DNA of 64,000 nucleotides, taken from Chryseobacterium candidae (GTDB lineage: Bacteria; Bacteroidota; Bacteroidia; Flavobacteriales; Weeksellaceae). Made by a program: the position numbers and the translations under genes. Under the pieces are notes generated by a model that saw nothing but the letters and a program-made list of their open reading frames with translations, was not told the origin of the DNA and searched no databases. The stretch is taken from contig NZ_SDLV01000058.1 of the NCBI RefSeq assembly GCF_004916905.1, positions 1-64,000 of the forward strand, written 5' to 3'. Positions within the stretch are counted from its first letter, which is position 1; each line of letters opens with the position of its first letter. This document shows, one piece after another, positions 1 through 64,000 of the stretch.

Positions 1-2
1 CC

Positions 3-1031
3 AAACTTACTATCAGTACCCCTGATAATAGCTTCGGTTTGAATCATACCAACGGCACAGTTAATCTGAAAACCTATATTGGTGGAGGGACAGGTTATAT
101 AGGAACCACTACTCCGAACAATCTAAACCTTACGACTGATAATATAGCAAGAGTAACTGTTACCTCTGGAGGAAAAGTAGGTATGAATATGTCCTCTCCC
201 GGAACTACACTTGATGTGAATGGAGCTATTACCAACCGTGAAACTGCTTTAGCTGTTAGTGGTAATGCGGTTACCGTTCCTGCCAACGTGAGCCAGGTAC
301 AGATTACCGGAGCTGCTACAGCCAATGTGGCAATTTTTGCACCTGCTGCTCCCAACCCAGGGCAAAGACTAATTGTCTATAACAATACCACAGGCGGATT
401 CGGGGCAACACTGGACGGGGTTACCGTTCCTAATGGAAAAGTATTGGAGTTTGTATTCAGTAACTCTTACTGGAGATCTACAGATGGAGGAACTGCGGGA
501 GCAGTCCCACAAAATATTGGCGATGTTAAGCCCAGTTTTTCAAATGCTGATCATAACGGATGGGTAAAACTAGATGGAAGACCAGTAGGTAATCTGACCG
601 CAACCCAAAGAGCTGCAGCAAATTCTTTAGGCTTTGCATCATATATTCCTAATGCTACCAACTCTTACTTAGTGCAGGATAATGCCAGACTGGGAAGTGT
701 AAACAGCAGCAACAACCGTAAAATTTCAAGAAATCAATTGCCTGATTTCCAGTTGTCAGGATCAACGAGTTCAACGGCTCCGAGTATAAGATATGATATT
801 ATCTATAATAATGGTAAGCCATCAGACAACGTAGAATCACGTACATTTTTAGCAGGGAAAATAGGTACTGGCTGGAGACAGCAGGACAATCGTAATACTA
901 ATGTACTGGCTCAAGATGCGCACAACCATACATTTACTACTAATAGTGTAAACGGTGGTGTAGCACAGCAGTCCATCAATATACAGCCGCAAAGCTTAAG
1001 TGTAAATATGTTTGTTTATTTAGGAAAATAA
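3..1031 (+). CDS. Surface protein with tail-collar-like C-terminus, 5' truncated
   Basis: The reading frame is already open at the first bases of the window, so the N-terminus and any signal peptide lie outside; the TTG at 39 is not a real start. The visible 343 residues are rich in Thr, Asn, Gly and Ser. They contain a GKVGMNMSSPGTTLDV segment, the type seen before the shaft or neck of tail-fibre and adhesin proteins. Around two thirds along, GDVKPSFSNADHNGWVKLDG resembles the phage tail-collar start (GDI...GWLLCDG). The protein ends in VNMFVYLGK. A related sequence style recurs at 61893-62549. Function is inferred: an exported, probably surface-exposed fibre-like protein. No phage structural genes are nearby, so a prophage origin is unlikely. 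Confidence 0.6.
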   Translation, partial: KLTISTPDNSFGLNHTNGTVNLKTYIGGGTGYIGTTTPNNLNLTTDNIARVTVTSGGKVGMNMSSPGTTLDVNGAITNRETALAVSGNAVTVPANVSQVQITGAATANVAIFAPAAPNPGQRLIVYNNTTGGFGATLDGVTVPNGKVLEFVFSNSYWRSTDGGTAGAVPQNIGDVKPSFSNADHNGWVKLDGRPVGNLTATQRAAANSLGFASYIPNATNSYLVQDNARLGSVNSSNNRKISRNQLPDFQLSGSTSSTAPSIRYDIIYNNGKPSDNVESRTFLAGKIGTGWRQQDNRNTNVLAQDAHNHTFTTNSVNGGVAQQSINIQPQSLSVNMFVYLGK

Positions 1032-1163
1032 GTAGCAAATCTTATCAATAAAACATAAACAATTTCAGATTTTTAATTTGGGAAAATAGAAAAAAATAAG
1101 GATTTCTTAATGTTGAAAATCTGTAATATAGATTTTTAATGTGATCATTTTCAGGATGTTTAA

Positions 1164-1198
1164 AATAAGCTATACTTTTGAGTATAGCTTATTTATTC
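1164..1198 (+). terminator. Hairpin terminator after surface protein gene
   Basis: A 13 bp perfect inverted repeat (AATAAGCTATACT / AGTATAGCTTATT) with a TTTG loop is followed by a short T-rich stretch. It lies about 130 bp past the upstream stop codon, so the upstream mRNA would have a long 3' tail. Confidence 0.6.
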
Positions 1199-1324
1199 AT
1201 TACGAATAGGATCTGCAATAAAATACCTTAGCTATTTTTCAGGTAATTGGTATTATGAACGAATAATCTAAAAGATTATAGGGAATATTCATAAGATAAA
1301 AATAAAAAACACTTCAATTAATTT

Positions 1325-2086
1325 ATGTTTGATTACAATACAAGTTCTAGAGAAAATCATCAAAATATGCAACATCCTATATTACGAAAATTAGGTCTTA
1401 TTGGAGGTCTTTCCTGGCATTCAACGCTTGAATATTATGTTTACCTGAACCAAACAATAAACGATCATTTTAGTAATAATACAAATCCTCCTCTTGTATT
1501 AGTAAATCTAAATCAGTATTATATGCATCAATTACAACAATTGGATCATTGGGATGTAATAGCAAAAATGTTGATTGAAGCTTGTGATCAGTTGTATAAA
1601 GCCGGAGCATCTGCCGCAATGTTTTGTGCAAATACACCCCATAAAGTGTATCATGATGTACAAGCAGATAGCATGATTCCCATACTGCATATCGGAGATG
1701 CGATAGGCTTTGGTATTAAAAAGAAAGGACTCCGTAAGGTTGGGCTTATTGGGACAATATTTACCATGGAGGAACCATTTATTGAGAAAATCCTTAAAGA
1801 AAAATATGACATTGATATGATAGTGCCTGATAAAAAAGAAGACAGAAAAAAGCTTCACAGGATTATACAGAAAGAACTGTCACTCGGTATTTTTAAACCT
1901 GAAACAAAAAAATATATCCTGGATCAAATTGCAATCCTGGAAGCAATGGGAGCTGAAGGTATTATATTGGGGTGTACAGAATTCCCTCTTATTGTAGGAC
2001 AGAATGATTTGAAAATACCGGTGTTCAATACTACATTATTGCACGCTCAAATGGGAGCGGATTTTATTCTTGGAATTAATTTTTAA
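1325..2086 (+). CDS. Aspartate/glutamate racemase family protein
   Basis: This is a 253-residue member of the PLP-independent Asp/Glu racemase family, which uses two cysteines as acid/base catalysts. Cys101 lies in FCANTPHK and Cys217 in LGCTEFPL, the two expected catalytic positions, and GLIGGLSWHST at residues 24-34 matches the family start. The start at 1325 leaves about 14 residues ahead of the conserved core, so the in-frame ATG at 1367 (MQHPILRK) is an equally good start. The exact amino-acid substrate (Asp, Glu or broad) cannot be read from sequence. The gene stands alone on the plus strand, with no operon partner. Confidence 0.85.
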   Translation: MFDYNTSSRENHQNMQHPILRKLGLIGGLSWHSTLEYYVYLNQTINDHFSNNTNPPLVLVNLNQYYMHQLQQLDHWDVIAKMLIEACDQLYKAGASAAMFCANTPHKVYHDVQADSMIPILHIGDAIGFGIKKKGLRKVGLIGTIFTMEEPFIEKILKEKYDIDMIVPDKKEDRKKLHRIIQKELSLGIFKPETKKYILDQIAILEAMGAEGIILGCTEFPLIVGQNDLKIPVFNTTLLHAQMGADFILGINF

Positions 2087-2256
2087 ATACTTATTTATAG
2101 AGTATTAATTGTTTCGTTTTGCATGGTTCATAGAAAAATTACATATCCGGGAGTGAGAAAATATGTGTCCTGATTCTTCTTTACTGCTAATAAAGATTTA
2201 AATAGTAATATTTTATGAAAATTGAGGCATGAATTATGAGAAGTGTATTTAATTTG

Positions 2257-2264
2257 TATATTTG
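2257..2264 (+). promoter_or_regulatory. Possible -7 box (TAnnTTTG) for the membrane protein at 2336
   Basis: TATATTTG matches the Bacteroidota -7 consensus exactly and lies 72 bp before the ATG. No convincing -33 TTG is present at the right spacing, so support is modest. Confidence 0.35.
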
Positions 2265-2335
2265 ATTTTATTTAGAATAAATAAATATAATTAATACGAT
2301 TTTATCCATTTAATCCACAATTCTTACTAAATACT

Positions 2336-3445
2336 ATGAAAGAACAAAGCAAAAGAATCCTTACTCTTGATGTAATAAAAGGTATAAGTGTTATCGGAAT
2401 GATCATTATACATACCTTGTTGGTATATGCGAATGTAAAATCACAATATGAAACAGCTATCGGCAGTTTTATTGTTTTTCTCGGAAGGGGAACTTCTATT
2501 TTTCTGATCTGTATGGGAATCACCTTCATGACTTCCAGCCATCAAAGCCTTATAAGTGCTTTAAAACGGGGCATTTTACTGGTATTTGCGGGTCTGTTTA
2601 TGAACTTTATGAAGTTTATGATCCCTGTGATTTTTAATTTTGCTCCCGATAATTTTATTCAAAAATACGGATGGCATACGCCTATAGAGCAGCAGTACGT
2701 ATATCTGGTACAGTTGGGAGATATTTTACAGCTTGCGGGGATGTCTTTATTGTTCGTCGGATTTATCAGAGAGTATGTGAAAAATAAGTATATCATGTTG
2801 GCTATAGGTTTATTTGTTGCATTAATATCCAGAGAGGTAAGCGGAATTAATCCGGATTATCCTGTGATCAATTATATCCTGGATTTACTTTTCAATACTG
2901 ATTATCCTGCCTATGTTTATTTCCCTGTTTTTCCATGGATGGCTTTTATCATCATCGGAATGTTCTTCGGGAAATGGTTTCAGGAACTGAACTACGATAC
3001 CAATCAGCTATTTAAAAATATGCTCTATATGGGATTATTGTTCATCGTGGTAGGAGCACCGTTGGTTTTTCTATATGGAGATTATCATTACAATGGCTTT
3101 TATCATATGGGGCCCGGAGGCGTTGTCTATTTTGCAGGCTGGACTTTACTGCTTTTATGCCTGATTAATATTATTACAGTCAATGTTAAAGAAAATAGCT
3201 TTATGCGGATTCTAAAATACTGCAGTAAAAATTTAACTTCAATGTACATGATCCAATGGATACTGATTTCATGGGGAAAAGGTATCTTCGGATACAGACA
3301 GCATGAAATTGGATATGTATCCCTACTTATCTTATTATATATTATTCTCACTTTTTTAATGCAAACTTTGGTGGATCTTATAAGAAAGAAAAAGACCCTA
3401 ATAGACTTCAGTTTAATATCAGGTGATAAAAGAATTTTGAAATAA
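2336..3445 (+). CDS. Multi-pass membrane acyltransferase-like protein (HGSNAT/YeiB-like)
   Basis: This 369-residue integral membrane protein has about ten hydrophobic segments. The N-terminus, RILTLDVIKGISVIGMIIIH, matches the start of the heparan-alpha-glucosaminide N-acetyltransferase catalytic family (PF07786) and related YeiB-like proteins: R-x-x-x-L-D-hydrophobic-x-(R/K)-G followed by a membrane His. These proteins are thought to move acyl groups across the inner membrane, but the substrate here is unknown. It is a single gene followed closely by a decayed AraC regulator on the opposite strand. The family call is from motif recognition only. Confidence 0.6.
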   Translation: MKEQSKRILTLDVIKGISVIGMIIIHTLLVYANVKSQYETAIGSFIVFLGRGTSIFLICMGITFMTSSHQSLISALKRGILLVFAGLFMNFMKFMIPVIFNFAPDNFIQKYGWHTPIEQQYVYLVQLGDILQLAGMSLLFVGFIREYVKNKYIMLAIGLFVALISREVSGINPDYPVINYILDLLFNTDYPAYVYFPVFPWMAFIIIGMFFGKWFQELNYDTNQLFKNMLYMGLLFIVVGAPLVFLYGDYHYNGFYHMGPGGVVYFAGWTLLLLCLINIITVNVKENSFMRILKYCSKNLTSMYMIQWILISWGKGIFGYRQHEIGYVSLLILLYIILTFLMQTLVDLIRKKKTLIDFSLISGDKRILK

Positions 3446-3463
3446 TAATTCAATCTTATCTTT

Positions 3464-4075
3464 TCAAAAATTATAAAACCACGGTGAAAGTTTACTGTGG
3501 TTGAGTTTTGAAATCTCATTCAGTTTGGCCTCAGTAGTGCCGAGAAGATCAGCAAAATGAGAGACCTGATAATTATTTTTAAAATTATTTCTTACGCTTT
3601 CAAGAAACTTTAAAAATAAAGCATCGGGTTTCCAGATCTCATTACCATGGGCAATTTTACTGCGGTTGATTTCTATCAGGAGCAGTTTAACCAGAGAATG
3701 TGTAGAGATCAGATACTGATAAGGCTGTTCCTGGATTTCTTTTTCAATAGTATTCAATGTTTCAGAGAAAAATTCAGGATGTTGTACAGTGATCATTTCA
3801 TTCATCCCAAAATGACAAAAGAGGCCATTGTGGAAGATAAGTTCAATATCACTGTCACTTTTACAGAAAAAATCCAGCGTAAATTCCAGTGCTGTAAGTT
3901 CTCATTCAACAGATTTCAGCTGATGGAACTGTCCTGAAGTAATGGTTACAACCGGACCGGTTTCATTATAAAAATATTTTTGTAATCAGAATTTCTGCAT
4001 TTTCATGTTGACACCAGAATAAAATGTATCTGATGATCCGTCCTGGTTCAGAATATATTGTCTGGTTAGAGTGTT
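3464..4075 (-). pseudogene. Decayed AraC-family transcriptional regulator
   Basis: Read on the minus strand, the three frames piece together one damaged AraC-type protein. The 5' part (about 4075 to 3985) encodes TLTRQYILNQDGSSD, then the frame shifts into CQHENAEILITKIFL, then shifts again into YNETGPVVTITSGQFHQLKS. An in-frame TGA follows at 3902-3904, and the rest reads ELTALEFTLDFF through NYQVSHFADLLGTTEAKL to a stop at 3464. The first helix-turn-helix is present, but the second helix-turn-helix of an AraC DNA-binding domain is missing. Two frameshifts, one nonsense codon and a lost C-terminus show it is inactive. The 113-residue open stretch (3464-3805) is only a fragment. Confidence 0.75.
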
Positions 4076-4206
4076 TTCTTATATCAATTATTGGGGGAAA
4101 TTGGAACTTAGGGCTTACTAAATTACAAAATGTTTAAATAAATTGACTTATCCTTTTAATTAATACTCGGGATTAATGATTAACAAAGGTTTTCTTATTG
4201 AGAACC

Positions 4207-4280
4207 CTTCAACAGGCTCACGGTGACAAGTCGAATACCAACCCGAATTTTTGAGCGTTGTCAGGCTGAGCCTGTCGAAG
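4207..4280. repeat. Inverted pair of CTTCGACAGGCTCAG-type repeats
   Basis: The arm at 4207-4228 begins CTTCAACAGGCTCAC and the arm at 4259-4280 is the reverse complement of CTTCGACAGGCTCAGCCTGA. The two copies face each other across a 30 bp spacer and could form a large imperfect hairpin. Repeats of this kind are common in intergenic DNA of Flavobacteriia. The short minus-strand open frame across it is a by-product. Confidence 0.65.
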
Positions 4281-4376
4281 CTATTATGACTAAAAAGAGA
4301 TAAATTAATAAAATATGAAGTTATATTGATAGGAAAAATATCTAAATTCGTGTAAGTTTTAAACAAAAAAATCAGA

Positions 4377-4889
4377 ATGAAATACTCAAAAATTATTATC
4401 GTTGTAACCCTGTTATTGTTTCAGTTGGGCGCAGCACAGGAAAAAGCAGATGTTGTATTAAATAAGGCTTTTAAAGAAGCTAAAGCTGGAAATAAAAATG
4501 TTTTGCTTGTTTTCCATGCTTCCTGGTGCAAATGGTGTAAGACAATGGAAAAGAATATGGATCTTCCGGAAACCAAGCCCGTTTTTAATAAAAGATTTGT
4601 CACAGCCTATGTAGATGTTCAGGAAAGAGGAGATAAGAAAAGCCTTGAAAATCCTGGTGGACAAGAGCTGATGAATAAATATAAAGGCGGAAATGCAGGA
4701 CTTCCTTTCTGGGTAATTCTAAACCCAAAGGGAGAAGTGTTGGCAGACTCTTTTGATGATAAAGGAGAAAATCTGGGATCACCAGCCACACCGGAAGAAG
4801 TAAATACTTTTATTGCCAAACTGGGGAAAGCCTCAAAACTGAGTACTGAAGAATCACTGGCCATAGAGAAAGTATTTGTGAAAAAATAA
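4377..4889 (+). CDS. Periplasmic thioredoxin-like protein
   Basis: This 170-residue protein has a cleavable signal peptide (residues 1-20, ending LGAA-QE). A thioredoxin-fold domain follows, with the redox motif CKWC at residues 51-54 and a conserved Pro110 in GLPFW, the cis-proline position. The W-C-x-W-C pattern and the DVQERGDKK insert fit the thioredoxin_7/DUF255-like class. It most likely handles disulfide exchange or protein folding in the periplasm. It stands alone between repeat-rich spacers, so no substrate is suggested by context. Confidence 0.8.
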   Translation: MKYSKIIIVVTLLLFQLGAAQEKADVVLNKAFKEAKAGNKNVLLVFHASWCKWCKTMEKNMDLPETKPVFNKRFVTAYVDVQERGDKKSLENPGGQELMNKYKGGNAGLPFWVILNPKGEVLADSFDDKGENLGSPATPEEVNTFIAKLGKASKLSTEESLAIEKVFVKK

Positions 4890-4917
4890 TAACTAACTAA
4901 AATCCCTGGGAAATTTC

Positions 4918-4948
4918 TGGACTGCCCTCAAAAAGTTAGACACTTTTT
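4918..4948. mobile_element. Solo insertion-sequence end, IS3-like
   Basis: TGGACTGCCCTCAAAAAGTT followed by AGACACTTTTT has the look of an IS3-family terminal inverted repeat (TG-x2-CTG-x-CCC-x-AAAAAGTT-AGACA). No transposase reading frame and no opposing end lie nearby, so only a remnant is present. Confidence 0.4.
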
Positions 4949-4967
4949 ATTTTGGCATCTATTTCCA

Positions 4968-5003
4968 GCAATGACATTGCGAGGAGCGAAGCGACGAAGA
5001 AAT
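4968..5003. repeat. Interspersed GCGAGGAGCGAAGCGACGAAG repeat
   Basis: The 36 bp containing CATTGCGAGGAGCGAAGCGA is a well-known type of dispersed intergenic repeat in Flavobacteriia. A degenerate reverse copy is visible at about 37571-37604. Confidence 0.55.
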
Positions 5004-5024
5004 CTATACAGTCTCTTCTTTTAT

Positions 5025-5080
5025 TAAGTTTTGGCTATTTGTCATTTTTAAAGATGGATAAAGCCCACCCCTATTGAATT
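5025..5080. repeat. Degenerate copy of the TTTTGGCTAAAGCC...GGGCTAAAGCCC repeat
   Basis: This stretch reads TTTTGGCTATTT, a spacer, then GGATAAAGCCCACCCCTATTG. It has the same two-hairpin order as the copies at 26686, 27728, 30751 and 33228, but both hairpins are eroded. Confidence 0.5.
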
Positions 5081-5188
5081 TTAACACCATATCTTTTATC
5101 TTTTATCTTTTATCTTTATAAAATTTTTCTGAATTTTTAAAGTAAATCTCCATCCCTATCCGTCATTCCTATATCAATAGCAAAGCAA

Positions 5189-5842
5189 ATGAACCCAATC
5201 AAAATAATTCTTACAGGCGCTACAGGAATGGTAGGTGAAGGTATTTTAATGGAATGTCTTGAAAATCCAGAAGTTTCTGAAATCCTGAGCATAAGCAGAA
5301 AGCCCTCTGGAAAAACACATCCCAAGTTAAAAGAATACCTTATCCCTGACTTTCTTTCAATCGCCCTTCATGATGAAAAACTGAAAGGGTATGATGCCTG
5401 TTTTTTCTGTGCAGGAATCAGCAGTATAGGTATAAATGAAGAAGACTACACCAAAATTACTTACGATACAACCCTTCATTTTGCAAAAGCTGTTTTGAAC
5501 CAAAATCCTGAAATGGTGTTCAACTATGTTTCCGGGGCAAGCACAGACAGTACAGAGAGCGGAAAACTGATGTGGGCACGCGTAAAAGGCAGAACGGAGA
5601 ATGATTTGAAAAGAATGAATTTCAGAGGCACATATAATTTCCGTCCCGGATTTATGAAACCTGTTGAGGGTCAAACCAATGTAAAATGGTTTTTTAAACC
5701 TTTTATTTGGATTTTCCCTGTATTTTTTCAGTCAAAATCATTAACTTTACAGGAGGTGGGTAGAGCAATGATCTATGTGACACAAAAAGGATACCCTACA
5801 TCTACTTTAGAAATTAGAGATATAAAAAATTTAGCACTATGA
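5189..5842 (+). CDS. NAD(P)-binding Rossmann-fold protein (epimerase-like)
   Basis: This 217-residue protein starts with a dinucleotide-binding loop, GATGMVGEG (residues 10-18), typical of the atypical/extended short-chain dehydrogenase superfamily. The strand-end segments CFFCAGISS and NYVSGAS match the expected core. The classic YxxxK catalytic pair is not evident; WARVKGRTENDL occupies that region, as in atypical SDRs of the NmrA/HTATIP2 type. The start ATG follows a weak leader. The stop codon overlaps the start of a 49-residue membrane peptide by ATGA, implying coupled translation. The substrate is unknown. Confidence 0.75.
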   Translation: MNPIKIILTGATGMVGEGILMECLENPEVSEILSISRKPSGKTHPKLKEYLIPDFLSIALHDEKLKGYDACFFCAGISSIGINEEDYTKITYDTTLHFAKAVLNQNPEMVFNYVSGASTDSTESGKLMWARVKGRTENDLKRMNFRGTYNFRPGFMKPVEGQTNVKWFFKPFIWIFPVFFQSKSLTLQEVGRAMIYVTQKGYPTSTLEIRDIKNLAL

Positions 5843-5988
5843 GAGGCATGTTAAAAAGAATTGTTCTGGTTATTTTTGTACTGTTGCTTGTGACTGCTGT
5901 TTCAGGATATTTTTATATGCAGAAACATCCTTTGGAAGGAAATAAATCAGGAAGGATTTTAAACTTTTCCGGAAAATCAGGAAAATAA
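5839..5988 (+). CDS. 49-residue single-pass membrane peptide, translationally coupled
   Basis: This ORF starts ATG at 5839, overlapping the TGA of the upstream Rossmann gene (ATGA). It encodes an N-terminal positive stretch (MRGMLKR), one hydrophobic segment at residues 8-26, and a short basic polar tail ending SGKSGK. I do not recognise it with certainty. The segment YMQKHP...GNKSG is reminiscent of the membrane-anchor leader of some Bacteroidota metallo-hydrolases, so it could be a truncated remnant. The coupling and the clean membrane topology favour a real small protein. Confidence 0.5.
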   Translation: MRGMLKRIVLVIFVLLLVTAVSGYFYMQKHPLEGNKSGRILNFSGKSGK

Positions 5989-6128
5989 TCTCATTCTGAA
6001 ATTTCTCATTCGAATATCATCTTATCTTTATCGGAAATAAACCTATTTTTTAAACATTTCTTAAAATTCCATTAAAATAATTGCGAAACATAAAGTTCAT
6101 TTTTGTATTCATCTAATTGAAACAAAAA

Positions 6129-9100
6129 ATGATCAACAACTACCTATTAAAAGGGTCTGTAATTGCCACATTCTTCTTTCAGAGCAGTCTTTTCGGGCAG
6201 ACACTGATTCATTACTGGAATTTTAACAATAATACTTCTGCGGCTACTGTTACCACACCCACTTCTACTATGGTGAATGGTTCTCTTGCAGCTTTGGCAG
6301 GAGGTACAAGTATAATTGATTTTGCCGGCGGTACCGGACAGAATTTCAGCCTGCAAAATTTAAATGCCAGAAATGGTGATGGTTCAGGTACCCACTTAAG
6401 ATTTAATAATCCGATTGGGGGAGCTTTGCAATTTAATCTTCCTACAACAGGTTACAATAATGTCATTATTAAGTTCACGACCAGAAGATCCGGCCAGGGA
6501 GCGGGTACACAGGCCTGGTCTTACTCCACAGACGGAAATACTTTTATACCATTCCAGACTGTGAGTCCTCAGGATGCCGATCCACAGCTTGTAACTCTTG
6601 ATTTTTCTGCTATACAGTTAGCGAATAACAATCCTAATTTTAAATTAAAAGTAGAATTTTCTGCAACCGGAGGCGGAACAGGAGGAAATAACCGTTTTGA
6701 CAACTTTACAGTAGATGCTACTCCTGCAGGTAGTCTTGACACTACTCCACCAACGGTTACTTATCTTCCTGCTAATAGTAATAATAATGCTTCAACTACT
6801 GTAAACCCTACGTTATCTTTTAATGAAAATATAAGATTAACAGATAATTCCGCAATCAATAATTCTAATGCACAGAATCTTATAGATTTCCGTCTGGGAA
6901 ATTCTTCAGGTACACAAGTTCCTTTCACCACGACTTTTACTAACAATACCATTACGGTAATTCCTGCTTCCGGACTTGTGCCAGGGCAAACCTACTATTT
7001 AGCTCTTAAACCCAATATGGTAGAAGATTTTAATGATAATGGAATTACGGCTGTTACTTCCAGTACTTTTACCACTGCCGGAACTACAATTTCTTTGGAA
7101 AAGAATTTCGTCAAAGTCAATGAAAATGCCGGAAATCTTACATTAAAAATTAATATTAACAATCCTTCGACCTCTTCGGTAAACCTTGTTGTAAAACCAA
7201 CACCTTTCAGTACAGCAGACAGCAATGATTTTACACTGGCCAATCAGACTATTAACATCACTCCGTCTACAACGAGTTATACCGTTAATATCCCTATTAT
7301 TGATGACACAGTGTCAGAACAGCAGGCCGAATATTTTGTTGTGAGTCTTGAAAATCCTGTTGGAGCAACTATTTCAGGAGACAATTCTGCAACCGTTTAT
7401 ATTGTAGACAATGATAAACCGGCTCCGGTTCCTTCCCATCAGATTCAGCTGAATTATCTCCTAAGTTTTGATCCTTCAGGAAATAATAACAGTTCTACGG
7501 AAATTGTAGTTCATGATCCGTCAACACAACGCTTATTTACGATCAGCTCCATTACGGATGTTTTTGATATTATTGATTTCAGTAATCCTTCAATACCCTC
7601 AGTCATAAAAACAGTGAATATGGCTCCTTATGGAGGTATTACAAGCATCGCCGTGAAAAACGGAATCATTGCAGCCGCATCTCCTAACACTGATCCTCAG
7701 CAAAATGGATCTGTAGTCTTTTTTGACATCAACGGTAACTTCCTAAAGCAGGTAACTGTAGGAGCTTTACCGGACATGGTAACATTTTCCCCTGACGGGA
7801 CCAAAGTTGTTACGGCAAACGAAGGTGAGCCTAATGATGCTTATACGATAGATCCTGAAGGTAGCATCAGTATCATTGACATTTCCGGAGGTGTCGGAAA
7901 CCTTACCCAAAGTAATGTAACGACTCTTAACTTCAATAGTTTTGATTCTCAGATAGCAGCATTAACAGCTACCGGTTTAAGAAAAGTAAGAACGAATAAT
8001 ACCCTTTCTCAGGATCTGGAGCCTGAATATGTAACCATCAGTGCCGACAGTCAGAAAGCATGGGTTACGCTTCAGGAAAACAATGCGATTGCTGAGATTA
8101 ATCTGGCTACCAAAACGATCACAGGCATCTGGGGATTGGGCAAAAAAGACATGAGCATTCCGGGTAACGGATTGGATGCTTCAGACAATAATGGTGAGGT
8201 GTTAATTTCCAACTGGCCGGTAAAAGCCTATTATGTACCGGATGCAGTACAAAATTATAAGGTAGGAAACACCAACTATATTGTAACCGCTAATGAAGGT
8301 GATGAAAAAGATCTTTCAGGATTCAGCGAAAGAACGACTGTGGGAGCTAATAATTATACTTTAGACCCTGTATCTTTCCCTAATTCAAGCATCTTAAAAG
8401 CATCTTATAATCTTGGAAGATTCAGGGTTTCCTCTGCGACAGGAAATACAGACGGAGATACAGAATTTGAAGAAATTGCAGCATTAGGAGCTCGTTCATT
8501 CTCCATTTTCAATGCAGATACCAAGCAGATTGTTTACGATAGTGGTGATCAGTTTGAACGGTATATTGCAGCTTATCAGTCCTTAATTTTCAATGCGGAT
8601 AATGAATCCAATGCTGTCAAAAACCGAAGCCGTGCTAAAGGTCCTGAACCGGAAGGAGTGGCATTAGGAAATATCAACGGGCAGACTTATGCTTTTATTA
8701 CATTAGAAAGAACAGGAGGTGTTATGGTTTATAATATTACAGATCCTAATAATCCTACTTTTACAGATTATAAGCATTCGCGTTCTACCTCCGCATACGG
8801 AGGAGATAATGGTCCAGAAGGAATCATTTACATCGCTCCTGAAAATACGACTACCCATAAAGGCTATGTGATTATTGCCAATGAAATCAGCGGAACTTTA
8901 TCCATGTATGAAGTAGCCACGCCTGCAACACTTGGATCTGGTGAAATAAAAGCTGAACAGGCGACCTTCAATATATTTCCAAACCCTGTCAACAAAGGAA
9001 ATACGCTTTATTTCAACAGAAAACAGAATTATGAATTGTACGATATGTCCGGAAAATTAATCAGAAAGGAAAAGAATGCTTTAACCATAAGCACTTCCAA

Positions 9101-9167
9101 TCTTTCTACTGGGGTTTATCTTGTAAAAACTTCGGAAGGACAGATCAAGAGAGTTATTGTAAAGTAA
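6129..9167 (+). CDS. T9SS-exported choice-of-anchor I protein with Calx-beta domain
   Basis: The protein has about 1012 residues. I use the ATG at 6129 (MINNYLLKG) rather than the in-frame TTG at 6117. The order is signal peptide (ending SSLFGQ), a lamin-tail-like beta domain (about 25-200), a Big_5/Ig-like domain (about 205-320), a Calx-beta domain (about 325-430, ending ATVYIVDND), and a beta-propeller-like choice-of-anchor I region (about 440-920, with TFSPDGTKVVTANEGEPND and SDNNGEVLISNWP). A T9SS type A sorting domain starts at FNIFPNPVNKG and ends VYLVKTSEGQIKRVIVK. Export by T9SS and attachment or release at the surface follows from the sorting domain; the substrate of the propeller is unknown. 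A strong terminator follows. Confidence 0.85.
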   Translation: MINNYLLKGSVIATFFFQSSLFGQTLIHYWNFNNNTSAATVTTPTSTMVNGSLAALAGGTSIIDFAGGTGQNFSLQNLNARNGDGSGTHLRFNNPIGGALQFNLPTTGYNNVIIKFTTRRSGQGAGTQAWSYSTDGNTFIPFQTVSPQDADPQLVTLDFSAIQLANNNPNFKLKVEFSATGGGTGGNNRFDNFTVDATPAGSLDTTPPTVTYLPANSNNNASTTVNPTLSFNENIRLTDNSAINNSNAQNLIDFRLGNSSGTQVPFTTTFTNNTITVIPASGLVPGQTYYLALKPNMVEDFNDNGITAVTSSTFTTAGTTISLEKNFVKVNENAGNLTLKININNPSTSSVNLVVKPTPFSTADSNDFTLANQTINITPSTTSYTVNIPIIDDTVSEQQAEYFVVSLENPVGATISGDNSATVYIVDNDKPAPVPSHQIQLNYLLSFDPSGNNNSSTEIVVHDPSTQRLFTISSITDVFDIIDFSNPSIPSVIKTVNMAPYGGITSIAVKNGIIAAASPNTDPQQNGSVVFFDINGNFLKQVTVGALPDMVTFSPDGTKVVTANEGEPNDAYTIDPEGSISIIDISGGVGNLTQSNVTTLNFNSFDSQIAALTATGLRKVRTNNTLSQDLEPEYVTISADSQKAWVTLQENNAIAEINLATKTITGIWGLGKKDMSIPGNGLDASDNNGEVLISNWPVKAYYVPDAVQNYKVGNTNYIVTANEGDEKDLSGFSERTTVGANNYTLDPVSFPNSSILKASYNLGRFRVSSATGNTDGDTEFEEIAALGARSFSIFNADTKQIVYDSGDQFERYIAAYQSLIFNADNESNAVKNRSRAKGPEPEGVALGNINGQTYAFITLERTGGVMVYNITDPNNPTFTDYKHSRSTSAYGGDNGPEGIIYIAPENTTTHKGYVIIANEISGTLSMYEVATPATLGSGEIKAEQATFNIFPNPVNKGNTLYFNRKQNYELYDMSGKLIRKEKNALTISTSNLSTGVYLVKTSEGQIKRVIVK

Positions 9168-9196
9168 ATATATATTATAAAACGCCATTCTATTGT

Positions 9197-9226
9197 AAAG
9201 CTTCGGAAAATCCGAAGCTTTTTTAT
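9197..9226 (+). terminator. Rho-independent terminator
   Basis: A 10 bp perfect stem (AAGCTTCGGA / TCCGAAGCTT) with an AAA loop is followed by a run of six T. Confidence 0.9.
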
Positions 9227-9342
9227 TATTGAATCTACAATATGCCGTATGAAGACTCTTTATTTACAATGATTTAACTTTTGAAATGCCTTCACAAAGC
9301 ATTTTATATCTATATTTATCCTGAACAAAAACCCAATTCACA

Positions 9343-9735
9343 ATGAAAAATATTAAAACTGCAGGAATTCTTTGTTTCCTGCTGCTGGGAACAGCTACTG
9401 CTTTTTCACAATCCAGAAAAGCAGAATCTACAAAAGGGGTAGAAAAAACAGAAAGCGATAAGGTTGTACATGTAGAAGGTGTGGGCCACAAGCTCAATTA
9501 CACTCTCAATGGAGGCTTTGTTGAGGTAGAAGGTGGTGACAACACCTTAACAGTGAAAGGAAGTGCTAAAAAAATTACGGTTTCAGGAACAGGTAATCAA
9601 GTATACATCGATAAAGTGGATAAAGTTTCCATGGAAGGCGGCGGCAATATGATCTACTACCGAACTTCCGGAACAAAATCGGGAAAGCCGGATGTTTCTA
9701 TTACGGGAGTAGGAAATAAGGTTGTAAAACAATAA
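9343..9735 (+). CDS. Secreted DUF3060-domain protein
   Basis: This 130-residue protein has a signal peptide (ending TATAFSQ). A repetitive beta-strand region follows, built on G-x-G/N-x-(V/I) units such as VEVEGGDNTLTVKG and ITVSGTGNQVYID, the pattern of DUF3060 (PF11259). It probably forms a small periplasmic or surface beta-solenoid. No enzymatic residues are evident. It lies 25 bp before the barstar-domain gene on the same strand, so the two may share a transcript, but the pairing is not a known one. Confidence 0.7.
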   Translation: MKNIKTAGILCFLLLGTATAFSQSRKAESTKGVEKTESDKVVHVEGVGHKLNYTLNGGFVEVEGGDNTLTVKGSAKKITVSGTGNQVYIDKVDKVSMEGGGNMIYYRTSGTKSGKPDVSITGVGNKVVKQ

Positions 9736-9759
9736 ACATAGTTAGAAAAGCCTCATTGC

Positions 9760-10467
9760 ATGTTTGGATTTGCATTAGATACTGGAAATTGTCCTGAAAT
9801 TATCACATTAATAGATCAGGTAAAGAATATTGAAGGAGCTAACCCTATTGCTTATAAAAAAGTAAGACTAATGAATGTTCATAACGTACCCAGTCTTATT
9901 TCTGCTATAGAAAATGCCTCTGAAATTTATGAAAACAATGGTTTCATTTACAACCTTGATCAGGAAAATAATATTATATCGGGTACTTTTATCAGTAATA
10001 TAAAAATAAGCAAATCCAAAAAAAATATCATTTTAAATGGTTTTGCATGGACTAGGCCTATAGGATATCAAAAAGCTACTGATATGAAACTCAATAATGA
10101 AATGATTGAAAAAAATATCTGGAAAAACTTTAGAAAAGACGAACTTCAGGGATGGCTTGTTTATTCTTTACATTTTTGTAAACCTGAAATAATCAGAGAA
10201 AATATTAACATTCAAATTGATGGAAATGAATTTCACAGCTTAGATGGTTTTTTCTGCACACTTGGAGAAGAAATCCATGGAATCACAGGATATTTCGGAC
10301 GCAATTTACCTACCCTTTCTGATTGTCTCAGTGGTGGCTTTGGGATAAAATCTATTTCAGAACTCCATTGGGTAAATCATAAAAAAAGTAAAAAATTACT
10401 GAAAACAAAGTTTAAACAAATCGTTGAGATTTTTGAAGATCATAATATAAAAGTTCTCCTGAACTGA
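9760..10467 (+). CDS. Barstar-domain protein with unknown N-terminal domain
   Basis: This 235-residue protein has no signal peptide. Residues 149-235 align with barstar, the barnase inhibitor: IDGNEFHSLDGF, then GYFGRNLPTLSDCLSGG, then WVNHKKSKKLL and FKQIVEIFEDHNIKVLLN. Against B. amyloliquefaciens barstar, the positions of Tyr29 and Asp39 are kept (Tyr, Asp), but Asp35 is Pro and Trp38 is Ser, so the toxin-facing helix differs. Residues 1-145 form a separate domain I do not recognise. The family usually acts as a cytoplasmic antidote to a secreted ribonuclease. No toxin gene is adjacent, so this is an orphan immunity-like gene. Family confidence is high, function is inferred. Confidence 0.75.
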   Translation: MFGFALDTGNCPEIITLIDQVKNIEGANPIAYKKVRLMNVHNVPSLISAIENASEIYENNGFIYNLDQENNIISGTFISNIKISKSKKNIILNGFAWTRPIGYQKATDMKLNNEMIEKNIWKNFRKDELQGWLVYSLHFCKPEIIRENINIQIDGNEFHSLDGFFCTLGEEIHGITGYFGRNLPTLSDCLSGGFGIKSISELHWVNHKKSKKLLKTKFKQIVEIFEDHNIKVLLN

Positions 10468-10479
10468 TTTTATCATCGG

Positions 10480-10512
10480 AAACCTGACGGGTTTTTAAAA
10501 CCCGTCAGGTTT
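10480..10512. repeat. Perfect inverted repeat, bidirectional terminator-like
   Basis: AAACCTGACGGGTTTT and its complement AAAACCCGTCAGGTTT are separated by one base, giving a 16 bp stem. It sits just after the barstar gene and could end transcription from that side. Similar ACCTGACGGGTTTT palindromes are dispersed in related genomes, so it may equally be a mobile repeat. Confidence 0.6.
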
Positions 10513-10545
10513 GGGAAGCTTAGCAGACTAAATATGCAAATAAAA

Positions 10546-10571
10546 AGACAGGCCTTAAAAAAAGCCTGTCT
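10546..10571 (-). terminator. Terminator of the mrp-nfu operon
   Basis: On the minus strand, AGACAGGC and GCCTGTCT form an 8 bp stem followed by TTTTTA. It lies 23 bp beyond the nfu stop codon. Confidence 0.75.
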
Positions 10572-10594
10572 CATAAAAATATCTCAGATATATT

Positions 10595-10843
10595 TTACTC
10601 TACGTTGATTACCTTTTCGATTTCCGGAGCATGTTGTTTGATTGTATTTTCAACACCTAGTTTTAAGGTTGAAAAATTCAATGAACATCCGGAACAGTTA
10701 CCTAAAAGTTTCACAAACACCTGATTATCTTTCACATCAATAAGCTCAATATCACCTCCGTCTTTATTCAAAAACGGTCTGATGCTTTCCAGAGCTTCCA
10801 TTACTCTTGTTACGATATCTTCGTGTGTTATGTTTGTTTCCAT
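10595..10843 (-). CDS. NifU-type Fe-S scaffold domain protein (Nfu)
   Basis: This 82-residue protein is a stand-alone NifU C-terminal domain. It keeps the cluster-binding CxxC as GNCSGCSLN, preceded by FLNKDGGDIELI, the family signature. Nfu proteins assemble or carry a 4Fe-4S cluster for transfer to apo-enzymes in the cytoplasm. It lies 47 bp downstream of the mrp gene on the same strand. The pair makes a compact Fe-S delivery operon, Mrp/ApbC being the P-loop carrier. Confidence 0.9.
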   Translation of the reverse strand: METNITHEDIVTRVMEALESIRPFLNKDGGDIELIDVKDNQVFVKLLGNCSGCSLNFSTLKLGVENTIKQHAPEIEKVINVE

Positions 10844-10890
10844 ATTTTTTCAGTTCAATTCGGTTTTTTCAAATTTTATTGAAATTATTA

Positions 10891-11997
10891 TTATTTTGCT
10901 TTTGGTGAGCATCCTGCCATCGTGGAAATCTTCACCGCTTCAGTAGGAGGAAGATTTTTATTTCTTTCCACTAAACTTTCTACCATTTTTCTGGCAGTTT
11001 CTGTGTAGATATCTGCAATTTTAGATCCTTCCTGAAGCGCTGCCGGTCTTCCGACGTCTCCTGCTTCTCTGATGCTCTGGATCAATGGAATTTCTCCCAA
11101 TACCGGAATTCCAAGATCTTCCGCTAAATATTGTGCTCCCTGGTTTCCAAAGATATAATATTTATTGTCAGGAAGTTCTTCCGGTGTAAAATACGCCATA
11201 TTTTCGATCAAACCAAGAACCGGGATATTGATACTTTCCATCTGGAACATAGCAATTCCTTTTCTTACGTCTGCCAATGCAACATGCTGAGGTGTACTTA
11301 CAATGACCGCTCCTGTTACCGGCACTTCCTGAATAATTGACAAGTGAATATCCCCTGTTCCCGGAGGAAGGTCAATTAATAAAAAATCCAGTTCTCCCCA
11401 GGCAGCATCTCTGATCATCTGGTTTAAAGCTTTTGATGCCATTGGCCCTCTCCATACTACAGCCTGATTGGCTCCTGAGAAGTATCCTATTGAAAGCATT
11501 TTTACCCCATAATTCTCGATAGGCTTCATCAGATTCTTACCATTTACTTCTACAGAAATTGGTTTTTGCCCCTCTGTATCAAACATGGTAGGCACTGAAG
11601 GACCATAGATATCGGCATCCAATAATCCTACTTTAAAGCCCATTTTAGCAAGCGTTACTGCCATATTTGCAGAAACGGTAGATTTCCCTACTCCTCCTTT
11701 ACCGGAAGCAATAGCGATAATATTTTGAATTCCCGGAATTTGTTTTCCTTTGATCTGACTTTGCTGAATTTCACTAGGCTCCGGAGAAACGATTTTAAGT
11801 TTTAAATGAATGTCTTCTCCAAACTCACTGGCAAAAGCCTGTTTCATGGCAGCCTCCAGCTTTTTCTTTTCGTGCATGGCAGGCGAATGGGCAGTCATGT
11901 CGATATAAACATCGTTACCCATAATCTGAAGGTTATTCACCAAATCGTCTACTTCTATTTCTTTAAGGAATTCCTGAACCTTTTCTTTCGTCAACAT
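10891..11997 (-). CDS. mrp: Mrp/NBP35-family ATP-binding Fe-S carrier
   Basis: This 368-residue protein has an N-terminal MIP18/DUF59 domain (about residues 1-80) and a deviant Walker A loop, GKGGVGKST (about 99-107). It also has the downstream DADIYGPS and LLIDLPPGTGD motifs of the Mrp/ApbC family. It carries Fe-S clusters to target proteins using ATP. The C-terminus ends AGCSPKAK with one Cys rather than a clear CxxC pair near the end. The gene leads a two-gene operon with nfu and has a TAAATTTG box upstream. Confidence 0.92.
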   Translation of the reverse strand: MLTKEKVQEFLKEIEVDDLVNNLQIMGNDVYIDMTAHSPAMHEKKKLEAAMKQAFASEFGEDIHLKLKIVSPEPSEIQQSQIKGKQIPGIQNIIAIASGKGGVGKSTVSANMAVTLAKMGFKVGLLDADIYGPSVPTMFDTEGQKPISVEVNGKNLMKPIENYGVKMLSIGYFSGANQAVVWRGPMASKALNQMIRDAAWGELDFLLIDLPPGTGDIHLSIIQEVPVTGAVIVSTPQHVALADVRKGIAMFQMESINIPVLGLIENMAYFTPEELPDNKYYIFGNQGAQYLAEDLGIPVLGEIPLIQSIREAGDVGRPAALQEGSKIADIYTETARKMVESLVERNKNLPPTEAVKISTMAGCSPKAK

Positions 11998-12015
11998 ATA
12001 AATATAAATTGTTTA

Positions 12016-12050
12016 CAAATTTACGGATTTTTTCGGTAATTTAGAATCAA
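12016..12050 (-). promoter_or_regulatory. Putative promoter of mrp-nfu
   Basis: On the minus strand, TAAATTTG (12016-12023) matches TAnnTTTG and lies 19 bp before the mrp ATG. A TTG at 12048-12050 is 24 bp further upstream, slightly wider than the usual spacing. Confidence 0.5.
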
Positions 12051-12148
12051 TAAAATCTATAATATCAGGTGATAAATCAGATCGTTAAAAATTTCTTATT
12101 CTGTTTTTTTATTCTGATACCACGCCAACTCTGGAAAACAGCTGATAT

Positions 12149-12319
12149 GAAAACAAGCCATTATCCTTCCCAATAGGCATAGCCAAAAGGAATTTCTATG
12201 GTTGGAATATAAAGTTCAAATGGTATGACCTCGCCGGTGATCCTTCAAAAGCTTCCCAGCAGGACATTGATAATGCACAATTGTGTATGAAAATACTTAA
12301 GAAAACTTTAAAAATATGA
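12149..12319 (+). pseudogene. Orphan 3' gene remnant, unrecognised family
   Basis: An open stretch without a start encodes 56 well-formed residues (ENKPLSFPIGIAKRNFYGWN, then KFKWYDLAGDP, then KASQQDIDNAQL, ending KKTLKI) before TGA. The composition looks like real protein, but the frame is closed by TGA at 12143-12145 directly upstream and nothing in the other frames restores a full gene. It is most likely the surviving C-terminus of a deleted gene. I could not name the family. The rest of the 12024-12329 spacer holds the mrp promoter and nothing else I recognise. Confidence 0.4.
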
Positions 12320-12329
12320 ATACGGATTA

Positions 12330-14672
12330 TCAGTTGGCTCTGTTTTTCTCATCAAACCTTACATTGCGTTCCGTTCCTTTTACTTTTTTATTTCCGAAAG
12401 TATAGGTTGCTGATACAGTAAGTCTTCGGGCATCGTAGTAATTGTTGTAAGAATGAGTTCCTGTGGTATAATAAATTTCACCCAGACTTTTCCCCTGCTT
12501 TAAGATATCTGAAACAAATACATTAAGCTGAAGGCTTTTTTCCATAAGATTAAGCTTCAGACCTGAGGTAAGATTTCCTGCAAACTTCATATAGGAATTT
12601 CCGGAATTGGAAGGCAGACGGAACCAGTAATTCAGAATCAGCTGTATTGTTTTACTTTGATTGAGTGATATATTATTCTGAAAATCGAAATCATAACTAT
12701 TCCCTTTTCTGGCAAGAGCATCGGTTGCAAAAACATCCGTATTCATATAAGAATAATTGGCCGAGTAATTCGCTTCCCATTTTTTGAAAAAAGTATCTGA
12801 ATAGTTAAGGGAAACTCCCATGCTGTTCTGGTTGTAATAATTTTCAAAAGTACTTACCCTGTTTTCCCCTTTCAGATTGGCCAACTGACCGAATGCTTCT
12901 ACGGTTCTCTGAAAATACGCTGATGCCGATAATTTTCCTTTATACACATAGGAAAGTTCAAAATTATGATTGATAGAAGGCTTCAGGAAAGGGTTTCCGG
13001 TAAAATAAGAATTGATATTGATGTACCAGCGGTATGGATTAATCGCCCGGAATCCCGGTCTGTTGATTCTTTTGGAATAATTCATATTAAAAGTGTGATT
13101 TTCATTGCTTTTATAGCTGATATAGGCCGTAGGAAAAAATTTTCCGTACGAGTTTTCAGTCTGCTGTCCGGAAGTTAAAGAGTTTCCGTTCACCACAGAA
13201 TATTCATAGCGTAAACCCGCTTTTGCAGACCATTTTTCACTGAATGATTTTTCAAAACTGATATAAGCTGCATAATTTTTCTCGTTATATTCAAATTCAT
13301 TGCTTTTCAGAGGATCTGTGATATATTGTCCGTTCGTTAAGTTCTGATAGAATATACTGGAATTATTATCAAAATTAGTGAATTTCACTCCTGTTTCTGT
13401 CTTTGCAAACTGATAAGGCAGTGTAAGATCCGCCTGTCCGGAATAAATTTTATACTCTACCATAGACGGTGATTTTACTACAAATTTATCTCCTGAATTT
13501 TCTGTAGTAGCAAAATCAATAATACTTTCGGGAGTGTTGGAAAAATAATTTCCGGTAATACTCAGCTTATGATCCTGCTTTCCGAATTTCAGATCATAAT
13601 AAGCACTGGCAGTATGTTGTCTCGCCGTAGCTCTGTGCTCCGCATCAGTCAGAAGTGTATTCGTATAAATTCCATTCTGAAAATAGTTGGAAGTATTCCT
13701 GATATCCATATTGGAATGTCCGAAACCGAAATCATAAATAAATCCGATATTGGACTTCTTATTAAGCAGATAATCCAGACTCAAATTGGCTCCAAGTCCA
13801 TCTCCGAAATCTCTTCTGTTATCATTACTTTTAAGGCCGTCTGCTCCTTCTATCCAATAGTTTTCATAGGAATGTTTTTCATTTTTATTCTGCCTCAGCT
13901 TTAATGAAGTACGAAGTTTTTCATTCTGATAATTGGCTGTTACACTGTTTGAAGTCCCGGTATAAGTCTGCTGCTGAAGACTGCTGGTAAAACTTCCACT
14001 CCATCCGAGGTTTTGATTTTTCTTTAAAACAATATTAATCAGGCCGCTGTTTCCCTGCGCTTCATATTTGGCGGGAGGTGCTGTGATGACTTCAATTTTT
14101 TCAATATTTTCGGATCTGAGACTTTTCAGGTAGGTGACAAGTTCTGCATCAGATAAATTCAGAATTCTGTCGTTAATCATTACTGCAACTCCACTTTTCC
14201 CGACAATGGAAACACCGGTGTGATCATCTACTTTTACCAGAGGAGTTGCCGCAAGAGCATCCGCCGCATCCATTCCCTGTGAGGCAACAGAGTTGGATAC
14301 ATTAAAAACCAGTCTGTCTGCTTTTCTTTCGATCAGTTTTTTTCTGGCAGTAAGTGTAACCCCTTCGATTTGTTTTTCATTCTTTTTTTCAATAAAAAAG
14401 TCCTGTTTTACTGTTCCGTTGATCGCAATATCTTGATTGGATATTTCAATACCATCCCGGATAAGCGTAATATTATAGTTTCCGTTTTCTGAAAGTCTCA
14501 GTGAAAAATTTCCTTTTTCATCCGAAATAACGGTTTGTTTTTTCTGATTTTTGACCGCAATTACCTCAACGTAAGGAACAGGATTTCCGGTTTGAGTGAT
14601 TTTCCCTGTTATCCTTTGAGCTAAGGCAACAGCGGGCAGCAGCATGATCACAGCAAGTACTATCTTCTTCAT
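12330..14672 (-). CDS. Outer membrane beta-barrel receptor (TonB-dependent, OMP_b-brl_3 type)
   Basis: This 780-residue protein has a signal peptide (ending AVALAQ), a carboxypeptidase-like regulatory domain (about 20-95), a plug domain (about 115-215, with GIEISNQD before it and VMINDRILNLSDAEL within) and a C-terminal barrel. Barrel hallmarks include FNMNYSKRINRPGFRAINPY and the alternating aromatic strands at the end. It is an outer membrane active transporter of the FecA-like/outer-membrane-beta-barrel group, not a SusC. The divergent neighbour is a GH92 mannosidase with 93 bp between the starts, which hints at but does not prove a glycan-related role. There is no partner SusD gene. Confidence 0.85.
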   Translation of the reverse strand: MKKIVLAVIMLLPAVALAQRITGKITQTGNPVPYVEVIAVKNQKKQTVISDEKGNFSLRLSENGNYNITLIRDGIEISNQDIAINGTVKQDFFIEKKNEKQIEGVTLTARKKLIERKADRLVFNVSNSVASQGMDAADALAATPLVKVDDHTGVSIVGKSGVAVMINDRILNLSDAELVTYLKSLRSENIEKIEVITAPPAKYEAQGNSGLINIVLKKNQNLGWSGSFTSSLQQQTYTGTSNSVTANYQNEKLRTSLKLRQNKNEKHSYENYWIEGADGLKSNDNRRDFGDGLGANLSLDYLLNKKSNIGFIYDFGFGHSNMDIRNTSNYFQNGIYTNTLLTDAEHRATARQHTASAYYDLKFGKQDHKLSITGNYFSNTPESIIDFATTENSGDKFVVKSPSMVEYKIYSGQADLTLPYQFAKTETGVKFTNFDNNSSIFYQNLTNGQYITDPLKSNEFEYNEKNYAAYISFEKSFSEKWSAKAGLRYEYSVVNGNSLTSGQQTENSYGKFFPTAYISYKSNENHTFNMNYSKRINRPGFRAINPYRWYININSYFTGNPFLKPSINHNFELSYVYKGKLSASAYFQRTVEAFGQLANLKGENRVSTFENYYNQNSMGVSLNYSDTFFKKWEANYSANYSYMNTDVFATDALARKGNSYDFDFQNNISLNQSKTIQLILNYWFRLPSNSGNSYMKFAGNLTSGLKLNLMEKSLQLNVFVSDILKQGKSLGEIYYTTGTHSYNNYYDARRLTVSATYTFGNKKVKGTERNVRFDEKNRAN

Positions 14673-14765
14673 GAATTATATCGTTTTTAATAAGACAAAC
14701 CGTGATTATCTTTTATTACATCACTTTTACTGTTTTTCAATATCTTCGCTTCATAAAATCAGAAC

Positions 14766-17567
14766 ATGAAAAAAGGCCTTATTGCATTTTCTCTATTTAT
14801 TACCCAAATTATTTCTGCACAGAATTATTCCCAATATGTTAATCCGTTTATCGGAACCGGAGGCCATGGCCATACTTTTCCGGGTGCTATTGTTCCTTTC
14901 GGAATGGTGCAGCTGTCTCCGGATACAAGAATAGACGGCAGCTGGGACGGATGCAGCGGATATCATTATTCGGATTCTGTGATCTATGGTTTTTCTCATA
15001 CCCATCTGAACGGGACAGGAGTTTCAGATTACGGTGATATTATGCTAATGCCCACCATGGGAAATCCAAGCCTCAGCAGCAAAGATTATTCGTCAAAATT
15101 TTCGCATAAAAACGAAAAAGCAACAGCAGGATTTTATGCTGTCAAGTTAGGTAAGAACAATATTGATGTTCGCCTTACCACCACCAAAAGAGTTGGTTAT
15201 CATGAATACACCTTTAACAATACAGGAAATGCCAATATTATCTTAGATCTTAACCACAGGGATAAACTTCTGGAAGGTGAAGTAAAGATTATTGATGATA
15301 AAACGATTGAAGTGTTCAGAAGAAGTGAAGCATGGGCAACCAACCAATACATCTACTCAAGAATTGAGTTTTCAAGACCGATGAAGATTTCAAAAAAAGA
15401 GGCTAACGGAAAACAGGAAAACAATCTTTTTACCGGAACAAAGCTTGCCCTGGCATTCTCCACCAATGTTAAAAAAGGAGAAAAGATCAATGTAAAAGTT
15501 GCTATTTCTCCTACAGGCTATGAAGGTGCAGAAAAGAATATGCTGGCAGAAGGAATATCTAATGATTTTGAAGCAGTAAAAAAACAGGCAGAAACGAATT
15601 GGGATAAAGAACTTTCCAAAATTGAGGTGAAATCTGATGATAAAAACAAATTAGCCGTTTTTTATACCGCTCTTTATCATGTTTTCACACAACCGAACAT
15701 CAATATGGATGTTGACGGAAAATACAGAGGCAGAGATAACAAGCTTTATACTGCCAATGGTTTTGATTATTACACCGTATTTTCCCTTTGGGATACCTTC
15801 AGAGGTGCTCATCCGCTGATGACTTTAATCGACAGAAAAAGAACTGCTGATTTTATCAATACCTTCATCAAACAATACGAACAGGGAGGAAAACTTCCGG
15901 TATGGGAGCTGGCTTCCAATGAAACAGAATGTATGATTGGCTACCACTCTGTTTCTGTGATTGCAGATGCTATGGCGAAAGGAATTCAGGGATTTGATTA
16001 TGAAAAAGCGTTTCAGGCTGCCAAAGGATCGGCAATGCAGGATATTTTTGGATTGAATGCTTATAAACAGAATAATTACATCAGCATAGATGACGAACAT
16101 GAAAGTGTTTCCAAAACTGTAGAATACGCTTATGATGACTGGTGTATTGCTCAGATGGCCAAAATTTTAGGCAAGAAAGAAGAGTATCAGAATTTCATGC
16201 AACGTTCTCAGAACTGGAAAAACCTGTACAATCCTAAAACAGGGTTTATGCAGCCTAGAAAAAACGGAAACTGGTATGAGCCTTTTGATCCAAGAGAAGT
16301 CAACAACAATTATACGGAAGGAAATTCGTGGCATTACTCTTATTCTGTACAGCAGGATATTCCCGGGCTTATTGCAGCTCATGGAGGGAAAGAAAAGTTC
16401 GAACAGTTCATTGATGCCATATTTACGGCTCCAGATAAAACAACAGGAAGAGAACAGGTAGACATTACAGGATTGATGGGACAATATGCTCAGGGAAATG
16501 AACCAAGCCATCATATTGCCTATCTGTACAATTTTGTAGATAAGCCTGAAAAAACAGATGCCAAAATCAAATACGTTCTTGATCATTTTTATAAAAATAC
16601 ACCTGACGGCCTCATCGGAAATGAAGACTGCGGCCAGATGAGCGCCTGGTATGTTTTAAGCTCCATGGGAATTTATTCTGTAACCCCGGGATTACCGGAA
16701 TGGGAAACCACAACGCCCTATTTTGACGAAATTAAAATTCATCTTGAAGACGGTACTACAAGAACAATTACTAAAAATACCGGCAGAGCTGAACTTAAAA
16801 AATTAGGATTCGAAAATATAAAACCTGCTAAAGATTATAAATATGCTGAACAAACCGCTTCACCAGTAATTGCTGCAGACAGAATTTTTGATTTTTCTAC
16901 CAAAGTTGAAATCACTCCATTGAACCCAAATGACAAGATATATTATATGACAATGGATGACAGTGACAGCAATAAAAGAAAGACGTTCTCAACTTATAAA
17001 GGACCATTCTCCATCACTAAAACTACTCAGGTAATGGCTTACGCTGAAAGAAACGGCGAAAAAAGTTCTGTAACCACAGCTCATTTCAACAGAAGACCTA
17101 ATTATTGGGATATTAATATCCTGTCAAAAGTAACTCCACAGTACAGCGCTACCGGAAACCTTGCTCTTATCGACGGAATCAGAGGAGATATTAACTGGAG
17201 AAAGGGTGAATGGCATGGTTATCAGGGCCAAAATTTTGAAGCTATTATTGATCTTAAATCCCCTCAGAACATAAAATCATTATCTTCCACTTACCTTCAG
17301 GACAGCAGAGCCTGGATTCTGATGCCTAAAAAAGTAGAATATTATGCCTCCATGAACGGAAAAGATTTTGTCCTTCTGAAAACCGTCGACAACGATGTTG
17401 ATCCTAAAGACGAAAAAGTACAGGTCAAAAACTTTTCTACAGAAATTCTTCCTACCGAAGCCCGATACGTTAAAGTAAAAGCGTACTATTTCGGAAAACT
17501 TCCGGAATGGCACCAGGGAGCAGGTGGTGATGCTTATATTTTTATTGATGAGATTTCTATGAAATAA
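14766..17567 (+). CDS. GH92 alpha-mannosidase with chitobiase-C and discoidin-like domains
   Basis: This 933-residue enzyme has a signal peptide (ending IISAQ). The GH92 N-domain begins YVNPFIGTGGHGHTFPGA, a family hallmark. The (alpha/alpha)6 catalytic domain contains FSLWDTFRGAHPL, GNEPSHHIAYLYN and NEDCGQMSAWYVLSSMGIY. A CHB_HEX_C-like segment follows (about 715-775, YYMTMDDSDSN), and an F5/8 discoidin-like domain ends the protein (about 785-933). GH92 enzymes are calcium-dependent exo-alpha-mannosidases that trim N-glycans or mannans. Location is periplasmic or outer membrane. The downstream gene starts 16 bp later and probably shares its transcript. Confidence 0.92.
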   Translation: MKKGLIAFSLFITQIISAQNYSQYVNPFIGTGGHGHTFPGAIVPFGMVQLSPDTRIDGSWDGCSGYHYSDSVIYGFSHTHLNGTGVSDYGDIMLMPTMGNPSLSSKDYSSKFSHKNEKATAGFYAVKLGKNNIDVRLTTTKRVGYHEYTFNNTGNANIILDLNHRDKLLEGEVKIIDDKTIEVFRRSEAWATNQYIYSRIEFSRPMKISKKEANGKQENNLFTGTKLALAFSTNVKKGEKINVKVAISPTGYEGAEKNMLAEGISNDFEAVKKQAETNWDKELSKIEVKSDDKNKLAVFYTALYHVFTQPNINMDVDGKYRGRDNKLYTANGFDYYTVFSLWDTFRGAHPLMTLIDRKRTADFINTFIKQYEQGGKLPVWELASNETECMIGYHSVSVIADAMAKGIQGFDYEKAFQAAKGSAMQDIFGLNAYKQNNYISIDDEHESVSKTVEYAYDDWCIAQMAKILGKKEEYQNFMQRSQNWKNLYNPKTGFMQPRKNGNWYEPFDPREVNNNYTEGNSWHYSYSVQQDIPGLIAAHGGKEKFEQFIDAIFTAPDKTTGREQVDITGLMGQYAQGNEPSHHIAYLYNFVDKPEKTDAKIKYVLDHFYKNTPDGLIGNEDCGQMSAWYVLSSMGIYSVTPGLPEWETTTPYFDEIKIHLEDGTTRTITKNTGRAELKKLGFENIKPAKDYKYAEQTASPVIAADRIFDFSTKVEITPLNPNDKIYYMTMDDSDSNKRKTFSTYKGPFSITKTTQVMAYAERNGEKSSVTTAHFNRRPNYWDINILSKVTPQYSATGNLALIDGIRGDINWRKGEWHGYQGQNFEAIIDLKSPQNIKSLSSTYLQDSRAWILMPKKVEYYASMNGKDFVLLKTVDNDVDPKDEKVQVKNFSTEILPTEARYVKVKAYYFGKLPEWHQGAGGDAYIFIDEISMK

Positions 17568-17583
17568 AAAAACATAATTATAG

Positions 17584-18354
17584 ATGAAAAAATTATCATT
17601 ACTATTCTTTTTACTTTTAAGTCTCATAAAAGTTTCAGCCTGTAAATGTGTATATGAAACCTTAGCACAGAATTATCAAAATTCTAATTTTGTAGGTATT
17701 ATCAAAATTTTGAAAGTATATGACGAAAACACTGAGCAAAGAACCTATAAAGCAGATATTGAAATAGAAAAAGTATATAAGGGAGCTAAAAAATTCAAAA
17801 CAATGAATGTGAGAGGACTCATTGGAAATTCCTATTCCGGAGCTTGTGAAATTGATGTACTTCCTAATGAAAGATATCTGATCTTTTTAAACCAATATAA
17901 TAACACGTATTCCATTTCATCCTGTACTCCAAAATCAAAACTGGAAAATAAACCAACAAAAGATGAAAAATCGTGGCTTAAAAATCTGGAAAAAGCCTTT
18001 ACCTATTTAAATAATAATACATTCAGGTTTATAGGCTTACAGTTTACCCGTTGCTATGATGAATTTCACACTGAATATAGATCTGATTTATCAAAGATCA
18101 GTGGATTCAAGCCTAAGCAGCCTTTTGCTATCTATAAAGTAAAAATAGATGATACATCAAAAATTCAGGAAATTACTCCTGTTACAACTTTTGGAAGTAA
18201 GGATAGTATGATCGAAAATATATTGAAAACAAAGATGAAAGTCTCCACACCGACATCTTTCTGGATTCCCAATTCAAAAGAAGGTTTGCTATTTCTCTAT
18301 TATCATAAAGAAAATATAGACAAGTCGTATGGTGAAATCATATCCTGTGATTAA
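17584..18354 (+). CDS. Secreted NTR/TIMP-like protein
   Basis: This 256-residue protein has a signal peptide that ends directly before CKCVYETLAQNYQNSNFVGI. A mature N-terminal Cys-x-Cys followed by a beta-rich region with YKGAKKFKTMNVRG and GACEIDVLPNERYLIFL is the pattern of tissue-inhibitor-of-metalloprotease/netrin (NTR) fold proteins found in bacteria. The C-terminal half (from about residue 120) is not recognised. It follows the GH92 gene by 16 bp and may be co-transcribed; a functional link is speculative. Confidence 0.55.
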   Translation: MKKLSLLFFLLLSLIKVSACKCVYETLAQNYQNSNFVGIIKILKVYDENTEQRTYKADIEIEKVYKGAKKFKTMNVRGLIGNSYSGACEIDVLPNERYLIFLNQYNNTYSISSCTPKSKLENKPTKDEKSWLKNLEKAFTYLNNNTFRFIGLQFTRCYDEFHTEYRSDLSKISGFKPKQPFAIYKVKIDDTSKIQEITPVTTFGSKDSMIENILKTKMKVSTPTSFWIPNSKEGLLFLYYHKENIDKSYGEIISCD

Positions 18355-18396
18355 AACCCAAATAATTACTTCTTCCAGCATCCCTCTTCCTGCAAT

Positions 18397-18433
18397 AAAA
18401 ATCGCCCTTCTAAAATTGAAAGGGCGATTTTTT
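18397..18433. terminator. Bidirectional terminator
   Basis: AAAAATCGCCCTT and AAGGGCGATTTTTT form a 13 bp stem with T runs on both strands. It separates two convergent genes and serves both. Confidence 0.9.
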
Positions 18434-19157
18434 ATCCATTCATTCTTTCCGACCATTGCAGGACTTCCGGAAGTTCTATATCAGAAAATTCGATATGAAT
18501 GACTCTTCTTTTCTTTCCGTTGGTGGTTCGGTTGGAACCATGAAGCGTTAAAGGTTTCATCAGCATAATTCCTCCTTTTTTAACGTTGCAGATTTCTTCT
18601 GTTTCTACAGCCCAATCAATAGTCTCGGGTCTGTAAATGCCTTTTGCATGAGATTTGGGAACTACCTTCAATGCTCCGTTATTTTCATCGGTATCATCCA
18701 GATGAATTCTGATGGTATAGATATTTTCCAGAATATTCAGTGGAGGCTGTACCGCGAACTGATTTTGTTTGGTAGTCCATGGACCAAAGTTATCCAGTTC
18801 CAGTTTTTTATCTACAGAAATAGTCAGATCCTGATGATAAGCTACATACCAGTTGGAGGTTTCAGGCTTATCAAAATAAATACTTTTGACCACAAAATAT
18901 TTTTCTCCGAAAATTTCCTTGATTATTTTCTGAATATTTCCATTAAAAATGAGGTCTTTGATTTCCGGAACTTCTTTTAAAAACTGTCTTATGGCGAAAA
19001 GATCTTCAGACTTTCTAAAGTTTTCTTTGGAAGTGTCTATATTGTGCAGAACATGGCTGATGTCTTCTAACTCTTTCTGCGAAAACATATTATTGATAAC
19101 AGCAAAGCCATATTCTTCAATATGGCTTTTATGATTTTCTAAGTTTTTTAAACTCAT
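18432..19157 (-). CDS. Phytanoyl-CoA dioxygenase (PhyH) family protein
   Basis: This 241-residue Fe(II)/2-oxoglutarate oxygenase has the metal motif H108-x-D110 (AYHQDL) and distal His206 (LTLHGSNRT). Arg217/218 (KRRVIHIEF) are placed for 2-oxoglutarate binding. The substrate cannot be deduced; PhyH members hydroxylate lipids, amino acids or natural products. Its start is 6 bp after the stop of the dicarboxylate/amino-acid symporter gene, so the two form an operon. Substrate uptake and hydroxylation of a small acid is a reasonable guess. Confidence 0.85.
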   Translation of the reverse strand: MSLKNLENHKSHIEEYGFAVINNMFSQKELEDISHVLHNIDTSKENFRKSEDLFAIRQFLKEVPEIKDLIFNGNIQKIIKEIFGEKYFVVKSIYFDKPETSNWYVAYHQDLTISVDKKLELDNFGPWTTKQNQFAVQPPLNILENIYTIRIHLDDTDENNGALKVVPKSHAKGIYRPETIDWAVETEEICNVKKGGIMLMKPLTLHGSNRTTNGKKRRVIHIEFSDIELPEVLQWSERMNG

Positions 19158-19163
19158 TGATAT

Positions 19164-20414
19164 TTAAATTTTGTCTAATGGTTCTGTTAATTGTCCTTCC
19201 CATTTTGAAACGGCTGTAGTTGCCAGTGTATTTCCTAATACGTTGGTCATACTTCTACCCATGTCACAGAAATGATCAATTGGTAAAATTAAAGCAATAC
19301 CTTCCGGCGGAATCCCGAACATTGAACAGGTTGCCACGATAATCACCAGAGAAGCTCTCGGAACTCCTGCAATTCCTTTTGAAGTGAGCATCAATACCAA
19401 AAGCATGGTGATCTGCTGTCCAAGAGTCATTTCAATTCCGTAGATCTGGGCAATAAAGATTGAAGCAAATGTCATATACATCATACTTCCATCCAGATTG
19501 AACGAATATCCTAAAGGTAAGATAAAAGATACCACTCTGCTGTTACATCCAAATTTTTCTAATTCTTCCACCAATTTAGGGAATACCGCTTCTGAACTTG
19601 TAGTAGAGAAAGCAATCAACAATGGCTCTTTAATTCTTTTTAAAAGGTCAAAAAGACGGTTTCCTAAGATAAAATATCCTACCAATAAAAGCACCAGCCA
19701 AAGAACAGCTATAGCAAAGAAGAAGTCTCTTAAATAAATAGCATATACTTTAAAGATTTCAAAACCATTGGTGGCCACTACGGCTGCAATAGCTCCCAAT
19801 ACTCCAAGCGGCGCAAACCACATGATATATCCTACCATCTTAAGAATAGCATGAGCAATAATATCAAAAAGCTTTACTACAGGTTTAGCATATTCTTCTC
19901 CTAAATTAGCCAGTGCAACTCCGAACATTACCGCAAATACAACAATCTGCAATACTTCATTGGTAGCAAAGGCTTCAAATAAACTTTTAGGAATCATGTG
20001 TTTTACAAAGTCTTCCATGGAAAAACTTTTGCTGCTTTTAAGAAGTTCATCAGCAGAAGCCACATCCTGAATTGGTAATTTTGTAACATGTCCCGGCTCC
20101 AGCCAGTTAACGAGGATCAGTCCGATAAAAAGGGAAATCAGAGAAGCTGAAATAAACCAAAGCATGGCTTTTGTACCTACTCTTCCGATCATTTTGATAT
20201 CACTCATTTTGGCAATCCCCACTACTAATGTTGTAAAAACCAATGGAGCAATAATCATCTGTACCAATCTGATAAAAACTGTTCCCAACAGTTTTATATT
20301 TTTAGAAAATGGTTCTGCACTATCCGGATAGCTTACGTGTACAATACCTCCAATTCCTACACCCAGAAGAAGTGCTATGATAATTGCTATAAAAAGTTTA
20401 TTCTGTCCTTTCAT
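19164..20414 (-). CDS. Dicarboxylate/amino acid:cation symporter (DAACS)
   Basis: This 416-residue, 8-TM-plus-reentrant-loop transporter is of the GltP/GltT/DctA group. The serine-rich reentrant loop FSTTSSEAVFP, the SLDGS-like segment YSFNLDGSMMYM and the binding motif PIDHFCDMGRSMTNVLGN are all present. It imports glutamate, aspartate or C4-dicarboxylates with Na+ or H+ across the inner membrane. It is the first gene of an operon with the PhyH-like oxygenase. Confidence 0.92.
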   Translation of the reverse strand: MKGQNKLFIAIIIALLLGVGIGGIVHVSYPDSAEPFSKNIKLLGTVFIRLVQMIIAPLVFTTLVVGIAKMSDIKMIGRVGTKAMLWFISASLISLFIGLILVNWLEPGHVTKLPIQDVASADELLKSSKSFSMEDFVKHMIPKSLFEAFATNEVLQIVVFAVMFGVALANLGEEYAKPVVKLFDIIAHAILKMVGYIMWFAPLGVLGAIAAVVATNGFEIFKVYAIYLRDFFFAIAVLWLVLLLVGYFILGNRLFDLLKRIKEPLLIAFSTTSSEAVFPKLVEELEKFGCNSRVVSFILPLGYSFNLDGSMMYMTFASIFIAQIYGIEMTLGQQITMLLVLMLTSKGIAGVPRASLVIIVATCSMFGIPPEGIALILPIDHFCDMGRSMTNVLGNTLATTAVSKWEGQLTEPLDKI

Positions 20415-20433
20415 ATATATAGTTCAATTTGCG

Positions 20434-20441
20434 CAAATATA
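20434..20441 (-). promoter_or_regulatory. Putative -7 box of the symporter operon
   Basis: On the minus strand TATATTTG matches TAnnTTTG and lies 19 bp before the symporter ATG. No well-spaced -33 element is evident. Confidence 0.45.
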
Positions 20442-20576
20442 ATGGTTTTTCAATTGGCAGAAGATTTTCTTCTACAGAGATAATTTTTCCATTAAGTTTT
20501 TAATCTCAAAAAATTAATTCCCTGGTTTAGAAAATATTGTAAAAAAATTAAGAAACATTTATTGAATTTTTATTCT

Positions 20577-20604
20577 TTTGGTACAAATTTTATTATTACA
20601 TTTG
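20577..20604 (+). promoter_or_regulatory. Promoter of the BON-domain operon
   Basis: TTTG at 20577-20580, 16 bp of spacer, then TACATTTG at 20597-20604 fit the Bacteroidota -33/-7 consensus, with the spacer at the short end. The ATG at 20635 leaves a leader of about 25 bp. Confidence 0.65.
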
Positions 20605-20634
20605 AGTGTATAACAACATTAATAAATATACAAT

Positions 20635-21123
20635 ATGAAAAAAACTATTGCAATGGCTGCATTAGCTGTAGCTGTATCTTTCGGTGCTATTTCTTGTAAA
20701 AAGAAAGTTTCTGATGCCGACCTTCAGACTCAGGCTACAACTATAGTAACTTCTAATCCCAATGCTTCTGTGGAAGTAAAAGAAGGTGTAGCTCACTTAA
20801 GCGGTACTTTTGCAGATCAACAGTCGAAAGATGCGATGATTGCAAAACTAAAAGCAATTAGCGGAGTAAAAGACGTAATGGATATGTCTACTATAGCAGC
20901 TGCCCCTGCTCCTGCCCCAGTGGAAACTACTTCTGCTGTAGATCCTGCTGTTCAGAAAAAAGTTCAGGATGCGGTGAAGGATTTCCCTTCTGTAAAAGTA
21001 GAAGTTGTAAACGGACAGCTTACTCTTACAGGAAATGTTTCCGGCTTACAGGCTAGAAAAATCAAAGAATCTGTAGATGCTTTGAAAATCGGAAAGTATA
21101 ACAACAACCTAATCGTAAAATAA
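20635..21123 (+). CDS. Double BON-domain lipoprotein
   Basis: This 162-residue protein has a lipoprotein signal with lipobox at Cys21 (FGAISC-KKK). Two BON domains follow (about 30-85 and 108-160), each with a V-x-V-x-x-G-x-(A/L)-x-L-x-G turn: VEVKEGVAHLSGTF and VEVVNGQLTLTGNV. They are joined by a Pro/Ala linker. BON domains are thought to bind membranes or periplasmic ligands and support envelope integrity. The next gene starts 7 bp after this stop and also carries a BON-like unit, so the pair is a likely envelope-stress or osmotic operon. Confidence 0.85.
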   Translation: MKKTIAMAALAVAVSFGAISCKKKVSDADLQTQATTIVTSNPNASVEVKEGVAHLSGTFADQQSKDAMIAKLKAISGVKDVMDMSTIAAAPAPAPVETTSAVDPAVQKKVQDAVKDFPSVKVEVVNGQLTLTGNVSGLQARKIKESVDALKIGKYNNNLIVK

Positions 21124-21129
21124 TTTAAG

Positions 21130-21549
21130 ATGAGCGAATTACAAGATAAATATTCAAGCGTAGTTTCAGCGGCACAGTCTGCAGGGATTTCCAACCTTCA
21201 GGTTCAGGAGCAGGACGGAATTCTTTACGTTTCCGGAAATGCTTCCAACACTTCGGCTAAAGATGCGGTATGGAATGCTCTGGGAGCTATTGATTCTACT
21301 TATTCTGCTTCAGATATCAATATTGATGTACAGGTTGCAGGTCTTGCTTCAGGAGCTTCTTTAACAGTGGCTACTGAAGAGTCTAATCTTAATATCAGAC
21401 AGGAACCTTCTACTGAAGCTGCCGTTGTAGGTAAAGCTGCCAAAGGCTCTTCTGTGACTCTTATTGAGCAAACTTCTGATGACTGGTGGAAAGTAAAAAA
21501 TGCTGACGGCCAGGAAGGATATGCTTACTCAAGATATTTAAGAGCATAA
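21130..21549 (+). CDS. BON-SH3b two-domain protein
   Basis: This 139-residue protein lacks a signal peptide, unlike its neighbour. Residues 1-70 resemble a BON unit (VQEQDGILYVSGNASNTSAK). Residues about 78-139 are a bacterial SH3 domain (SNLNIRQEPSTEAAVVGKA to DGQEGYAYSRYLRA). SH3b domains usually bind peptidoglycan or peptides. The absence of an export signal is odd for such a domain; a cytoplasmic LysM/SH3 protein of the YgaU type is the closest known arrangement. It lies in the same operon as the BON lipoprotein. Confidence 0.75.
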   Translation: MSELQDKYSSVVSAAQSAGISNLQVQEQDGILYVSGNASNTSAKDAVWNALGAIDSTYSASDINIDVQVAGLASGASLTVATEESNLNIRQEPSTEAAVVGKAAKGSSVTLIEQTSDDWWKVKNADGQEGYAYSRYLRA

Positions 21550-21590
21550 TTTTTATTAAAAAATAATAAATTTTCACAAAAAAAGCATAG

Positions 21591-21616
21591 AAACATCCCA
21601 GCTTTGGGATGTTTTT
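21591..21616 (+). terminator. Terminator of the BON operon
   Basis: AAACATCCCA and TGGGATGTTT form a 10 bp stem with a GCTT-like loop, followed by T residues. Confidence 0.85.
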
Positions 21617-21644
21617 ATATTTTTACGGCTCTGAAAAAAAACTA

Positions 21645-24413
21645 ATGAAGAAAACTCTGTTGCTATTGACTTTGATGTTCACAGTCATTATTCTGCACGC
21701 CCAAAAACTACACATTGACGGAAAAATATCAGATTCTGAAAAGAAAGCGATAGAAAATGCCACCGTCTATCTTTTAAAAGAAAAAGACTCATCCATTATC
21801 AATTATACGGCAACCAATAAGGAAGGGAAATTCTCACTGAAGATTGATGATATGAAAGAACCTTCCATTCTTAAAATTGATGCTGATAAATTATCTTCCT
21901 ATTCAAAAAAATTTGAGAAAATAGATCAGTCATTATCTCTTGGAGATATTCAGCTTGAGAAACAAGGTATCGTGAATAGTATTGATGAAGTAAAAATCAC
22001 CGTTTCTCCGGTAAAAATCAAAAAAGACACTATTGAATTCAATGCTGCAGCGATCAAAGTACGCCCTGACAGTAAAATTGAGGAACTTCTGAAGCAGATC
22101 CCCGGTGTAGAAATCAGCAATGAAGGAAAAATTACGGTGAATGGTAAAGAAGTAGACCAAATTATGATCAATGGAAAACCTTTCTTTGATAAAGACGGGA
22201 AAATTGCCCTTCAAAATTTACCTGCAGATATTATCAAGAATATTCAGTTTACCACCACCAAAACAAAAGAGGAAGAACTCAGCGGAAAAGCAGCCAAATC
22301 TCAGAATACCACCATCAACTTTAATATTGATGAAAAGAAAAACAAAGGTTTGCTGACCAGACTTACGGTAGGCTATGGATCAGACAAGCGATATGAAGCA
22401 AGCGGACTGGCGAGTTATTTTAAAGGGGATACGAAAATAAGTTTATTGGCTTCTTCCAATAACATCAATTCACAGGGATTTTCCAGGGATGAGGTTTTTG
22501 ACAGTATGGGAAATGGCCGGAATGCCTGGATGATGCAGGGAGGATCTGTCTCAACGGTAGGAAATGTGACTTACTATAGCCAGGGTGGCGGTGCAAAAGG
22601 TATTCAAAGGTCTACAACCATTGGATTAAACTATAGTGACAAGCTGGGAAAAGATGCTGACCTGGATTCTTTCAGTATGATGCATTCCGATTCCAATATG
22701 GAAACGAGATCTAAAGTTTCAAGATCTACACTTCTCCCCACTTACACCCTTCAGACCAGTTCTGAAAGCAATGGAGAAAATGAATCCAAACAATACAGTT
22801 TTGATACTTCGGTTAAAATCAAGCTGGATTCTATGACTAGCATCTATCTTTCTCCAAGATTTACGAAAAACAGCAGTTTTAATTTTAATAATTCACGTTC
22901 ATCTACTTTAAATAATGGCAAACTTGTGAATGAAAGTAATGCTTATTCAAGTAATGATTCGGAAAGCAATTCATTCAATCCATACATCTATTTTTCTAAA
23001 AAATTTAAGAAAAAAGGCCGTTCGGTTTCAGCCAATATGAACAGTTCCATATCAGAATCCGGAAGGGATAACCTGAACCAGTCCCAAAACACTTTCTACC
23101 AACCTAGTGGAACAACAACAGACAACAGGGATCAATTAGCCAAAAATAAAAATCAGAACAGCAGTTTCAATTTCAGTGCAGGATATACGGAACCTGTTTC
23201 CGATTCTTCCAGTGTAAGTTTTGAAGTGAAATATGAAACCCGATCTTCCAGAGATTTGAGAAATGTAAATGATTTTGATAATACAACCGGAGATTACACT
23301 AAATTCAATCAGCTTTTATCCAACAATATGAAGCAAAGAATTAATCAGATATCTCCTGAGTTCACTTATCAAATCAGCAAAAAGAAACTGAATTTCTGGG
23401 CTTCCATGAACCTTGATATTTCAGATATGAAAGTAAATTCTGTCTATAACGGACAGCAATATGATCTGCAGAAAAATTTTGTACTGCCCCAATATAATGT
23501 GAACCTTTACTATCAACTGTCAGAAGGAAAAACTTTAAACTTTTACAACTATTCCAACTTCACCATTCCGACAGCAGAACAACTGACTCCCTATAAAGAT
23601 GAATCCAATCCTTTAATTAGCTATCAGGGAAATCCGAATTTGAAAAATACCTGGACCAACAATCTTTATCTGTATTTCAATAATTATAATAAAGTAAAAG
23701 ATCTCAGCTACTATTTCAACGTTGGTTTTACGTACAGAAATAATGACATCATCAATTTTTCTACCTATGATAATGCAGGAAAACAGGTGATCACTTACGA
23801 CAATGTAAGCGGAAATAAAAGCATCAATGCCGGCGGAGGTTTCAGTAAAGTATTGAAATGGAAGAATAATAAACTTATTATCAATCCAAGATTCACCATG
23901 AATTATGCTTACAATAATGGTTTTATAGACGGACAGGCTTTTACCAGCAAAACATATAGTCTTAACCCTGGACTTAATCTTACCTATGAAATCAAGGATA
24001 AAATGACGATTAAACCCTCTTACAGACTTGGATACAATTTTTCAAATTATACCAATTACAATATAACGAATGTAAATACAGCCAATCAATCCTTAAAACT
24101 GGAACTGACGAATTATATGCTGCAGGGCAGATTTGTATTTGGAAATGATTTTGAATACAATACCAACTCCAATATTGCTCCGGGCTTCAAAAGGGATTTC
24201 TACTTCTGGAATACCAGCCTTGGATATTCATTCTATAAAAAACAGTTTACGGCAAAGGTAAAAATCTACGATGTCTTGAATCAAAATCAAAGCGTGAGAA
24301 GAACCATTACCGATTCTTATTTTGAAGACCGTGAAGACCTCATCCTGAAACGATACATCATGTTCTCCATCAGCATGAAACTGAATAAGTTTGCAGGTAA
24401 AAAGACGCAGTAA
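21645..24413 (+). CDS. Outer membrane beta-barrel family protein (TonB receptor-like)
   Basis: This is a 922-residue protein; I chose the ATG at 21645 (MKKTLLLLT) because it begins the signal peptide, whereas the frame extends 12 codons upstream into the preceding terminator. After the signal (ending VIILHAQ) comes a carboxypeptidase-like regulatory domain (about 20-105), a plug (about 125-215, IEELLKQIPGVEISNEGKI, VDQIMINGKPFF) and a large barrel ending ISMKLNKFAGKKTQ. It resembles the OMP_b-brl_3 receptor group, like the gene at 12330. The ligand is unknown and no SusD or periplasmic partner is adjacent. Confidence 0.85.
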   Translation: MKKTLLLLTLMFTVIILHAQKLHIDGKISDSEKKAIENATVYLLKEKDSSIINYTATNKEGKFSLKIDDMKEPSILKIDADKLSSYSKKFEKIDQSLSLGDIQLEKQGIVNSIDEVKITVSPVKIKKDTIEFNAAAIKVRPDSKIEELLKQIPGVEISNEGKITVNGKEVDQIMINGKPFFDKDGKIALQNLPADIIKNIQFTTTKTKEEELSGKAAKSQNTTINFNIDEKKNKGLLTRLTVGYGSDKRYEASGLASYFKGDTKISLLASSNNINSQGFSRDEVFDSMGNGRNAWMMQGGSVSTVGNVTYYSQGGGAKGIQRSTTIGLNYSDKLGKDADLDSFSMMHSDSNMETRSKVSRSTLLPTYTLQTSSESNGENESKQYSFDTSVKIKLDSMTSIYLSPRFTKNSSFNFNNSRSSTLNNGKLVNESNAYSSNDSESNSFNPYIYFSKKFKKKGRSVSANMNSSISESGRDNLNQSQNTFYQPSGTTTDNRDQLAKNKNQNSSFNFSAGYTEPVSDSSSVSFEVKYETRSSRDLRNVNDFDNTTGDYTKFNQLLSNNMKQRINQISPEFTYQISKKKLNFWASMNLDISDMKVNSVYNGQQYDLQKNFVLPQYNVNLYYQLSEGKTLNFYNYSNFTIPTAEQLTPYKDESNPLISYQGNPNLKNTWTNNLYLYFNNYNKVKDLSYYFNVGFTYRNNDIINFSTYDNAGKQVITYDNVSGNKSINAGGGFSKVLKWKNNKLIINPRFTMNYAYNNGFIDGQAFTSKTYSLNPGLNLTYEIKDKMTIKPSYRLGYNFSNYTNYNITNVNTANQSLKLELTNYMLQGRFVFGNDFEYNTNSNIAPGFKRDFYFWNTSLGYSFYKKQFTAKVKIYDVLNQNQSVRRTITDSYFEDREDLILKRYIMFSISMKLNKFAGKKTQ

Positions 24414-24446
24414 AGCAACACTATACTTTTATATATATTTTTGATA

Positions 24447-24468
24447 ATGGCCGGATCTTTCCGGCTAT
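24447..24468 (+). terminator. Terminator after beta-barrel gene
   Basis: ATGGCCGG and CCGGCTAT form an imperfect 8 bp stem around ATCTTT, followed by TTCT. Confidence 0.5.
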
Positions 24469-24526
24469 TTCTATGGGGCAACCTGAAATATAATCCTGAG
24501 CTCCGTTACAACTGAAGATATAATAT

Positions 24527-24583
24527 TCCCCTCCTCCGGAGGGGTGGCGAAAATTCAAAGAATTTTTGACGGGGTGGTTTTTA
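24527..24583. repeat. Dispersed CCCCTCCGGAGGGGTGGCG repeat
   Basis: The 57 bp stretch begins with a CCCCTCCGGAGGGG palindrome followed by TGGCGAAAATTC and GACGGGGTGGT. It matches a repeat type common between genes in Flavobacteriia. One copy is seen here. Confidence 0.55.
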
Positions 24584-24651
24584 CAACAACCTTTTAAACA
24601 AGATTATTAATAAACATGTTTTTATTTTTAAATTAGCGGTAAATTTTTTTT

Positions 24652-26511
24652 ATGAAAATCCATATTTCAGTATTATGTATTCTTTTTTTCATTCTTGGAA
24701 AAGCTCAGAAAACGGAACAGAAAGACAATTTCGTTAAAGACAATTTCACCAAGAAAGAATTTTATATTCCAATGCGTGATGGCGTGAAACTTTTTACTGC
24801 GGTATATATTCCGAAAGATATATCGAACAAAAACAAATATCCGTTCCTGATGCAGAGAACCTGTTACAGCATTGCCCCTTACGGAGAGAGTGAATATAAA
24901 ACAAAGGTAGGTCCCAACACTTATCTGATGAAAGACAAGTATATTTTCGTGTATCAGGATGTACGCGGAAGATATATGAGTGAAGGTACTTTTACCAATA
25001 TGACACCACAGGTGGAGCGTAAAACCAAAAAAGATGTTGATGAAAGTACAGATACCTACGATACCATCGAATGGCTTTTGAAAAATGTGAAAGATAACAA
25101 TGGTAAAGTAGGCCAGTTTGGAACATCATATCCCGGATTTTATACCGCTGTAGGAACGTTGTCACAGCACCCGGCTTTGGTAGCTTCTTCACCACAGGCA
25201 CCTATTTCCGATTTCTGGAATGACGATTTCCTTCACAACGGAAGATTTATGCTGGGATACTTCAGAACGTTCCCTGTTTTTGGTGTTCAGAAAACGCAAC
25301 CGGAAAAACAGGCATGGTATATGGATTCTTTCATTAAGCAGACTTCTGAGGATGGATTAAAATTCTACAGAGATATGGGTACGCTGAAAGACGGATATGA
25401 AAAATATTACAAGAATAACTTCTTCATGACAGAAATTATGAATCATACCAACTATGATGAATTCTGGCAGAAAAGAGGTCTCCTTCCTCACCTGAAAAAT
25501 ATCAGCCATGCTGTAATGACTGTCGGCGGATGGTTTGATGCAGAAGATCTTTCAGGACCATTGAATATTTATAAAACTATCGAAAAAACAAGTCCTAAAG
25601 CTAAAAACACCATCGTTATGGGACCATTCTCTCATGGCGGCTGGTCTCAGGAGCAGGGAAAACACTTCCACAGTGAAACTTATTTTGGCGACAGCATTGC
25701 TACGTACTATCAGAAAAATATTGAAACAAAATTCTTCAATCATTATCTGAAAGGCAATACCAAAGAAGACGCAGGACTTCCTGAAGCATTAATGTATGAC
25801 ACCGGTGCTAAAGCATGGAAGGAATTTGCTTCTTACCCACCGAAAAATGCTCAGAAAGTGAACTTCTATCTGGCTGATAAAACCTTGAAAAAAACATCAG
25901 GACAAGGATATTCTGAATATTACAGTGATCCTAACAATCCTGTTTTAAGCTCAGATCACTTAAAAGATTTTAATGGCTTCACTCCAAAAAATTATATGTC
26001 GGAAGACCAGAGATTTGCTGTAGGAAGACCAGATGTATTAACGTTTACTACCGATGTACTGACTGATGATATTACATTTGCCGGAGAGATCATGGCTAAA
26101 CTGAATATTGCATCCACTTCTACAGATGCTGATTTTGCCGTAAAATTAATTGATGTTTACCCTGAAGATTTCAAACCTGCAGAAAAGAAAGAAGGTGTTA
26201 TCTATGGCAACTATCACCAGATGGTAAGAAGTGAGATCATGCCTGCAAGATTCAGAAATACCAAAGAAAAGGGAGAAGCTCTGGTTCCTAACCAAAAAAC
26301 GGCTGTTAATTTCAGACTTCAGGATGTGGTTCATACGTTCAAAAAAGGACATAAAATCCAGATTCAGATCAGCAGTACTTGGTTTCCGCTTTTCGCAATC
26401 AACCCGCAGAAATTTATGGATAATCCGAATTTTGCCAATAAAGAGGATTACACCAAGGCATTTATTAAAGTATATGATGACAGCTCTATTGAAGCTGATG
26501 TTTTAAAATAA
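24652..26511 (+). CDS. CocE/NonD (S15-like) alpha/beta hydrolase
   Basis: This 619-residue protein has a signal peptide (ending ILGKAQ). An X-Pro dipeptidyl-peptidase-type alpha/beta hydrolase domain holds the nucleophile elbow GTSYPG (Ser159), the oxyanion segment VYQDVRGRYMSEG and the late catalytic His in GPFSHGGWSQ. A C-terminal galactose-binding-like beta domain starts at about residue 440. Family members are secreted peptidases, glutaryl-7-ACA acylases or cocaine esterases, so the substrate is best left open. The gene is followed 4 bp later by a 131 bp hairpin element. Confidence 0.88.
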   Translation: MKIHISVLCILFFILGKAQKTEQKDNFVKDNFTKKEFYIPMRDGVKLFTAVYIPKDISNKNKYPFLMQRTCYSIAPYGESEYKTKVGPNTYLMKDKYIFVYQDVRGRYMSEGTFTNMTPQVERKTKKDVDESTDTYDTIEWLLKNVKDNNGKVGQFGTSYPGFYTAVGTLSQHPALVASSPQAPISDFWNDDFLHNGRFMLGYFRTFPVFGVQKTQPEKQAWYMDSFIKQTSEDGLKFYRDMGTLKDGYEKYYKNNFFMTEIMNHTNYDEFWQKRGLLPHLKNISHAVMTVGGWFDAEDLSGPLNIYKTIEKTSPKAKNTIVMGPFSHGGWSQEQGKHFHSETYFGDSIATYYQKNIETKFFNHYLKGNTKEDAGLPEALMYDTGAKAWKEFASYPPKNAQKVNFYLADKTLKKTSGQGYSEYYSDPNNPVLSSDHLKDFNGFTPKNYMSEDQRFAVGRPDVLTFTTDVLTDDITFAGEIMAKLNIASTSTDADFAVKLIDVYPEDFKPAEKKEGVIYGNYHQMVRSEIMPARFRNTKEKGEALVPNQKTAVNFRLQDVVHTFKKGHKIQIQISSTWFPLFAINPQKFMDNPNFANKEDYTKAFIKVYDDSSIEADVLK

Positions 26512-26515
26512 ATTG

Positions 26516-26652
26516 AAAGAGGCTGTCTCAAAAGTGTCATTCTGAACGAAATGAAATGTAGTGAAGAATCTCATATATTTGGTTATCAATGAGATTCTTC
26601 CTTCGTCAGCATGACAAAAGCCAGATTGTTTGACTTTTGAGACAGCCTCTTT
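26516..26652. repeat. Hairpin element copy 1 (MITE-like), 131 bp core
   Basis: Near-perfect terminal inverted repeats (AAAGAGGCTGTCTCAAAAGT and its complement) enclose an inner palindrome, GAAGAATCTCAT...ATGAGATTCTTC. The whole element can fold as one long hairpin. An almost identical copy (two base differences across 131 bp) lies inverted at 30603-30739. No reading frame is inside and no target duplication is obvious. It starts 4 bp after a stop codon, so it also acts as a terminator. Confidence 0.85.
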
Positions 26653-26685
26653 TATTTCTGAGGAGTTGAAGTTTTTGTTTTTAGC

Positions 26686-26749
26686 TTTTGGCTAAAGCCG
26701 GACGAATTTATTCTTTTGTTTAAGTGGGCTAAAGCCCACTTCTATTGAT
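26686..26749. repeat. GGCTAAAGCC / GGGCTAAAGCCC interspersed repeat
   Basis: The order is TTTTGGCTAAAGCC, a 30 bp spacer, then the perfect palindrome AAGTGGGCTAAAGCCCACTT followed by CTATTGAT. Sister copies lie at 27728, 30751 and 33228, with a decayed one at 5025. The remainder of the 26512-26860 spacer (about 26785-26840) holds a further dispersed stretch with TTTGAGACTCTACGGAGTGA. Confidence 0.75.
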
Positions 26750-26860
26750 GGAGATGAAAAGCTCAATTCTTTAAAATCTGCGTGAGGTCTGCATCATTAG
26801 ATCAGCATCATTTGAGACTCTACGGAGTGACAAACGTATGGATAAAATTATTCCTAAAAA

Positions 26861-27472
26861 TTATTCCTCAATGGTTCTGAAGGTAAGGTTTACTCTGGGT
26901 GTTTTCACTTTTGTAGTGGGAGGAAGTCTGTGCAGCCAGTGGTCCTGAGTGGTTCCTTTCATAATTAATAAGCTTCCGTTTTCGAGGAATATTTCTGCCT
27001 TTTCTTTGGTTGTTTTATGTTTGAATAAAAACTTTCTTTCCGCTCCAAAGGTCAGAGAGGCAATTGCTCCATGCTTTTTCAGATCTGTTTCACCATCGCT
27101 GTGATAAGCCATGCCTTCGCTTCCGTCATGGTATAAATTAAGCAGACATGAATTGTAGGTTTCGCCCGAAACTTCTTCACATTTTTTCTTCAGTTCCAGT
27201 AATTCGGGAGTCCAGAATTGGGCATATTTTGTTCTTTTCGAATAGGTATATTCAAAAGCTTTCTCTCCAAACCAGGCTACTTTCCTTTTGGTTACAATCA
27301 ATTTTCCAAAGATTAATGCCTCATCATTTTCCCACGGAATCTGGCTGAGCAGATAATCATAGTAAAAATCTGATTGTTCTTTGGAGAAAACCTTACCGTA
27401 ATAATGAACAGTTCCATCGTGTGGAAGGATATTTAGGGGATAATCGGATATTTCTTCGAAGAGACTCATCAT
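26861..27472 (-). CDS. alkB: AlkB-type DNA/RNA dealkylase
   Basis: This 203-residue Fe(II)/2-oxoglutarate dioxygenase carries the AlkB signature NLYHDGSEGMAYHSDGE with metal ligands His124 and Asp126 and the third ligand His181 (HWLHRLPP). The Arg pair in PRVNLTFR (193 and 199) binds 2-oxoglutarate. It most resembles the ALKBH2/3 branch, which removes 1-methyladenine and 3-methylcytosine from nucleic acid. The start may be Met1 or Met2. It lies downstream of an AraC-Ogt fusion and speB on the same strand, separated by a tandem repeat array, forming an alkylation repair neighbourhood. Confidence 0.9.
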   Translation of the reverse strand: MMSLFEEISDYPLNILPHDGTVHYYGKVFSKEQSDFYYDYLLSQIPWENDEALIFGKLIVTKRKVAWFGEKAFEYTYSKRTKYAQFWTPELLELKKKCEEVSGETYNSCLLNLYHDGSEGMAYHSDGETDLKKHGAIASLTFGAERKFLFKHKTTKEKAEIFLENGSLLIMKGTTQDHWLHRLPPTTKVKTPRVNLTFRTIEE

Positions 27473-27500
27473 AACTTTTTAATTAAATGCTTTTATATTT

Positions 27501-27796
27501 AAACACAAATGGCACTAATGTCTTTCACAAATAACACGAATTCTTATATCAATAGAAACGGGCCTTATCCATTTTAAAAAAAAGACTGTCATTAAACACA
27601 AATGGCACCAATGTCTTTCACAAATAACACGAATTCTTATATCAATAGAAACGGGCCTTATCCATTTTAAAAAAAGACTGTCATTAAACACAAATGGCAC
27701 CAATGTTTTTCACAAATGACACGAATTTTATATCAATAGGAATGGGCTTTAGCCCATTTAACAAAAATAATCTAATCCATTGGCTTTAGCCAAAAC
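27501..27796. repeat. Tandem array of a 92-93 bp unit with hairpin
   Basis: Three units begin at 27501, 27594 and 27686, each AAACACAAATGGCACCAATG, a CACAAATAACACGAATT stretch, ATATCAATAG and a GGGC half-hairpin. The third unit ends in the intact GGGCTTTAGCCC and GGCTTTAGCC palindromes (27743-27791). The first two units are almost identical, the third is diverged. It fills most of the spacer between alkB and the AraC-Ogt gene. The minus-strand open frame through it is an artefact of the repeat. Confidence 0.85.
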
Positions 27797-27841
27797 TTAA
27801 TAAAAGAAGAATCCTTTTGTATCTTTTGTGGTAAAAATACG

Positions 27842-28684
27842 TTACGAGTACATTTGTGAACCCTCCCAACCAACAATCAGCTGTTTCCTATTACTTCCCC
27901 ATCTGTAGCCGCCAAGATGCCCGGTAGACTGAATCACGCGGTGACATGGAATAAGAAATGCAACCGGATTACTTCCAATAGCCGTTCCAACAGCTCTGGA
28001 AGCTTTAGGATTTCCAATTTTTTCTGCCAGGCTACCATATGTAGACAATTTTCCCATTGGAATTTTCAGCAGACTTTCCCATACTTTCAGCTGAAAATCG
28101 GTTCCTTTTAAATGTAATTTTATGGTGTTGAGTTTTGTCCAGTCTTTATCGAATATGGACAATGCATTCTTTTGAAGAGTATCTAGTTTTTCAATAAAAA
28201 AAGCATTGGGGAACTTCTGTTTCAGTTCCCCGAATGCTTTTTCTTTATTATCTTCAAAAGCCATATAGCAGATTCCTTTTTCTGTAGAAGCTACTAAGAT
28301 ATTTCCGAAAGGACTCTCGGAAAAACTGTAATGAATACTAAGACTTTTTCCTCCGTTTTTATATTCTGCCGGAGACATTCCTTCTATTTTCACAAACAGA
28401 TCATGCAGCCTGCTGGTACTGGAAAGTCCTGTCTCATAAGCGGTATCAAACAAACTTGCCTTTTCTTCCTTCAATAAATTTTTAGCATGTTCAAGACTGA
28501 TGAACTGTAAAAATTTTTTCGGACTTGTTCCTGCCCAATCTGTAAAGATCTTCTGAAAATGGGCCGGACTCAGGTGAATATTCTCTGCCACTTCCTCCAA
28601 ACTTGGCTGAAGCCTGAAATTGCTCCGGATATATTCTATCGCCTTGGCAATTCTGTTATAATCTATCTGACTTTGTGTGGACAT
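27842..28684 (-). CDS. AraC-HTH plus O6-methylguanine-DNA methyltransferase fusion (Ada-like)
   Basis: The protein has 280 residues. Residues 10-108 are an AraC-type double helix-turn-helix (LEEVAENIHLSPAHFQKIF, then SRLHDLFVKIEGMSPAEYK). Residues about 118-280 are the methyltransferase, with the methyl-acceptor Cys247 in IPCHRV and the GGYRWGSNRKQ wing. It repairs O6-methylguanine by a suicide transfer. The N-terminal zinc domain of E. coli Ada, which senses methylphosphotriesters and activates transcription, is absent, so regulation by that route is impossible. Co-location with alkB suggests a methylation-damage set. Confidence 0.9.
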   Translation of the reverse strand: MSTQSQIDYNRIAKAIEYIRSNFRLQPSLEEVAENIHLSPAHFQKIFTDWAGTSPKKFLQFISLEHAKNLLKEEKASLFDTAYETGLSSTSRLHDLFVKIEGMSPAEYKNGGKSLSIHYSFSESPFGNILVASTEKGICYMAFEDNKEKAFGELKQKFPNAFFIEKLDTLQKNALSIFDKDWTKLNTIKLHLKGTDFQLKVWESLLKIPMGKLSTYGSLAEKIGNPKASRAVGTAIGSNPVAFLIPCHRVIQSTGHLGGYRWGSNRKQLIVGWEGSQMYS

Positions 28685-28751
28685 TGTATTGTTATTTTAC
28701 CTCACAAATTTCCAAAGAATATACGGCAGAAAAAATCCGATTCTTGCGGAA

Positions 28752-29609
28752 TTAGTTGTTGTTATAAATATCGTAGTAAGCAAGCATTTTGTAATATAAC
28801 TTCGCAGAAAGGAAAGCCGTTGGCTTAGCCATTGGAGAATCCATTAATTCTACAATATCAAATGCTACTACGTTACATTTTTCAAATACTTTTCTTAATA
28901 ATTCCAACGTTGGATACCATTGTAATCCACCTGGCTCAGGAGTTCCTGTAGATGGAGCAATTGAAGGATCGAAAGCATCTAAATCAATAGTGATATACAC
29001 ATTTCCTGATACTTTTTCCAATACATCATTGATCCAGTTCTCGTTGTTTGCGATTTCGTGAGCAAAGAATACTCTTCCTTCCGGTAAATATTCAGCTTCC
29101 TCAGCATCCATAGAACGGATTCCCACCTGTACTAAGTTATGCTTCTGATTAGCTTCAAACACTGCACAAGCATGGTTGGAAGTAGAACCGTGGAACTCAG
29201 GACGTAAATCTGTGTGAGCATCCAACTGAAGAACAGTAAGGTTTTCAAACTTCTCTCCTACCGCACGGATAGAACCGATAGAAACAGAGTGCTCTCCTCC
29301 AAAAAGAGTAAATAATTTACCCTCATTGTTCAAAAGTTCTTTTGTTTTCTGATAAACCGCCTCTGTCATTGCTTCAGGAGAAGAATTTTCAGAAACTTCA
29401 CCAGCTAAGTAAACTCCCTGTAGATAAGGTTCTGTTTGAGTTTCAATATCATAAAGCTCCATGTTTTCAGAAGCGTTTAAAAATAATTCCGGACCTTTAT
29501 CAGCTCCTTTACCCCATGTTGAAGTTCCATCGTAAGGAACAGTTACCAACATTACTTTCGAATTCTCTAGTATTGCGTTTTCCTCGGGAATTCCTGCGTA
29601 TGTTCTCAT
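28752..29609 (-). CDS. speB: Agmatinase / arginase-family ureohydrolase
   Basis: This 285-residue enzyme has the binuclear manganese motifs GGEHS (104-108), DAHTD (130-134) and the signature SITID-like ITIDLDAFDPSIAPSTGTPE (207-224). It hydrolyses agmatine to putrescine and urea. The call of agmatinase rather than arginase rests on speA lying 1.2 kb upstream on the same strand, which together complete arginine to putrescine. A HAD-phosphatase gene on the opposite strand lies between them. A TATCTTTG box lies upstream. Confidence 0.88.
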   Translation of the reverse strand: MRTYAGIPEENAILENSKVMLVTVPYDGTSTWGKGADKGPELFLNASENMELYDIETQTEPYLQGVYLAGEVSENSSPEAMTEAVYQKTKELLNNEGKLFTLFGGEHSVSIGSIRAVGEKFENLTVLQLDAHTDLRPEFHGSTSNHACAVFEANQKHNLVQVGIRSMDAEEAEYLPEGRVFFAHEIANNENWINDVLEKVSGNVYITIDLDAFDPSIAPSTGTPEPGGLQWYPTLELLRKVFEKCNVVAFDIVELMDSPMAKPTAFLSAKLYYKMLAYYDIYNNN

Positions 29610-29936
29610 GCTTTATTTAAAAATTTTAATGTTTTAAAATTGAAATATTGACCACAAAGATACGAAGATTTATGAGTTGAAGAGTAAGAGCGTCGGAGAG
29701 TTTGTAAATGATAATTATCCTTGAATATTTGCCAGGAAGCCGGAGGCTAGAAGAAGGAAGTAATGAATGTTTAAAGAATCATTTTGAGTTCAATTTAACA
29801 AATACCTTCAATCTATTTATTATCGATATATTGAAATTTTTCATAGAATAACTTCCTGCTTCCCTCTTCAGACTTCCTGCCTTATTGAGTTTTCCCTTTT
29901 CAACTCAATTTCCTATTTTTGTACAAAACTCATAAT
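29610..29936. other. Divergent spacer with speB promoter and imperfect inverted repeat
   Basis: The spacer holds a TATCTTTG -7 box on the minus strand (29655-29662) for speB and a TATTTTTG box on the plus strand (29914-29921) for the HAD gene. An imperfect inverted repeat pairs GGAAGCCGGAGGCTAGAAGA (from about 29734) with TCTTCAGACTTCCTGCC (up to about 29881). It could form a large stem and resembles dispersed repeats. No further gene is seen. Confidence 0.55.
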
Positions 29937-30596
29937 ATGCCTTTAAAAGCTGTTCTTTTCGATATGGATGGTGTGATTGTAGATACAGAACCATTACATA
30001 GAAAAGCTTATTTCAAAACGTTTGATGAACTGGAAATTGCTGTTTCCGAAGAGCTTTACACCTCTTTTACCGGAGCATCTACTAAAAGAGTTTCTGAAAC
30101 TCTGATTAAGGAATTTAATCTAAATCAGACTTACGAATCCATTGCAGGAATCAAAAGGTCTCATTTCAAAGATTATTTTTATAATGATGACGAATTTGAT
30201 TTAATTCCGGGAGTAAGAAAACTGATCGAGCATTATCACGAAAATGGACTCAAGCTGATTCTGGCATCTTCTGCTACGATGGTAACCATCAATATGGTTT
30301 TTGAAAAATTCGGTCTGGAGCAATATTTCAGTGGAAAGATCAGCGGGGCGGATTTAAAGGAATCAAAACCTCATCCTGAAGTTTTTTTACTGGCGGCAGA
30401 AATGGCGGATGAACCTGTTGAAAACTGTATGGTGATTGAGGATTCTACCAACGGAATTCTGGCAGCCCACAGAGCAAAAATTTTCTGCGCTGCATACAGA
30501 AGTCCACATTCTAAAAATCAGGATTATACATTGGCTGATACGGTAGTTTCAGATTATGAAGATCTGGAACTTGATAAAATTTCAAAATATCTTTAA
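29937..30596 (+). CDS. HAD-superfamily phosphatase (beta-phosphoglucomutase-like)
   Basis: This 219-residue protein starts at the ATG at 29937 (MPLKAVLFDMDG). HAD motif I is FDMDGVIVDTE, motif II is ILASSA, motif III is KPHPEVFLLA-K and motif IV is CMVIEDSTNGILAA. It has the small alpha-helical cap type of the beta-phosphoglucomutase/DOG phosphatase group. Substrate is a sugar phosphate in most relatives, not determined here. Position between speA and speB on the opposite strand is incidental. A hairpin element follows 7 bp after the stop. Confidence 0.85.
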   Translation: MPLKAVLFDMDGVIVDTEPLHRKAYFKTFDELEIAVSEELYTSFTGASTKRVSETLIKEFNLNQTYESIAGIKRSHFKDYFYNDDEFDLIPGVRKLIEHYHENGLKLILASSATMVTINMVFEKFGLEQYFSGKISGADLKESKPHPEVFLLAAEMADEPVENCMVIEDSTNGILAAHRAKIFCAAYRSPHSKNQDYTLADTVVSDYEDLELDKISKYL

Positions 30597-30602
30597 AACA
30601 AA

Positions 30603-30739
30603 AAAGAGGCTGTCTCAAAAGTCAAACAATCTGGCTTTTGTCATTCTGACGAAGGAAGAATCTCATTGATAACCAAACATATGAGATTCTTCACTACATT
30701 TCATTTCGTTCAGAATGACACTTTTGAGACAGCCTCTTT
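30603..30739. repeat. Hairpin element copy 2 (MITE-like), inverted relative to copy 1
   Basis: This is the reverse complement of the element at 26516-26652 with only two substitutions in the 131 bp core (30606-30736). It carries the same terminal and inner palindromes and starts 7 bp after the HAD gene stop codon. Confidence 0.85.
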
Positions 30740-30750
30740 TGTTTTCTATA

Positions 30751-30815
30751 AGTTTTGGCTAAAGCCATTTGACTTTTCTATTGATTGTAAATGGGCTAAA
30801 GCCCATTTCTACTGA
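30751..30815. repeat. GGCTAAAGCC / GGGCTAAAGCCC interspersed repeat
   Basis: The order is AGTTTTGGCTAAAGCC, a spacer, then the palindrome AAATGGGCTAAAGCCCATTT with the CTACTGAT tail, the same arrangement as at 26686. The long hairpin element directly precedes it in both places. Confidence 0.75.
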
Positions 30816-30826
30816 TCATAAAATTA

Positions 30827-32218
30827 TTAATAACCAAGAAGTTTCAATACATCTTCCGGTTCCTGCTTTTCACGGAAAATCTCATATTTCAGTTCACCGT
30901 TTTCATCTTTCTGAATCAGGACGTGTCTCGGCTGAGGCATCAGACAGTGATGTACTCCACCGTACCCTCCGATGGTTTCCTGATAAGCCCCAGTGTGGAA
31001 AAATCCGATATACAAAGGTTTTGTATCACTGAAAACAGGTAAATAAATTGCGTTGGTATGTTGTTCCGAGTTATAATAATCATCTGAATCGCAAGTTAAT
31101 CCTCCAAGGAAAACTCTTTCATAAGTATCTTCCCAACGGTTAAGCGGAAGCATGATAAAGTGTCTTGAAATAGCCCACGTATCAGGAAGAGTGGTCATGA
31201 AAGAAGAATCAATCATATTCCATTTTTCTCTGTCGTTCTGACGTTTCTGAGAAATGATTTTATAAAGATTCGCTCCACTTTCTCCTACGGTAAAGCTTCC
31301 GAACTCAGTGTAAATATTAGGTTCTTCTACTCCTTCCTCTTCACAGAATTTCTTGATCTGAGAAACGATTTCTTCCACCATATACTGATAGTCATAATCA
31401 AAGTTCAGAGAAGTTTTGATTGGGAAACCACCACCGATGTTCAGTGAATCCACTTCAGGAGCGATTTTCTTCAAACGTGCATATACACGCAGACATTTAT
31501 ACAATTCGTTCCAGTAATATGAAGTATCCTTAATCCCTGTATTGATGAAGAAGTGAAGCATTTTCAATCTTGCATTCGGGTGTTCTGCGATCTTCTGACT
31601 ATAGTAAGGAATGATATCTTTATATCCGATTCCTAGTCTTGAGGTATAGAATTCAAACTTCGGCTCTTCCTCTGATGCGATTCTGATTCCGATATTAAAG
31701 GTAGAATCGATACTTTCCGTAAGTTTATCCAATTCTCTGTAATTATCAAGAATCGGAGTAATATTTTCAAAACCGCTGTTGATCATATCTGAGATCTTTG
31801 CCAGATAATCATCAGTTTTGAAACCATTACAGATGACTTCAATATTTTTATCTACTTTCTCTTTTTCATAAAGAGACTTTACAATATCCATATCATAAGC
31901 AGAAGAAGTTTCTATTGAAATGTCATTTTTCAATGCTTCTTCCAATACAAAATTAAAATGACTGGATTTTGTGCAGTAGCAGTAGGTATAATTCTTTCTA
32001 TATTCGGTTTTTTCAAAAGCTTCTTTAAACCAGCTTTTCGCTTTCTGAATATTTTGAGAAATTCTCGGCAGATAGCTAATCTTTAGCGGAGTGCCAAATT
32101 GTTCAACTACGTCCATCAGTGGAACGTCGTGAAACAACAAATTGTTCTCAGATACATTAAATTCCTCTGTAGGGAAGTACAATGTCTGATCAATAAGTTC
32201 CGAGTACTTTATTTTCAT
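30827..32218 (-). CDS. speA: Arginine decarboxylase, PLP fold III
   Basis: This 463-residue enzyme belongs to the alanine-racemase-fold decarboxylases. The PLP-binding lysine is in YCYCTKSSHFNFV (Lys84), followed by IGIRIASEEEPKF, the glycine loop NIGGGFPIK and the C-terminal cysteine segment GGLTCDSDDYY. It is shorter than the E. coli SpeA of about 658 residues, but of the length usual in Bacteroidota, where it is annotated as arginine decarboxylase. It makes agmatine from arginine; agmatinase lies nearby. It starts about 120 bp downstream of a tyrosine phosphatase gene. Confidence 0.85.
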   Translation of the reverse strand: MKIKYSELIDQTLYFPTEEFNVSENNLLFHDVPLMDVVEQFGTPLKISYLPRISQNIQKAKSWFKEAFEKTEYRKNYTYCYCTKSSHFNFVLEEALKNDISIETSSAYDMDIVKSLYEKEKVDKNIEVICNGFKTDDYLAKISDMINSGFENITPILDNYRELDKLTESIDSTFNIGIRIASEEEPKFEFYTSRLGIGYKDIIPYYSQKIAEHPNARLKMLHFFINTGIKDTSYYWNELYKCLRVYARLKKIAPEVDSLNIGGGFPIKTSLNFDYDYQYMVEEIVSQIKKFCEEEGVEEPNIYTEFGSFTVGESGANLYKIISQKRQNDREKWNMIDSSFMTTLPDTWAISRHFIMLPLNRWEDTYERVFLGGLTCDSDDYYNSEQHTNAIYLPVFSDTKPLYIGFFHTGAYQETIGGYGGVHHCLMPQPRHVLIQKDENGELKYEIFREKQEPEDVLKLLGY

Positions 32219-32340
32219 TTCTAAACAAGTGAATTAAGAAATGCAAAATTGCTAAAAAACTTTCATTTTTAGGTGTTAAAATTGTTATAATTTTAATTTA
32301 GGACTCAATATTAAATCTTACAAAAATTTATCTCTGATAA

Positions 32341-33216
32341 TCAATAGGTAAACTTTTGAATATACCCGCTTCTTTTGGCGTCTGAAATCCCTAATACCTC
32401 ATCAATATAAGCATCTGTGGAGCCATACTTTTTGTTGATCTCTTCAAATGCAGCATCAAGGTATCTTTTTTCTACCCAGCTCAGTTTTTCCAGCACCTTC
32501 AGATCCATCTTTGGATAAAGGAAATGCAGGTTATTGGCCAGACGAAGTCTCTTCAGGATAAGATCTTTCCTGTAGTTATTAGATAAAAGATATTCGTTGT
32601 AAATAGTTTCTTTATCAAACTTCAGAATCGTAAGAATTAATGCTGTCGTAATTCCTGTTCTGTCTTTTCCTGCTGTGCAGTGGTAAAGAATAGGATCTTC
32701 AGATTCCAGAATCTCCGTAATAATCCTTTTAATCGTTTCCGGATTTTCAGTAACGTACTCACGGTAGAAATCAATCATTCTTTTGTCTGCATCAGATGCA
32801 TTCACTTTGCCTTTAAGGACCAGTTTTTTGGCCTGAGCCAGCTGATCTCCTTCATCTTCAAATGCCGAGAGATTTCTGTAAACACTTTTTGACGGCAGCT
32901 GATCCGGCTTCTGAGCAATTTCCCTGGAATTTCTAAGATCAATAATTTCTTTGATTCCCAGCTTTTCAAAAGCGTCAAAAGATTTCTTTTTAAGTTTATT
33001 TAGATGAGCACTCCGGTACAGTTTTCCTTCCTTCAATGTCCTGCCGTCTATATTTTTGATGTTTCCTACCGTCCGGAAATTGCATACTTTCTTGACATGA
33101 ATTACTTTTTGAGTTTCATTTTTTCCATATTCGGGTGTTTCAAAATGCTGTGTTTTGCATGAGAAAATACAGCACAATGAAATGATGAAAAGTGATATTT
33201 TGATTAGTTTATTCAA
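32341..33216 (-). CDS. Lipoprotein tyrosine phosphatase
   Basis: I chose a TTG start at 33216 because it opens LNKLIKISLFIISLCCIFSCK, a lipoprotein signal with lipobox Cys20. An upstream in-frame TTG at 33246 would add residues encoded by the adjacent repeat (ALAKTYQKP). There is no ATG at this end. The catalytic P-loop is HCTAGKDRTG with nucleophile Cys near residue 180. The fold is that of IphP-like protein tyrosine phosphatases (Y_phosphatase3), with ICDL-type IIDLRNSREI upstream. It would act at the envelope. The repeat may have replaced the original start codon. Confidence 0.8.
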   Translation of the reverse strand: MNKLIKISLFIISLCCIFSCKTQHFETPEYGKNETQKVIHVKKVCNFRTVGNIKNIDGRTLKEGKLYRSAHLNKLKKKSFDAFEKLGIKEIIDLRNSREIAQKPDQLPSKSVYRNLSAFEDEGDQLAQAKKLVLKGKVNASDADKRMIDFYREYVTENPETIKRIITEILESEDPILYHCTAGKDRTGITTALILTILKFDKETIYNEYLLSNNYRKDLILKRLRLANNLHFLYPKMDLKVLEKLSWVEKRYLDAAFEEINKKYGSTDAYIDEVLGISDAKRSGYIQKFTY

Positions 33217-33227
33217 TGGTTTTTGAT

Positions 33228-33477
33228 AGGTTTTGGCTAAAGCCAATGGATGTATTTATTTTTATTAAACGGGCTGAAGCCCGTTTCTATTGATGTAAAA
33301 ATTCGTGCCATTTGTGAAAAATATTGGTGTAATTTGTGTTTAATCACAGTCTTTTTTTTAAATGGGTAAAACCCGTTTTTATTGATATAAAATTAGTGCC
33401 ATTTGTGAAAAATATTGGTGTAATTTGTGTTTAATCACAGTCTTTTTTTTAAATGGTAAGGTTCGTTTCTATTGATA
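33228..33477. repeat. Repeat array with 91 bp period in minus orientation
   Basis: A TTTTGGCTAAAGCC hairpin (33231-33244) and the AAACGGGCTGAAGCCCGTTT palindrome (33267-33286) are followed by two units starting GTGCCATTTGTGAAAAATAT at 33305 and 33396. Each ends in a long T run and a TTTCTATTGAT tail. It is the same family as the array at 27501-27796 in the opposite direction. It abuts the phosphatase start. Confidence 0.85.
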
Positions 33478-33486
33478 ATAATCACC

Positions 33487-34134
33487 TTAATAGATTGCCG
33501 GATATTCTATCTCCTTCATTCCTACAAAAAACAAAACATCTCCTGATTCATATTCCACGGAAACTTCATCTTCAACGGCAAAATTTCGGGTTCCTATTCT
33601 TGAAGTGATGCTTAGACTTTCATTGGTCAGCGGCCAATTGAGACCTTCTGTTGTTATATTATTCACTGATGGAAACGGATAAATAGAAATCATTCTATTT
33701 TTCACTCCTTTCAGTGTAAAATGATTGGGAATAAAATAATATTCTGAAAACCCGTCATAAAACTTTATTTTCAGCTGGTCTTTGAATGTATATGCAACAG
33801 TAAGATTTCCCAGAAAATGATCCTGTTCACCTCCACTTCCTCCAAAAACATCAACCTCTGAAAAGCCTTTTCCCAGAATGATTTCCAACGCTTTATGAAA
33901 ATCTGTTTTTTCCTGATCCAGTGTAAGGATGAATTTCTCCTGATACATATCTTCATCTGATCCGGAATGCGAATCAAAATCACCCGATATAAAATCCAGC
34001 TTATCCAAAGGAAATCCCATTCTTTTCAAATAATGGAAAGCACCGTCTGTACAGGCAGTTAAACCATAATTTTCCGGATCGGGTAATAATTTTGGAGCAT
34101 CTCCGTTGATGAAAAGTAATGCTTTATCTTTCAT
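33487..34134 (-). CDS. Thiamine pyrophosphokinase
   Basis: This 215-residue enzyme carries the thiamine pyrophosphokinase hallmarks: TACTDGAFHYL near the N-terminus, the metal motif SGDFDSHSG, QEKTDFHKALE, and FGGSGGEQDHFLGNL. It transfers pyrophosphate from ATP to thiamine to make thiamine diphosphate. The gene start overlaps the end of the cobalamin adenosyltransferase gene by 11 bp, so the two cofactor enzymes are translationally linked. There is no TPP riboswitch signature upstream. Confidence 0.88.
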   Translation of the reverse strand: MKDKALLFINGDAPKLLPDPENYGLTACTDGAFHYLKRMGFPLDKLDFISGDFDSHSGSDEDMYQEKFILTLDQEKTDFHKALEIILGKGFSEVDVFGGSGGEQDHFLGNLTVAYTFKDQLKIKFYDGFSEYYFIPNHFTLKGVKNRMISIYPFPSVNNITTEGLNWPLTNESLSITSRIGTRNFAVEDEVSVEYESGDVLFFVGMKEIEYPAIY

Positions 34135-34693
34135 TCGGATTCCAGTATTCTTCCGGTTCGCTGTTCAGTTTTGAAATATATCTGGCCAACACAAAAAGAT
34201 AATCTGAAAGCCTGTTTAAATATTTAATCAGTTCGGGACGTACTTCCTCTGATTCATTCAGAAAAACCAATGAACGTTCTGCTCTTCTGCAGATGGTTCT
34301 TGCTGCATGTAGAAAAGTTGCAGATTTTCCACCACCCGGCAGGATAAAATACTGAAGCGGTTCCAGTTTTTCGTCAAAAGCATCCATCCACTGTTCCAGC
34401 TCTTCAATTTCTGTTTCTGAAATAATGATCGGAAGACGGGATTTCCCATTGGCAAGCATCAGCTTATCCACAGGTGTTGCTGCCTCTGAACCTACAGTGA
34501 ACAGATCAAACTGTATTTTCTTCAGCTGTCTCAGCACTTCTTCATCTTCAATATGGCTTTTTGCAATCCCGATAAATGAATTCAGCTCATCTATATTTCC
34601 ATAACTGTCTACTCTGGCACTGGCTTTGGAAACTCTTGTCCCACCGTATAACGCCGTCTGACCTTTATCTCCTGTCTTTGTATAAATTTTCAT
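34124..34693 (-). CDS. Cob(I)alamin adenosyltransferase, PduO type
   Basis: This 189-residue enzyme starts at the internal ATG, giving MKIYTKTGDKGQTALYGGTR, the PduO-type P-loop-like start. RTICRRAERS and YLNRLSDYLFVLARY complete the adenosyltransferase signature. It makes adenosylcobalamin from cob(I)alamin and ATP. It lies 193 bp from the TonB receptor gene, and a B12 uptake link is possible but unproven; no cobalamin riboswitch is visible. Confidence 0.9.
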   Translation of the reverse strand: MKIYTKTGDKGQTALYGGTRVSKASARVDSYGNIDELNSFIGIAKSHIEDEEVLRQLKKIQFDLFTVGSEAATPVDKLMLANGKSRLPIIISETEIEELEQWMDAFDEKLEPLQYFILPGGGKSATFLHAARTICRRAERSLVFLNESEEVRPELIKYLNRLSDYLFVLARYISKLNSEPEEYWNPNER

Positions 34694-34885
34694 AGGACTA
34701 AAATACTTTTTTTTATACAATGTAAAAAGTAAAATGTAGTAATAGCTTACTATTCGATCTGAAAAAATAAAACTGACACTAGAAATTAATGTCAGTTAAT
34801 ATCTGCCCAGATGGGTTTTTATATTTTTGGAATAGCTGCTCTTTAGTAAGCATCACGAAGCAATACTCATTTCTTTATTTTAAGA

Positions 34886-37306
34886 TTAAAAAGTATAATT
34901 AACATTGAACTGAAAAGTTGTTCCGTTAAATCCAAACTGGTTTACTTCCCATGGATATCTGAACCTTCCTCCTAGATCTGTTACTACATCTCCTTTGCTG
35001 TCTATTACATCCGGATAAATATTAAATAAATTATTTACCACTCCGGAAACTTTAAGATCATTCGTTATTTTATAGGTTAAAACAATGTCTGTAACTACCT
35101 TACCGGAAAACGTCTGATCTTTGGCAGGATCAGTAGCGTGCTGCCAGGTAACAGAACCAAAATACGTATTATTTAAGTTAAAATTAAACTTTGTAATATC
35201 ATAAGAAAGACTAAGAATCGTTTTTGTTTTTGGTCTTGCAGAGATAATTCTGGATTGTTCTTTTCTATCAAAAAAGTTTTCTGAGTAACCATTTTGAGCT
35301 AAAATAGGCGGAACGGCAATATTATCTACTATTTTAGTTTCGTTATAATTAAAAGCAGCAATAACGCCCAATCTTCCTTTCCCAATAGCAGAAGTATAAT
35401 AATTAGCAACGAAATCCACGCCCTGAGTAACTGTATTGACAGCATTGGTGAAAAACTTCAGGGATGTTATTTTGTTATTGTTTAATATGACTTCCACAGG
35501 GTTTGTCAGATCCGGACTTCCCGGAGCACCCGTTTTGTACCCAATATCTCCTGAGAAAAGCACCCTGTCTTTGATTTTTATTCTATAATAATCTGCTGTA
35601 ATAGTAAGGTTTTTAAAAGGTTTTACGGCCAATCCCCCGGTAATGTTAAAGGCTTTTTCAGCATTTAATTTAGATACCCCAAGATCAGATCTTACAATTT
35701 GAGAGTCATTATTAAATGTCCCCTGATTAGCTACTGTATTTCCTGTAATTTTGGTCTGAACATTGGAATAGTAAATCTGGTGTAATGAAGGTGCGCGGAA
35801 TCCTGTAGAAACAGATCCACGGAAAACTAATTTATCATCCAGCAGCTTATACCTTGCATTTCCTTTCCAGGAAACATTATTTCCAAAATCACTGAAGTTT
35901 TCATATCTCACAGTTCCTCCAAGCAGAAGGTCTTTCGTAACATCCCATTCAGTATTTATATAAGCTCCCATATTCTGACGGTTTTTATTGACTTCATTTT
36001 GAGGCTGCAGTCCGGGAAATGATTCTGCACCACTTCCTATATAAGATGATTCTTCCCCTGCTTTTGCCTGATAATTTTCATTGCGCACTTCAGCTCCGGC
36101 ACCTAAAACAATTGCACCAAAATCCCGGCTGATATCTATATTTCCTATAATATTACTGAACTGATGGCCACCTGCCTTAAAACGGGTTGGTGAATTTGCA
36201 CCCAAAGACGTATTAATAGTATTTCCTACCATATAATCTACTGCATTAGAGCCAAAGGTGGCACTCCCGTCAAAATTCCATTTACCAAACATACCTTTCC
36301 ATCCGGAAGTTAAATTATAATCATAAACATCTGTTTTAAATTCCGGCTGAAATCCGTTGTAAGGCTGTCCTTTTGGGGTTAATAAACCAAAATCTGAAGC
36401 TACCCAGTAGGGTGTTCTATACAAAGCAAAACTAGTCCCGTTTCTGTAAGTGGTACCCCCAAAAGCATAAAATTTACCTGTTTCACCTGTTGGCAATTCA
36501 AAATTGACAAACATATTGGCCACTTTTGTTTCCGGCTGCCCTATAATCATTCCTAAACCAGGATTAGCCTGAGTCCAGGCATTATCCACCCCAAAAAGTT
36601 CATCTTTTGTAACAGAACCTGCACGGTTCGTTTTATTTTGAGAGGAAAATCCGAATGTAAGATTCAGACTTCCGGTTTTTGCTACTTTGATTCCTGTATT
36701 AAAATCTGCTCCGATATTAAAACCATCTCCTTTTGAAGTAATACCTGAAAAAAGATTGACTGTACTTTTTCCAACACTGTTCTTAAGAATAATATTAATA
36801 ACTCCCGCAATAGCATCAGAGCCGTACTGTGCAGATGCTCCATCCCTCAATACCTCTACGTTTTGTAAGGCTGCTGAAGGAATACTTTTCAGATCTGTAC
36901 CCACTTCACCTTTTCCGGGGGTATCATTTACATAAATTAAAGCACTTTGATTTTTTCTTTTACCATTCACCAAAACTAATGTTCTGGAAGGCCCTAATCC
37001 TCTTAAATCTGCAGGATCAAAATGAGCTGTTGCATCAGAAACAGTTTGTTGTGATGAATTGAAAGAGGGAACGGCATAGGTTAAAGCTTTATCAAAAGTT
37101 GCCTGCCCAGTGGATTTTAATTGTACGGCAGAAATATTGTCAATAGGAATTGCTGAGGTAATGATGGTTCTTGGCTTGGTTCTACCCGTGGTAACCACAA
37201 CCTCATCTATTTTATTTTGTTTTATGCTGTCCTGAGCATATCCCATTGCACCAGCTCCGCTTAATACTAATGCATAGATTTTTCCATTAAATAAATTATT
37301 TTTCAT
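34886..37306 (-). CDS. TonB-dependent receptor
   Basis: This 806-residue outer membrane protein has a signal peptide (ending GAGAMGYAQ), a TonB-box-like segment and a plug domain with DLRGLGPSRTLVLVNGKRKN, NVEVLRDGASAQYGSDAIAG and NIILKNS, all canonical. The barrel ends in GTTFQFNVNYTF with the terminal aromatic. It lacks the carboxypeptidase-like N-terminal domain seen in the other two receptors. It imports an unidentified ligand such as a siderophore or vitamin. No SusD or ABC partner is adjacent. Confidence 0.9.
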   Translation of the reverse strand: MKNNLFNGKIYALVLSGAGAMGYAQDSIKQNKIDEVVVTTGRTKPRTIITSAIPIDNISAVQLKSTGQATFDKALTYAVPSFNSSQQTVSDATAHFDPADLRGLGPSRTLVLVNGKRKNQSALIYVNDTPGKGEVGTDLKSIPSAALQNVEVLRDGASAQYGSDAIAGVINIILKNSVGKSTVNLFSGITSKGDGFNIGADFNTGIKVAKTGSLNLTFGFSSQNKTNRAGSVTKDELFGVDNAWTQANPGLGMIIGQPETKVANMFVNFELPTGETGKFYAFGGTTYRNGTSFALYRTPYWVASDFGLLTPKGQPYNGFQPEFKTDVYDYNLTSGWKGMFGKWNFDGSATFGSNAVDYMVGNTINTSLGANSPTRFKAGGHQFSNIIGNIDISRDFGAIVLGAGAEVRNENYQAKAGEESSYIGSGAESFPGLQPQNEVNKNRQNMGAYINTEWDVTKDLLLGGTVRYENFSDFGNNVSWKGNARYKLLDDKLVFRGSVSTGFRAPSLHQIYYSNVQTKITGNTVANQGTFNNDSQIVRSDLGVSKLNAEKAFNITGGLAVKPFKNLTITADYYRIKIKDRVLFSGDIGYKTGAPGSPDLTNPVEVILNNNKITSLKFFTNAVNTVTQGVDFVANYYTSAIGKGRLGVIAAFNYNETKIVDNIAVPPILAQNGYSENFFDRKEQSRIISARPKTKTILSLSYDITKFNFNLNNTYFGSVTWQHATDPAKDQTFSGKVVTDIVLTYKITNDLKVSGVVNNLFNIYPDVIDSKGDVVTDLGGRFRYPWEVNQFGFNGTTFQFNVNYTF

Positions 37307-37642
37307 GCCAATTGTTAATTATTCAATAAATCTAATGAAAAAATCAACATTAAATACAAAAATTGAAAATACAATAAAAATACAATTTCATATTCGCGAA
37401 AATTATACCATTTCGTAAAAACAATAATTAATCTACAAAACATAAAGTTATTTATTAATATCATGAAAAAAAATAAATCAATAACGCCGTATTTGTATAA
37501 AAAAAATTAATTAGTTATCATCAGAAATAAACATGATTTCATTCTTACTGGCAAGTAGTTTTCAGTAAATTGAGATTGCTTCGTTTATGGCTCGCAGTGA
37601 ATGGCCACAAAAAATGGCCGGAAGAAACCGGCCATATCCAAA
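37307..37642. other. AT-rich spacer with terminator and eroded dispersed repeat
   Basis: This is very AT-rich DNA with one hairpin, 37614-37635 (ATGGCCGG / CCGGCCAT), whose minus-strand reading is followed by six T; it terminates the lipoprotein gene at 37643. At 37571-37604 a GATTGCTTCGTTTATGGCTCG stretch resembles the reverse of the repeat at 4968. No gene, and no cobalamin-box-like sequence, was seen. Confidence 0.6.
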
Positions 37643-38227
37643 TTATTTATTTACCTCTACGTACTGTATGATGGTCTGATTTTTTGGGTTGTAGATAATG
37701 GTACTACTGTTAGGAAATCTTTTCAGTTTATAATACTGAATATTTTTGTCGGATTTAAGCTCCTCGAGAACCTTAGTATCAAAAGTATTGTCAGGAAGAA
37801 ATTTTGATATAAAGCTTAATTTATCAATTATATTCTGGCCATCAATCTTTCTGGCAGTTTTATCAGATTTATTTTCATCCGATGTTGGCTGACCTTCCAA
37901 AAATGGCAGTAATACTGCAATATCAGCTTTATATTTAAAAATATATCCTTGAGGTCTTCCGGGAATTCTAATTTTCTTCCCTTTTTCCTCCGAAACAATG
38001 GAAGTTCCAGTATCAGGGAAAACGGTATTGAACTTAACATCTTCGGAATTGGTTATAGAATTAATAGATTCATTTACCGTTTTTTTTACTGTTTCCTCAA
38101 CAACCTGTTGTGTTTTTTGCTGTACAGTTTCGGTTGTTTTCTGAACAGTCTGGTCAATTTTTTCCTCTATTTTATTGCATGATACTAATAAAAAACTGGC
38201 AATAACAGGCAAAATATACTTCTTCAT
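37643..38227 (-). CDS. Lipoprotein with coiled-coil repeats, unknown function
   Basis: This 194-residue protein has a lipoprotein signal with the lipobox LLVSCNK. A repetitive, likely coiled-coil stretch follows (about 20-60) of TVQKTTETVQQKTQQ and VVEETVKKTVNES type, reminiscent of LEA-like repeats. The C-terminal part (about 75-194) is a globular region I do not recognise. It is probably attached to a membrane facing the periplasm. It is a single gene with its own terminator. Confidence 0.75.
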   Translation of the reverse strand: MKKYILPVIASFLLVSCNKIEEKIDQTVQKTTETVQQKTQQVVEETVKKTVNESINSITNSEDVKFNTVFPDTGTSIVSEEKGKKIRIPGRPQGYIFKYKADIAVLLPFLEGQPTSDENKSDKTARKIDGQNIIDKLSFISKFLPDNTFDTKVLEELKSDKNIQYYKLKRFPNSSTIIYNPKNQTIIQYVEVNK

Positions 38228-38362
38228 AATTCTAATAATAGCGATTTTTTTATTAATATCCTCTTTTCTAACGTAAAAATAGGTCAGGATATTTTAACAA
38301 AGAAAAAAATATTTTTTAAATATGAAAAATACTGCTGACAAACTGTTGTCATTCTCCTCTCT

Positions 38363-38370
38363 TACCTTTG
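38363..38370 (+). promoter_or_regulatory. -7 box of the DinB-family gene
   Basis: TACCTTTG matches TAnnTTTG and lies 28 bp before the ATG. A TTG at 38346-38348 is 14 bp upstream, closer than expected. Confidence 0.5.
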
Positions 38371-38398
38371 TATCAACAACAAACAAAACAAATACATT

Positions 38399-38890
38399 AT
38401 GACAACTACAGCAACAGCCACTAAACAATTCATGACTTCTGAACAGGTATTAAACGAATGGCAGGGACACAGAAATCTGACGAGAAGAGTCATTGAATCT
38501 TTTCCGGAAAAAGAGTTATTTGAATTTTCTGTAGGCGGAATGAGACCATTTGCAAAACTTGCAGTAGAACTGATCAGCATTGGCGGGCCTGCTTTAAAAG
38601 GAATTGTGGAAGGAAATGTGGAAGCTTACAGTGAAGAAGCTTTTAATCCGAAAACCAAGGAAGAAATTTTGAAAAAATGGGATGAAGAAACTGAAGTGAT
38701 CAATCATTATTTCAATCAGATTTCTGAAGAGCGTTTTCAGGAAACCTTCAATTTATTCGGACAATATGAATTTCCGGTGTATCAGAACATTCTTTATTTT
38801 ATAGACAACGAAGTTCACCACCGCGGACAAGGTTATGTTTATCTGAGAGCTTTGGGAATTGAACCTCCTTTCTTCTGGGAGAGATTCTAA
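38399..38890 (+). CDS. DinB-family putative metal-dependent protein
   Basis: This 163-residue all-alpha protein has the DinB four-helix bundle pattern, with a predicted metal site in NEVHHRGQGYVYLRALG and a partner His in the middle helix (INHYFNQI). DinB-family proteins often act as thiol-dependent S-transferases or detoxification enzymes. A WYL-domain regulator is encoded convergently 162 bp away. Such pairing of DinB-type and YafY-type genes is frequent, though here the regulator is not divergent. Confidence 0.8.
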   Translation: MTTTATATKQFMTSEQVLNEWQGHRNLTRRVIESFPEKELFEFSVGGMRPFAKLAVELISIGGPALKGIVEGNVEAYSEEAFNPKTKEEILKKWDEETEVINHYFNQISEERFQETFNLFGQYEFPVYQNILYFIDNEVHHRGQGYVYLRALGIEPPFFWERF

Positions 38891-39023
38891 TAAAAGCGAA
38901 AGGGTAAAATTGCAGAAAGGGTAAACAAAACAGATATCTTTTTTGCCACACAACCAATGTGTTTAGTTGCAATTTTGCCTTTTAATCAAAACATTTCATT
39001 TATTTGCCTCAATTAAGTCTTTT

Positions 39024-39056
39024 AAACCTCAACAGCTGTCTTGTTGGGGTTTTTAT
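39024..39056 (+). terminator. Terminator between convergent genes
   Basis: AAACCTCAACA and TGTTGGGGTTT form a 10-11 bp stem, with one G-T pair, around GCTGTCT, followed by a T run. Confidence 0.75.
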
Positions 39057-40006
39057 TGATGTCTTTCTGTCATTTTCAGAAGCAGTTCTTTTAATCTTGT
39101 ACGAAGACTTTCCGGTTCAAGAACCGTTGCATAATCTGCAAAAGTAACAAGCCAGCGGGGAAATCCGTCATTGATCCATTCTGTTTCAAAAGTGAGTTCC
39201 ATCCCATGTTCGGTTTCTACTTCTTCTATCAATCCGTAATATTTTTTAGAATTTACCAGATGAGACATTATTTTTTTATCTACTAAAAGTCTGGCTCTGA
39301 CTTTATTTCCATTGGCTTTTTTACGGTAATCATTCACCTGCCCATATTCCTGCAGGAAAGGATTCTGTGTTTTTGAAATTTCCAGAATTCTGTCGATACG
39401 AAACTGTCTGAAATCTTTTCTCAAGGTACAGTATGCCATGATGTACCAAATATTAAATTCGAAAAACATCCCGACCGTTTCAATAGTTCTGTTGTTTACT
39501 CTCTCATCTACGGTCTTATATCTGATATTGAGCTGGGTTTTCTCCGCAATACTTTCCAGGATAATAGGAATTACGTTTTTCAGTGAATCTCCGGAATCTG
39601 TATGAAAACTGAAAACATCAATCTGCTTCTCAATATTTTTAATCAGATTTTTATCAGAATATTTCAGTACCGAACGTACTTTTTCCATAGCAGCCTGATA
39701 ATGGCTTCCTAAGCTTTGGTGGGAAAATTTCTGCATCAGCTTTTCTGCGGTAATGAAACTTAACACTTCTTCTTTGGTAAACATAATCGGAGGAAGTTTG
39801 TAGCCTTCCATCAGAGAATAGCCGTTCCCTGCTTCGCCCACAATAGGAATCCCTGCATTTTCCAGAGTTTTTACATCACGGTAAATGGTTCTGATGCTAA
39901 CATCGAATTTTTCAGCGAGATCCTGAGCCCGAACAACAGGTTTCGACTGTAATTGGGTAAGAATGGCAGTTACCCGATCGAGTTTTTTAAGATAGTGGTC
40001 GTTCAT
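39053..40006 (-). CDS. YafY-type WYL-domain transcriptional regulator
   Basis: This 317-residue protein has an N-terminal HTH_11 winged helix (residues about 7-60, RAQDLAEKFDVSIRTIYRDV). A WYL domain (about 140-225, IRYKTVDERV and MFFEFNIWYIMAYCTLRKDF) and a WCX C-terminal extension (about 235-317) follow. WYL regulators sense ligands such as nucleotides or DNA ends and repress or activate nearby genes. It faces the DinB gene, the most likely target by context. A TAGTTTTG box lies just before the start. Confidence 0.88.
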   Translation of the reverse strand: MNDHYLKKLDRVTAILTQLQSKPVVRAQDLAEKFDVSIRTIYRDVKTLENAGIPIVGEAGNGYSLMEGYKLPPIMFTKEEVLSFITAEKLMQKFSHQSLGSHYQAAMEKVRSVLKYSDKNLIKNIEKQIDVFSFHTDSGDSLKNVIPIILESIAEKTQLNIRYKTVDERVNNRTIETVGMFFEFNIWYIMAYCTLRKDFRQFRIDRILEISKTQNPFLQEYGQVNDYRKKANGNKVRARLLVDKKIMSHLVNSKKYYGLIEEVETEHGMELTFETEWINDGFPRWLVTFADYATVLEPESLRTRLKELLLKMTERHQ

Positions 40007-40013
40007 TATATCA

Positions 40014-40021
40014 CAAAACTA
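40014..40021 (-). promoter_or_regulatory. -7 box of the WYL regulator gene
   Basis: On the minus strand TAGTTTTG matches TAnnTTTG and ends 8 bp before the ATG at 40006. Confidence 0.45.
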
Positions 40022-40062
40022 AAAATTCTTTTCTGAAGTATAACTTATGAGGGACAGCTTTT

Positions 40063-41865
40063 TTATTTGAAGGTATTAACGAGTTTATCAAGATTCAGAC
40101 TGCGGGCGGAGGCATCAAAAATTTCACGGTAAGTTCCTTCTTTATTATAGAGTTCATCATGAGTTCCATTTTCAACCACTTTTCCTTTTTTCATCACATA
40201 AATGATATCTGAATCCAGAATCTGTGATAGTGAATGGGAAATGATAATCACCGTTCTTCCTTCTTTTATGGCATCCAGAGAGTTTTTGATCTGTTCTGTG
40301 GCAATGGCATCCAGACTGGCTGTCGGTTCATCCAGAAAGATGATTGGAGGATTTTTAAGGAACAGTCTTGCAATGGCAATTCTCTGCTGCTGTCCTCCTG
40401 AAAGCTGAGTGGCATCATGCTGGTATTTTTCAGGAAGATCCATAATCTGATCATGCAGATAAGCTTTTTTTGCGGCCTCCTGAATTTCTTCAAAACTGGC
40501 ATTCATATCGCCGTAACGGATATTATCTTCTATACTTCCCTGAAAGATATGATTTCTCTGAAGTACAAGCCCCAGATCACTTCTCAGAAAAGTATTATCA
40601 AATTCATTAAGGTTTACTCCGTCCAGAAGGATTTCTCCAGAATCCGGAAGATAAAATTTACATAAAAGATTGATCACCGTTGATTTTCCCGCACCGCTCA
40701 ATCCTACCAAAGCTGTCGTCTTTCCGTTTTCAATTTTCATGGAAACATTATGTAAAGCTTTCGTACCATTGGGATAAGTGAAATCAACATTTTTCAATTC
40801 AAAAGTTCCTTTGATTTCTTTTTCTACAAAGTTTCCGTTGGATTCTGTTTCATGATCTGCATTCAGAATATCAAAGTACCCTTCGGCATAAATCATGGCA
40901 TCATTCATATCATCATAAATTCTGTGAAGCTGTCGGATAGGCGCTGAGACATTGTTAAAAAGCATAATATGAAGCATGATAGCACCGATAGTCATCTGCT
41001 GATCAAGCACCAGATAAACAGTTAAAAGGATAATCAAAACAACTCCAAATTGTTCAATGAACGTTTTTAAACCATCATAAATAAAATTGGTTCTCCTTGT
41101 AATCATCTGACTTTCCATCAGCTCCATCTGAAGGTCATATTGTTTTTTCCCTTCAAATTTTTCACGGACAAAGCTTTTAATAACCATAATAGAATTAATC
41201 AGGTTCAAGAGTCCTGATGTCTTCTTTTCTCTTTGATTTCTAAGCTGGCGTCTTACTCCGCCCAGTTTTTTGGCCTGCAGGGAGCTGATGTAGAAATAGA
41301 TCGGAACAATAATCGTAGAAACCAGTCCCACATACACATTCTGCATATACATAATGATGAGGGCAATAATGGCATTGGAAAAAAGAGGAAGGATATCAAT
41401 AAAAAAGTTCTGAACCAATCTTGTTAAACTTTCTATTCCACGATCGATTCTGATCTGTAATTTTCCGGATTCATGGTTTTCATCATTAAAATAAGCAACT
41501 CTGTAGGTTAAAATCTTATCAATGGCTGATTGCGCCAGCACGGAGCTTACATTAATCCTGATTTTTTCGCCATAAAATTTCTGCCCGAAGTTGATGAAGA
41601 TATTCAACAGCTCTTTTCCCAGTAAAATAATGGAAATGATAACGAGAATATGAATTCCCTCTGACATCGGATGTGGAAGATGCGTAAGTTTAGTGACTTC
41701 ATCCACCGTGTATTTCAGAACAATCGGGTTCACCTGTGCTGCGAGAGCTCCCAGAAAAGTAAGAAACAAAGTTCCGTAAATCATGGGTCTGTAAGGTCTG
41801 ATGAAGGGGACAAGCTGTTTATAGATTCCGAATAAGGTAACGGTTCTGTTAAAAGGTTTAGCCAT
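40063..41865 (-). CDS. ABC exporter, fused permease and ATPase
   Basis: From the ATG at 41865 (MAKPFNRTV) the protein has 600 residues. A type I exporter transmembrane domain of six helices (about 20-310) is followed by the nucleotide-binding domain. That domain has Walker A GLSGAGKST (388-396), the signature SGGQQQR (488-494) and Walker B IIFLDEP (508-514). It resembles MsbA/lipid or multidrug exporters that act as homodimers; the substrate cannot be fixed. The alternative start at 41874 or 41901 adds up to 12 residues. Confidence 0.88.
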   Translation of the reverse strand: MAKPFNRTVTLFGIYKQLVPFIRPYRPMIYGTLFLTFLGALAAQVNPIVLKYTVDEVTKLTHLPHPMSEGIHILVIISIILLGKELLNIFINFGQKFYGEKIRINVSSVLAQSAIDKILTYRVAYFNDENHESGKLQIRIDRGIESLTRLVQNFFIDILPLFSNAIIALIIMYMQNVYVGLVSTIIVPIYFYISSLQAKKLGGVRRQLRNQREKKTSGLLNLINSIMVIKSFVREKFEGKKQYDLQMELMESQMITRRTNFIYDGLKTFIEQFGVVLIILLTVYLVLDQQMTIGAIMLHIMLFNNVSAPIRQLHRIYDDMNDAMIYAEGYFDILNADHETESNGNFVEKEIKGTFELKNVDFTYPNGTKALHNVSMKIENGKTTALVGLSGAGKSTVINLLCKFYLPDSGEILLDGVNLNEFDNTFLRSDLGLVLQRNHIFQGSIEDNIRYGDMNASFEEIQEAAKKAYLHDQIMDLPEKYQHDATQLSGGQQQRIAIARLFLKNPPIIFLDEPTASLDAIATEQIKNSLDAIKEGRTVIIISHSLSQILDSDIIYVMKKGKVVENGTHDELYNKEGTYREIFDASARSLNLDKLVNTFK

Positions 41866-41951
41866 AAAAATCATTTTAAATGAAAAACGTACCGCTTTCA
41901 AAAGAAAAAGGTACGTTTTATTATCATGTTCAGCAAGTGAATGCTTATATT

Positions 41952-43013
41952 TTATCCTTCAAATACATAAGTTGTAAGGTAGTGCAGCTCTTTTCTGCTG
42001 GCTTCTTTAGACTCCGCTTCTGCCTGTTCTAAAGAGTATTGGGAATTAATTTCCTTTTTCTGCAAAACAAATGAGTTGTTGGCATTCTTATCCACTACCT
42101 CATTAAAAATATGCTCAATTTCAGAATTTGCTAAGGTAGCAAAGCTGACCTCTTCAAAGCCATGTAATAATCTAAGATCATCAAACTGACTGAAATTTTC
42201 ATTGACAAATGCCTGCAGCTGTGCTTTGGAATCAAAGTTACCAGCCCAGATATTATAAGCGTATTTCTTCTTTTTAGGTTTATCTAAAATACTTTGATAC
42301 ACGAAGTTTTCACCCAGATAGGCTTCTCTTACCTGCGGATCGTTTGCAAGATCTTCCGGAAGTCCTTCTTTCAGGATCTTTCCTTCAAACATAATATAGG
42401 TTTTGTTCGTAATCGCCAGGGTTTGCTGTACGTTGTGGTCGGTAATCAGAATTCCGATATTTTTATCAACAAGACTTCTTACGATTTTCTGAATATCTTC
42501 TACAGCAATCGGGTCTACCCCTGCGAAAGGCTCATCCAGAAGAATGAAGTTCGGGCTTGTGGCAAGACAGCGTGCAATTTCTGTTCTACGTCTTTCTCCC
42601 CCGGAAAGAAGATCTCCTCTGTTTTTACGAACGTGCTGTAAAGAAAACTCTTCAATCAGTTCATCACATTTGATCTGCTGTTCACGTTTTGAAAGCTTGG
42701 TCAGCTGTAATACGCCCATAATATTTTCCTCTACAGACAGTTTTCTGAAAACCGAAGCTTCCTGAGCCAGATACCCGATTCCTTTTTGAGCACGTCTGTA
42801 CATGGCATCGGTAGTAATCTCCTGCTTGTCCAGAAAAATTTTTCCTGAAGTAGGCTTAACCAACCCTACAATCATATAAAACGATGTGGTTTTTCCTGCT
42901 CCGTTCGGACCCAGCAAACCAACAATTTCTCCCTGTTGAACCTGTACAGAAACGCCTTTTACAACTTTTTTAGGACCGTATTCCTTGATTAAGTTTTCTC
43001 CTCGTAAAATCAT
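41952..43013 (-). CDS. lptB: LptB ATPase with extra C-terminal domain
   Basis: Residues 1-240 of this 353-residue protein are a full LptB: Walker A GPNGAGKT (35-42), signature LSGGE (136-140), Walker B FILLDEP (156-162), switch His193 and the LptB end AYLGENF. LptB powers lipopolysaccharide transport from the inner membrane with LptFG. Residues 245-353 are additional: after a basic linker KPKKKK comes YNIWAGNFDSKAQLQAFV and an acidic, helix-rich tail. A canonical LptB is about 241 residues. No frameshift separates the parts. Two overlapping promoter boxes lie immediately upstream. Confidence 0.9.
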   Translation of the reverse strand: MILRGENLIKEYGPKKVVKGVSVQVQQGEIVGLLGPNGAGKTTSFYMIVGLVKPTSGKIFLDKQEITTDAMYRRAQKGIGYLAQEASVFRKLSVEENIMGVLQLTKLSKREQQIKCDELIEEFSLQHVRKNRGDLLSGGERRRTEIARCLATSPNFILLDEPFAGVDPIAVEDIQKIVRSLVDKNIGILITDHNVQQTLAITNKTYIMFEGKILKEGLPEDLANDPQVREAYLGENFVYQSILDKPKKKKYAYNIWAGNFDSKAQLQAFVNENFSQFDDLRLLHGFEEVSFATLANSEIEHIFNEVVDKNANNSFVLQKKEINSQYSLEQAEAESKEASRKELHYLTTYVFEG

Positions 43014-43017
43014 AGGG

Positions 43018-43061
43018 CAAATATATCAAAAATATAAACTTCACTTATAGGTTAATATCAA
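43018..43061 (-). promoter_or_regulatory. Promoter boxes of lptB
   Basis: On the minus strand TATATTTG (43018-43025) and TATTTTTG (43027-43034) both match TAnnTTTG. A TTG (43059-43061) lies 24 bp upstream of the second. The first ends 4 bp before the ATG, so transcripts from it would have essentially no leader. Confidence 0.5.
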
Positions 43062-43166
43062 CTTGTTTAGGTTAAATGCAAACTTATTCATTTCCAAACC
43101 ATTGTAACTTTTCTTCAATTTCATCTACTTATAGTAAATATATCAAACAATTATAAATAGTAAGCA

Positions 43167-43460
43167 ATGGAAAATTACGGGTATACAAAAACAGAAAATA
43201 TGCAAAACCAGCAAAGCAATGTTCCTTACCGTTCAGAAAAGAAAATCCCTGCCGCTATATTGGGAATTCTTGTGGGATGGCTGGCTTTAAATAAATTTTA
43301 TCTGGGTTATACAAAAGAGGGAATCATTCAATTGGTGCTGAATGTTGTTACTTTTGGTGCTGCCTCTGTTATTCCTTTTATCGAAGGTATTTTATATCTT
43401 TTTATGAGTGATAAACAATTCGATGATACGTATGTGTATGGAAAAAAAGGCTGGTTATAA
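43167..43460 (+). CDS. TM2-domain membrane protein
   Basis: This 97-residue protein has a hydrophilic N-terminus (residues 1-27) followed by a TM2 domain: two helices linked by a short turn with LNKFYLGYTKEGIIQL, the DRFYLG-like signature. TM2 proteins are small inner membrane proteins of unknown function. It stands alone and is followed by a strong terminator. Confidence 0.85.
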   Translation: MENYGYTKTENMQNQQSNVPYRSEKKIPAAILGILVGWLALNKFYLGYTKEGIIQLVLNVVTFGAASVIPFIEGILYLFMSDKQFDDTYVYGKKGWL

Positions 43461-43479
43461 GAATTATAAATATCATCAT

Positions 43480-43520
43480 AAAAATTCCGGCTGTTCTGAA
43501 AAGAGCAGCCGGAATTTTAT
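43480..43520. terminator. Strong bidirectional terminator
   Basis: AAAATTCCGGCTG and CAGCCGGAATTTT form a 13 bp stem, extended by TTCT/AGAG pairs, with flanking T runs in both directions. It ends TM2 transcription and hemB transcription. Confidence 0.9.
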
Positions 43521-43536
43521 TTTAATACACGCAATC

Positions 43537-44616
<1,080 letters not shown>

Positions 44617-44645
44617 TTACATATATTCGAGAAATTATAAATTTG

Positions 44646-44996
44646 ATGAAAAAACTTTTACTTTTATTTCTATTTGCAGGCACTTTTGTTGGGTTTTCCA
44701 ACAATTTAAAAGCTCAGCTGAGAGAGCCGGCTTCCACCACTCAAAAGGCGGATGATGGTGTATTGCTTGCCTATCCAAATCCTGCAAAGGATTTCCTTAT
44801 TATTAAGGCAAAAGATTCTTCTTTAAGAATCAAAACCGTGACTTTTTATTCAATTTTGGGTATGCAGGTCGCCAATTATACGGTGAATATGAACTCCGGA
44901 GAGATTAATATTGAAAAATTAAAGCCCGGAAAATATATGATCCGATATATTTTAAGTGACAACACGCAGAAAGTTACTCAAATCGTGAAACAATAA
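44646..44996 (+). CDS. Miniature T9SS sorting-domain protein
   Basis: From the ATG at 44646 (MKKLLLLFLFAG) the protein has 116 residues. It has a signal peptide ending NNLKAQ, a linker of about 20 residues (REPASTTQKADDGVL), and then a complete T9SS type A sorting domain (AYPNPAKDFLIIKAKD to MIRYILSDNTQKVTQIVKQ). It contains no recognisable cargo domain. T9SS would export and then process or attach it. The role is unknown; it could compete for, or report on, secretion. The upstream promoter and a downstream terminator support independent expression. Confidence 0.8.
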   Translation: MKKLLLLFLFAGTFVGFSNNLKAQLREPASTTQKADDGVLLAYPNPAKDFLIIKAKDSSLRIKTVTFYSILGMQVANYTVNMNSGEINIEKLKPGKYMIRYILSDNTQKVTQIVKQ

Positions 44997-45000
44997 ATTA

Positions 45001-45027
45001 AAATCCTGATAATCATCAGGATTTTTT
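45001..45027 (+). terminator. Terminator of the miniature T9SS gene
   Basis: AATCCTGAT and ATCAGGATT form a 9 bp stem with loop AATC, followed by a run of T. Confidence 0.85.
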
Positions 45028-45104
45028 CTTTTACATTAAATCTGTTTTAATATTTCCGTAACTTTCGGGACTTTTTCATACTAATAGTAAAAAAGAACAA
45101 TTTA

Positions 45105-46016
45105 ATGCTAAAAGCTGAACATATTAAAAAGACCTATAATGCCGGAAAAAAGGTCGCCCTGGATGATTTTAGCATCCATGTTCCAAAAGGCAGTATCTAT
45201 GGCCTTTTAGGTCCCAACGGAGCCGGAAAAACTTCTTTCATCCGTATCATTAACCAAATTACTCAGGCAGATTCTGGAGAAATCCATATCAATGGTAAAA
45301 AACTGAACCCAGACCATATTAAAGATATTGGCTATATGCCTGAAGAAAGAGGACTGTACAAAAACATGACTGTTGGTGACCAGATCCTCTATTTCGGAGA
45401 ACTGAAGGGAATGAGCAAAAGTGATGCTTTGAACGAAGCTAAAAAATGGTTTGAAAAACTGAACATCGATCAATGGTGGAAGAAAAAGCTTTCCGAACTT
45501 TCTAAGGGAATGGCACAAAAAATACAGTTTGTGGTAACCGTTCTTCACAGACCTCATCTTTTAATTCTTGATGAGCCGTTTTCAGGTTTTGATCCTGTGA
45601 ATGCCAATTTAATCAAAGATCAGATCATCGACCTTAAAAATAACGGAACAACCATCATTCTTTCTACCCACAGAATGGAAAGTGTGGAAGAAATGTGTGA
45701 TTATGTTGCTTTGATTAACAATTCAAAGAAAATTATTGACGGAAGGGTTTTTGATGTAAGGGAAAAATTCAAGAAAAATATTTTTGGGATTACGCTTTCT
45801 GAGGTAAACAGTGATCAGTTTGAAAATTTCAGAAACAAACATGAGATCTTCAACCTATCCAATGAAAATAATCTTGTTTCTTTTGACCTGAAAAATGAAG
45901 AGAGCCAGAATAAAGTTCTTCTGGATCTTGTACAGGTAGGTAAAGTAAGATCATTCGACGAAAGAATTCCCAGTATGAATGAAGTGTTTATTAATGCTGT
46001 AAGTAACCATTCTTAA
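45105..46016 (+). CDS. ABC transporter ATPase (NatA-like)
   Basis: This 303-residue ATPase has Walker A GPNGAGKT, the signature LSKGMAQKIQ, Walker B LLILDEPFSGFDP and switch STHRMES. A DUF4162-type C-terminal domain (from about residue 225) follows. The GYMPEERGLYKNMT segment is typical of NatA/YhaQ-like exporters. It pairs with the permease starting 5 bp downstream. Transport of sodium, an antimicrobial or a lipid is possible; the substrate is not determined. Confidence 0.85.
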   Translation: MLKAEHIKKTYNAGKKVALDDFSIHVPKGSIYGLLGPNGAGKTSFIRIINQITQADSGEIHINGKKLNPDHIKDIGYMPEERGLYKNMTVGDQILYFGELKGMSKSDALNEAKKWFEKLNIDQWWKKKLSELSKGMAQKIQFVVTVLHRPHLLILDEPFSGFDPVNANLIKDQIIDLKNNGTTIILSTHRMESVEEMCDYVALINNSKKIIDGRVFDVREKFKKNIFGITLSEVNSDQFENFRNKHEIFNLSNENNLVSFDLKNEESQNKVLLDLVQVGKVRSFDERIPSMNEVFINAVSNHS

Positions 46017-46020
46017 TTTT

Positions 46021-47331
46021 ATGAATAATATTTTTTTAATTACCAAGAGAGAGTTTCTTACCCAGGTTAAGAAAAAGTCTTTCATCATATTAACCCTTCT
46101 TGCCCCTGTCTTGATTATTGCTTTCGGAGCAGTTGTAGGATTAATGTTTAAAGCGAATGAGTCACACAGTATCATAGAAGTGGTTGATAAAAGCGGATTG
46201 TTTACCAATCAGCTTAAATCTAATGATAAATTAAACTACGTTTTTGTTTCTGCAGCGGATGAAAAGTCCAAGATTAACAATTTAAAAGGAAATGAATCTC
46301 TGGACGGCATCCTGATTCTTCCTGAATTGAAAAATCAGAATTTTGATGGCCTTGAAAAGGAAACCCGACTGATTATCAACAGTAAGATAGGGTTTGATAC
46401 CAAACAACAAATTGTATCTGATATCAGCAATGTTGTCCGAAAAGAAAAAATAAAGCAACTGGGTATTCAGGAAACTCAATTAAATGATCTTGATAAAAAC
46501 TTTACTTTAAAAACCATTAATGTTTCAGATAACAATAAAGAGGATTCTGATCTTGCTTTTGGGGTGAAATCCGGATTAAGTATGGTACTGATGTATGTTA
46601 CTTTTATGTTCATCATTATTTATGGGGTAAGGGTAATGCGAAGTGTGCTTGAAGAGAAAAATAACCGTGTTGTAGAGATCATTATTTCGTCTGTAAAACC
46701 TTTTGAACTGATGATGGGTAAGATCCTGGGAGTAACCATGGTTGCACTGACCCAGTTTTTGATCTGGATTACCATGTCTGTTATAGGTGCATTGGTACTC
46801 AATACAGGCTTTTCTCCTCTTCAGAAGAATATTCCGGGTGGAAATGAAGAGATTGCAAGTAAACTGGATATGGGACAACTTGCGACTCAGATTTCACATA
46901 GTTTGCTGGAGTTGAACTTCCCACTAATCATCTTTGTATTCATCGTATTTTTCCTTTTAGGATATATTTTCTATAGTTCTATTTATGCAGCTATTGGTTC
47001 TGCAGTGGATAACGAAACTGAGACACAGCAGTTTACTTTATTTGCTATTTTACCATTAACATTAGGAATGTATGGGAGTTTTACATTGATGAACAATCCG
47101 GAAGGTCCTTTAGGTTTCTGGTTATCCATCATCCCGTTTACTTCACCGGTTGCCATGATTGCCAGAATTCCGTTCGGGGTTCCTGCATGGCAGATTGCAT
47201 TGTCTATTACATTATTGCTGGCAACCACTATTTTTATGATCTTCCTTGCCGGAAAAATCTACCGTGTAGGGATTTTGATGTATGGGAATAAAGCTACGTT
47301 AAAAGAGCTTTGGAAGTGGATTAAGGGGTAA
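46021..47331 (+). CDS. ABC-2 transporter permease (NatB/YhaP-like)
   Basis: This 436-residue membrane protein has an N-terminal helix (about 20-45), a large extracytoplasmic domain (about 50-180) and five or more C-terminal helices (about 183 onward, with VRVMRSVLEEKNNRVVEII, a hallmark of ABC-2 exporters). It is the partner of the ATPase gene that ends 4 bp upstream, forming a two-gene operon. Its substrate is unknown. Confidence 0.85.
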   Translation: MNNIFLITKREFLTQVKKKSFIILTLLAPVLIIAFGAVVGLMFKANESHSIIEVVDKSGLFTNQLKSNDKLNYVFVSAADEKSKINNLKGNESLDGILILPELKNQNFDGLEKETRLIINSKIGFDTKQQIVSDISNVVRKEKIKQLGIQETQLNDLDKNFTLKTINVSDNNKEDSDLAFGVKSGLSMVLMYVTFMFIIIYGVRVMRSVLEEKNNRVVEIIISSVKPFELMMGKILGVTMVALTQFLIWITMSVIGALVLNTGFSPLQKNIPGGNEEIASKLDMGQLATQISHSLLELNFPLIIFVFIVFFLLGYIFYSSIYAAIGSAVDNETETQQFTLFAILPLTLGMYGSFTLMNNPEGPLGFWLSIIPFTSPVAMIARIPFGVPAWQIALSITLLLATTIFMIFLAGKIYRVGILMYGNKATLKELWKWIKG

Positions 47332-47383
47332 GAAGTAAAAAGGCCAATTGATCAATACATTTATTCTCTTAAGGTTTGTAATA

Positions 47384-47422
47384 AAAAAATCCCGGAAAAA
47401 ATTGAATTTCCGGGATTTTTTA
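47384..47422. terminator. Bidirectional terminator
   Basis: AAAAATCCCGGAAA and TTTCCGGGATTTTT form a 14 bp stem. It separates the ABC operon from the porin gene on the opposite strand and serves both. Confidence 0.92.
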
Positions 47423-47436
47423 TATTCTGAAATATT

Positions 47437-48108
47437 CTATTTGAATATATAGCTTAAAGTAAGTGCAATGACCTGTTCTGATTTTTTCTTATCAGTACCC
47501 TTAGTTTCTTTTTTAAGACCAGGGTAAGTATCACCAAGACCTAAGTCATATTTTACGGCTACTTCAAGTTGTCTTTTGTAGCTATATCCTACACCCAGTC
47601 CAAGTCCCCAGTTAAAGCTCTTCGCCTTACCATTAACGCCTGCCGGCTGGTTAGGATCAGTAACATCCGGATCATAATAAGGTCTGCTTACAGGAGCATC
47701 TTTAACGTTCTGGCTCAGCAAGAAGTTAAATCTAGGTCCTATTAATCCAAAGAATTCTGATTCTGCTTCAGAAAAATATCCTTTGAAGTAAAGAGGCACA
47801 CTCAGGTAGTTATTAGCATATAAAGCGTCATAACCGCTTGCACCTTTAGCATCTTTATCTTTTCCTGTTTCTCCTGCACCATAGTACAGAACTTCAGGCT
47901 GGATAAAGAATTGATTTGCATTTCCTACGGGAATCAATGCCAATGCTCCAGCCTGGAAAGTGTATCTTGGGCCTGAAGGATTGTGAGCGTTCGATACTCT
48001 GGAGTAGTTTAAACCTCCTGTTACTCCAAATCTTGTACTTTTCCACTGCACTTGTGCGAATGATAAAGCAGAGAGCATTAAAGCAGAGGCTAATAAAAGT
48101 TTTTTCAT
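47437..48108 (-). CDS. Outer membrane beta-barrel protein (porin family)
   Basis: This 223-residue protein has a signal peptide (ending ALSFAQ). An eight-strand-like beta-barrel of the OMP_b-brl_2 type follows, with FGVTGGLNYSRVS at the start, NYLSVPLYFKGYF in the middle and VIALTLSYIFK at the end. It is probably an outer membrane structural or small porin protein. It lies downstream of sucD with a 17 bp gap but has no functional link to it; read-through may provide some of its transcription. Confidence 0.8.
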   Translation of the reverse strand: MKKLLLASALMLSALSFAQVQWKSTRFGVTGGLNYSRVSNAHNPSGPRYTFQAGALALIPVGNANQFFIQPEVLYYGAGETGKDKDAKGASGYDALYANNYLSVPLYFKGYFSEAESEFFGLIGPRFNFLLSQNVKDAPVSRPYYDPDVTDPNQPAGVNGKAKSFNWGLGLGVGYSYKRQLEVAVKYDLGLGDTYPGLKKETKGTDKKKSEQVIALTLSYIFK

Positions 48109-48125
48109 ATGTTGTGGGTTTTATA

Positions 48126-48998
48126 TTATCCTAGAATCTTAGCTACTGTAGCACCAATATCAGCAGGAGAATCAACAACGTTGATACCGTTTTCTCTCAT
48201 GATTTCCATTTTAGCCTGAGCTGTATCTTCAGCACCACCTACGATAGCACCTGCGTGTCCCATTGTTCTTCCTTTTGGAGCAGTTTGTCCAGCGATGAAA
48301 CCTACAACCGGTTTAGTAGATCCGCTTGCTTTGTACCATCTTGCAGCTTCAGCTTCAAGACCTCCACCAATTTCACCGATCATTACAACAGCTTCAGTTT
48401 CAGGGTCGTTGATAAATAGCTCCAAAGCTTCTCTTGTAGTTGTTCCAATGATTGGGTCACCACCGATACCGATTGCAGTAGAGATACCGTAACCTGCTCT
48501 TACTACCTGGTCAGCAGCTTCGTATGTAAGTGTTCCTGATTTTGAAACGATCCCTACTTTTCCTTTTTTGAAAACGAAACCTGGCATAATACCAATTTTA
48601 GCTTCTTCAGAAGTAATGATTCCAGGGCAGTTTGGTCCGATTAATCTGCAGTCTCTGTCCGCGATATAAGATTTTACTTTTACCATATCAGCTACAGGAA
48701 TACCTTCAGTAATACATACAATTACTTTGATTCCTGCTTCAGCAGCTTCCATGATAGCGTCTGCTGCGAATGCCGGTGGTACGAAAATGATACTTACGTT
48801 AGCTCCTGCTTTTTCAACCGCGTCAGCTACTGTATTAAATACCGGTTTTCCTAGGTGCTCGCTGCCTCCTTTTCCTGGAGTAACACCACCTACTACGTTT
48901 GTTCCGTATTCAATCATCTGACCAGCGTGGAAAGTTCCTTCGTTCCCTGTAAATCCTTGTACAATTACTTTAGAATCTTTGTTTACTAAAATTGACAT
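48126..48998 (-). CDS. sucD: Succinate-CoA ligase alpha subunit
   Basis: This 290-residue subunit has the CoA-binding segment [15 protein letters not shown], the CoA/phosphate loop [12 protein letters not shown], and the phosphohistidine loop [14 protein letters not shown] near the C-terminus. It forms succinyl-CoA synthetase with SucC in the TCA cycle. sucC is not next to it, which is common in Flavobacteriia. It lies downstream of the second lpxD-like gene. Confidence 0.95.
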
Positions 48999-49040
48999 TT
49001 TATTGTTGTTTTAATTTATTTATTATTTTATTAATGCTCA

Positions 49041-49048
49041 CAAATTTA
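49041..49048 (-). promoter_or_regulatory. -7 box ahead of sucD
   Basis: On the minus strand TAAATTTG matches TAnnTTTG and ends 42 bp before the sucD ATG. No clear -33 is visible, so sucD may have its own start in addition to read-through. Confidence 0.4.
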
Positions 49049-49088
49049 CTTAAATTTCTTTGATTTTGGATAAAACCTTTGGAATTGT

Positions 49089-49991
49089 TTATTTGAGATT
49101 TCTCAGTTTTACTTCTTTTTTCAGATAAGTTTTAAAATCTTCTGCAAACATCCCGATATAGGTTCCTTTTTCAAGATCTCTGTTCACCCCTGTTTTTCCT
49201 AAAAGTACTGATCCTGACTCTATTTTGTTACCGGAAGCAATTCCTACCTGTCCCCATAATGTCACCTCATCTCCAATGATACAACATCCCGCAATTCCTA
49301 CCTGAGAAGCAATCAGACATTTTTTCCCGATAACGGTATCATGTCCGATCTGAATCTGGTTATCCAAAACGGAACCTTCTCCAATGATGGTAGAGTCTGT
49401 AACGCCCCTGTCAATGGTACAGCCGTTACCGATCTCCACATTGTTTTCAATGATAACATTTCCCACAGAAATCAGACGATCAAAATTTCCATTTAATTTT
49501 CTGTAATAAAATGCATCACCTCCTAACACTGTATTGGACTGGATAATGACGTTATCACCAATTTCCGTACGGTCACCGATTACAACATTAGGGAAGATAA
49601 GGGTATTTTTCCCGATTTTCACATTATTTCCTATCACTGCTGAAGAGTGAATCTTTGTACCCTCTCCTATTTCCACGTCGTGAAGTTCTTCCGTGAAATT
49701 ATAGATTCTGGTAAAATGGGTATTGATTTTATTAAAGTCTCTGAAAGGATCATCAGAAACCAAAAGTGCCTTGCCTTCCGGACAGTCTACTTCTTTATCA
49801 ATTAAAATAATAGTGGCTGCAGAGTTTAATGCTTTGTCATAATATTTAGGGTGATTCACAAATACGATATCACCTGGTTTTACCATGTGAATTTCATTGG
49901 TGCCCAATACTTCAAAATCTTCCGGCCCTACAAATGCTGAGCCTATTAAATCTGCAATCGTTTTAAGCTTTTGCGGAGAATGGAATCTCAT
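49089..49991 (-). CDS. LpxD-like N-acyltransferase, second paralog
   Basis: This 300-residue protein starts at the ATG at 49991 ([17 protein letters not shown]). An N-terminal LpxD-like domain is followed by a left-handed beta-helix with many hexapeptide repeats (from about residue 95: [20 protein letters not shown] and following). The catalytic His region reads [19 protein letters not shown]. It resembles UDP-3-O-(3-hydroxymyristoyl)glucosamine N-acyltransferase but is diverged from the canonical lpxD at 52896. It could acylate another sugar nucleotide. It shares the lipid A operon. Confidence 0.8.
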
Positions 49992-50058
49992 AACAATAGA
50001 TTTTCTTATAAAACAAAATTCGGAGTGCTGATGCAAACCGAATTTATGTAAATTTTAT

Positions 50059-50625
50059 TTATTCTTTTACTCTTTCTAAGTAGCTGCCGTCTTCAGTGCT
50101 TACTTTAATTCTGTCTCCCGGTTCAATGAACAAAGGAACCATTACTCTTGCTCCTGTTTCAACGATTGCGTTTTTAAGGGCATTGGTTGCCGTGTTTCCT
50201 TTTACACCCGGATCAGCTTCGATAACATCAAGGTATACTGATTGTGGAAGTTCAGCAGAAAGTGGAGTTTCATCAGCCTCTTTCAAAATGATGGTTACTT
50301 CTTCACCAGCTTTCATAAACTGAGAGTTCTCAATCATTTCTTTATTGATGTATAGCTGAGAAAAGTCATCATTGTTCATGAAGTGGAATCCGTTTTCATC
50401 ATCATACAGATACTGGAATTTTCTGGTGATTACTTTTACTTCATCAATTTTGTGTCCTGCAGAGAAAGTATTATCAATTACTTTACCGTTAGTCACAGAT
50501 TTTAATTTTGTTCTTACGAAAGCAGGTCCTTTTCCTGGTTTTACATGAAGAAACTCGATTACTTTAAAAATATCGTTGCTATACTCGATGCAAAGACCTT
50601 TTCTGATATCGTTACTTGTTGCCAT
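50059..50625 (-). CDS. efp: Elongation factor P
   Basis: This 188-residue translation factor rescues ribosomes stalled at polyproline. The KOW-like N-domain has the tip loop HVKPGKGPAF, where Lys (PGK) is the usual modified residue. OB domains 2 and 3 follow, ending PGDRIKVSTEDGSYLERV. It sits inside the lipid A operon between lpxA and the second lpxD-like gene, an arrangement seen in other Flavobacteriia. Confidence 0.95.
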   Translation of the reverse strand: MATSNDIRKGLCIEYSNDIFKVIEFLHVKPGKGPAFVRTKLKSVTNGKVIDNTFSAGHKIDEVKVITRKFQYLYDDENGFHFMNNDDFSQLYINKEMIENSQFMKAGEEVTIILKEADETPLSAELPQSVYLDVIEADPGVKGNTATNALKNAIVETGARVMVPLFIEPGDRIKVSTEDGSYLERVKE

Positions 50626-50710
50626 TAATATATATTATCTTTTTTTACTTAAATTGTATTGGCTGGCAAGCAAACAGGCAGATTTGCAAATTTGCTTTTT
50701 AGCATTTCTC

Positions 50711-51505
50711 TTAATTACTCTCTTTACCGGTTCCGTACCCTTTTACGATACCTCTTGGTGAGTTTTGAATAAACTGTAAGATTTCATCTCTTTCAGCCGT
50801 TGGAAGCATTTCTTTTTCAATATGGGAAATAGCCTGGGAAACGTTCATTTTCATCTGGAAGATGGCTCTGTAGATTTTCTGGATTTCAAAGATCTTTTCA
50901 TTCGTAAATCCTCTTCTTCTTAAACCCACAGAATTAATACCAGCATAAGACATAGGCTCTCTTGCTACTTTTACGTAAGGCGGAATATCTTTTCTTACCA
51001 GAGTACCTCCGGAAATCATGACATGTTTTCCGATTTTACCAAATTGGTGAACTGCTGACAGACCTCCCATTACGGTATAATCACCAATTTCCACATGTCC
51101 CGCAATACCACAACCGTTTACAATGATAACGTGATCTCCAATAACGCAATCATGGGCAATATGCGAAGTAGCCATAATAAGGCAGTTCGCTCCTATTTTA
51201 GTATATCCCAAAGCCTTTGTCCCTCTGTTTACGGTAACACACTCTCTGATTGTTGTGTCATCACCGATAATTACCTGGGTATCTTCACCATCAAATTTCA
51301 GATCCTGAGGAATTGCAGATATTACGGTACCGGGAAAAATCCTACAGTTTTTTCCTATTCTTGCGCCATCCATAATGGTTACATTAGGACCAATCCATGT
51401 TCCTTCTCCTATTTCTACATCCCCTGCAATGGTAGTGAAAGGTTCTACGATTACATTTTTGCTGATTTTCGCACGTTTATCAACGGCTGCTAATTGATGA
51501 ATCAT
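50711..51505 (-). CDS. lpxA: UDP-N-acetylglucosamine acyltransferase
   Basis: This 264-residue enzyme transfers a 3-hydroxyacyl group from ACP to UDP-GlcNAc, the first step of lipid A synthesis. It has the hexapeptide left-handed beta-helix ([20 protein letters not shown]), the catalytic His in SHIAHDCVIGDHV and the C-terminal helical bundle. The start directly abuts the stop codon of lpxC/fabZ with no spacer, so translation is coupled. Confidence 0.95.
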   Translation of the reverse strand: MIHQLAAVDKRAKISKNVIVEPFTTIAGDVEIGEGTWIGPNVTIMDGARIGKNCRIFPGTVISAIPQDLKFDGEDTQVIIGDDTTIRECVTVNRGTKALGYTKIGANCLIMATSHIAHDCVIGDHVIIVNGCGIAGHVEIGDYTVMGGLSAVHQFGKIGKHVMISGGTLVRKDIPPYVKVAREPMSYAGINSVGLRRRGFTNEKIFEIQKIYRAIFQMKMNVSQAISHIEKEMLPTAERDEILQFIQNSPRGIVKGYGTGKESN

Positions 51506-52903
51506 TTAATCAACTTTATTTTTTGCGACTTGAGCCATAAGCTCTGCTTCTACTGCTACTGCATCTCCTACATATCCATACCCCTGCATATGCACAATTC
51601 CTCTTCTGATAGGCTCAATCAATTCAATTTTGAATATAAGTGTATCTCCTGGAATTACTTTTCTCTTGAATTTCACCTTATCAATTTTGATGAAATAAGT
51701 AGAATAGTTTTCAGGATCCGGAACGCTTGCCAATACAAGAATTCCTCCTGTCTGTGCTAATGCTTCTACCTGAAGAACTCCAGGCATTACAGGTTCTTTA
51801 GGGAAGTGTCCCACGAAGAAAGGTTCGTTCATTGTTACATTTTTCAAACCTACAACGTGAGAGTCTGAAAGTTCAAGAACCTTATCAATCAATAAGAACG
51901 GAGGTCTGTGAGGCATAAGCTTCATAATTCCGTTGATATCGAATACTGGTTCTTTTGTCAGGTCAAAATCCGGAACGTTTTTCTTTTTCTGCAATTTCCA
52001 CTGGCGGTTTAGTTTTTTTGCAAACTGGGTATTCACATAGTGTCCCGGTTTGTTGGCTATAACTTTACCTTTTATTTTTACTCCTGCCAGAGCAAGGTCA
52101 CCAATTACATCCAGTAATTTGTGTCTCGCTGCTTCGTTAGGATAGTTTAAATTAAGATTATCAAGAATACCGTTTGGTCTGATGGATACATTATCTTTTC
52201 CAAAGGCTTTCTTTAATTTTTCTGTTGTTTCAGGAGTAAGATCTTTATCTACATATACAATTGCATTGGAAATATCTCCACCTTTGATCAAACCATGATC
52301 TAAAAGCATTTCCAATTCATGCAGGAAGCTGAATGTTCTTGCTGATGAGATTTCGTCTTTAAATTCTGAAATATTTTTAAGAGTAGCATTCTGAGTACCT
52401 AATACTTTAGTCCCAAAATCTACCATAGTAGTAACTTCGTAAGTATCTGAAGGAATGATGGTGATTTCCGAACCTGTAGCCGGATCACTGTACGTAAGAA
52501 CTTCTTTTACCACAAGATATTCTCTTGCAATGGTTTGTTCTGCTACTCCAACACTTTCGATTGCTTCCACAAAGTATTTTGAGGATCCATCCAAAATAGG
52601 AGGTTCAGAGGCATCCATTTCTAAAATTGCATTATCAATATCGCAGCCAACAAGGGCAGCCAAAAGATGTTCGCAAGTGGTAATTTTTACGCCTAATTTT
52701 TCTAATGTAGTTCCTCTTTCAGTTGCTACAACATAATTTACATCAGCTTCTACCTGAGGATGTCCCTCCAAGTCTGTTCTTACAAATACAAAACCTGTAT
52801 TTTCTTTAGCAGGTTTAATGGTCAGTTTTACTTCTTTACCCGTATGAAGGCCAATTCCAGAAAGAGTTACCTCTTGCTGAAGTGTTTTTTGCATATCACT
52901 CAT
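51506..52903 (-). CDS. lpxC-fabZ: Bifunctional LpxC deacetylase / FabZ dehydratase
   Basis: From the ATG at 52903 ([12 protein letters not shown]) the protein has 465 residues. Residues 1-300 are LpxC, the zinc deacetylase of lipid A synthesis, with zinc ligands His79 ([11 protein letters not shown]), His261 and Asp265 ([10 protein letters not shown]). Residues about 320-465 are FabZ, the 3-hydroxyacyl-ACP dehydratase, with His366 and Glu380 ([19 protein letters not shown]). This fusion is characteristic of Bacteroidota. The start overlaps the end of lpxD by 8 bp. Confidence 0.95.
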
Positions 52904-53927
52904 TAGTATTATCTTTTGAGTTATTCTCAAGATTATTTATTCTGTTTACTATTCCAGGTAAGTTCCTGAAATGAACATAACTCCTTAAATAGTCATTGTA
53001 ACTGATTGCGGGTGAACCATACAATGTTTCTCTGTCATTAACACTGGAATTCACGCCACTCTGAGCCTGAATTTTCACCTGATTTCCTATTTTGATATGT
53101 CCTACAACGCCTACCTGGCCACCAATCTGGTTCCAGTCACCGATAGTTGTAGAACCAGCAATTCCTGCTTGTGCAGCAATTACGTTGTTCTGACCAATTT
53201 TCACATTGTGGGCAATCTGAATCAAATTGTCAATTTTGGTTCCTTTTCCGATGACAGTAGAGCCAATGGTAGCTCTGTCAATACTGCAATTTGAACCAAT
53301 TTCTACATCGTCTTCAATAATTACATTTCCAAGCTGTGGTATTTTTTTGAAGCCTTCAGCTGTTGGCTGGAAACCAAAACCATCACCTCCGATTACGGTA
53401 TTGGAATGAATTACACAGTTATCCCCAACAATACAGTAGTCGTAAATTCTGGCACCACTGTCTATCTTACAGTTTTTACCAATTTTCACTCCTTTTCCTA
53501 TATATACATGTGGATAGATCTGTGATCCTTCCCCTATCTTAGCTTTCTCGGAAACATAAGTAAATGCTCCGATATAGGCTTTATCACCTATGACCGCTGA
53601 GTCATGAATAGATGAACCATTCTCAATACCTTCTTTTCTTCCCTGCATTTCCTGATATAAATTCATCAGAATCTGAAAAGAAAGATAGGCATCCTTTACA
53701 ACGATTAAGGTAGGGTTATAATGATTTTTCTCCAGAAGTTTTTCCGAAACGATGATAACAGAGCATTTTGAGCTGTCCAAAAAATGAGAAAACCGATCTT
53801 GTGCTATAAAAGAAAGATGTCCTGATTCCCCATTTTCAATTGGTGAAACTCCCGTAATAAGTGCGTTCTCGTCACCTATTATTTTTCCGTCAATAAAACT
53901 TGCAATTTGCGAAGCTGTAAATTCCAT
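52896..53927 (-). CDS. lpxD: UDP-3-O-acylglucosamine N-acyltransferase
   Basis: From the ATG at 53927 ([14 protein letters not shown]) the protein has 343 residues; the TTG further upstream is part of the promoter. An N-terminal uridine-binding domain (1-100) precedes a long hexapeptide beta-helix (from about 108) with the catalytic His segment [16 protein letters not shown]. It adds the second 3-hydroxyacyl chain in lipid A synthesis. It is the first gene of the lpxD-lpxC/fabZ-lpxA run, with a consensus promoter 6 bp before the ATG. Confidence 0.95.
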
Positions 53928-53933
53928 ATTCTG

Positions 53934-53962
53934 CAAAGATAAGAAATTCTATAATTTGCAAA
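53934..53962 (-). promoter_or_regulatory. Promoter of the lipid A operon
   Basis: On the minus strand TTTG (53959-53962), a 17 bp spacer, then TATCTTTG (53934-53941) match the Bacteroidota -33/-7 consensus exactly. The box ends only 6 bp before the lpxD ATG, so the mRNA should start at or close to the start codon. Confidence 0.7.
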
Positions 53963-53998
53963 CATGTTTTAGTTTCAGATCGTAAATTTTAATATTCT

Positions 53999-55225
53999 TT
54001 AAGAGTCCAGTATGGAGATATCTCTTGGAAACATAAGGATATAGCGGGTTGTTTTATTTACAATCAACCCTGATAAAAGCTGATCTTCCGACTCATGCAG
54101 CCTTGTTCTCCTGCCATTTTTATGCAGTAAATAGATGGGTTGTTTCTCTGCATGATAAGGCAGTAATCTTCTTTTAATTTCATGAACCAATTCATTACCA
54201 TTATCAATTCCGAAAAGTTCATTGCTCTTTTTTATTTTTTCTTTAATTATTTCCTGGTCAAATGGATGTGATGAAATAATGGTTTTAGGCAGATTTCTCT
54301 GAATTACACATTGACACCAATACGACAAAACAAAGTCATCCGAATTCTGCCATTCTTTCATTGCCTGGATCACATCATTGTCATCAAGTTTTGTAAATCG
54401 CTCTATATCTTCATCCGTTGCAGCACTCTTTTCACGGTATAAGAAATATTGCAGATTATCCGTTGCGGGAAGTTTTGCTCCCTGAGAAATCAGATACTTT
54501 GCTCTTTCAAGGATTTTCACCAAAAGAAACTCTGCCAAAGCTGAAGTTTTATGATAATATACCTGCCAGTACATAAACATTCTGGCCGTAAGGAAATTTT
54601 CAATGGAATAAATCCCTTTTGCATCAATTACCAGTTCGCCTTCTTCACAGACATTCATCATAGAAATAATTCTCTGCGTATTAATATTTCCTTCAGACAC
54701 TCCTGTAAAAAAGCTGTCTCTTTTAAGATAGTCCAAACGGTCAACATCCAATTGGGAAGAGATCAGTTGATTGAAAAATTTTCTGTGATATTTCCCCTGG
54801 AACATTTCAATAGCCATTGAAAGCTGACCTTCAAATTCTTCATTTAGTTTATTCATCAATAATAAAGAAAGGTTTTCATGATGCCAGTCATCCATCAGCA
54901 TACTTTCCAGCGCATGTGAAAACGGACCATGACCAATATCATGCATCAGAATGGCCAGCATCGCTCCTTTTTCTTCTTCCTCAGAAATTTTCACTCCTTT
55001 CTGCTTCAATGTTTCCAGCGCGGTAAACATCAGATGCATTGCTCCAAGAGCATGGTGAAACCTTGTATGGGTAGCCCCTGGAAATATCAGGTTCAAAAGC
55101 CCGGTCTGCCCGATTCTTCTTAATCTCTGAAAGTAGGGATGCTCAATGATATCAAATAAAATTTCGTGTGGTATTTTTATAAATCCGTGAACGGGATCGT
55201 TGATGATTTTTAGCTTATTCTGCAT
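53999..55225 (-). CDS. HD-domain phosphohydrolase (dGTPase-like)
   Basis: From the ATG at 55225 (MQNKLKIINDPVHGFI) the protein has 408 residues. It carries an HD-domain metal site: His in FPGATHTRFHHALGA, the HD pair in LMHDIGHGPFSHALE, and a later Asp (SSQLDVDRLDYLKRD). This is the SAMHD1/YdhJ-like group, whose members hydrolyse dNTPs. The nucleotide specificity is not clear. It lies 71 bp upstream of lpxD on the same strand with a TAACTTTG box before it. Confidence 0.88.
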   Translation of the reverse strand: MQNKLKIINDPVHGFIKIPHEILFDIIEHPYFQRLRRIGQTGLLNLIFPGATHTRFHHALGAMHLMFTALETLKQKGVKISEEEEKGAMLAILMHDIGHGPFSHALESMLMDDWHHENLSLLLMNKLNEEFEGQLSMAIEMFQGKYHRKFFNQLISSQLDVDRLDYLKRDSFFTGVSEGNINTQRIISMMNVCEEGELVIDAKGIYSIENFLTARMFMYWQVYYHKTSALAEFLLVKILERAKYLISQGAKLPATDNLQYFLYREKSAATDEDIERFTKLDDNDVIQAMKEWQNSDDFVLSYWCQCVIQRNLPKTIISSHPFDQEIIKEKIKKSNELFGIDNGNELVHEIKRRLLPYHAEKQPIYLLHKNGRRTRLHESEDQLLSGLIVNKTTRYILMFPRDISILDS

Positions 55226-55246
55226 TGAAACGTCAGTATTAGTAAA

Positions 55247-55254
55247 CAAAGTTA
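55247..55254 (-). promoter_or_regulatory. -7 box of the HD-domain gene
   Basis: On the minus strand TAACTTTG matches TAnnTTTG and ends 21 bp before the ATG at 55225. No clear -33 motif was found. Confidence 0.45.
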
Positions 55255-55407
55255 GGCATTTTAAAGTTTAGCCTTTCATTAAATTACTATTAAAATATTG
55301 GCATAAGCCGTTGATCTACCCAATATTCTCATCAAAAACATCATCATATCAATTGTAGAAATTTTCTTCCGGATATTTTTTTTCAATTCAATATTTTTTG
55401 AAAACCT

Positions 55408-55439
55408 TTTGCGTCTGTTATATTAAAGGATTATCTTTG
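55408..55439 (+). promoter_or_regulatory. Promoter of the S41 peptidase gene
   Basis: TTTG at 55408-55411, a 20 bp spacer, then TATCTTTG at 55432-55439 fit the -33/-7 consensus. The ATG at 55462 gives a leader of about 15 bp. Confidence 0.7.
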
Positions 55440-55461
55440 AGAGAAAACGCTACAACCTTTA

Positions 55462-57102
55462 ATGAGAAAACATTCTCTTTTTCTTTTATTACTCTTAAGT
55501 TTAAATTTTTCCGCACAAATGATCACTGAGACTCAGAAGTTGGAATCTCTGTGCAGAGTTTGGGGATTTTTAAAATATTACCACCCTCATGTAGCCAAAG
55601 GGAATCTGAACTGGGACAAGGAGCTTTTTCAAAAGATCAATGAACTTGAAAATATTAACGATAAGGAATCTCTCAATAATTTGTATTCCGAATGGATTGA
55701 AAGCCTCGGAGAAGTCCCGCGCTGCAAAGAATGTTCAGTTAAAGATCAGAAAGTGTATTTCCTTAAAAATTTTGATCTGCGCTGGATAGATAATTCGCAA
55801 ATTTTCTCAGATGATGTATCTCAAAGCCTCCGCTATATTGAAAATAACAGGAATCTTGAAGACAATCACTATATTGGAAAAAGTGGAAGAAAAATATATT
55901 TCAGGAATGAAAAATCCTATGGTTCTAAATTTACTTCTAAAAGGAATAGTTTACTGGAGTTATTCAGATACTGGAATTACGTAGAATATTTCTTTCCCTA
56001 TAAATACGAAACCGATCAGAACTGGAATGATGTCCTTACAGAAATGATCCCAAAATTTCTAATGATTGATAATGATGAAAATTTTCATTTGGCATTGGCA
56101 GAGCTGGTCACTAAAACGGATGACTCACACGCCTATATTTCGTCAAAAGAAATTCAACTTAATTTGTATGGTCAGCGAAAAATCCCGGTAGAATATTCCT
56201 ATGCTGAGGGGAAATTAGTGATTACAAAAATTAATACCACTCGATCCAGACATAAAAGTCCTCTGCATCCGGGAGATGTCATTTATGATATTGAGGGAAA
56301 AACTATTCCGCAAGTGATCAACAGTTTGGGAAAATATGTACCCGCTTCCAACTCATGGGGTAAAGTCAGCAAAATAAAAGAAAAGCTTCTCTTCAGCAAC
56401 AATGATTCTATTTCCGTAAAGATTGAAAGAGAAGGTCAAAACCTGGAAATAAAAACCAGAACATACCTTACTAAGGATATTATTCATGAAAAAATTCCGG
56501 TTCTGAAAAAATGGAAGTTTATGGATAATGAAAAGAAAATCGGGTACGTGAATATGGGAATTACAGAAAAGGAAGATCTCGATGAAATGTACAGCAGTTT
56601 AAAATCTGCCAAATCCATTATTTTTGATCTTAGGAATTATCCCAGACAAACGATCATTCCATTAAGTCACCTTCTTCTTCCTAACCTCTCGGTTTATTAT
56701 CAGTTTACTTTTCCTGATACCAGCTATCCCGGCAAATTCTACAGCAGAGAAAATGTCACCGGCAGAAAAAATCCTGAATACTATAAAGGAAATGTCATCG
56801 TTTTAGTAGATGAGAATACCCAAAGCCAGGCCGAAACTACAGCAATGATGCTCAAACAGCATCCTAAGGCGAAAATTATCGGGAGTAATACTTCGGGAGC
56901 CAACGGAGATGTTATTGTTTTTAAAATTGCTGATCTTAATACGAGGTTTACAGGTCTTGGTGCTTATTATCCTGATGGCAGAGAGACCCAAAGAATCGGA
57001 ATTATTCCTGATATCCTGATAAAACCAAGTATAGAAGGAATAAAAAACGGAAAAGATGAAGTGCTGGAAAAGGCTTTAGAGTATATAAAAACCACTGATT
57101 AA
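55462..57102 (+). CDS. S41-family (C-terminal processing) peptidase
   Basis: This 546-residue protein has a signal peptide (ending LNFSAQ). A helical N-domain with two copies of a VWGFLKYYHPHV/YWNYVEYFFPYK motif is followed by a PDZ-like region (about 260-330, PLHPGDVIYDIEGK). The S41 catalytic domain has Ser in VDENTQSQAETTAM and the conserved GSNTSGANGDV strand. It is an interpain-like S41 tail-specific peptidase that would act in the periplasm. The substrate is not determined. It is a single gene, 132 bp before porX. Confidence 0.88.
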   Translation: MRKHSLFLLLLLSLNFSAQMITETQKLESLCRVWGFLKYYHPHVAKGNLNWDKELFQKINELENINDKESLNNLYSEWIESLGEVPRCKECSVKDQKVYFLKNFDLRWIDNSQIFSDDVSQSLRYIENNRNLEDNHYIGKSGRKIYFRNEKSYGSKFTSKRNSLLELFRYWNYVEYFFPYKYETDQNWNDVLTEMIPKFLMIDNDENFHLALAELVTKTDDSHAYISSKEIQLNLYGQRKIPVEYSYAEGKLVITKINTTRSRHKSPLHPGDVIYDIEGKTIPQVINSLGKYVPASNSWGKVSKIKEKLLFSNNDSISVKIEREGQNLEIKTRTYLTKDIIHEKIPVLKKWKFMDNEKKIGYVNMGITEKEDLDEMYSSLKSAKSIIFDLRNYPRQTIIPLSHLLLPNLSVYYQFTFPDTSYPGKFYSRENVTGRKNPEYYKGNVIVLVDENTQSQAETTAMMLKQHPKAKIIGSNTSGANGDVIVFKIADLNTRFTGLGAYYPDGRETQRIGIIPDILIKPSIEGIKNGKDEVLEKALEYIKTTD

Positions 57103-57234
57103 ATGAATAGAAAATGTGAATTATTTTACCGTATTTTCATTTAACTAATATTTAACTTTTAATCTTTCGATTTTGTGAGATTTTAAAAGGAATTGGTCAA
57201 CATTTTGATACTATAACCATGTAAAAAATAAATT

Positions 57235-58779
57235 ATGTCAGAAAAGATATTATGGATTGATGATGAAATAGATTTACTTAAACCTCATATCGTATTTTTA
57301 GAAAAAAAGGGTTACCAGGTAACCCCTGTAAATAATGTGAACGAGGCTTTGGAGCTTATGGATTCAGAAAAATTTGCTTTAACGCTAATTGATGAAAATA
57401 TGCCGGGTATTTCCGGCCTGGAGGCTATTCCTATGATTAAGGAAAAAGATAATGCCTTAAAAATTGTCATGGTTACCAAAAGCGAAGAAGAACATATTAT
57501 GGAAGAGGCTATCGGTTCCCAGATTGCCGACTATATATTAAAGCCAGTAAACCCTAATCAGATATTACTTTCCCTAAAGAAAAACCTTCAGGAGGATAAT
57601 CTGGTTGAACAAAAAACAATTTTACAATACCAGCAGGAATTCAGAAACCTTTCGATGGAGCTTTCTTACCTGAGAACGTATCAGGAATGGGCTGAGTATT
57701 ATAAAAAGATCCTTAGCTGGGAAATCAAATTTGATAAGGTAGCAGACAATGAGTTTGCAGATCTTCTGCAGTCTCAGAAAGAAGAAGCAAATATTCAGTT
57801 TGCTAAATTCATTGAGAAAAATTATGAAAACTGGCTTACAGATTCGGATAAACCCATGATGAGCCATACACTTTTCAAGGAAAAAGTGAAACCTGAAGTA
57901 GAAAAAGAGAAAGTTCTTTTACTGATGGTAGACAACCTTCGTTATGACCAGTGGAAAGTAATTGAACCTTTATTTACAAAATATTACAATAAAATATCGG
58001 AAGATTATTACTATAGTATTCTTCCTACGGCAACACAGTATGCAAGAAACTCTTTCTTTGCGGGATTAATGCCATCCGAGATTGAAAAACGTTTTCCGGA
58101 TAAATGGTTCAATGATAATGAAGAAGGAAATAAAAATGAATTTGAACGTGATTTCCTGGAAGACCAAATGAAAAGAATTGGTCTTGCATCAAAATCGATG
58201 AAGTATCTTAAAGTACTGAATGCTGATTTTGAAAGAAAGATCTACGATGATTTCAATCAGCATAAAAATAATGACCTCCTGGTCATTGTATACAACTTTA
58301 TTGATATCCTGTCACACGCGAAAACAGACAATCACATAGTAGATCAGCTGATCCGTGATGATAAGACTTTCCGTTCTCTTACCTTCAACTGGTTTGAAAA
58401 TTCTTCTTTATTGAAGATCATTAAAGCGGCTGCAGAAAATGGCTATAAGCTGGTTATCACCACAGATCACGGAACCGTATACGTTAAAAAACCAAGTAAA
58501 GTGGTGGGAGACAGAGAAACATCTACCAATATCAGATATAAAACCGGTAAAAGCTTAACGTACGATGACAGTGATGTATGGGCCATTACCAATCCGGAAA
58601 AACTTTTCCTTCCCAAAGGAAACCTGAGTTCGAAATATATTTTTGCTAAAAACAATATATTCCTGGCTTATCCTAAAAATTACAATCATTTTGTAAATTA
58701 CTATAAAGAAACTTATCAGCATGGAGGAATTTCACTGGAAGAATGTATCATTCCTATCAGCTTATTAGAACCCAAGTAG
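57235..58779 (+). CDS. porX: T9SS response regulator PorX (REC-PglZ)
   Basis: This 514-residue protein has an N-terminal receiver domain (residues 1-115) with the phosphorylated Asp53 (LIDENMPG) and Lys103 (YILKPVNP). A helical linker and a C-terminal PglZ/alkaline-phosphatase-like domain (about 215-514, with MVDNLRYDQWK, NSFFAGLMPSEIE and VITTDHGTVYVKKP) follow. PorX partners the sensor PorY to control T9SS gene expression and gliding or secretion; the PglZ domain acts as a nucleotide phosphodiesterase. porY is not nearby. T9SS-exported proteins are encoded at 6129 and 44646 in this window. Confidence 0.95.
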   Translation: MSEKILWIDDEIDLLKPHIVFLEKKGYQVTPVNNVNEALELMDSEKFALTLIDENMPGISGLEAIPMIKEKDNALKIVMVTKSEEEHIMEEAIGSQIADYILKPVNPNQILLSLKKNLQEDNLVEQKTILQYQQEFRNLSMELSYLRTYQEWAEYYKKILSWEIKFDKVADNEFADLLQSQKEEANIQFAKFIEKNYENWLTDSDKPMMSHTLFKEKVKPEVEKEKVLLLMVDNLRYDQWKVIEPLFTKYYNKISEDYYYSILPTATQYARNSFFAGLMPSEIEKRFPDKWFNDNEEGNKNEFERDFLEDQMKRIGLASKSMKYLKVLNADFERKIYDDFNQHKNNDLLVIVYNFIDILSHAKTDNHIVDQLIRDDKTFRSLTFNWFENSSLLKIIKAAAENGYKLVITTDHGTVYVKKPSKVVGDRETSTNIRYKTGKSLTYDDSDVWAITNPEKLFLPKGNLSSKYIFAKNNIFLAYPKNYNHFVNYYKETYQHGGISLEECIIPISLLEPK

Positions 58780-58812
58780 TTTTTTTCATAGTTTATTTAA
58801 TTTTGGGTTAAA

Positions 58813-58850
58813 GGCGGAAAAAATCGAATGATTTTTTCCGCCTCTTTTTT
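58813..58850 (+). terminator. Terminator of porX
   Basis: GGCGGAAAAAATC and GATTTTTTCCGCC form a 13 bp stem with loop GAAT, followed by a T run. Confidence 0.92.
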
Positions 58851-58900
58851 AAGGCACTCATTTTGCATTTCAGAAGGCAACCTTAAATAAATATAATCTT

Positions 58901-59278
58901 ATGAAAAAGCACATTTTTATTACAGCAGCATTCGCAACATTATTTTTAACTTCATGTAATAAAGAAAAGAAAGCAGCAGATTCCACATCCACTACTGCAG
59001 ACAGTATTGCTTCTAAGCCTTCTGATTCAGCAGCTGTTCCAGGAACTCAGGATGAAATTGTAAAAAGTACTTCGAAGGACAGCAGTGGAAAAACATTGGA
59101 CATGACTTTCAATAACACCCAAAATACAGCTACAGTAATTTTCAATAATGAAACAATTGAACTACAGGGGCAAAAGCCTGCATCAGGAATATGGTATAAG
59201 AATGATCATTATGAGCTGAGAGGAAAAGGCGAGCAAATAGAACTGACAAAAGACGGTAAAACAGTTTTTAAAAATTAA
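58901..59278 (+). CDS. MliC-like lipoprotein
   Basis: This 125-residue protein has a lipoprotein signal (lipobox LTSCNK). A Ser/Thr/Ala-rich linker (20-60) leads to a C-terminal domain resembling MliC, the membrane-bound inhibitor of c-type lysozyme: ATVIFNNETIELQGQKPASG, WYKNDHYELRGKGEQIEL. Part of the usual MliC cysteine pair is absent. The role as lysozyme inhibitor is an inference from fold similarity; many such proteins are of unproven function. Confidence 0.6.
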   Translation: MKKHIFITAAFATLFLTSCNKEKKAADSTSTTADSIASKPSDSAAVPGTQDEIVKSTSKDSSGKTLDMTFNNTQNTATVIFNNETIELQGQKPASGIWYKNDHYELRGKGEQIELTKDGKTVFKN

Positions 59279-59297
59279 GATTACTCATTCAACATAT

Positions 59298-59333
59298 AAA
59301 AGCCGGCCTTGAAATTCAAAACCGGCTTTTTTA
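59298..59333 (+). terminator. Terminator after the MliC-like gene
   Basis: AAAAGCCGG and CCGGCTTTT form a 9 bp stem around a 13-base loop followed by T residues. It overlaps the region upstream of the exonuclease III promoter. Confidence 0.75.
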
Positions 59334-59339
59334 TTTCCC

Positions 59340-59347
59340 TACATTTG
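59340..59347 (+). promoter_or_regulatory. -7 box of exonuclease III
   Basis: TACATTTG matches TAnnTTTG and ends 18 bp before the ATG at 59366. The -33 position falls inside the preceding terminator, and no TTG is clear there. Confidence 0.5.
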
Positions 59348-59365
59348 AAAAAATTTATTTTGTTT

Positions 59366-60130
59366 ATGAAATTAATCACTTATAATGTCAACGGCATCAG
59401 AGCTGCTTTTACAAAAGATTTCCTGGGCTGGCTTAAAACTGCCGATCCGGATATCATCTGTATTCAGGAAAGCAAGGCCGGAAATGATCAGATAGATATC
59501 GAAAGCCTTGAAAAATTAGGGTATCACAGTTATTGGCATTCTGCAGTAAGAAAAGGCTACAGCGGGGTCGGAATTGCTTCAAAAATAAAACCTAATCATG
59601 TAGAGTATGGTTGTGGTATCGAAAGCTATGATAATGAAGGAAGAATCATCCGGGCAGATTTTGACGGATTTTCTGCTATTTCAGTCTATGTTCCTTCTGC
59701 ATCTAATATTGAGAGGCTGGATTTTAAAATGCAGTTTTGCCATGACTTCCTTGAGTATATCAAGAATTTAAAAAAAGAAATTCCTAACCTCATTATATCA
59801 GGTGACTTTAATATCTGCCATGAAGCTATCGATATTCACAACCCTGTTGGCTTAAAGAATGTTTCCGGTTTTCTTCCTATGGAAAGAGAGTGGATGACCA
59901 ACTTCATCAATGAGTGTGAACTGATTGACAGCTTCAGATTCTTTAATAATGAACCGGATCATTATACGTGGTGGAGCTACCGACAAAATTCAAGGGAAAG
60001 AAATAAAGGCTGGAGACTAGATTATAACTTCACTTCCTATAGTTTAAAAGATAAGCTCACAAGGGCCGTTATTTTAAAGGAAGCTGTACATTCTGACCAT
60101 TGTCCTGCATTACTGGAATTGGATGTATAA
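59366..60130 (+). CDS. xth: Exodeoxyribonuclease III
   Basis: From the ATG at 59366 (MKLITYNVNGIRAAF) the protein has 254 residues. It is an endonuclease/exonuclease/phosphatase fold DNA repair enzyme, with Glu35 (CIQESKA), the SGDFNICHEAID segment, LDYNFTS, and the terminal SDHCPALLEL. It cleaves abasic sites and removes 3' blocks. The gene begins 12 bases after the preceding terminator, which is too tight for a separate leader upstream. Confidence 0.95.
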   Translation: MKLITYNVNGIRAAFTKDFLGWLKTADPDIICIQESKAGNDQIDIESLEKLGYHSYWHSAVRKGYSGVGIASKIKPNHVEYGCGIESYDNEGRIIRADFDGFSAISVYVPSASNIERLDFKMQFCHDFLEYIKNLKKEIPNLIISGDFNICHEAIDIHNPVGLKNVSGFLPMEREWMTNFINECELIDSFRFFNNEPDHYTWWSYRQNSRERNKGWRLDYNFTSYSLKDKLTRAVILKEAVHSDHCPALLELDV

Positions 60131-60152
60131 TCAACAGGACATTCATCCATAC

Positions 60153-60184
60153 AAAAAGCCAGCTGAATCAGCTGGCTTTTTTTT
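60153..60184. terminator. Terminator after exonuclease III
   Basis: AAAAAGCCAGCTGA and TCAGCTGGCTTTTT form a near-perfect 14 bp stem with a very short loop and a T run. It also terminates the RlpA gene from the other side. Confidence 0.92.
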
Positions 60185-60200
60185 AATTTAAATCATAAGA

Positions 60201-60578
60201 TTAATCGACAATTTCATATTCGACTGGGATAGTACCATGATTGATATCTCCAATCTCATCGAACGCAGCTTTAGACATGTCTAATGCTCTTGATGAAGGG
60301 CCACCATAAGGGCCTCGGTCATTAATTCTCACTATAACCTCTTTACCATTTCTAAGGTTAGTTACCTTAACGTTTGTTCCAAATGGAAGCGTTCTGTTTG
60401 CTGCAGTAAACTTTGAGTTATCAAAGATTTCTCCGCTGGCGGTTTTTCTACCGTTAAATCTATCGTGGTAGTACGATGCATAACTTGTTTTTTTCGCATC
60501 TGAGGTATTACTTGTAAATGAGTAAACACCTAGGGTTGAAATCATCATTATGATTACGAGAATGAATCTTTTCATCAT
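60201..60578 (-). CDS. RlpA-family septal protein (double-psi beta-barrel)
   Basis: This 125-residue protein has a signal peptide (ending GVYSFTSN). It carries a double-psi beta-barrel with SYASYYHDRFNGRKTASGE and PFGTNVKVTNLRNGKEVIV, RINDRGPYGGPSSRALDMSKAA, the RlpA signature. It is a lytic transglycosylase or peptidoglycan-binding protein of the cell-division machinery. It lacks the SPOR domain of E. coli RlpA. A TACTTTTG box lies upstream (60606-60613). Confidence 0.9.
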   Translation of the reverse strand: MMKRFILVIIMMISTLGVYSFTSNTSDAKKTSYASYYHDRFNGRKTASGEIFDNSKFTAANRTLPFGTNVKVTNLRNGKEVIVRINDRGPYGGPSSRALDMSKAAFDEIGDINHGTIPVEYEIVD

Positions 60579-61105
60579 TTTGAACTTTTATTGGTTTTGA
60601 CGGGACAAAAGTATCAGGAATCTTTATAAAAAACTACTCAATATGTTAAAGACAGTTAATAAAACCTTAAATAAACGTTAACGACCTTTGTCATATACTA
60701 TGAATAGGGCTTTCAGACTACATTGTTAAAAAACGTTAAAAAAAAGCTTTAAAAGTTAACATAATTAACTAATTATTGCATAATTTAAAAATTTAAAATT
60801 CAAAATCAATTCAAAATCAAGAACTTACAAAACGCGTAATGTTAAGATCCAAGTTTAAAAATTTATACTAATAAATGTAAAGTCATAAAATCTGCCTTTG
60901 AAGAAAACAGGTAACACAGCCTGTTCAACCTTATAAAACAATATTTATGGATCAAAATTTTAACGTCTATATATTCTGTTAAAATTTAAAGTCTGATCAT
61001 TATTTTAATAATCTCCGTATCAAGAATAAAAAATGGTTAACATTGTATCTATAAAAGCAAAAAACCAATGATCTCTCATTGGTTTTTATTATGTAATTAA
61101 AATTC
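60579..61105. other. AT-rich spacer with RlpA promoter
   Basis: The 527 bp spacer has a TACTTTTG box on the minus strand (60606-60613) about 28 bp before the RlpA ATG, with a TTG at 60639-60641. The remainder (60660-61059) is strongly AT-rich without an open frame, tRNA or recognised RNA. The end of the spacer (61060-61087) is the terminator of the downstream minus-strand gene. Confidence 0.6.
61060..61087 (-). terminator. Terminator of the small secreted protein pair
   Basis: AAAAACCAATGA and TCATTGGTTTTT form a 12 bp perfect stem with loop TCTC; T residues follow on the minus strand. Confidence 0.9.
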
Positions 61106-61858
61106 TTATTTTAAATATTCCAAGACATAATCATATGTTCCATTCGGATATACTACAGACATGCTAGGAGAACCAGTAATTGCATTACCGGCAGTTGTAG
61201 CAATTGTATAAGAATATAAACTTCTATCGTAAACAACGTTTGTACCTGCTTTATAGATAGTGATTCCATACATTGCAGTCATTCCTGTAGGAGAAGGAAT
61301 ATTAACAGCTGTAGAAGTTCCATTTGCTGTAAAAGTTCCTTTGATTGCATAAAGTTGCTTATCTCCTGTTGGAGTATTGATAAGGGTATTGGTTGTTGTT
61401 TCTGTCGTTCCAATGGTTACTTTTGGTGAAGCACTAAGTGGAACCCATCTTCCTGTTGTTGCAGAAAAGTTACCAGAAGTAGGTCCTGCAGTTGGATTAG
61501 AGAAATAGTAAAATCCTGGTGTAACAGCTTGAGTTCCGATCCCTGACCCTGTAGCTGGAGTATTACCAGTTCCTGTATTATAAACAATCATACCATCATA
61601 AGCAGTAGGAAAGTTATCCTCATCGCCCGTTGTTGATGCAAATGTAAAATTAGTTAGATTAGTTCTGGGAAAAACCAAACCTTTTCCATCTTTAGTGTTA
61701 GCATCATCACTGAAACCATTGGTAGCACCCGATGCATCCATAAATGCTGATTGCCCCTGAATATTTCCACTAGCAAATCCATTAGTTCTTAATTGAGCTT
61801 TAGAATATTGTGATATTGCTAATGCAGAGGCAACTATTAGTAAAAATTTTTTATTCAT
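61106..61858 (-). CDS. Secreted beta-rich repeat protein, unknown
   Basis: This 250-residue protein has a signal peptide ending SQYSKAQ. The mature part is rich in Thr, Gly, Ala and Asn with few charged residues (IVYNTGTGNTPATGSGIGTQ, PGFYYFSNPTAGPTSGNFSA, ending YDYVLEYLK). It shares the PGFYYF and low-complexity style of the next gene upstream in the operon, 34 bp away, and the fibre-like gene at 1-1031. No catalytic site is visible. It is probably an exported surface or fibre-associated protein of a Chryseobacterium-type family. Confidence 0.6.
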   Translation of the reverse strand: MNKKFLLIVASALAISQYSKAQLRTNGFASGNIQGQSAFMDASGATNGFSDDANTKDGKGLVFPRTNLTNFTFASTTGDEDNFPTAYDGMIVYNTGTGNTPATGSGIGTQAVTPGFYYFSNPTAGPTSGNFSATTGRWVPLSASPKVTIGTTETTTNTLINTPTGDKQLYAIKGTFTANGTSTAVNIPSPTGMTAMYGITIYKAGTNVVYDRSLYSYTIATTAGNAITGSPSMSVVYPNGTYDYVLEYLK

Positions 61859-61892
61859 GACTTATATGTGTAAAAGTTTAATAAGGATAATA

Positions 61893-62549
61893 TTATTGAG
61901 CTGAGAAAGATTGCCAATTGGTACCATCAGATACAAATGCAATACCTCTACCAGCTACTTGAATAGCGTTTACAGAAGTAGGACTAATTCCAGCAATTGA
62001 GATATTTTGAGTACCTATTCTAACAAGGGTTATAGTTTTTCCTTTATTACTCGCAGTGGCTGGAAAAGCAGTAAGGTCTGCAGAATTACCTGTAAGGAAT
62101 ACATATCCATTTAAATCTGCCGCAGTAAAATCATTCCCTGTAGTAGAAGTTCTAACGTTAGCTGATGGGTTTACTGTTCCACCTCCGCCAATTCCTCTCC
62201 AGACATTATTACCATTTGTTCCATCATAATAGTAGAATCCAGGAGCTGTAACATTTACAGTTTTACCTACACCAGTACCTCCAAGTCCAGTTACAAAAAC
62301 TAAAGCTCCATTCTGAGCGCTTGCAGCAGTAGCATTACCATCAGCATAAGCTGCGTTCTTATTTTCTAGTTCTGCTCTAGATAAACGAGGGACTAATAAG
62401 GCATCAGGTCTTGTATTGTCTGTAGTATTGGCTACTACGTCTAATGTTGCGGCAGGTGTGGTTGTGTTAATCCCCACTCGCCCCTGTTGAGCCTTAGAAA
62501 CGGCCGAAAGGCCAACAAGCATAATTGCTGTTAATAAAATTTTTTTCAT
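61893..62549 (-). CDS. Secreted protein with tail-fibre-like neck motif
   Basis: This 218-residue protein has a signal peptide ending VSKAQQG. It starts with RVGINTTTPAATLDVVANTT, a (V/I)GIxTxxPxxxLDV repeat seen in tail fibres, adhesins and related exported proteins, and the same motif occurs in the fragment at 1-1031 (VGMNMSSPGTTLDV). The rest is low-charge with PGFYYYDGTNGNNVWRGIG. It is the first gene of a two-gene operon. A putative TAAATTTG box lies far upstream at 62732-62739. Confidence 0.65.
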   Translation of the reverse strand: MKKILLTAIMLVGLSAVSKAQQGRVGINTTTPAATLDVVANTTDNTRPDALLVPRLSRAELENKNAAYADGNATAASAQNGALVFVTGLGGTGVGKTVNVTAPGFYYYDGTNGNNVWRGIGGGGTVNPSANVRTSTTGNDFTAADLNGYVFLTGNSADLTAFPATASNKGKTITLVRIGTQNISIAGISPTSVNAIQVAGRGIAFVSDGTNWQSFSAQ

Positions 62550-62920
62550 AAGTTTTTAAAGATTTTTAATTACATTTTTTTCATCAATATTTTCGAAAAA
62601 AGAATATGTATCTCAACTTGTGAATATCAGATCAAATCTAAAACAATCTGATAATTATTTCAATTAAGTTTTAGCTACTTTTAATATTAACTAATTGAAA
62701 AACACATCATTTAAAAATATCGTTTCTTTCGCAAATTTAAGACATAATTTTTGAATTTATATACTCTATAAAAGAAAAATTAAAAAACCTAGATTAAGCA
62801 AAATTGCAAAACATTGAATATCAGCCATTTAAAAATATGCTACTGAAAAAATTCTATATTAATTATAATTAATAATTTAATTTTAAACATGATATTTTCG
62901 TTTGATTAATAAGCATTTAG
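62550..62920. other. AT-rich spacer with distant promoter box
   Basis: The 371 bp spacer has no open frame. A TAAATTTG box (62732-62739, minus strand) lies 183 bp before the ATG at 62549, so transcripts from it would carry a leader of about 180 bases that could be regulatory. No clear -33 or riboswitch-like fold is visible. Confidence 0.5.
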
Positions 62921-64000
62921 CTAAACCAAATCTCCGTATAAATCGAATTCTTCGGCAGAGGTAATTTTAACATCCGCAAATTCACCAATGGAAATATAAG
63001 TATTTTCAGCTGAAACCAAAACAGTATTATCTACATCCGGTGAATCATACTCTGTTCTTCCGATGAAATAATTCCCTTCTTTACGGTCGAAAATACATCT
63101 GAATACTTTACCGATTTTTTCCTGATTTTTTTCCCATGAAATCTGAGACTGCAATTCCATAATTTCTTCTACTCTTGCCTCTTTTACTTCCTGTGGAATA
63201 TCATCTTCCAACACATAAGCGGTGGTATTTTCTTCGTGAGAATATGTAAAGCAGCCTAATCTGTCAAACTTCTGCTCTCTTACCCATTCTTTAAGCTCCT
63301 GAAATCTTTCTTCTGTTTCACCCGGATACCCGACAATCAGTGTTGTTCTGATTGCCATATCAGGAACTTTCTCTCTGAATTTTCCTAAAAGGGCATTTGT
63401 TTTCTCATGGGTAGTTCCTCTCTTCATAGACTTCAGCAAATCTGAATTGATGTGCTGAAGAGGAATATCTATATAATTACAGATCTTAGGCTCTTCGCGG
63501 ATAATATCAAGAACATCTTCAGGGAAACCGCTTGGAAAAGCATAATGAAGACGAATCCATTCTACTCCTTCTACTTTTACCAACTCTTTTAGGAGGTCTC
63601 CCAATGCTCTTTTTTTATAAAGATCCAACCCATAGTAAGTAAGATCCTGAGCGATAAGAATTAATTCTTTGGTTCCCTTTTTTGCCAGTTTCTGAGCTTC
63701 TAAAACCAGTTTTTCGATTGGAGTTGAAATATGGCCTCCTCTCATCAGCGGGATAGCACAGAAAGAGCATGGTCTGTCGCAACCCTCAGAAATTTTAAGA
63801 TATGCGTAATGTTTTGGAGTTGTTGTTAATCTTTCTCCTACCAGTTCATGTTTATAATCTGCTCCAAGATGCTTTAAAAGTACCGGAAGGTCTCTGGTTC
63901 CGAAATATTGGTCTACATCAGGAATCTCTTTTATCAAATCCGGTTTATATCTTTCAGATAAACATCCTGTAACAAATACTTTCTCAACCTCGCCTCTGTT
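62921..64000 (-). CDS. rimO: Ribosomal protein S12 methylthiotransferase RimO, 5' truncated
   Basis: The reading frame is open to the window end, so the N-terminus is cut off. The visible 359 residues include the end of the N-terminal MTTase domain (VTGCLSERY, its third Cys), the radical SAM motif CDRPCSFC (CxxxCxxC), the expected RimO spacing, and a C-terminal TRAM domain (about the last 70 residues, KIGKVFRCIFDRKEG). It methylthiolates Asp in protein S12 (uS12) using two Fe-S clusters, the second supplied by assembly genes such as nfu. The family start ATG-like TTG at 63937 is not the real start. Confidence 0.93.
   Translation of the reverse strand, partial: NRGEVEKVFVTGCLSERYKPDLIKEIPDVDQYFGTRDLPVLLKHLGADYKHELVGERLTTTPKHYAYLKISEGCDRPCSFCAIPLMRGGHISTPIEKLVLEAQKLAKKGTKELILIAQDLTYYGLDLYKKRALGDLLKELVKVEGVEWIRLHYAFPSGFPEDVLDIIREEPKICNYIDIPLQHINSDLLKSMKRGTTHEKTNALLGKFREKVPDMAIRTTLIVGYPGETEERFQELKEWVREQKFDRLGCFTYSHEENTTAYVLEDDIPQEVKEARVEEIMELQSQISWEKNQEKIGKVFRCIFDRKEGNYFIGRTEYDSPDVDNTVLVSAENTYISIGEFADVKITSAEEFDLYGDLV

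Follow-up and report, generated by a model that had tools for sequence, protein, structure and literature searches.

An extended LptB with a predicted C-terminal alpha/beta domain in Chryseobacterium and related Weeksellaceae

LptB is the ATPase of lipopolysaccharide (LPS) transport, and its gene in Chryseobacterium candidae raises the question of what further residues are doing at its C-terminus, how they were acquired and on what they might act. The sequence-only reading of the window (the whole stretch of DNA analysed, 64,000 nucleotides of contig NZ_SDLV01000058.1) had claimed that an LptB normally ending at about residue 241 is prolonged here by 109 residues, 245-353. Both parts of this claim were borne out: L241 is reported among the last residues of E. 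coli LptB in PMC6703430, twenty of the unextended relatives, when read directly, had lengths of 242-258 aa, and the extension was recovered by the open reading frame, the family match and the comparison with relatives described below.

The extended lptB gene and its distribution

The gene was read as a single open frame from an ATG (Table 1), with codon 245 starting at position 42281, exactly where it had been placed before. Residues 3-238 matched the LptB family model TIGR04406 with an E-value of 6.3e-108 and a score of 359.6 bits (cut-off 240), and the narrower E. coli LptB model NF008144 was missed at 297.2 bits (381 required). The C-terminal YLGENF loop, residues 232-237, was invariant across the 46 rows of an alignment of LptB sequences. 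The protein is therefore like E. coli-type LptB (TIGR04406) in its above-cut-off match and in keeping this loop, and unlike it in the 109 residues that follow the loop. Because this gene gave the only TIGR04406 match above the cut-off in the genome (the runner-up scored 158 bits), and because two LptF/LptG proteins are encoded in the same genome, we infer that the extended lptB is the working LptB copy.

Table 1. Features of the extended lptB gene, in positions of the window
Feature	Position	Strand	Basis
lptB, 353 aa, LPS-transport ATPase with C-terminal extra domain	41952..43013	-	Whole ORF with stop; TIGR04406
ATPase core, residues 1-240, aligning with unextended LptB	42294..43013	-	Unextended matches end at about 240-250
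Residues 238-252, junction (V-Y-Q) followed by the basic linker with KPKKKK	42258..42302	-	Linker counts; junction comparison
Extra domain, predicted folded, residues 253-353 plus stop	41952..42257	-	Conservation; model of the extension alone

Conservation across Weeksellaceae was assessed in a sample of 148 genomes, 143 of which had an LptB match. The match continued in frame through the extension in 60 of these 143 genomes, so that the extension is not universal in the family; the 60 comprised all 20 sampled Chryseobacterium, 39 genomes from 13 other genera and a single odd genome (G093) of a fifteenth, giving 14 extension-bearing genera besides the latter. In the other 83 genomes the match ended at about residue 240-250; where it went on, reaching residue 294 at the furthest, it either crossed stop codons or entered a short tail. 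A scan of contigs with the extension returned 154 relatives, of which the best 80 were taken; each was titled Chryseobacterium, and all 80 of these loci encoded a 353-residue LptB with an intact extension, the identity of the extension reaching 98%. Phylum-wide, LptB was found in 244 of 247 genomes, and the extension was present in the four that are Chryseobacterium; among the matches listed, the alignments of the other rows ended at about residue 240, or at residue 283 at most across stops. A search with the extension profile through the order matched 37 of 296 genomes, each of them Weeksellaceae, and three further weak matches (E 0.0047-0.0068) were taken as chance.

Copies of the extension outside lptB were also sought. 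No free-standing copy was found in 74 of the 83 unextended Weeksellaceae genomes except for four weak matches (E 0.019-0.037) taken as chance, none was found in the five Weeksellaceae genomes lacking an LptB match, and the extended genome G093 was matched as expected in the same search. The extension had no match in plasmids or phages (tblastn, E up to 1) and no relative in viral contigs, and one Imm22-like protein likewise had no match in plasmids.

Two observations were made at the margins of this distribution. The extended lptB of G093 (L049 / L254) lies on a short contig, the five other sampled members of its genus are without the extension, and the assembly is fragmented with a listed contamination of 5%; the contig may be foreign. 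In another family (f18), the LptB of genome G432 (L191) has its own, different tail of about 123 residues, helical-looking by eye, and two further LptBs of that family (L190 and L202) have C-terminal tails of about 30 residues. LptB tails may have been gained more than once.

A tree was built from 70 LptB cores, and in it the 50 extended LptBs formed one group together with three short ones, with a support of 86/93 (not starred); L001, a copy of L003, was dropped from the tree and from the counts. The tree needs three changes, as expected for one gain and two losses, and a single gain of the extension followed by about two losses is the probable history. Because the LptB core is short and well conserved, the core tree is moderate evidence on this point.

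A comparison of the junction with the core strengthens this evidence. Residues 238-240 were V-Y-Q in 50 of 50 extended LptBs. The 16 unextended Weeksellaceae LptBs compared are unlike them, with R, T or H at position 238 (R in 14), F at 239 in 13 and E at 240 in 14; L071, which has a one-residue shift, and three genomes of presumed loss were kept out of the unextended side of this test. Positions 230 and 238 separated the 50 extended from the 16 unextended sequences fully; of the latter, 13 departed from the extended type at position 239 and 14 at position 240. Aligned by eye, positions 238 and 239 correspond to 240 and 241 of the E. coli protein. The three short LptBs of the group (L057, L061 and L063, in genomes G002, G017 and G015) also had V-Y-Q at 238-240, with the extended-type E at position 230 in two and A in one. 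These three genomes are small (1.7-2.2 Mb), and searches of their lptB loci and of the rest of their sequence revealed no trace of the domain. The three short V-Y-Q proteins look like domain losses, which suggests that the domain can be lost and is dispensable in some lineages.

Linker, predicted fold and selection

The linker between F237 and Y253 was 15 residues long in 50 of 50 extended LptBs and in 79 of the 80 named loci; the remaining locus (L180) has the same total length, and M replaces I255 in it, which placed it outside the search pattern. The fixed length suggests a set position of the domain rather than a loose tether. The net charge of the linker was +2 to +4 in 45 of the 50 sequences and 0 or +1 in five.

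The 50 extensions were aligned over 113 columns (alignment A1, in which column number plus 244 gives LptB numbering), with a mean column identity of 71%. Five columns were invariant (Y9, G14, F16, F47 and F59) and 26 more were near-invariant, the residues concerned including, in LptB numbering, Y253, I255, W256, G258, N259, F260, G285, F286, E287, F291, S297, E298, F303, D308, K309, N313, F315, Q318, K319, L343 and Y345.

A model of the extension alone, calculated with AlphaFold2 from alignment A1, had a pLDDT of 87.3 and a pTM of 0.77. The predicted order of elements is b-a-b-a-a-b-a-b, with strands at 250-258, 280-284, 314-322 and 343-352 and helices at 263-273, 286-295, 297-306 and 328-338. 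The extension is thus confidently predicted to be a compact alpha/beta domain; as to possible disorder, it was predicted folded and conserved residues are present. The acidic tail had been described in the sequence-only reading as helical, and the model agrees in placing a helix at 328-338, but as the chain ends in strand 343-352 the tail is not simply helical. A model of the full-length protein showed the same order of elements except at 288-296, which was non-helical with a pLDDT below 50. Its ATPase core was poorly predicted (mean pLDDT 62) and this model was left out of the placement of the domain on the LptB dimer; for that reason the placement is one that we infer.

The median dN/dS was 0.049 for the extension and 0.005 for the core, as calculated from the 27 of 903 pairs that fell inside the dS limits, with rows other than 353 aa left out. 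These values indicate that the extension is constrained by purifying selection and evolves faster than the core.

Foldseek, run with the model of the extension, gave no match at an E of 0.001 or less among solved or viral folds. The fold matches were weak and tied, and many were ferredoxin-like (ACT domains, ribosomal S6, Vibrio VC0424); ACT, S6 and similar folds stood at Z of about 5-6, and unrelated folds tied with them at Z up to 6.5. The MetN domain was absent among the 50 matches listed, which is uninformative on kinship. A sequence search of solved structures with the extension yielded no convincing match (best E 0.12).

A likely distant relation of the extension to Imm22

Imm22 (DUF4284, PF14112) is a proposed immunity family which, in PMC3482391, is linked to several toxin types and described as alpha + beta with a conserved W, Y and acidic residue. 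The start of the extension had been noted in the sequence-only reading as reminiscent of this family. PF14112 was indeed the commonest Pfam match of the extensions: at E up to 10 it was hit by 39 of the 50, with a best E of 4.5e-4. The extension of the lptB studied here, searched alone, matched it at 15.9 bits and E 0.023 over residues 11-108 (cut-off 27 bits). Ten divergent further extensions were searched, of which six matched PF14112 at 14.9-18.4 bits, over spans of only 22-34 residues at the start of the extension, and four had no match. The 27-bit Pfam cut-off was missed in all seven extensions for which bit scores were listed (14.9-18.4), and the extension is not a member of PF14112 by the Pfam rule.

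The profile of the extension was then compared using hhalign with 43 Imm22-like proteins from Chryseobacterium and other genera. L208 and L211 (no suitable frame) and L213, L219, L220 and L109 (partial, broken or below the cut-off) were left out of this set, and L223 and L224 were trimmed to their first 140 residues. The comparison gave 86.6% over 19 columns, a score owed to the IW-x-GNF stretch. Forcing the alignment across 100 columns lowered it to 78.9%, and with only seven Imm22-like proteins it was 79.2%. As controls, the reversed profile gave 0.1% and 199 of 200 column shuffles gave 5.5% or less, the remaining shuffle reaching 99.6% on seven columns, which was taken as a scoring artefact.

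However, searches within the C. candidae genome were blind in both directions. A PF14112 search at E up to 10 matched a free-standing protein and not the lptB extension, the extension used as a single query at E up to 10 matched itself alone, and the extension profile at E up to 0.01 matched lptB alone and not the Imm22-like protein. Since the genome searches missed the link both ways, it rests on the hmmscan of single members and on the profile-profile comparison, and a distant kinship of the extension and Imm22 is likely but not proven. The extension is like Imm22 in its weak match in most members, its hhalign score and its conserved W; it is unlike Imm22 in falling below the cut-off in the seven members with listed bit scores, in being fused to an ABC ATPase and in being clade-wide, and the free-standing Imm22-like proteins of Chryseobacterium exceed it in length by about 20-25 residues. 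Y253 is invariant, W256 and E287 are near-invariant and the model is alpha/beta, the match of the Y and the acid to the Imm22 positions being unsecured. Seven Imm22-like proteins searched by sequence against solved structures had no convincing match (best E 0.28).

Other leads were set aside. Pox_C4_C10 was matched by 12 of the 50 extensions (best E 0.0027) and was taken as chance, although for the lptB extension studied here it outranks PF14112 (0.0051 vs 0.023). Fourteen other Pfam families, SPOR among them, with one or two extensions each, and the NCBIfam lead BH0509 (0.0039) were likewise taken as chance.

The free-standing PF14112 protein of the same genome (L002, G000:C6:150901-151272, minus strand) lies, by reading, near a polA-like gene, and no toxin was recognised by reading in its 3.4 kb locus. 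A PF14112 match, in this or another gene, was present in 42 of at least 50 Chryseobacterium genomes. L223 and L224 (genomes G885 and G867) have PF14112-matching frames of 249 and 276 codons; L223 contains a second W-x-G motif further on and may be a tandem domain pair.

Possible roles of the domain

The position of the extension can be read against what is reported for other ABC ATPases. According to PMC6703430, the last residues of E. coli LptB contact the Walker A motif and the switch helix, with L241 touching the latter, and the essential Y234, L235, G236 and F239 are among them; LPS transport suffers when tags are placed at the C-terminus, with a severity set by the first added residue. 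From PMC7367683, C-terminal domains of other ABC ATPases are thought to favour or hinder the association of the ATPase subunits, the C-terminal domain of MetN is ferredoxin-like, and the C-terminal extension of MlaF forms a handshake tying the ATPase dimer together; the MetN domain is reported to bind methionine and to affect subunit association (PMC10710835). The C2 domain of MetN (in MetNI) is a candidate for a system that works alike, being a C-terminal alpha/beta domain on an ABC ATPase, although no such family was among the Pfam matches of the extension and methionine is not expected as a ligand here. MlaF-MlaB is alike in that the ABC ATPase, there too serving lipid transport, is prolonged at its C-terminus, and unlike in that MlaF adds about 25 mostly extended residues and a separate STAS protein, compared with a fold of about 100 residues here.

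The location of the extension right after a loop with residues essential in E. coli, the altered junction and the fixed linker, together with the MetN and MlaF precedents, led us to propose that the extension serves for control or docking and influences the LptB dimer via its C-terminal loop, a proposal to which we give about an even chance of being right. The domain would sit where the C-termini of the dimer emerge, directly after the YLGENF loop, and would govern how easily the dimer can close on ATP or open again. To this end its two copies might touch each other, or it might bind a cytoplasmic partner or ligand; LPS extraction would thereby be tuned from inside the cell. Given the likely distant kinship with Imm22 proteins, which are proposed toxin-binding immunity proteins, a protein partner is slightly favoured over a small ligand. 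The conserved polar residues of the domain were counted for control or docking. Against control were counted the dN/dS of the extension, which compared with that of the core would fit a purely accessory part, the absence of the domain from the three short V-Y-Q LptBs, the fold searches with no confident match and the poor ATPase core of the full-length model. It had been suggested in the sequence-only reading that a domain fused to LptB could regulate LPS export, which is plausible. A fuller account, in which an immunity-type fold was captured once in a Weeksellaceae ancestor and joined to the ATP-closure loop of LptB and now tunes LPS export to a cytoplasmic partner, is offered tentatively, as possible but not probable.

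The domain might instead contribute stability passively, as a prop for the dimer of LptB or for the C-terminal loop that has gained a structural use but senses nothing. The fixed linker, the altered junction and the rare loss fit such a structural add-on as well as they fit a switch, and the tail of MlaF is a precedent for dimer stabilisation (PMC7367683). However, the near-invariant polar residues E287, E298, D308, K309, N313, Q318 and K319 suggest an interface beyond packing, and the three short V-Y-Q LptBs manage without any such support; we regard a purely passive role as rather unlikely. It is less easy to see the basic linker and the domain as an anchor that keeps LptB close to the inner membrane, to LptF/LptG or to an enzyme of LPS synthesis and leaves ATP turnover unchanged. 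The positive net charge of the linker in 45 of the 50 sequences would suit this role, but the charge falls to 0 or +1 in the other five and a loose anchor would have no need of a fixed linker length, which makes an anchor improbable.

Immunity genes tend to be patchy. The idea that an Imm22-type protein was captured on LptB, where it neutralises a toxin or attacker and so guards an essential machine, therefore sits poorly with a domain that is present in 20 of 20 sampled Chryseobacterium and under purifying selection. The likely distant relation to PF14112, the free-standing PF14112 proteins of Chryseobacterium, one of them in the same genome, and the association of Imm22 with several toxin types (PMC3482391) speak for it. 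Nevertheless, the Pfam cut-off was missed wherever bit scores were listed, the free-standing copy L002 has, by reading, a polA-like gene for a neighbour and no toxin was recognised in its locus, and this alternative is held to be very improbable. Among the open reading frames adjoining lptB in the 64-kb window no toxin was recognised (by reading only). A stop read-through or chance open frame was rejected, as the same frame is found in 60 genomes and 80 named loci, with dN/dS far below 1 and a confidently predicted fold.

LptB itself is known, and so are C-terminal domains on ABC ATPases; for their combination here, a search for earlier reports found no description of this domain in the literature searched, which took in few subscription papers. 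The extended LptB is a natural experiment on the timing of the LptB cycle and its domain a place to seek a cytoplasmic regulator of LPS export: this clade carries a whole domain, with an altered junction, exactly where E. coli LptB tolerates additions badly (PMC6703430). The extension-bearing species include some that occur in human infections, such as C. indologenes.

The genes surrounding lptB were assigned by reading. Two genes follow it downstream in the same orientation, one for an ABC exporter (40063-41901) and one for a WYL-type regulator (39053-40006). Forty loci were compared, after 25-31% rows (cross-matches to lptB) had been dropped and with two loci (L049 and L053) holding fewer than 600 bases downstream. 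Of the 20 extended loci, 7 had the exporter gene no more than 138 bases after lptB, as did 3 of the 20 unextended ones; a further extended locus had it 1.8 kb downstream. The domain is thus not tied to the exporter gene. On the upstream side, lptB is preceded by a small TM2-like gene, which reads on the plus strand, and by hemB.
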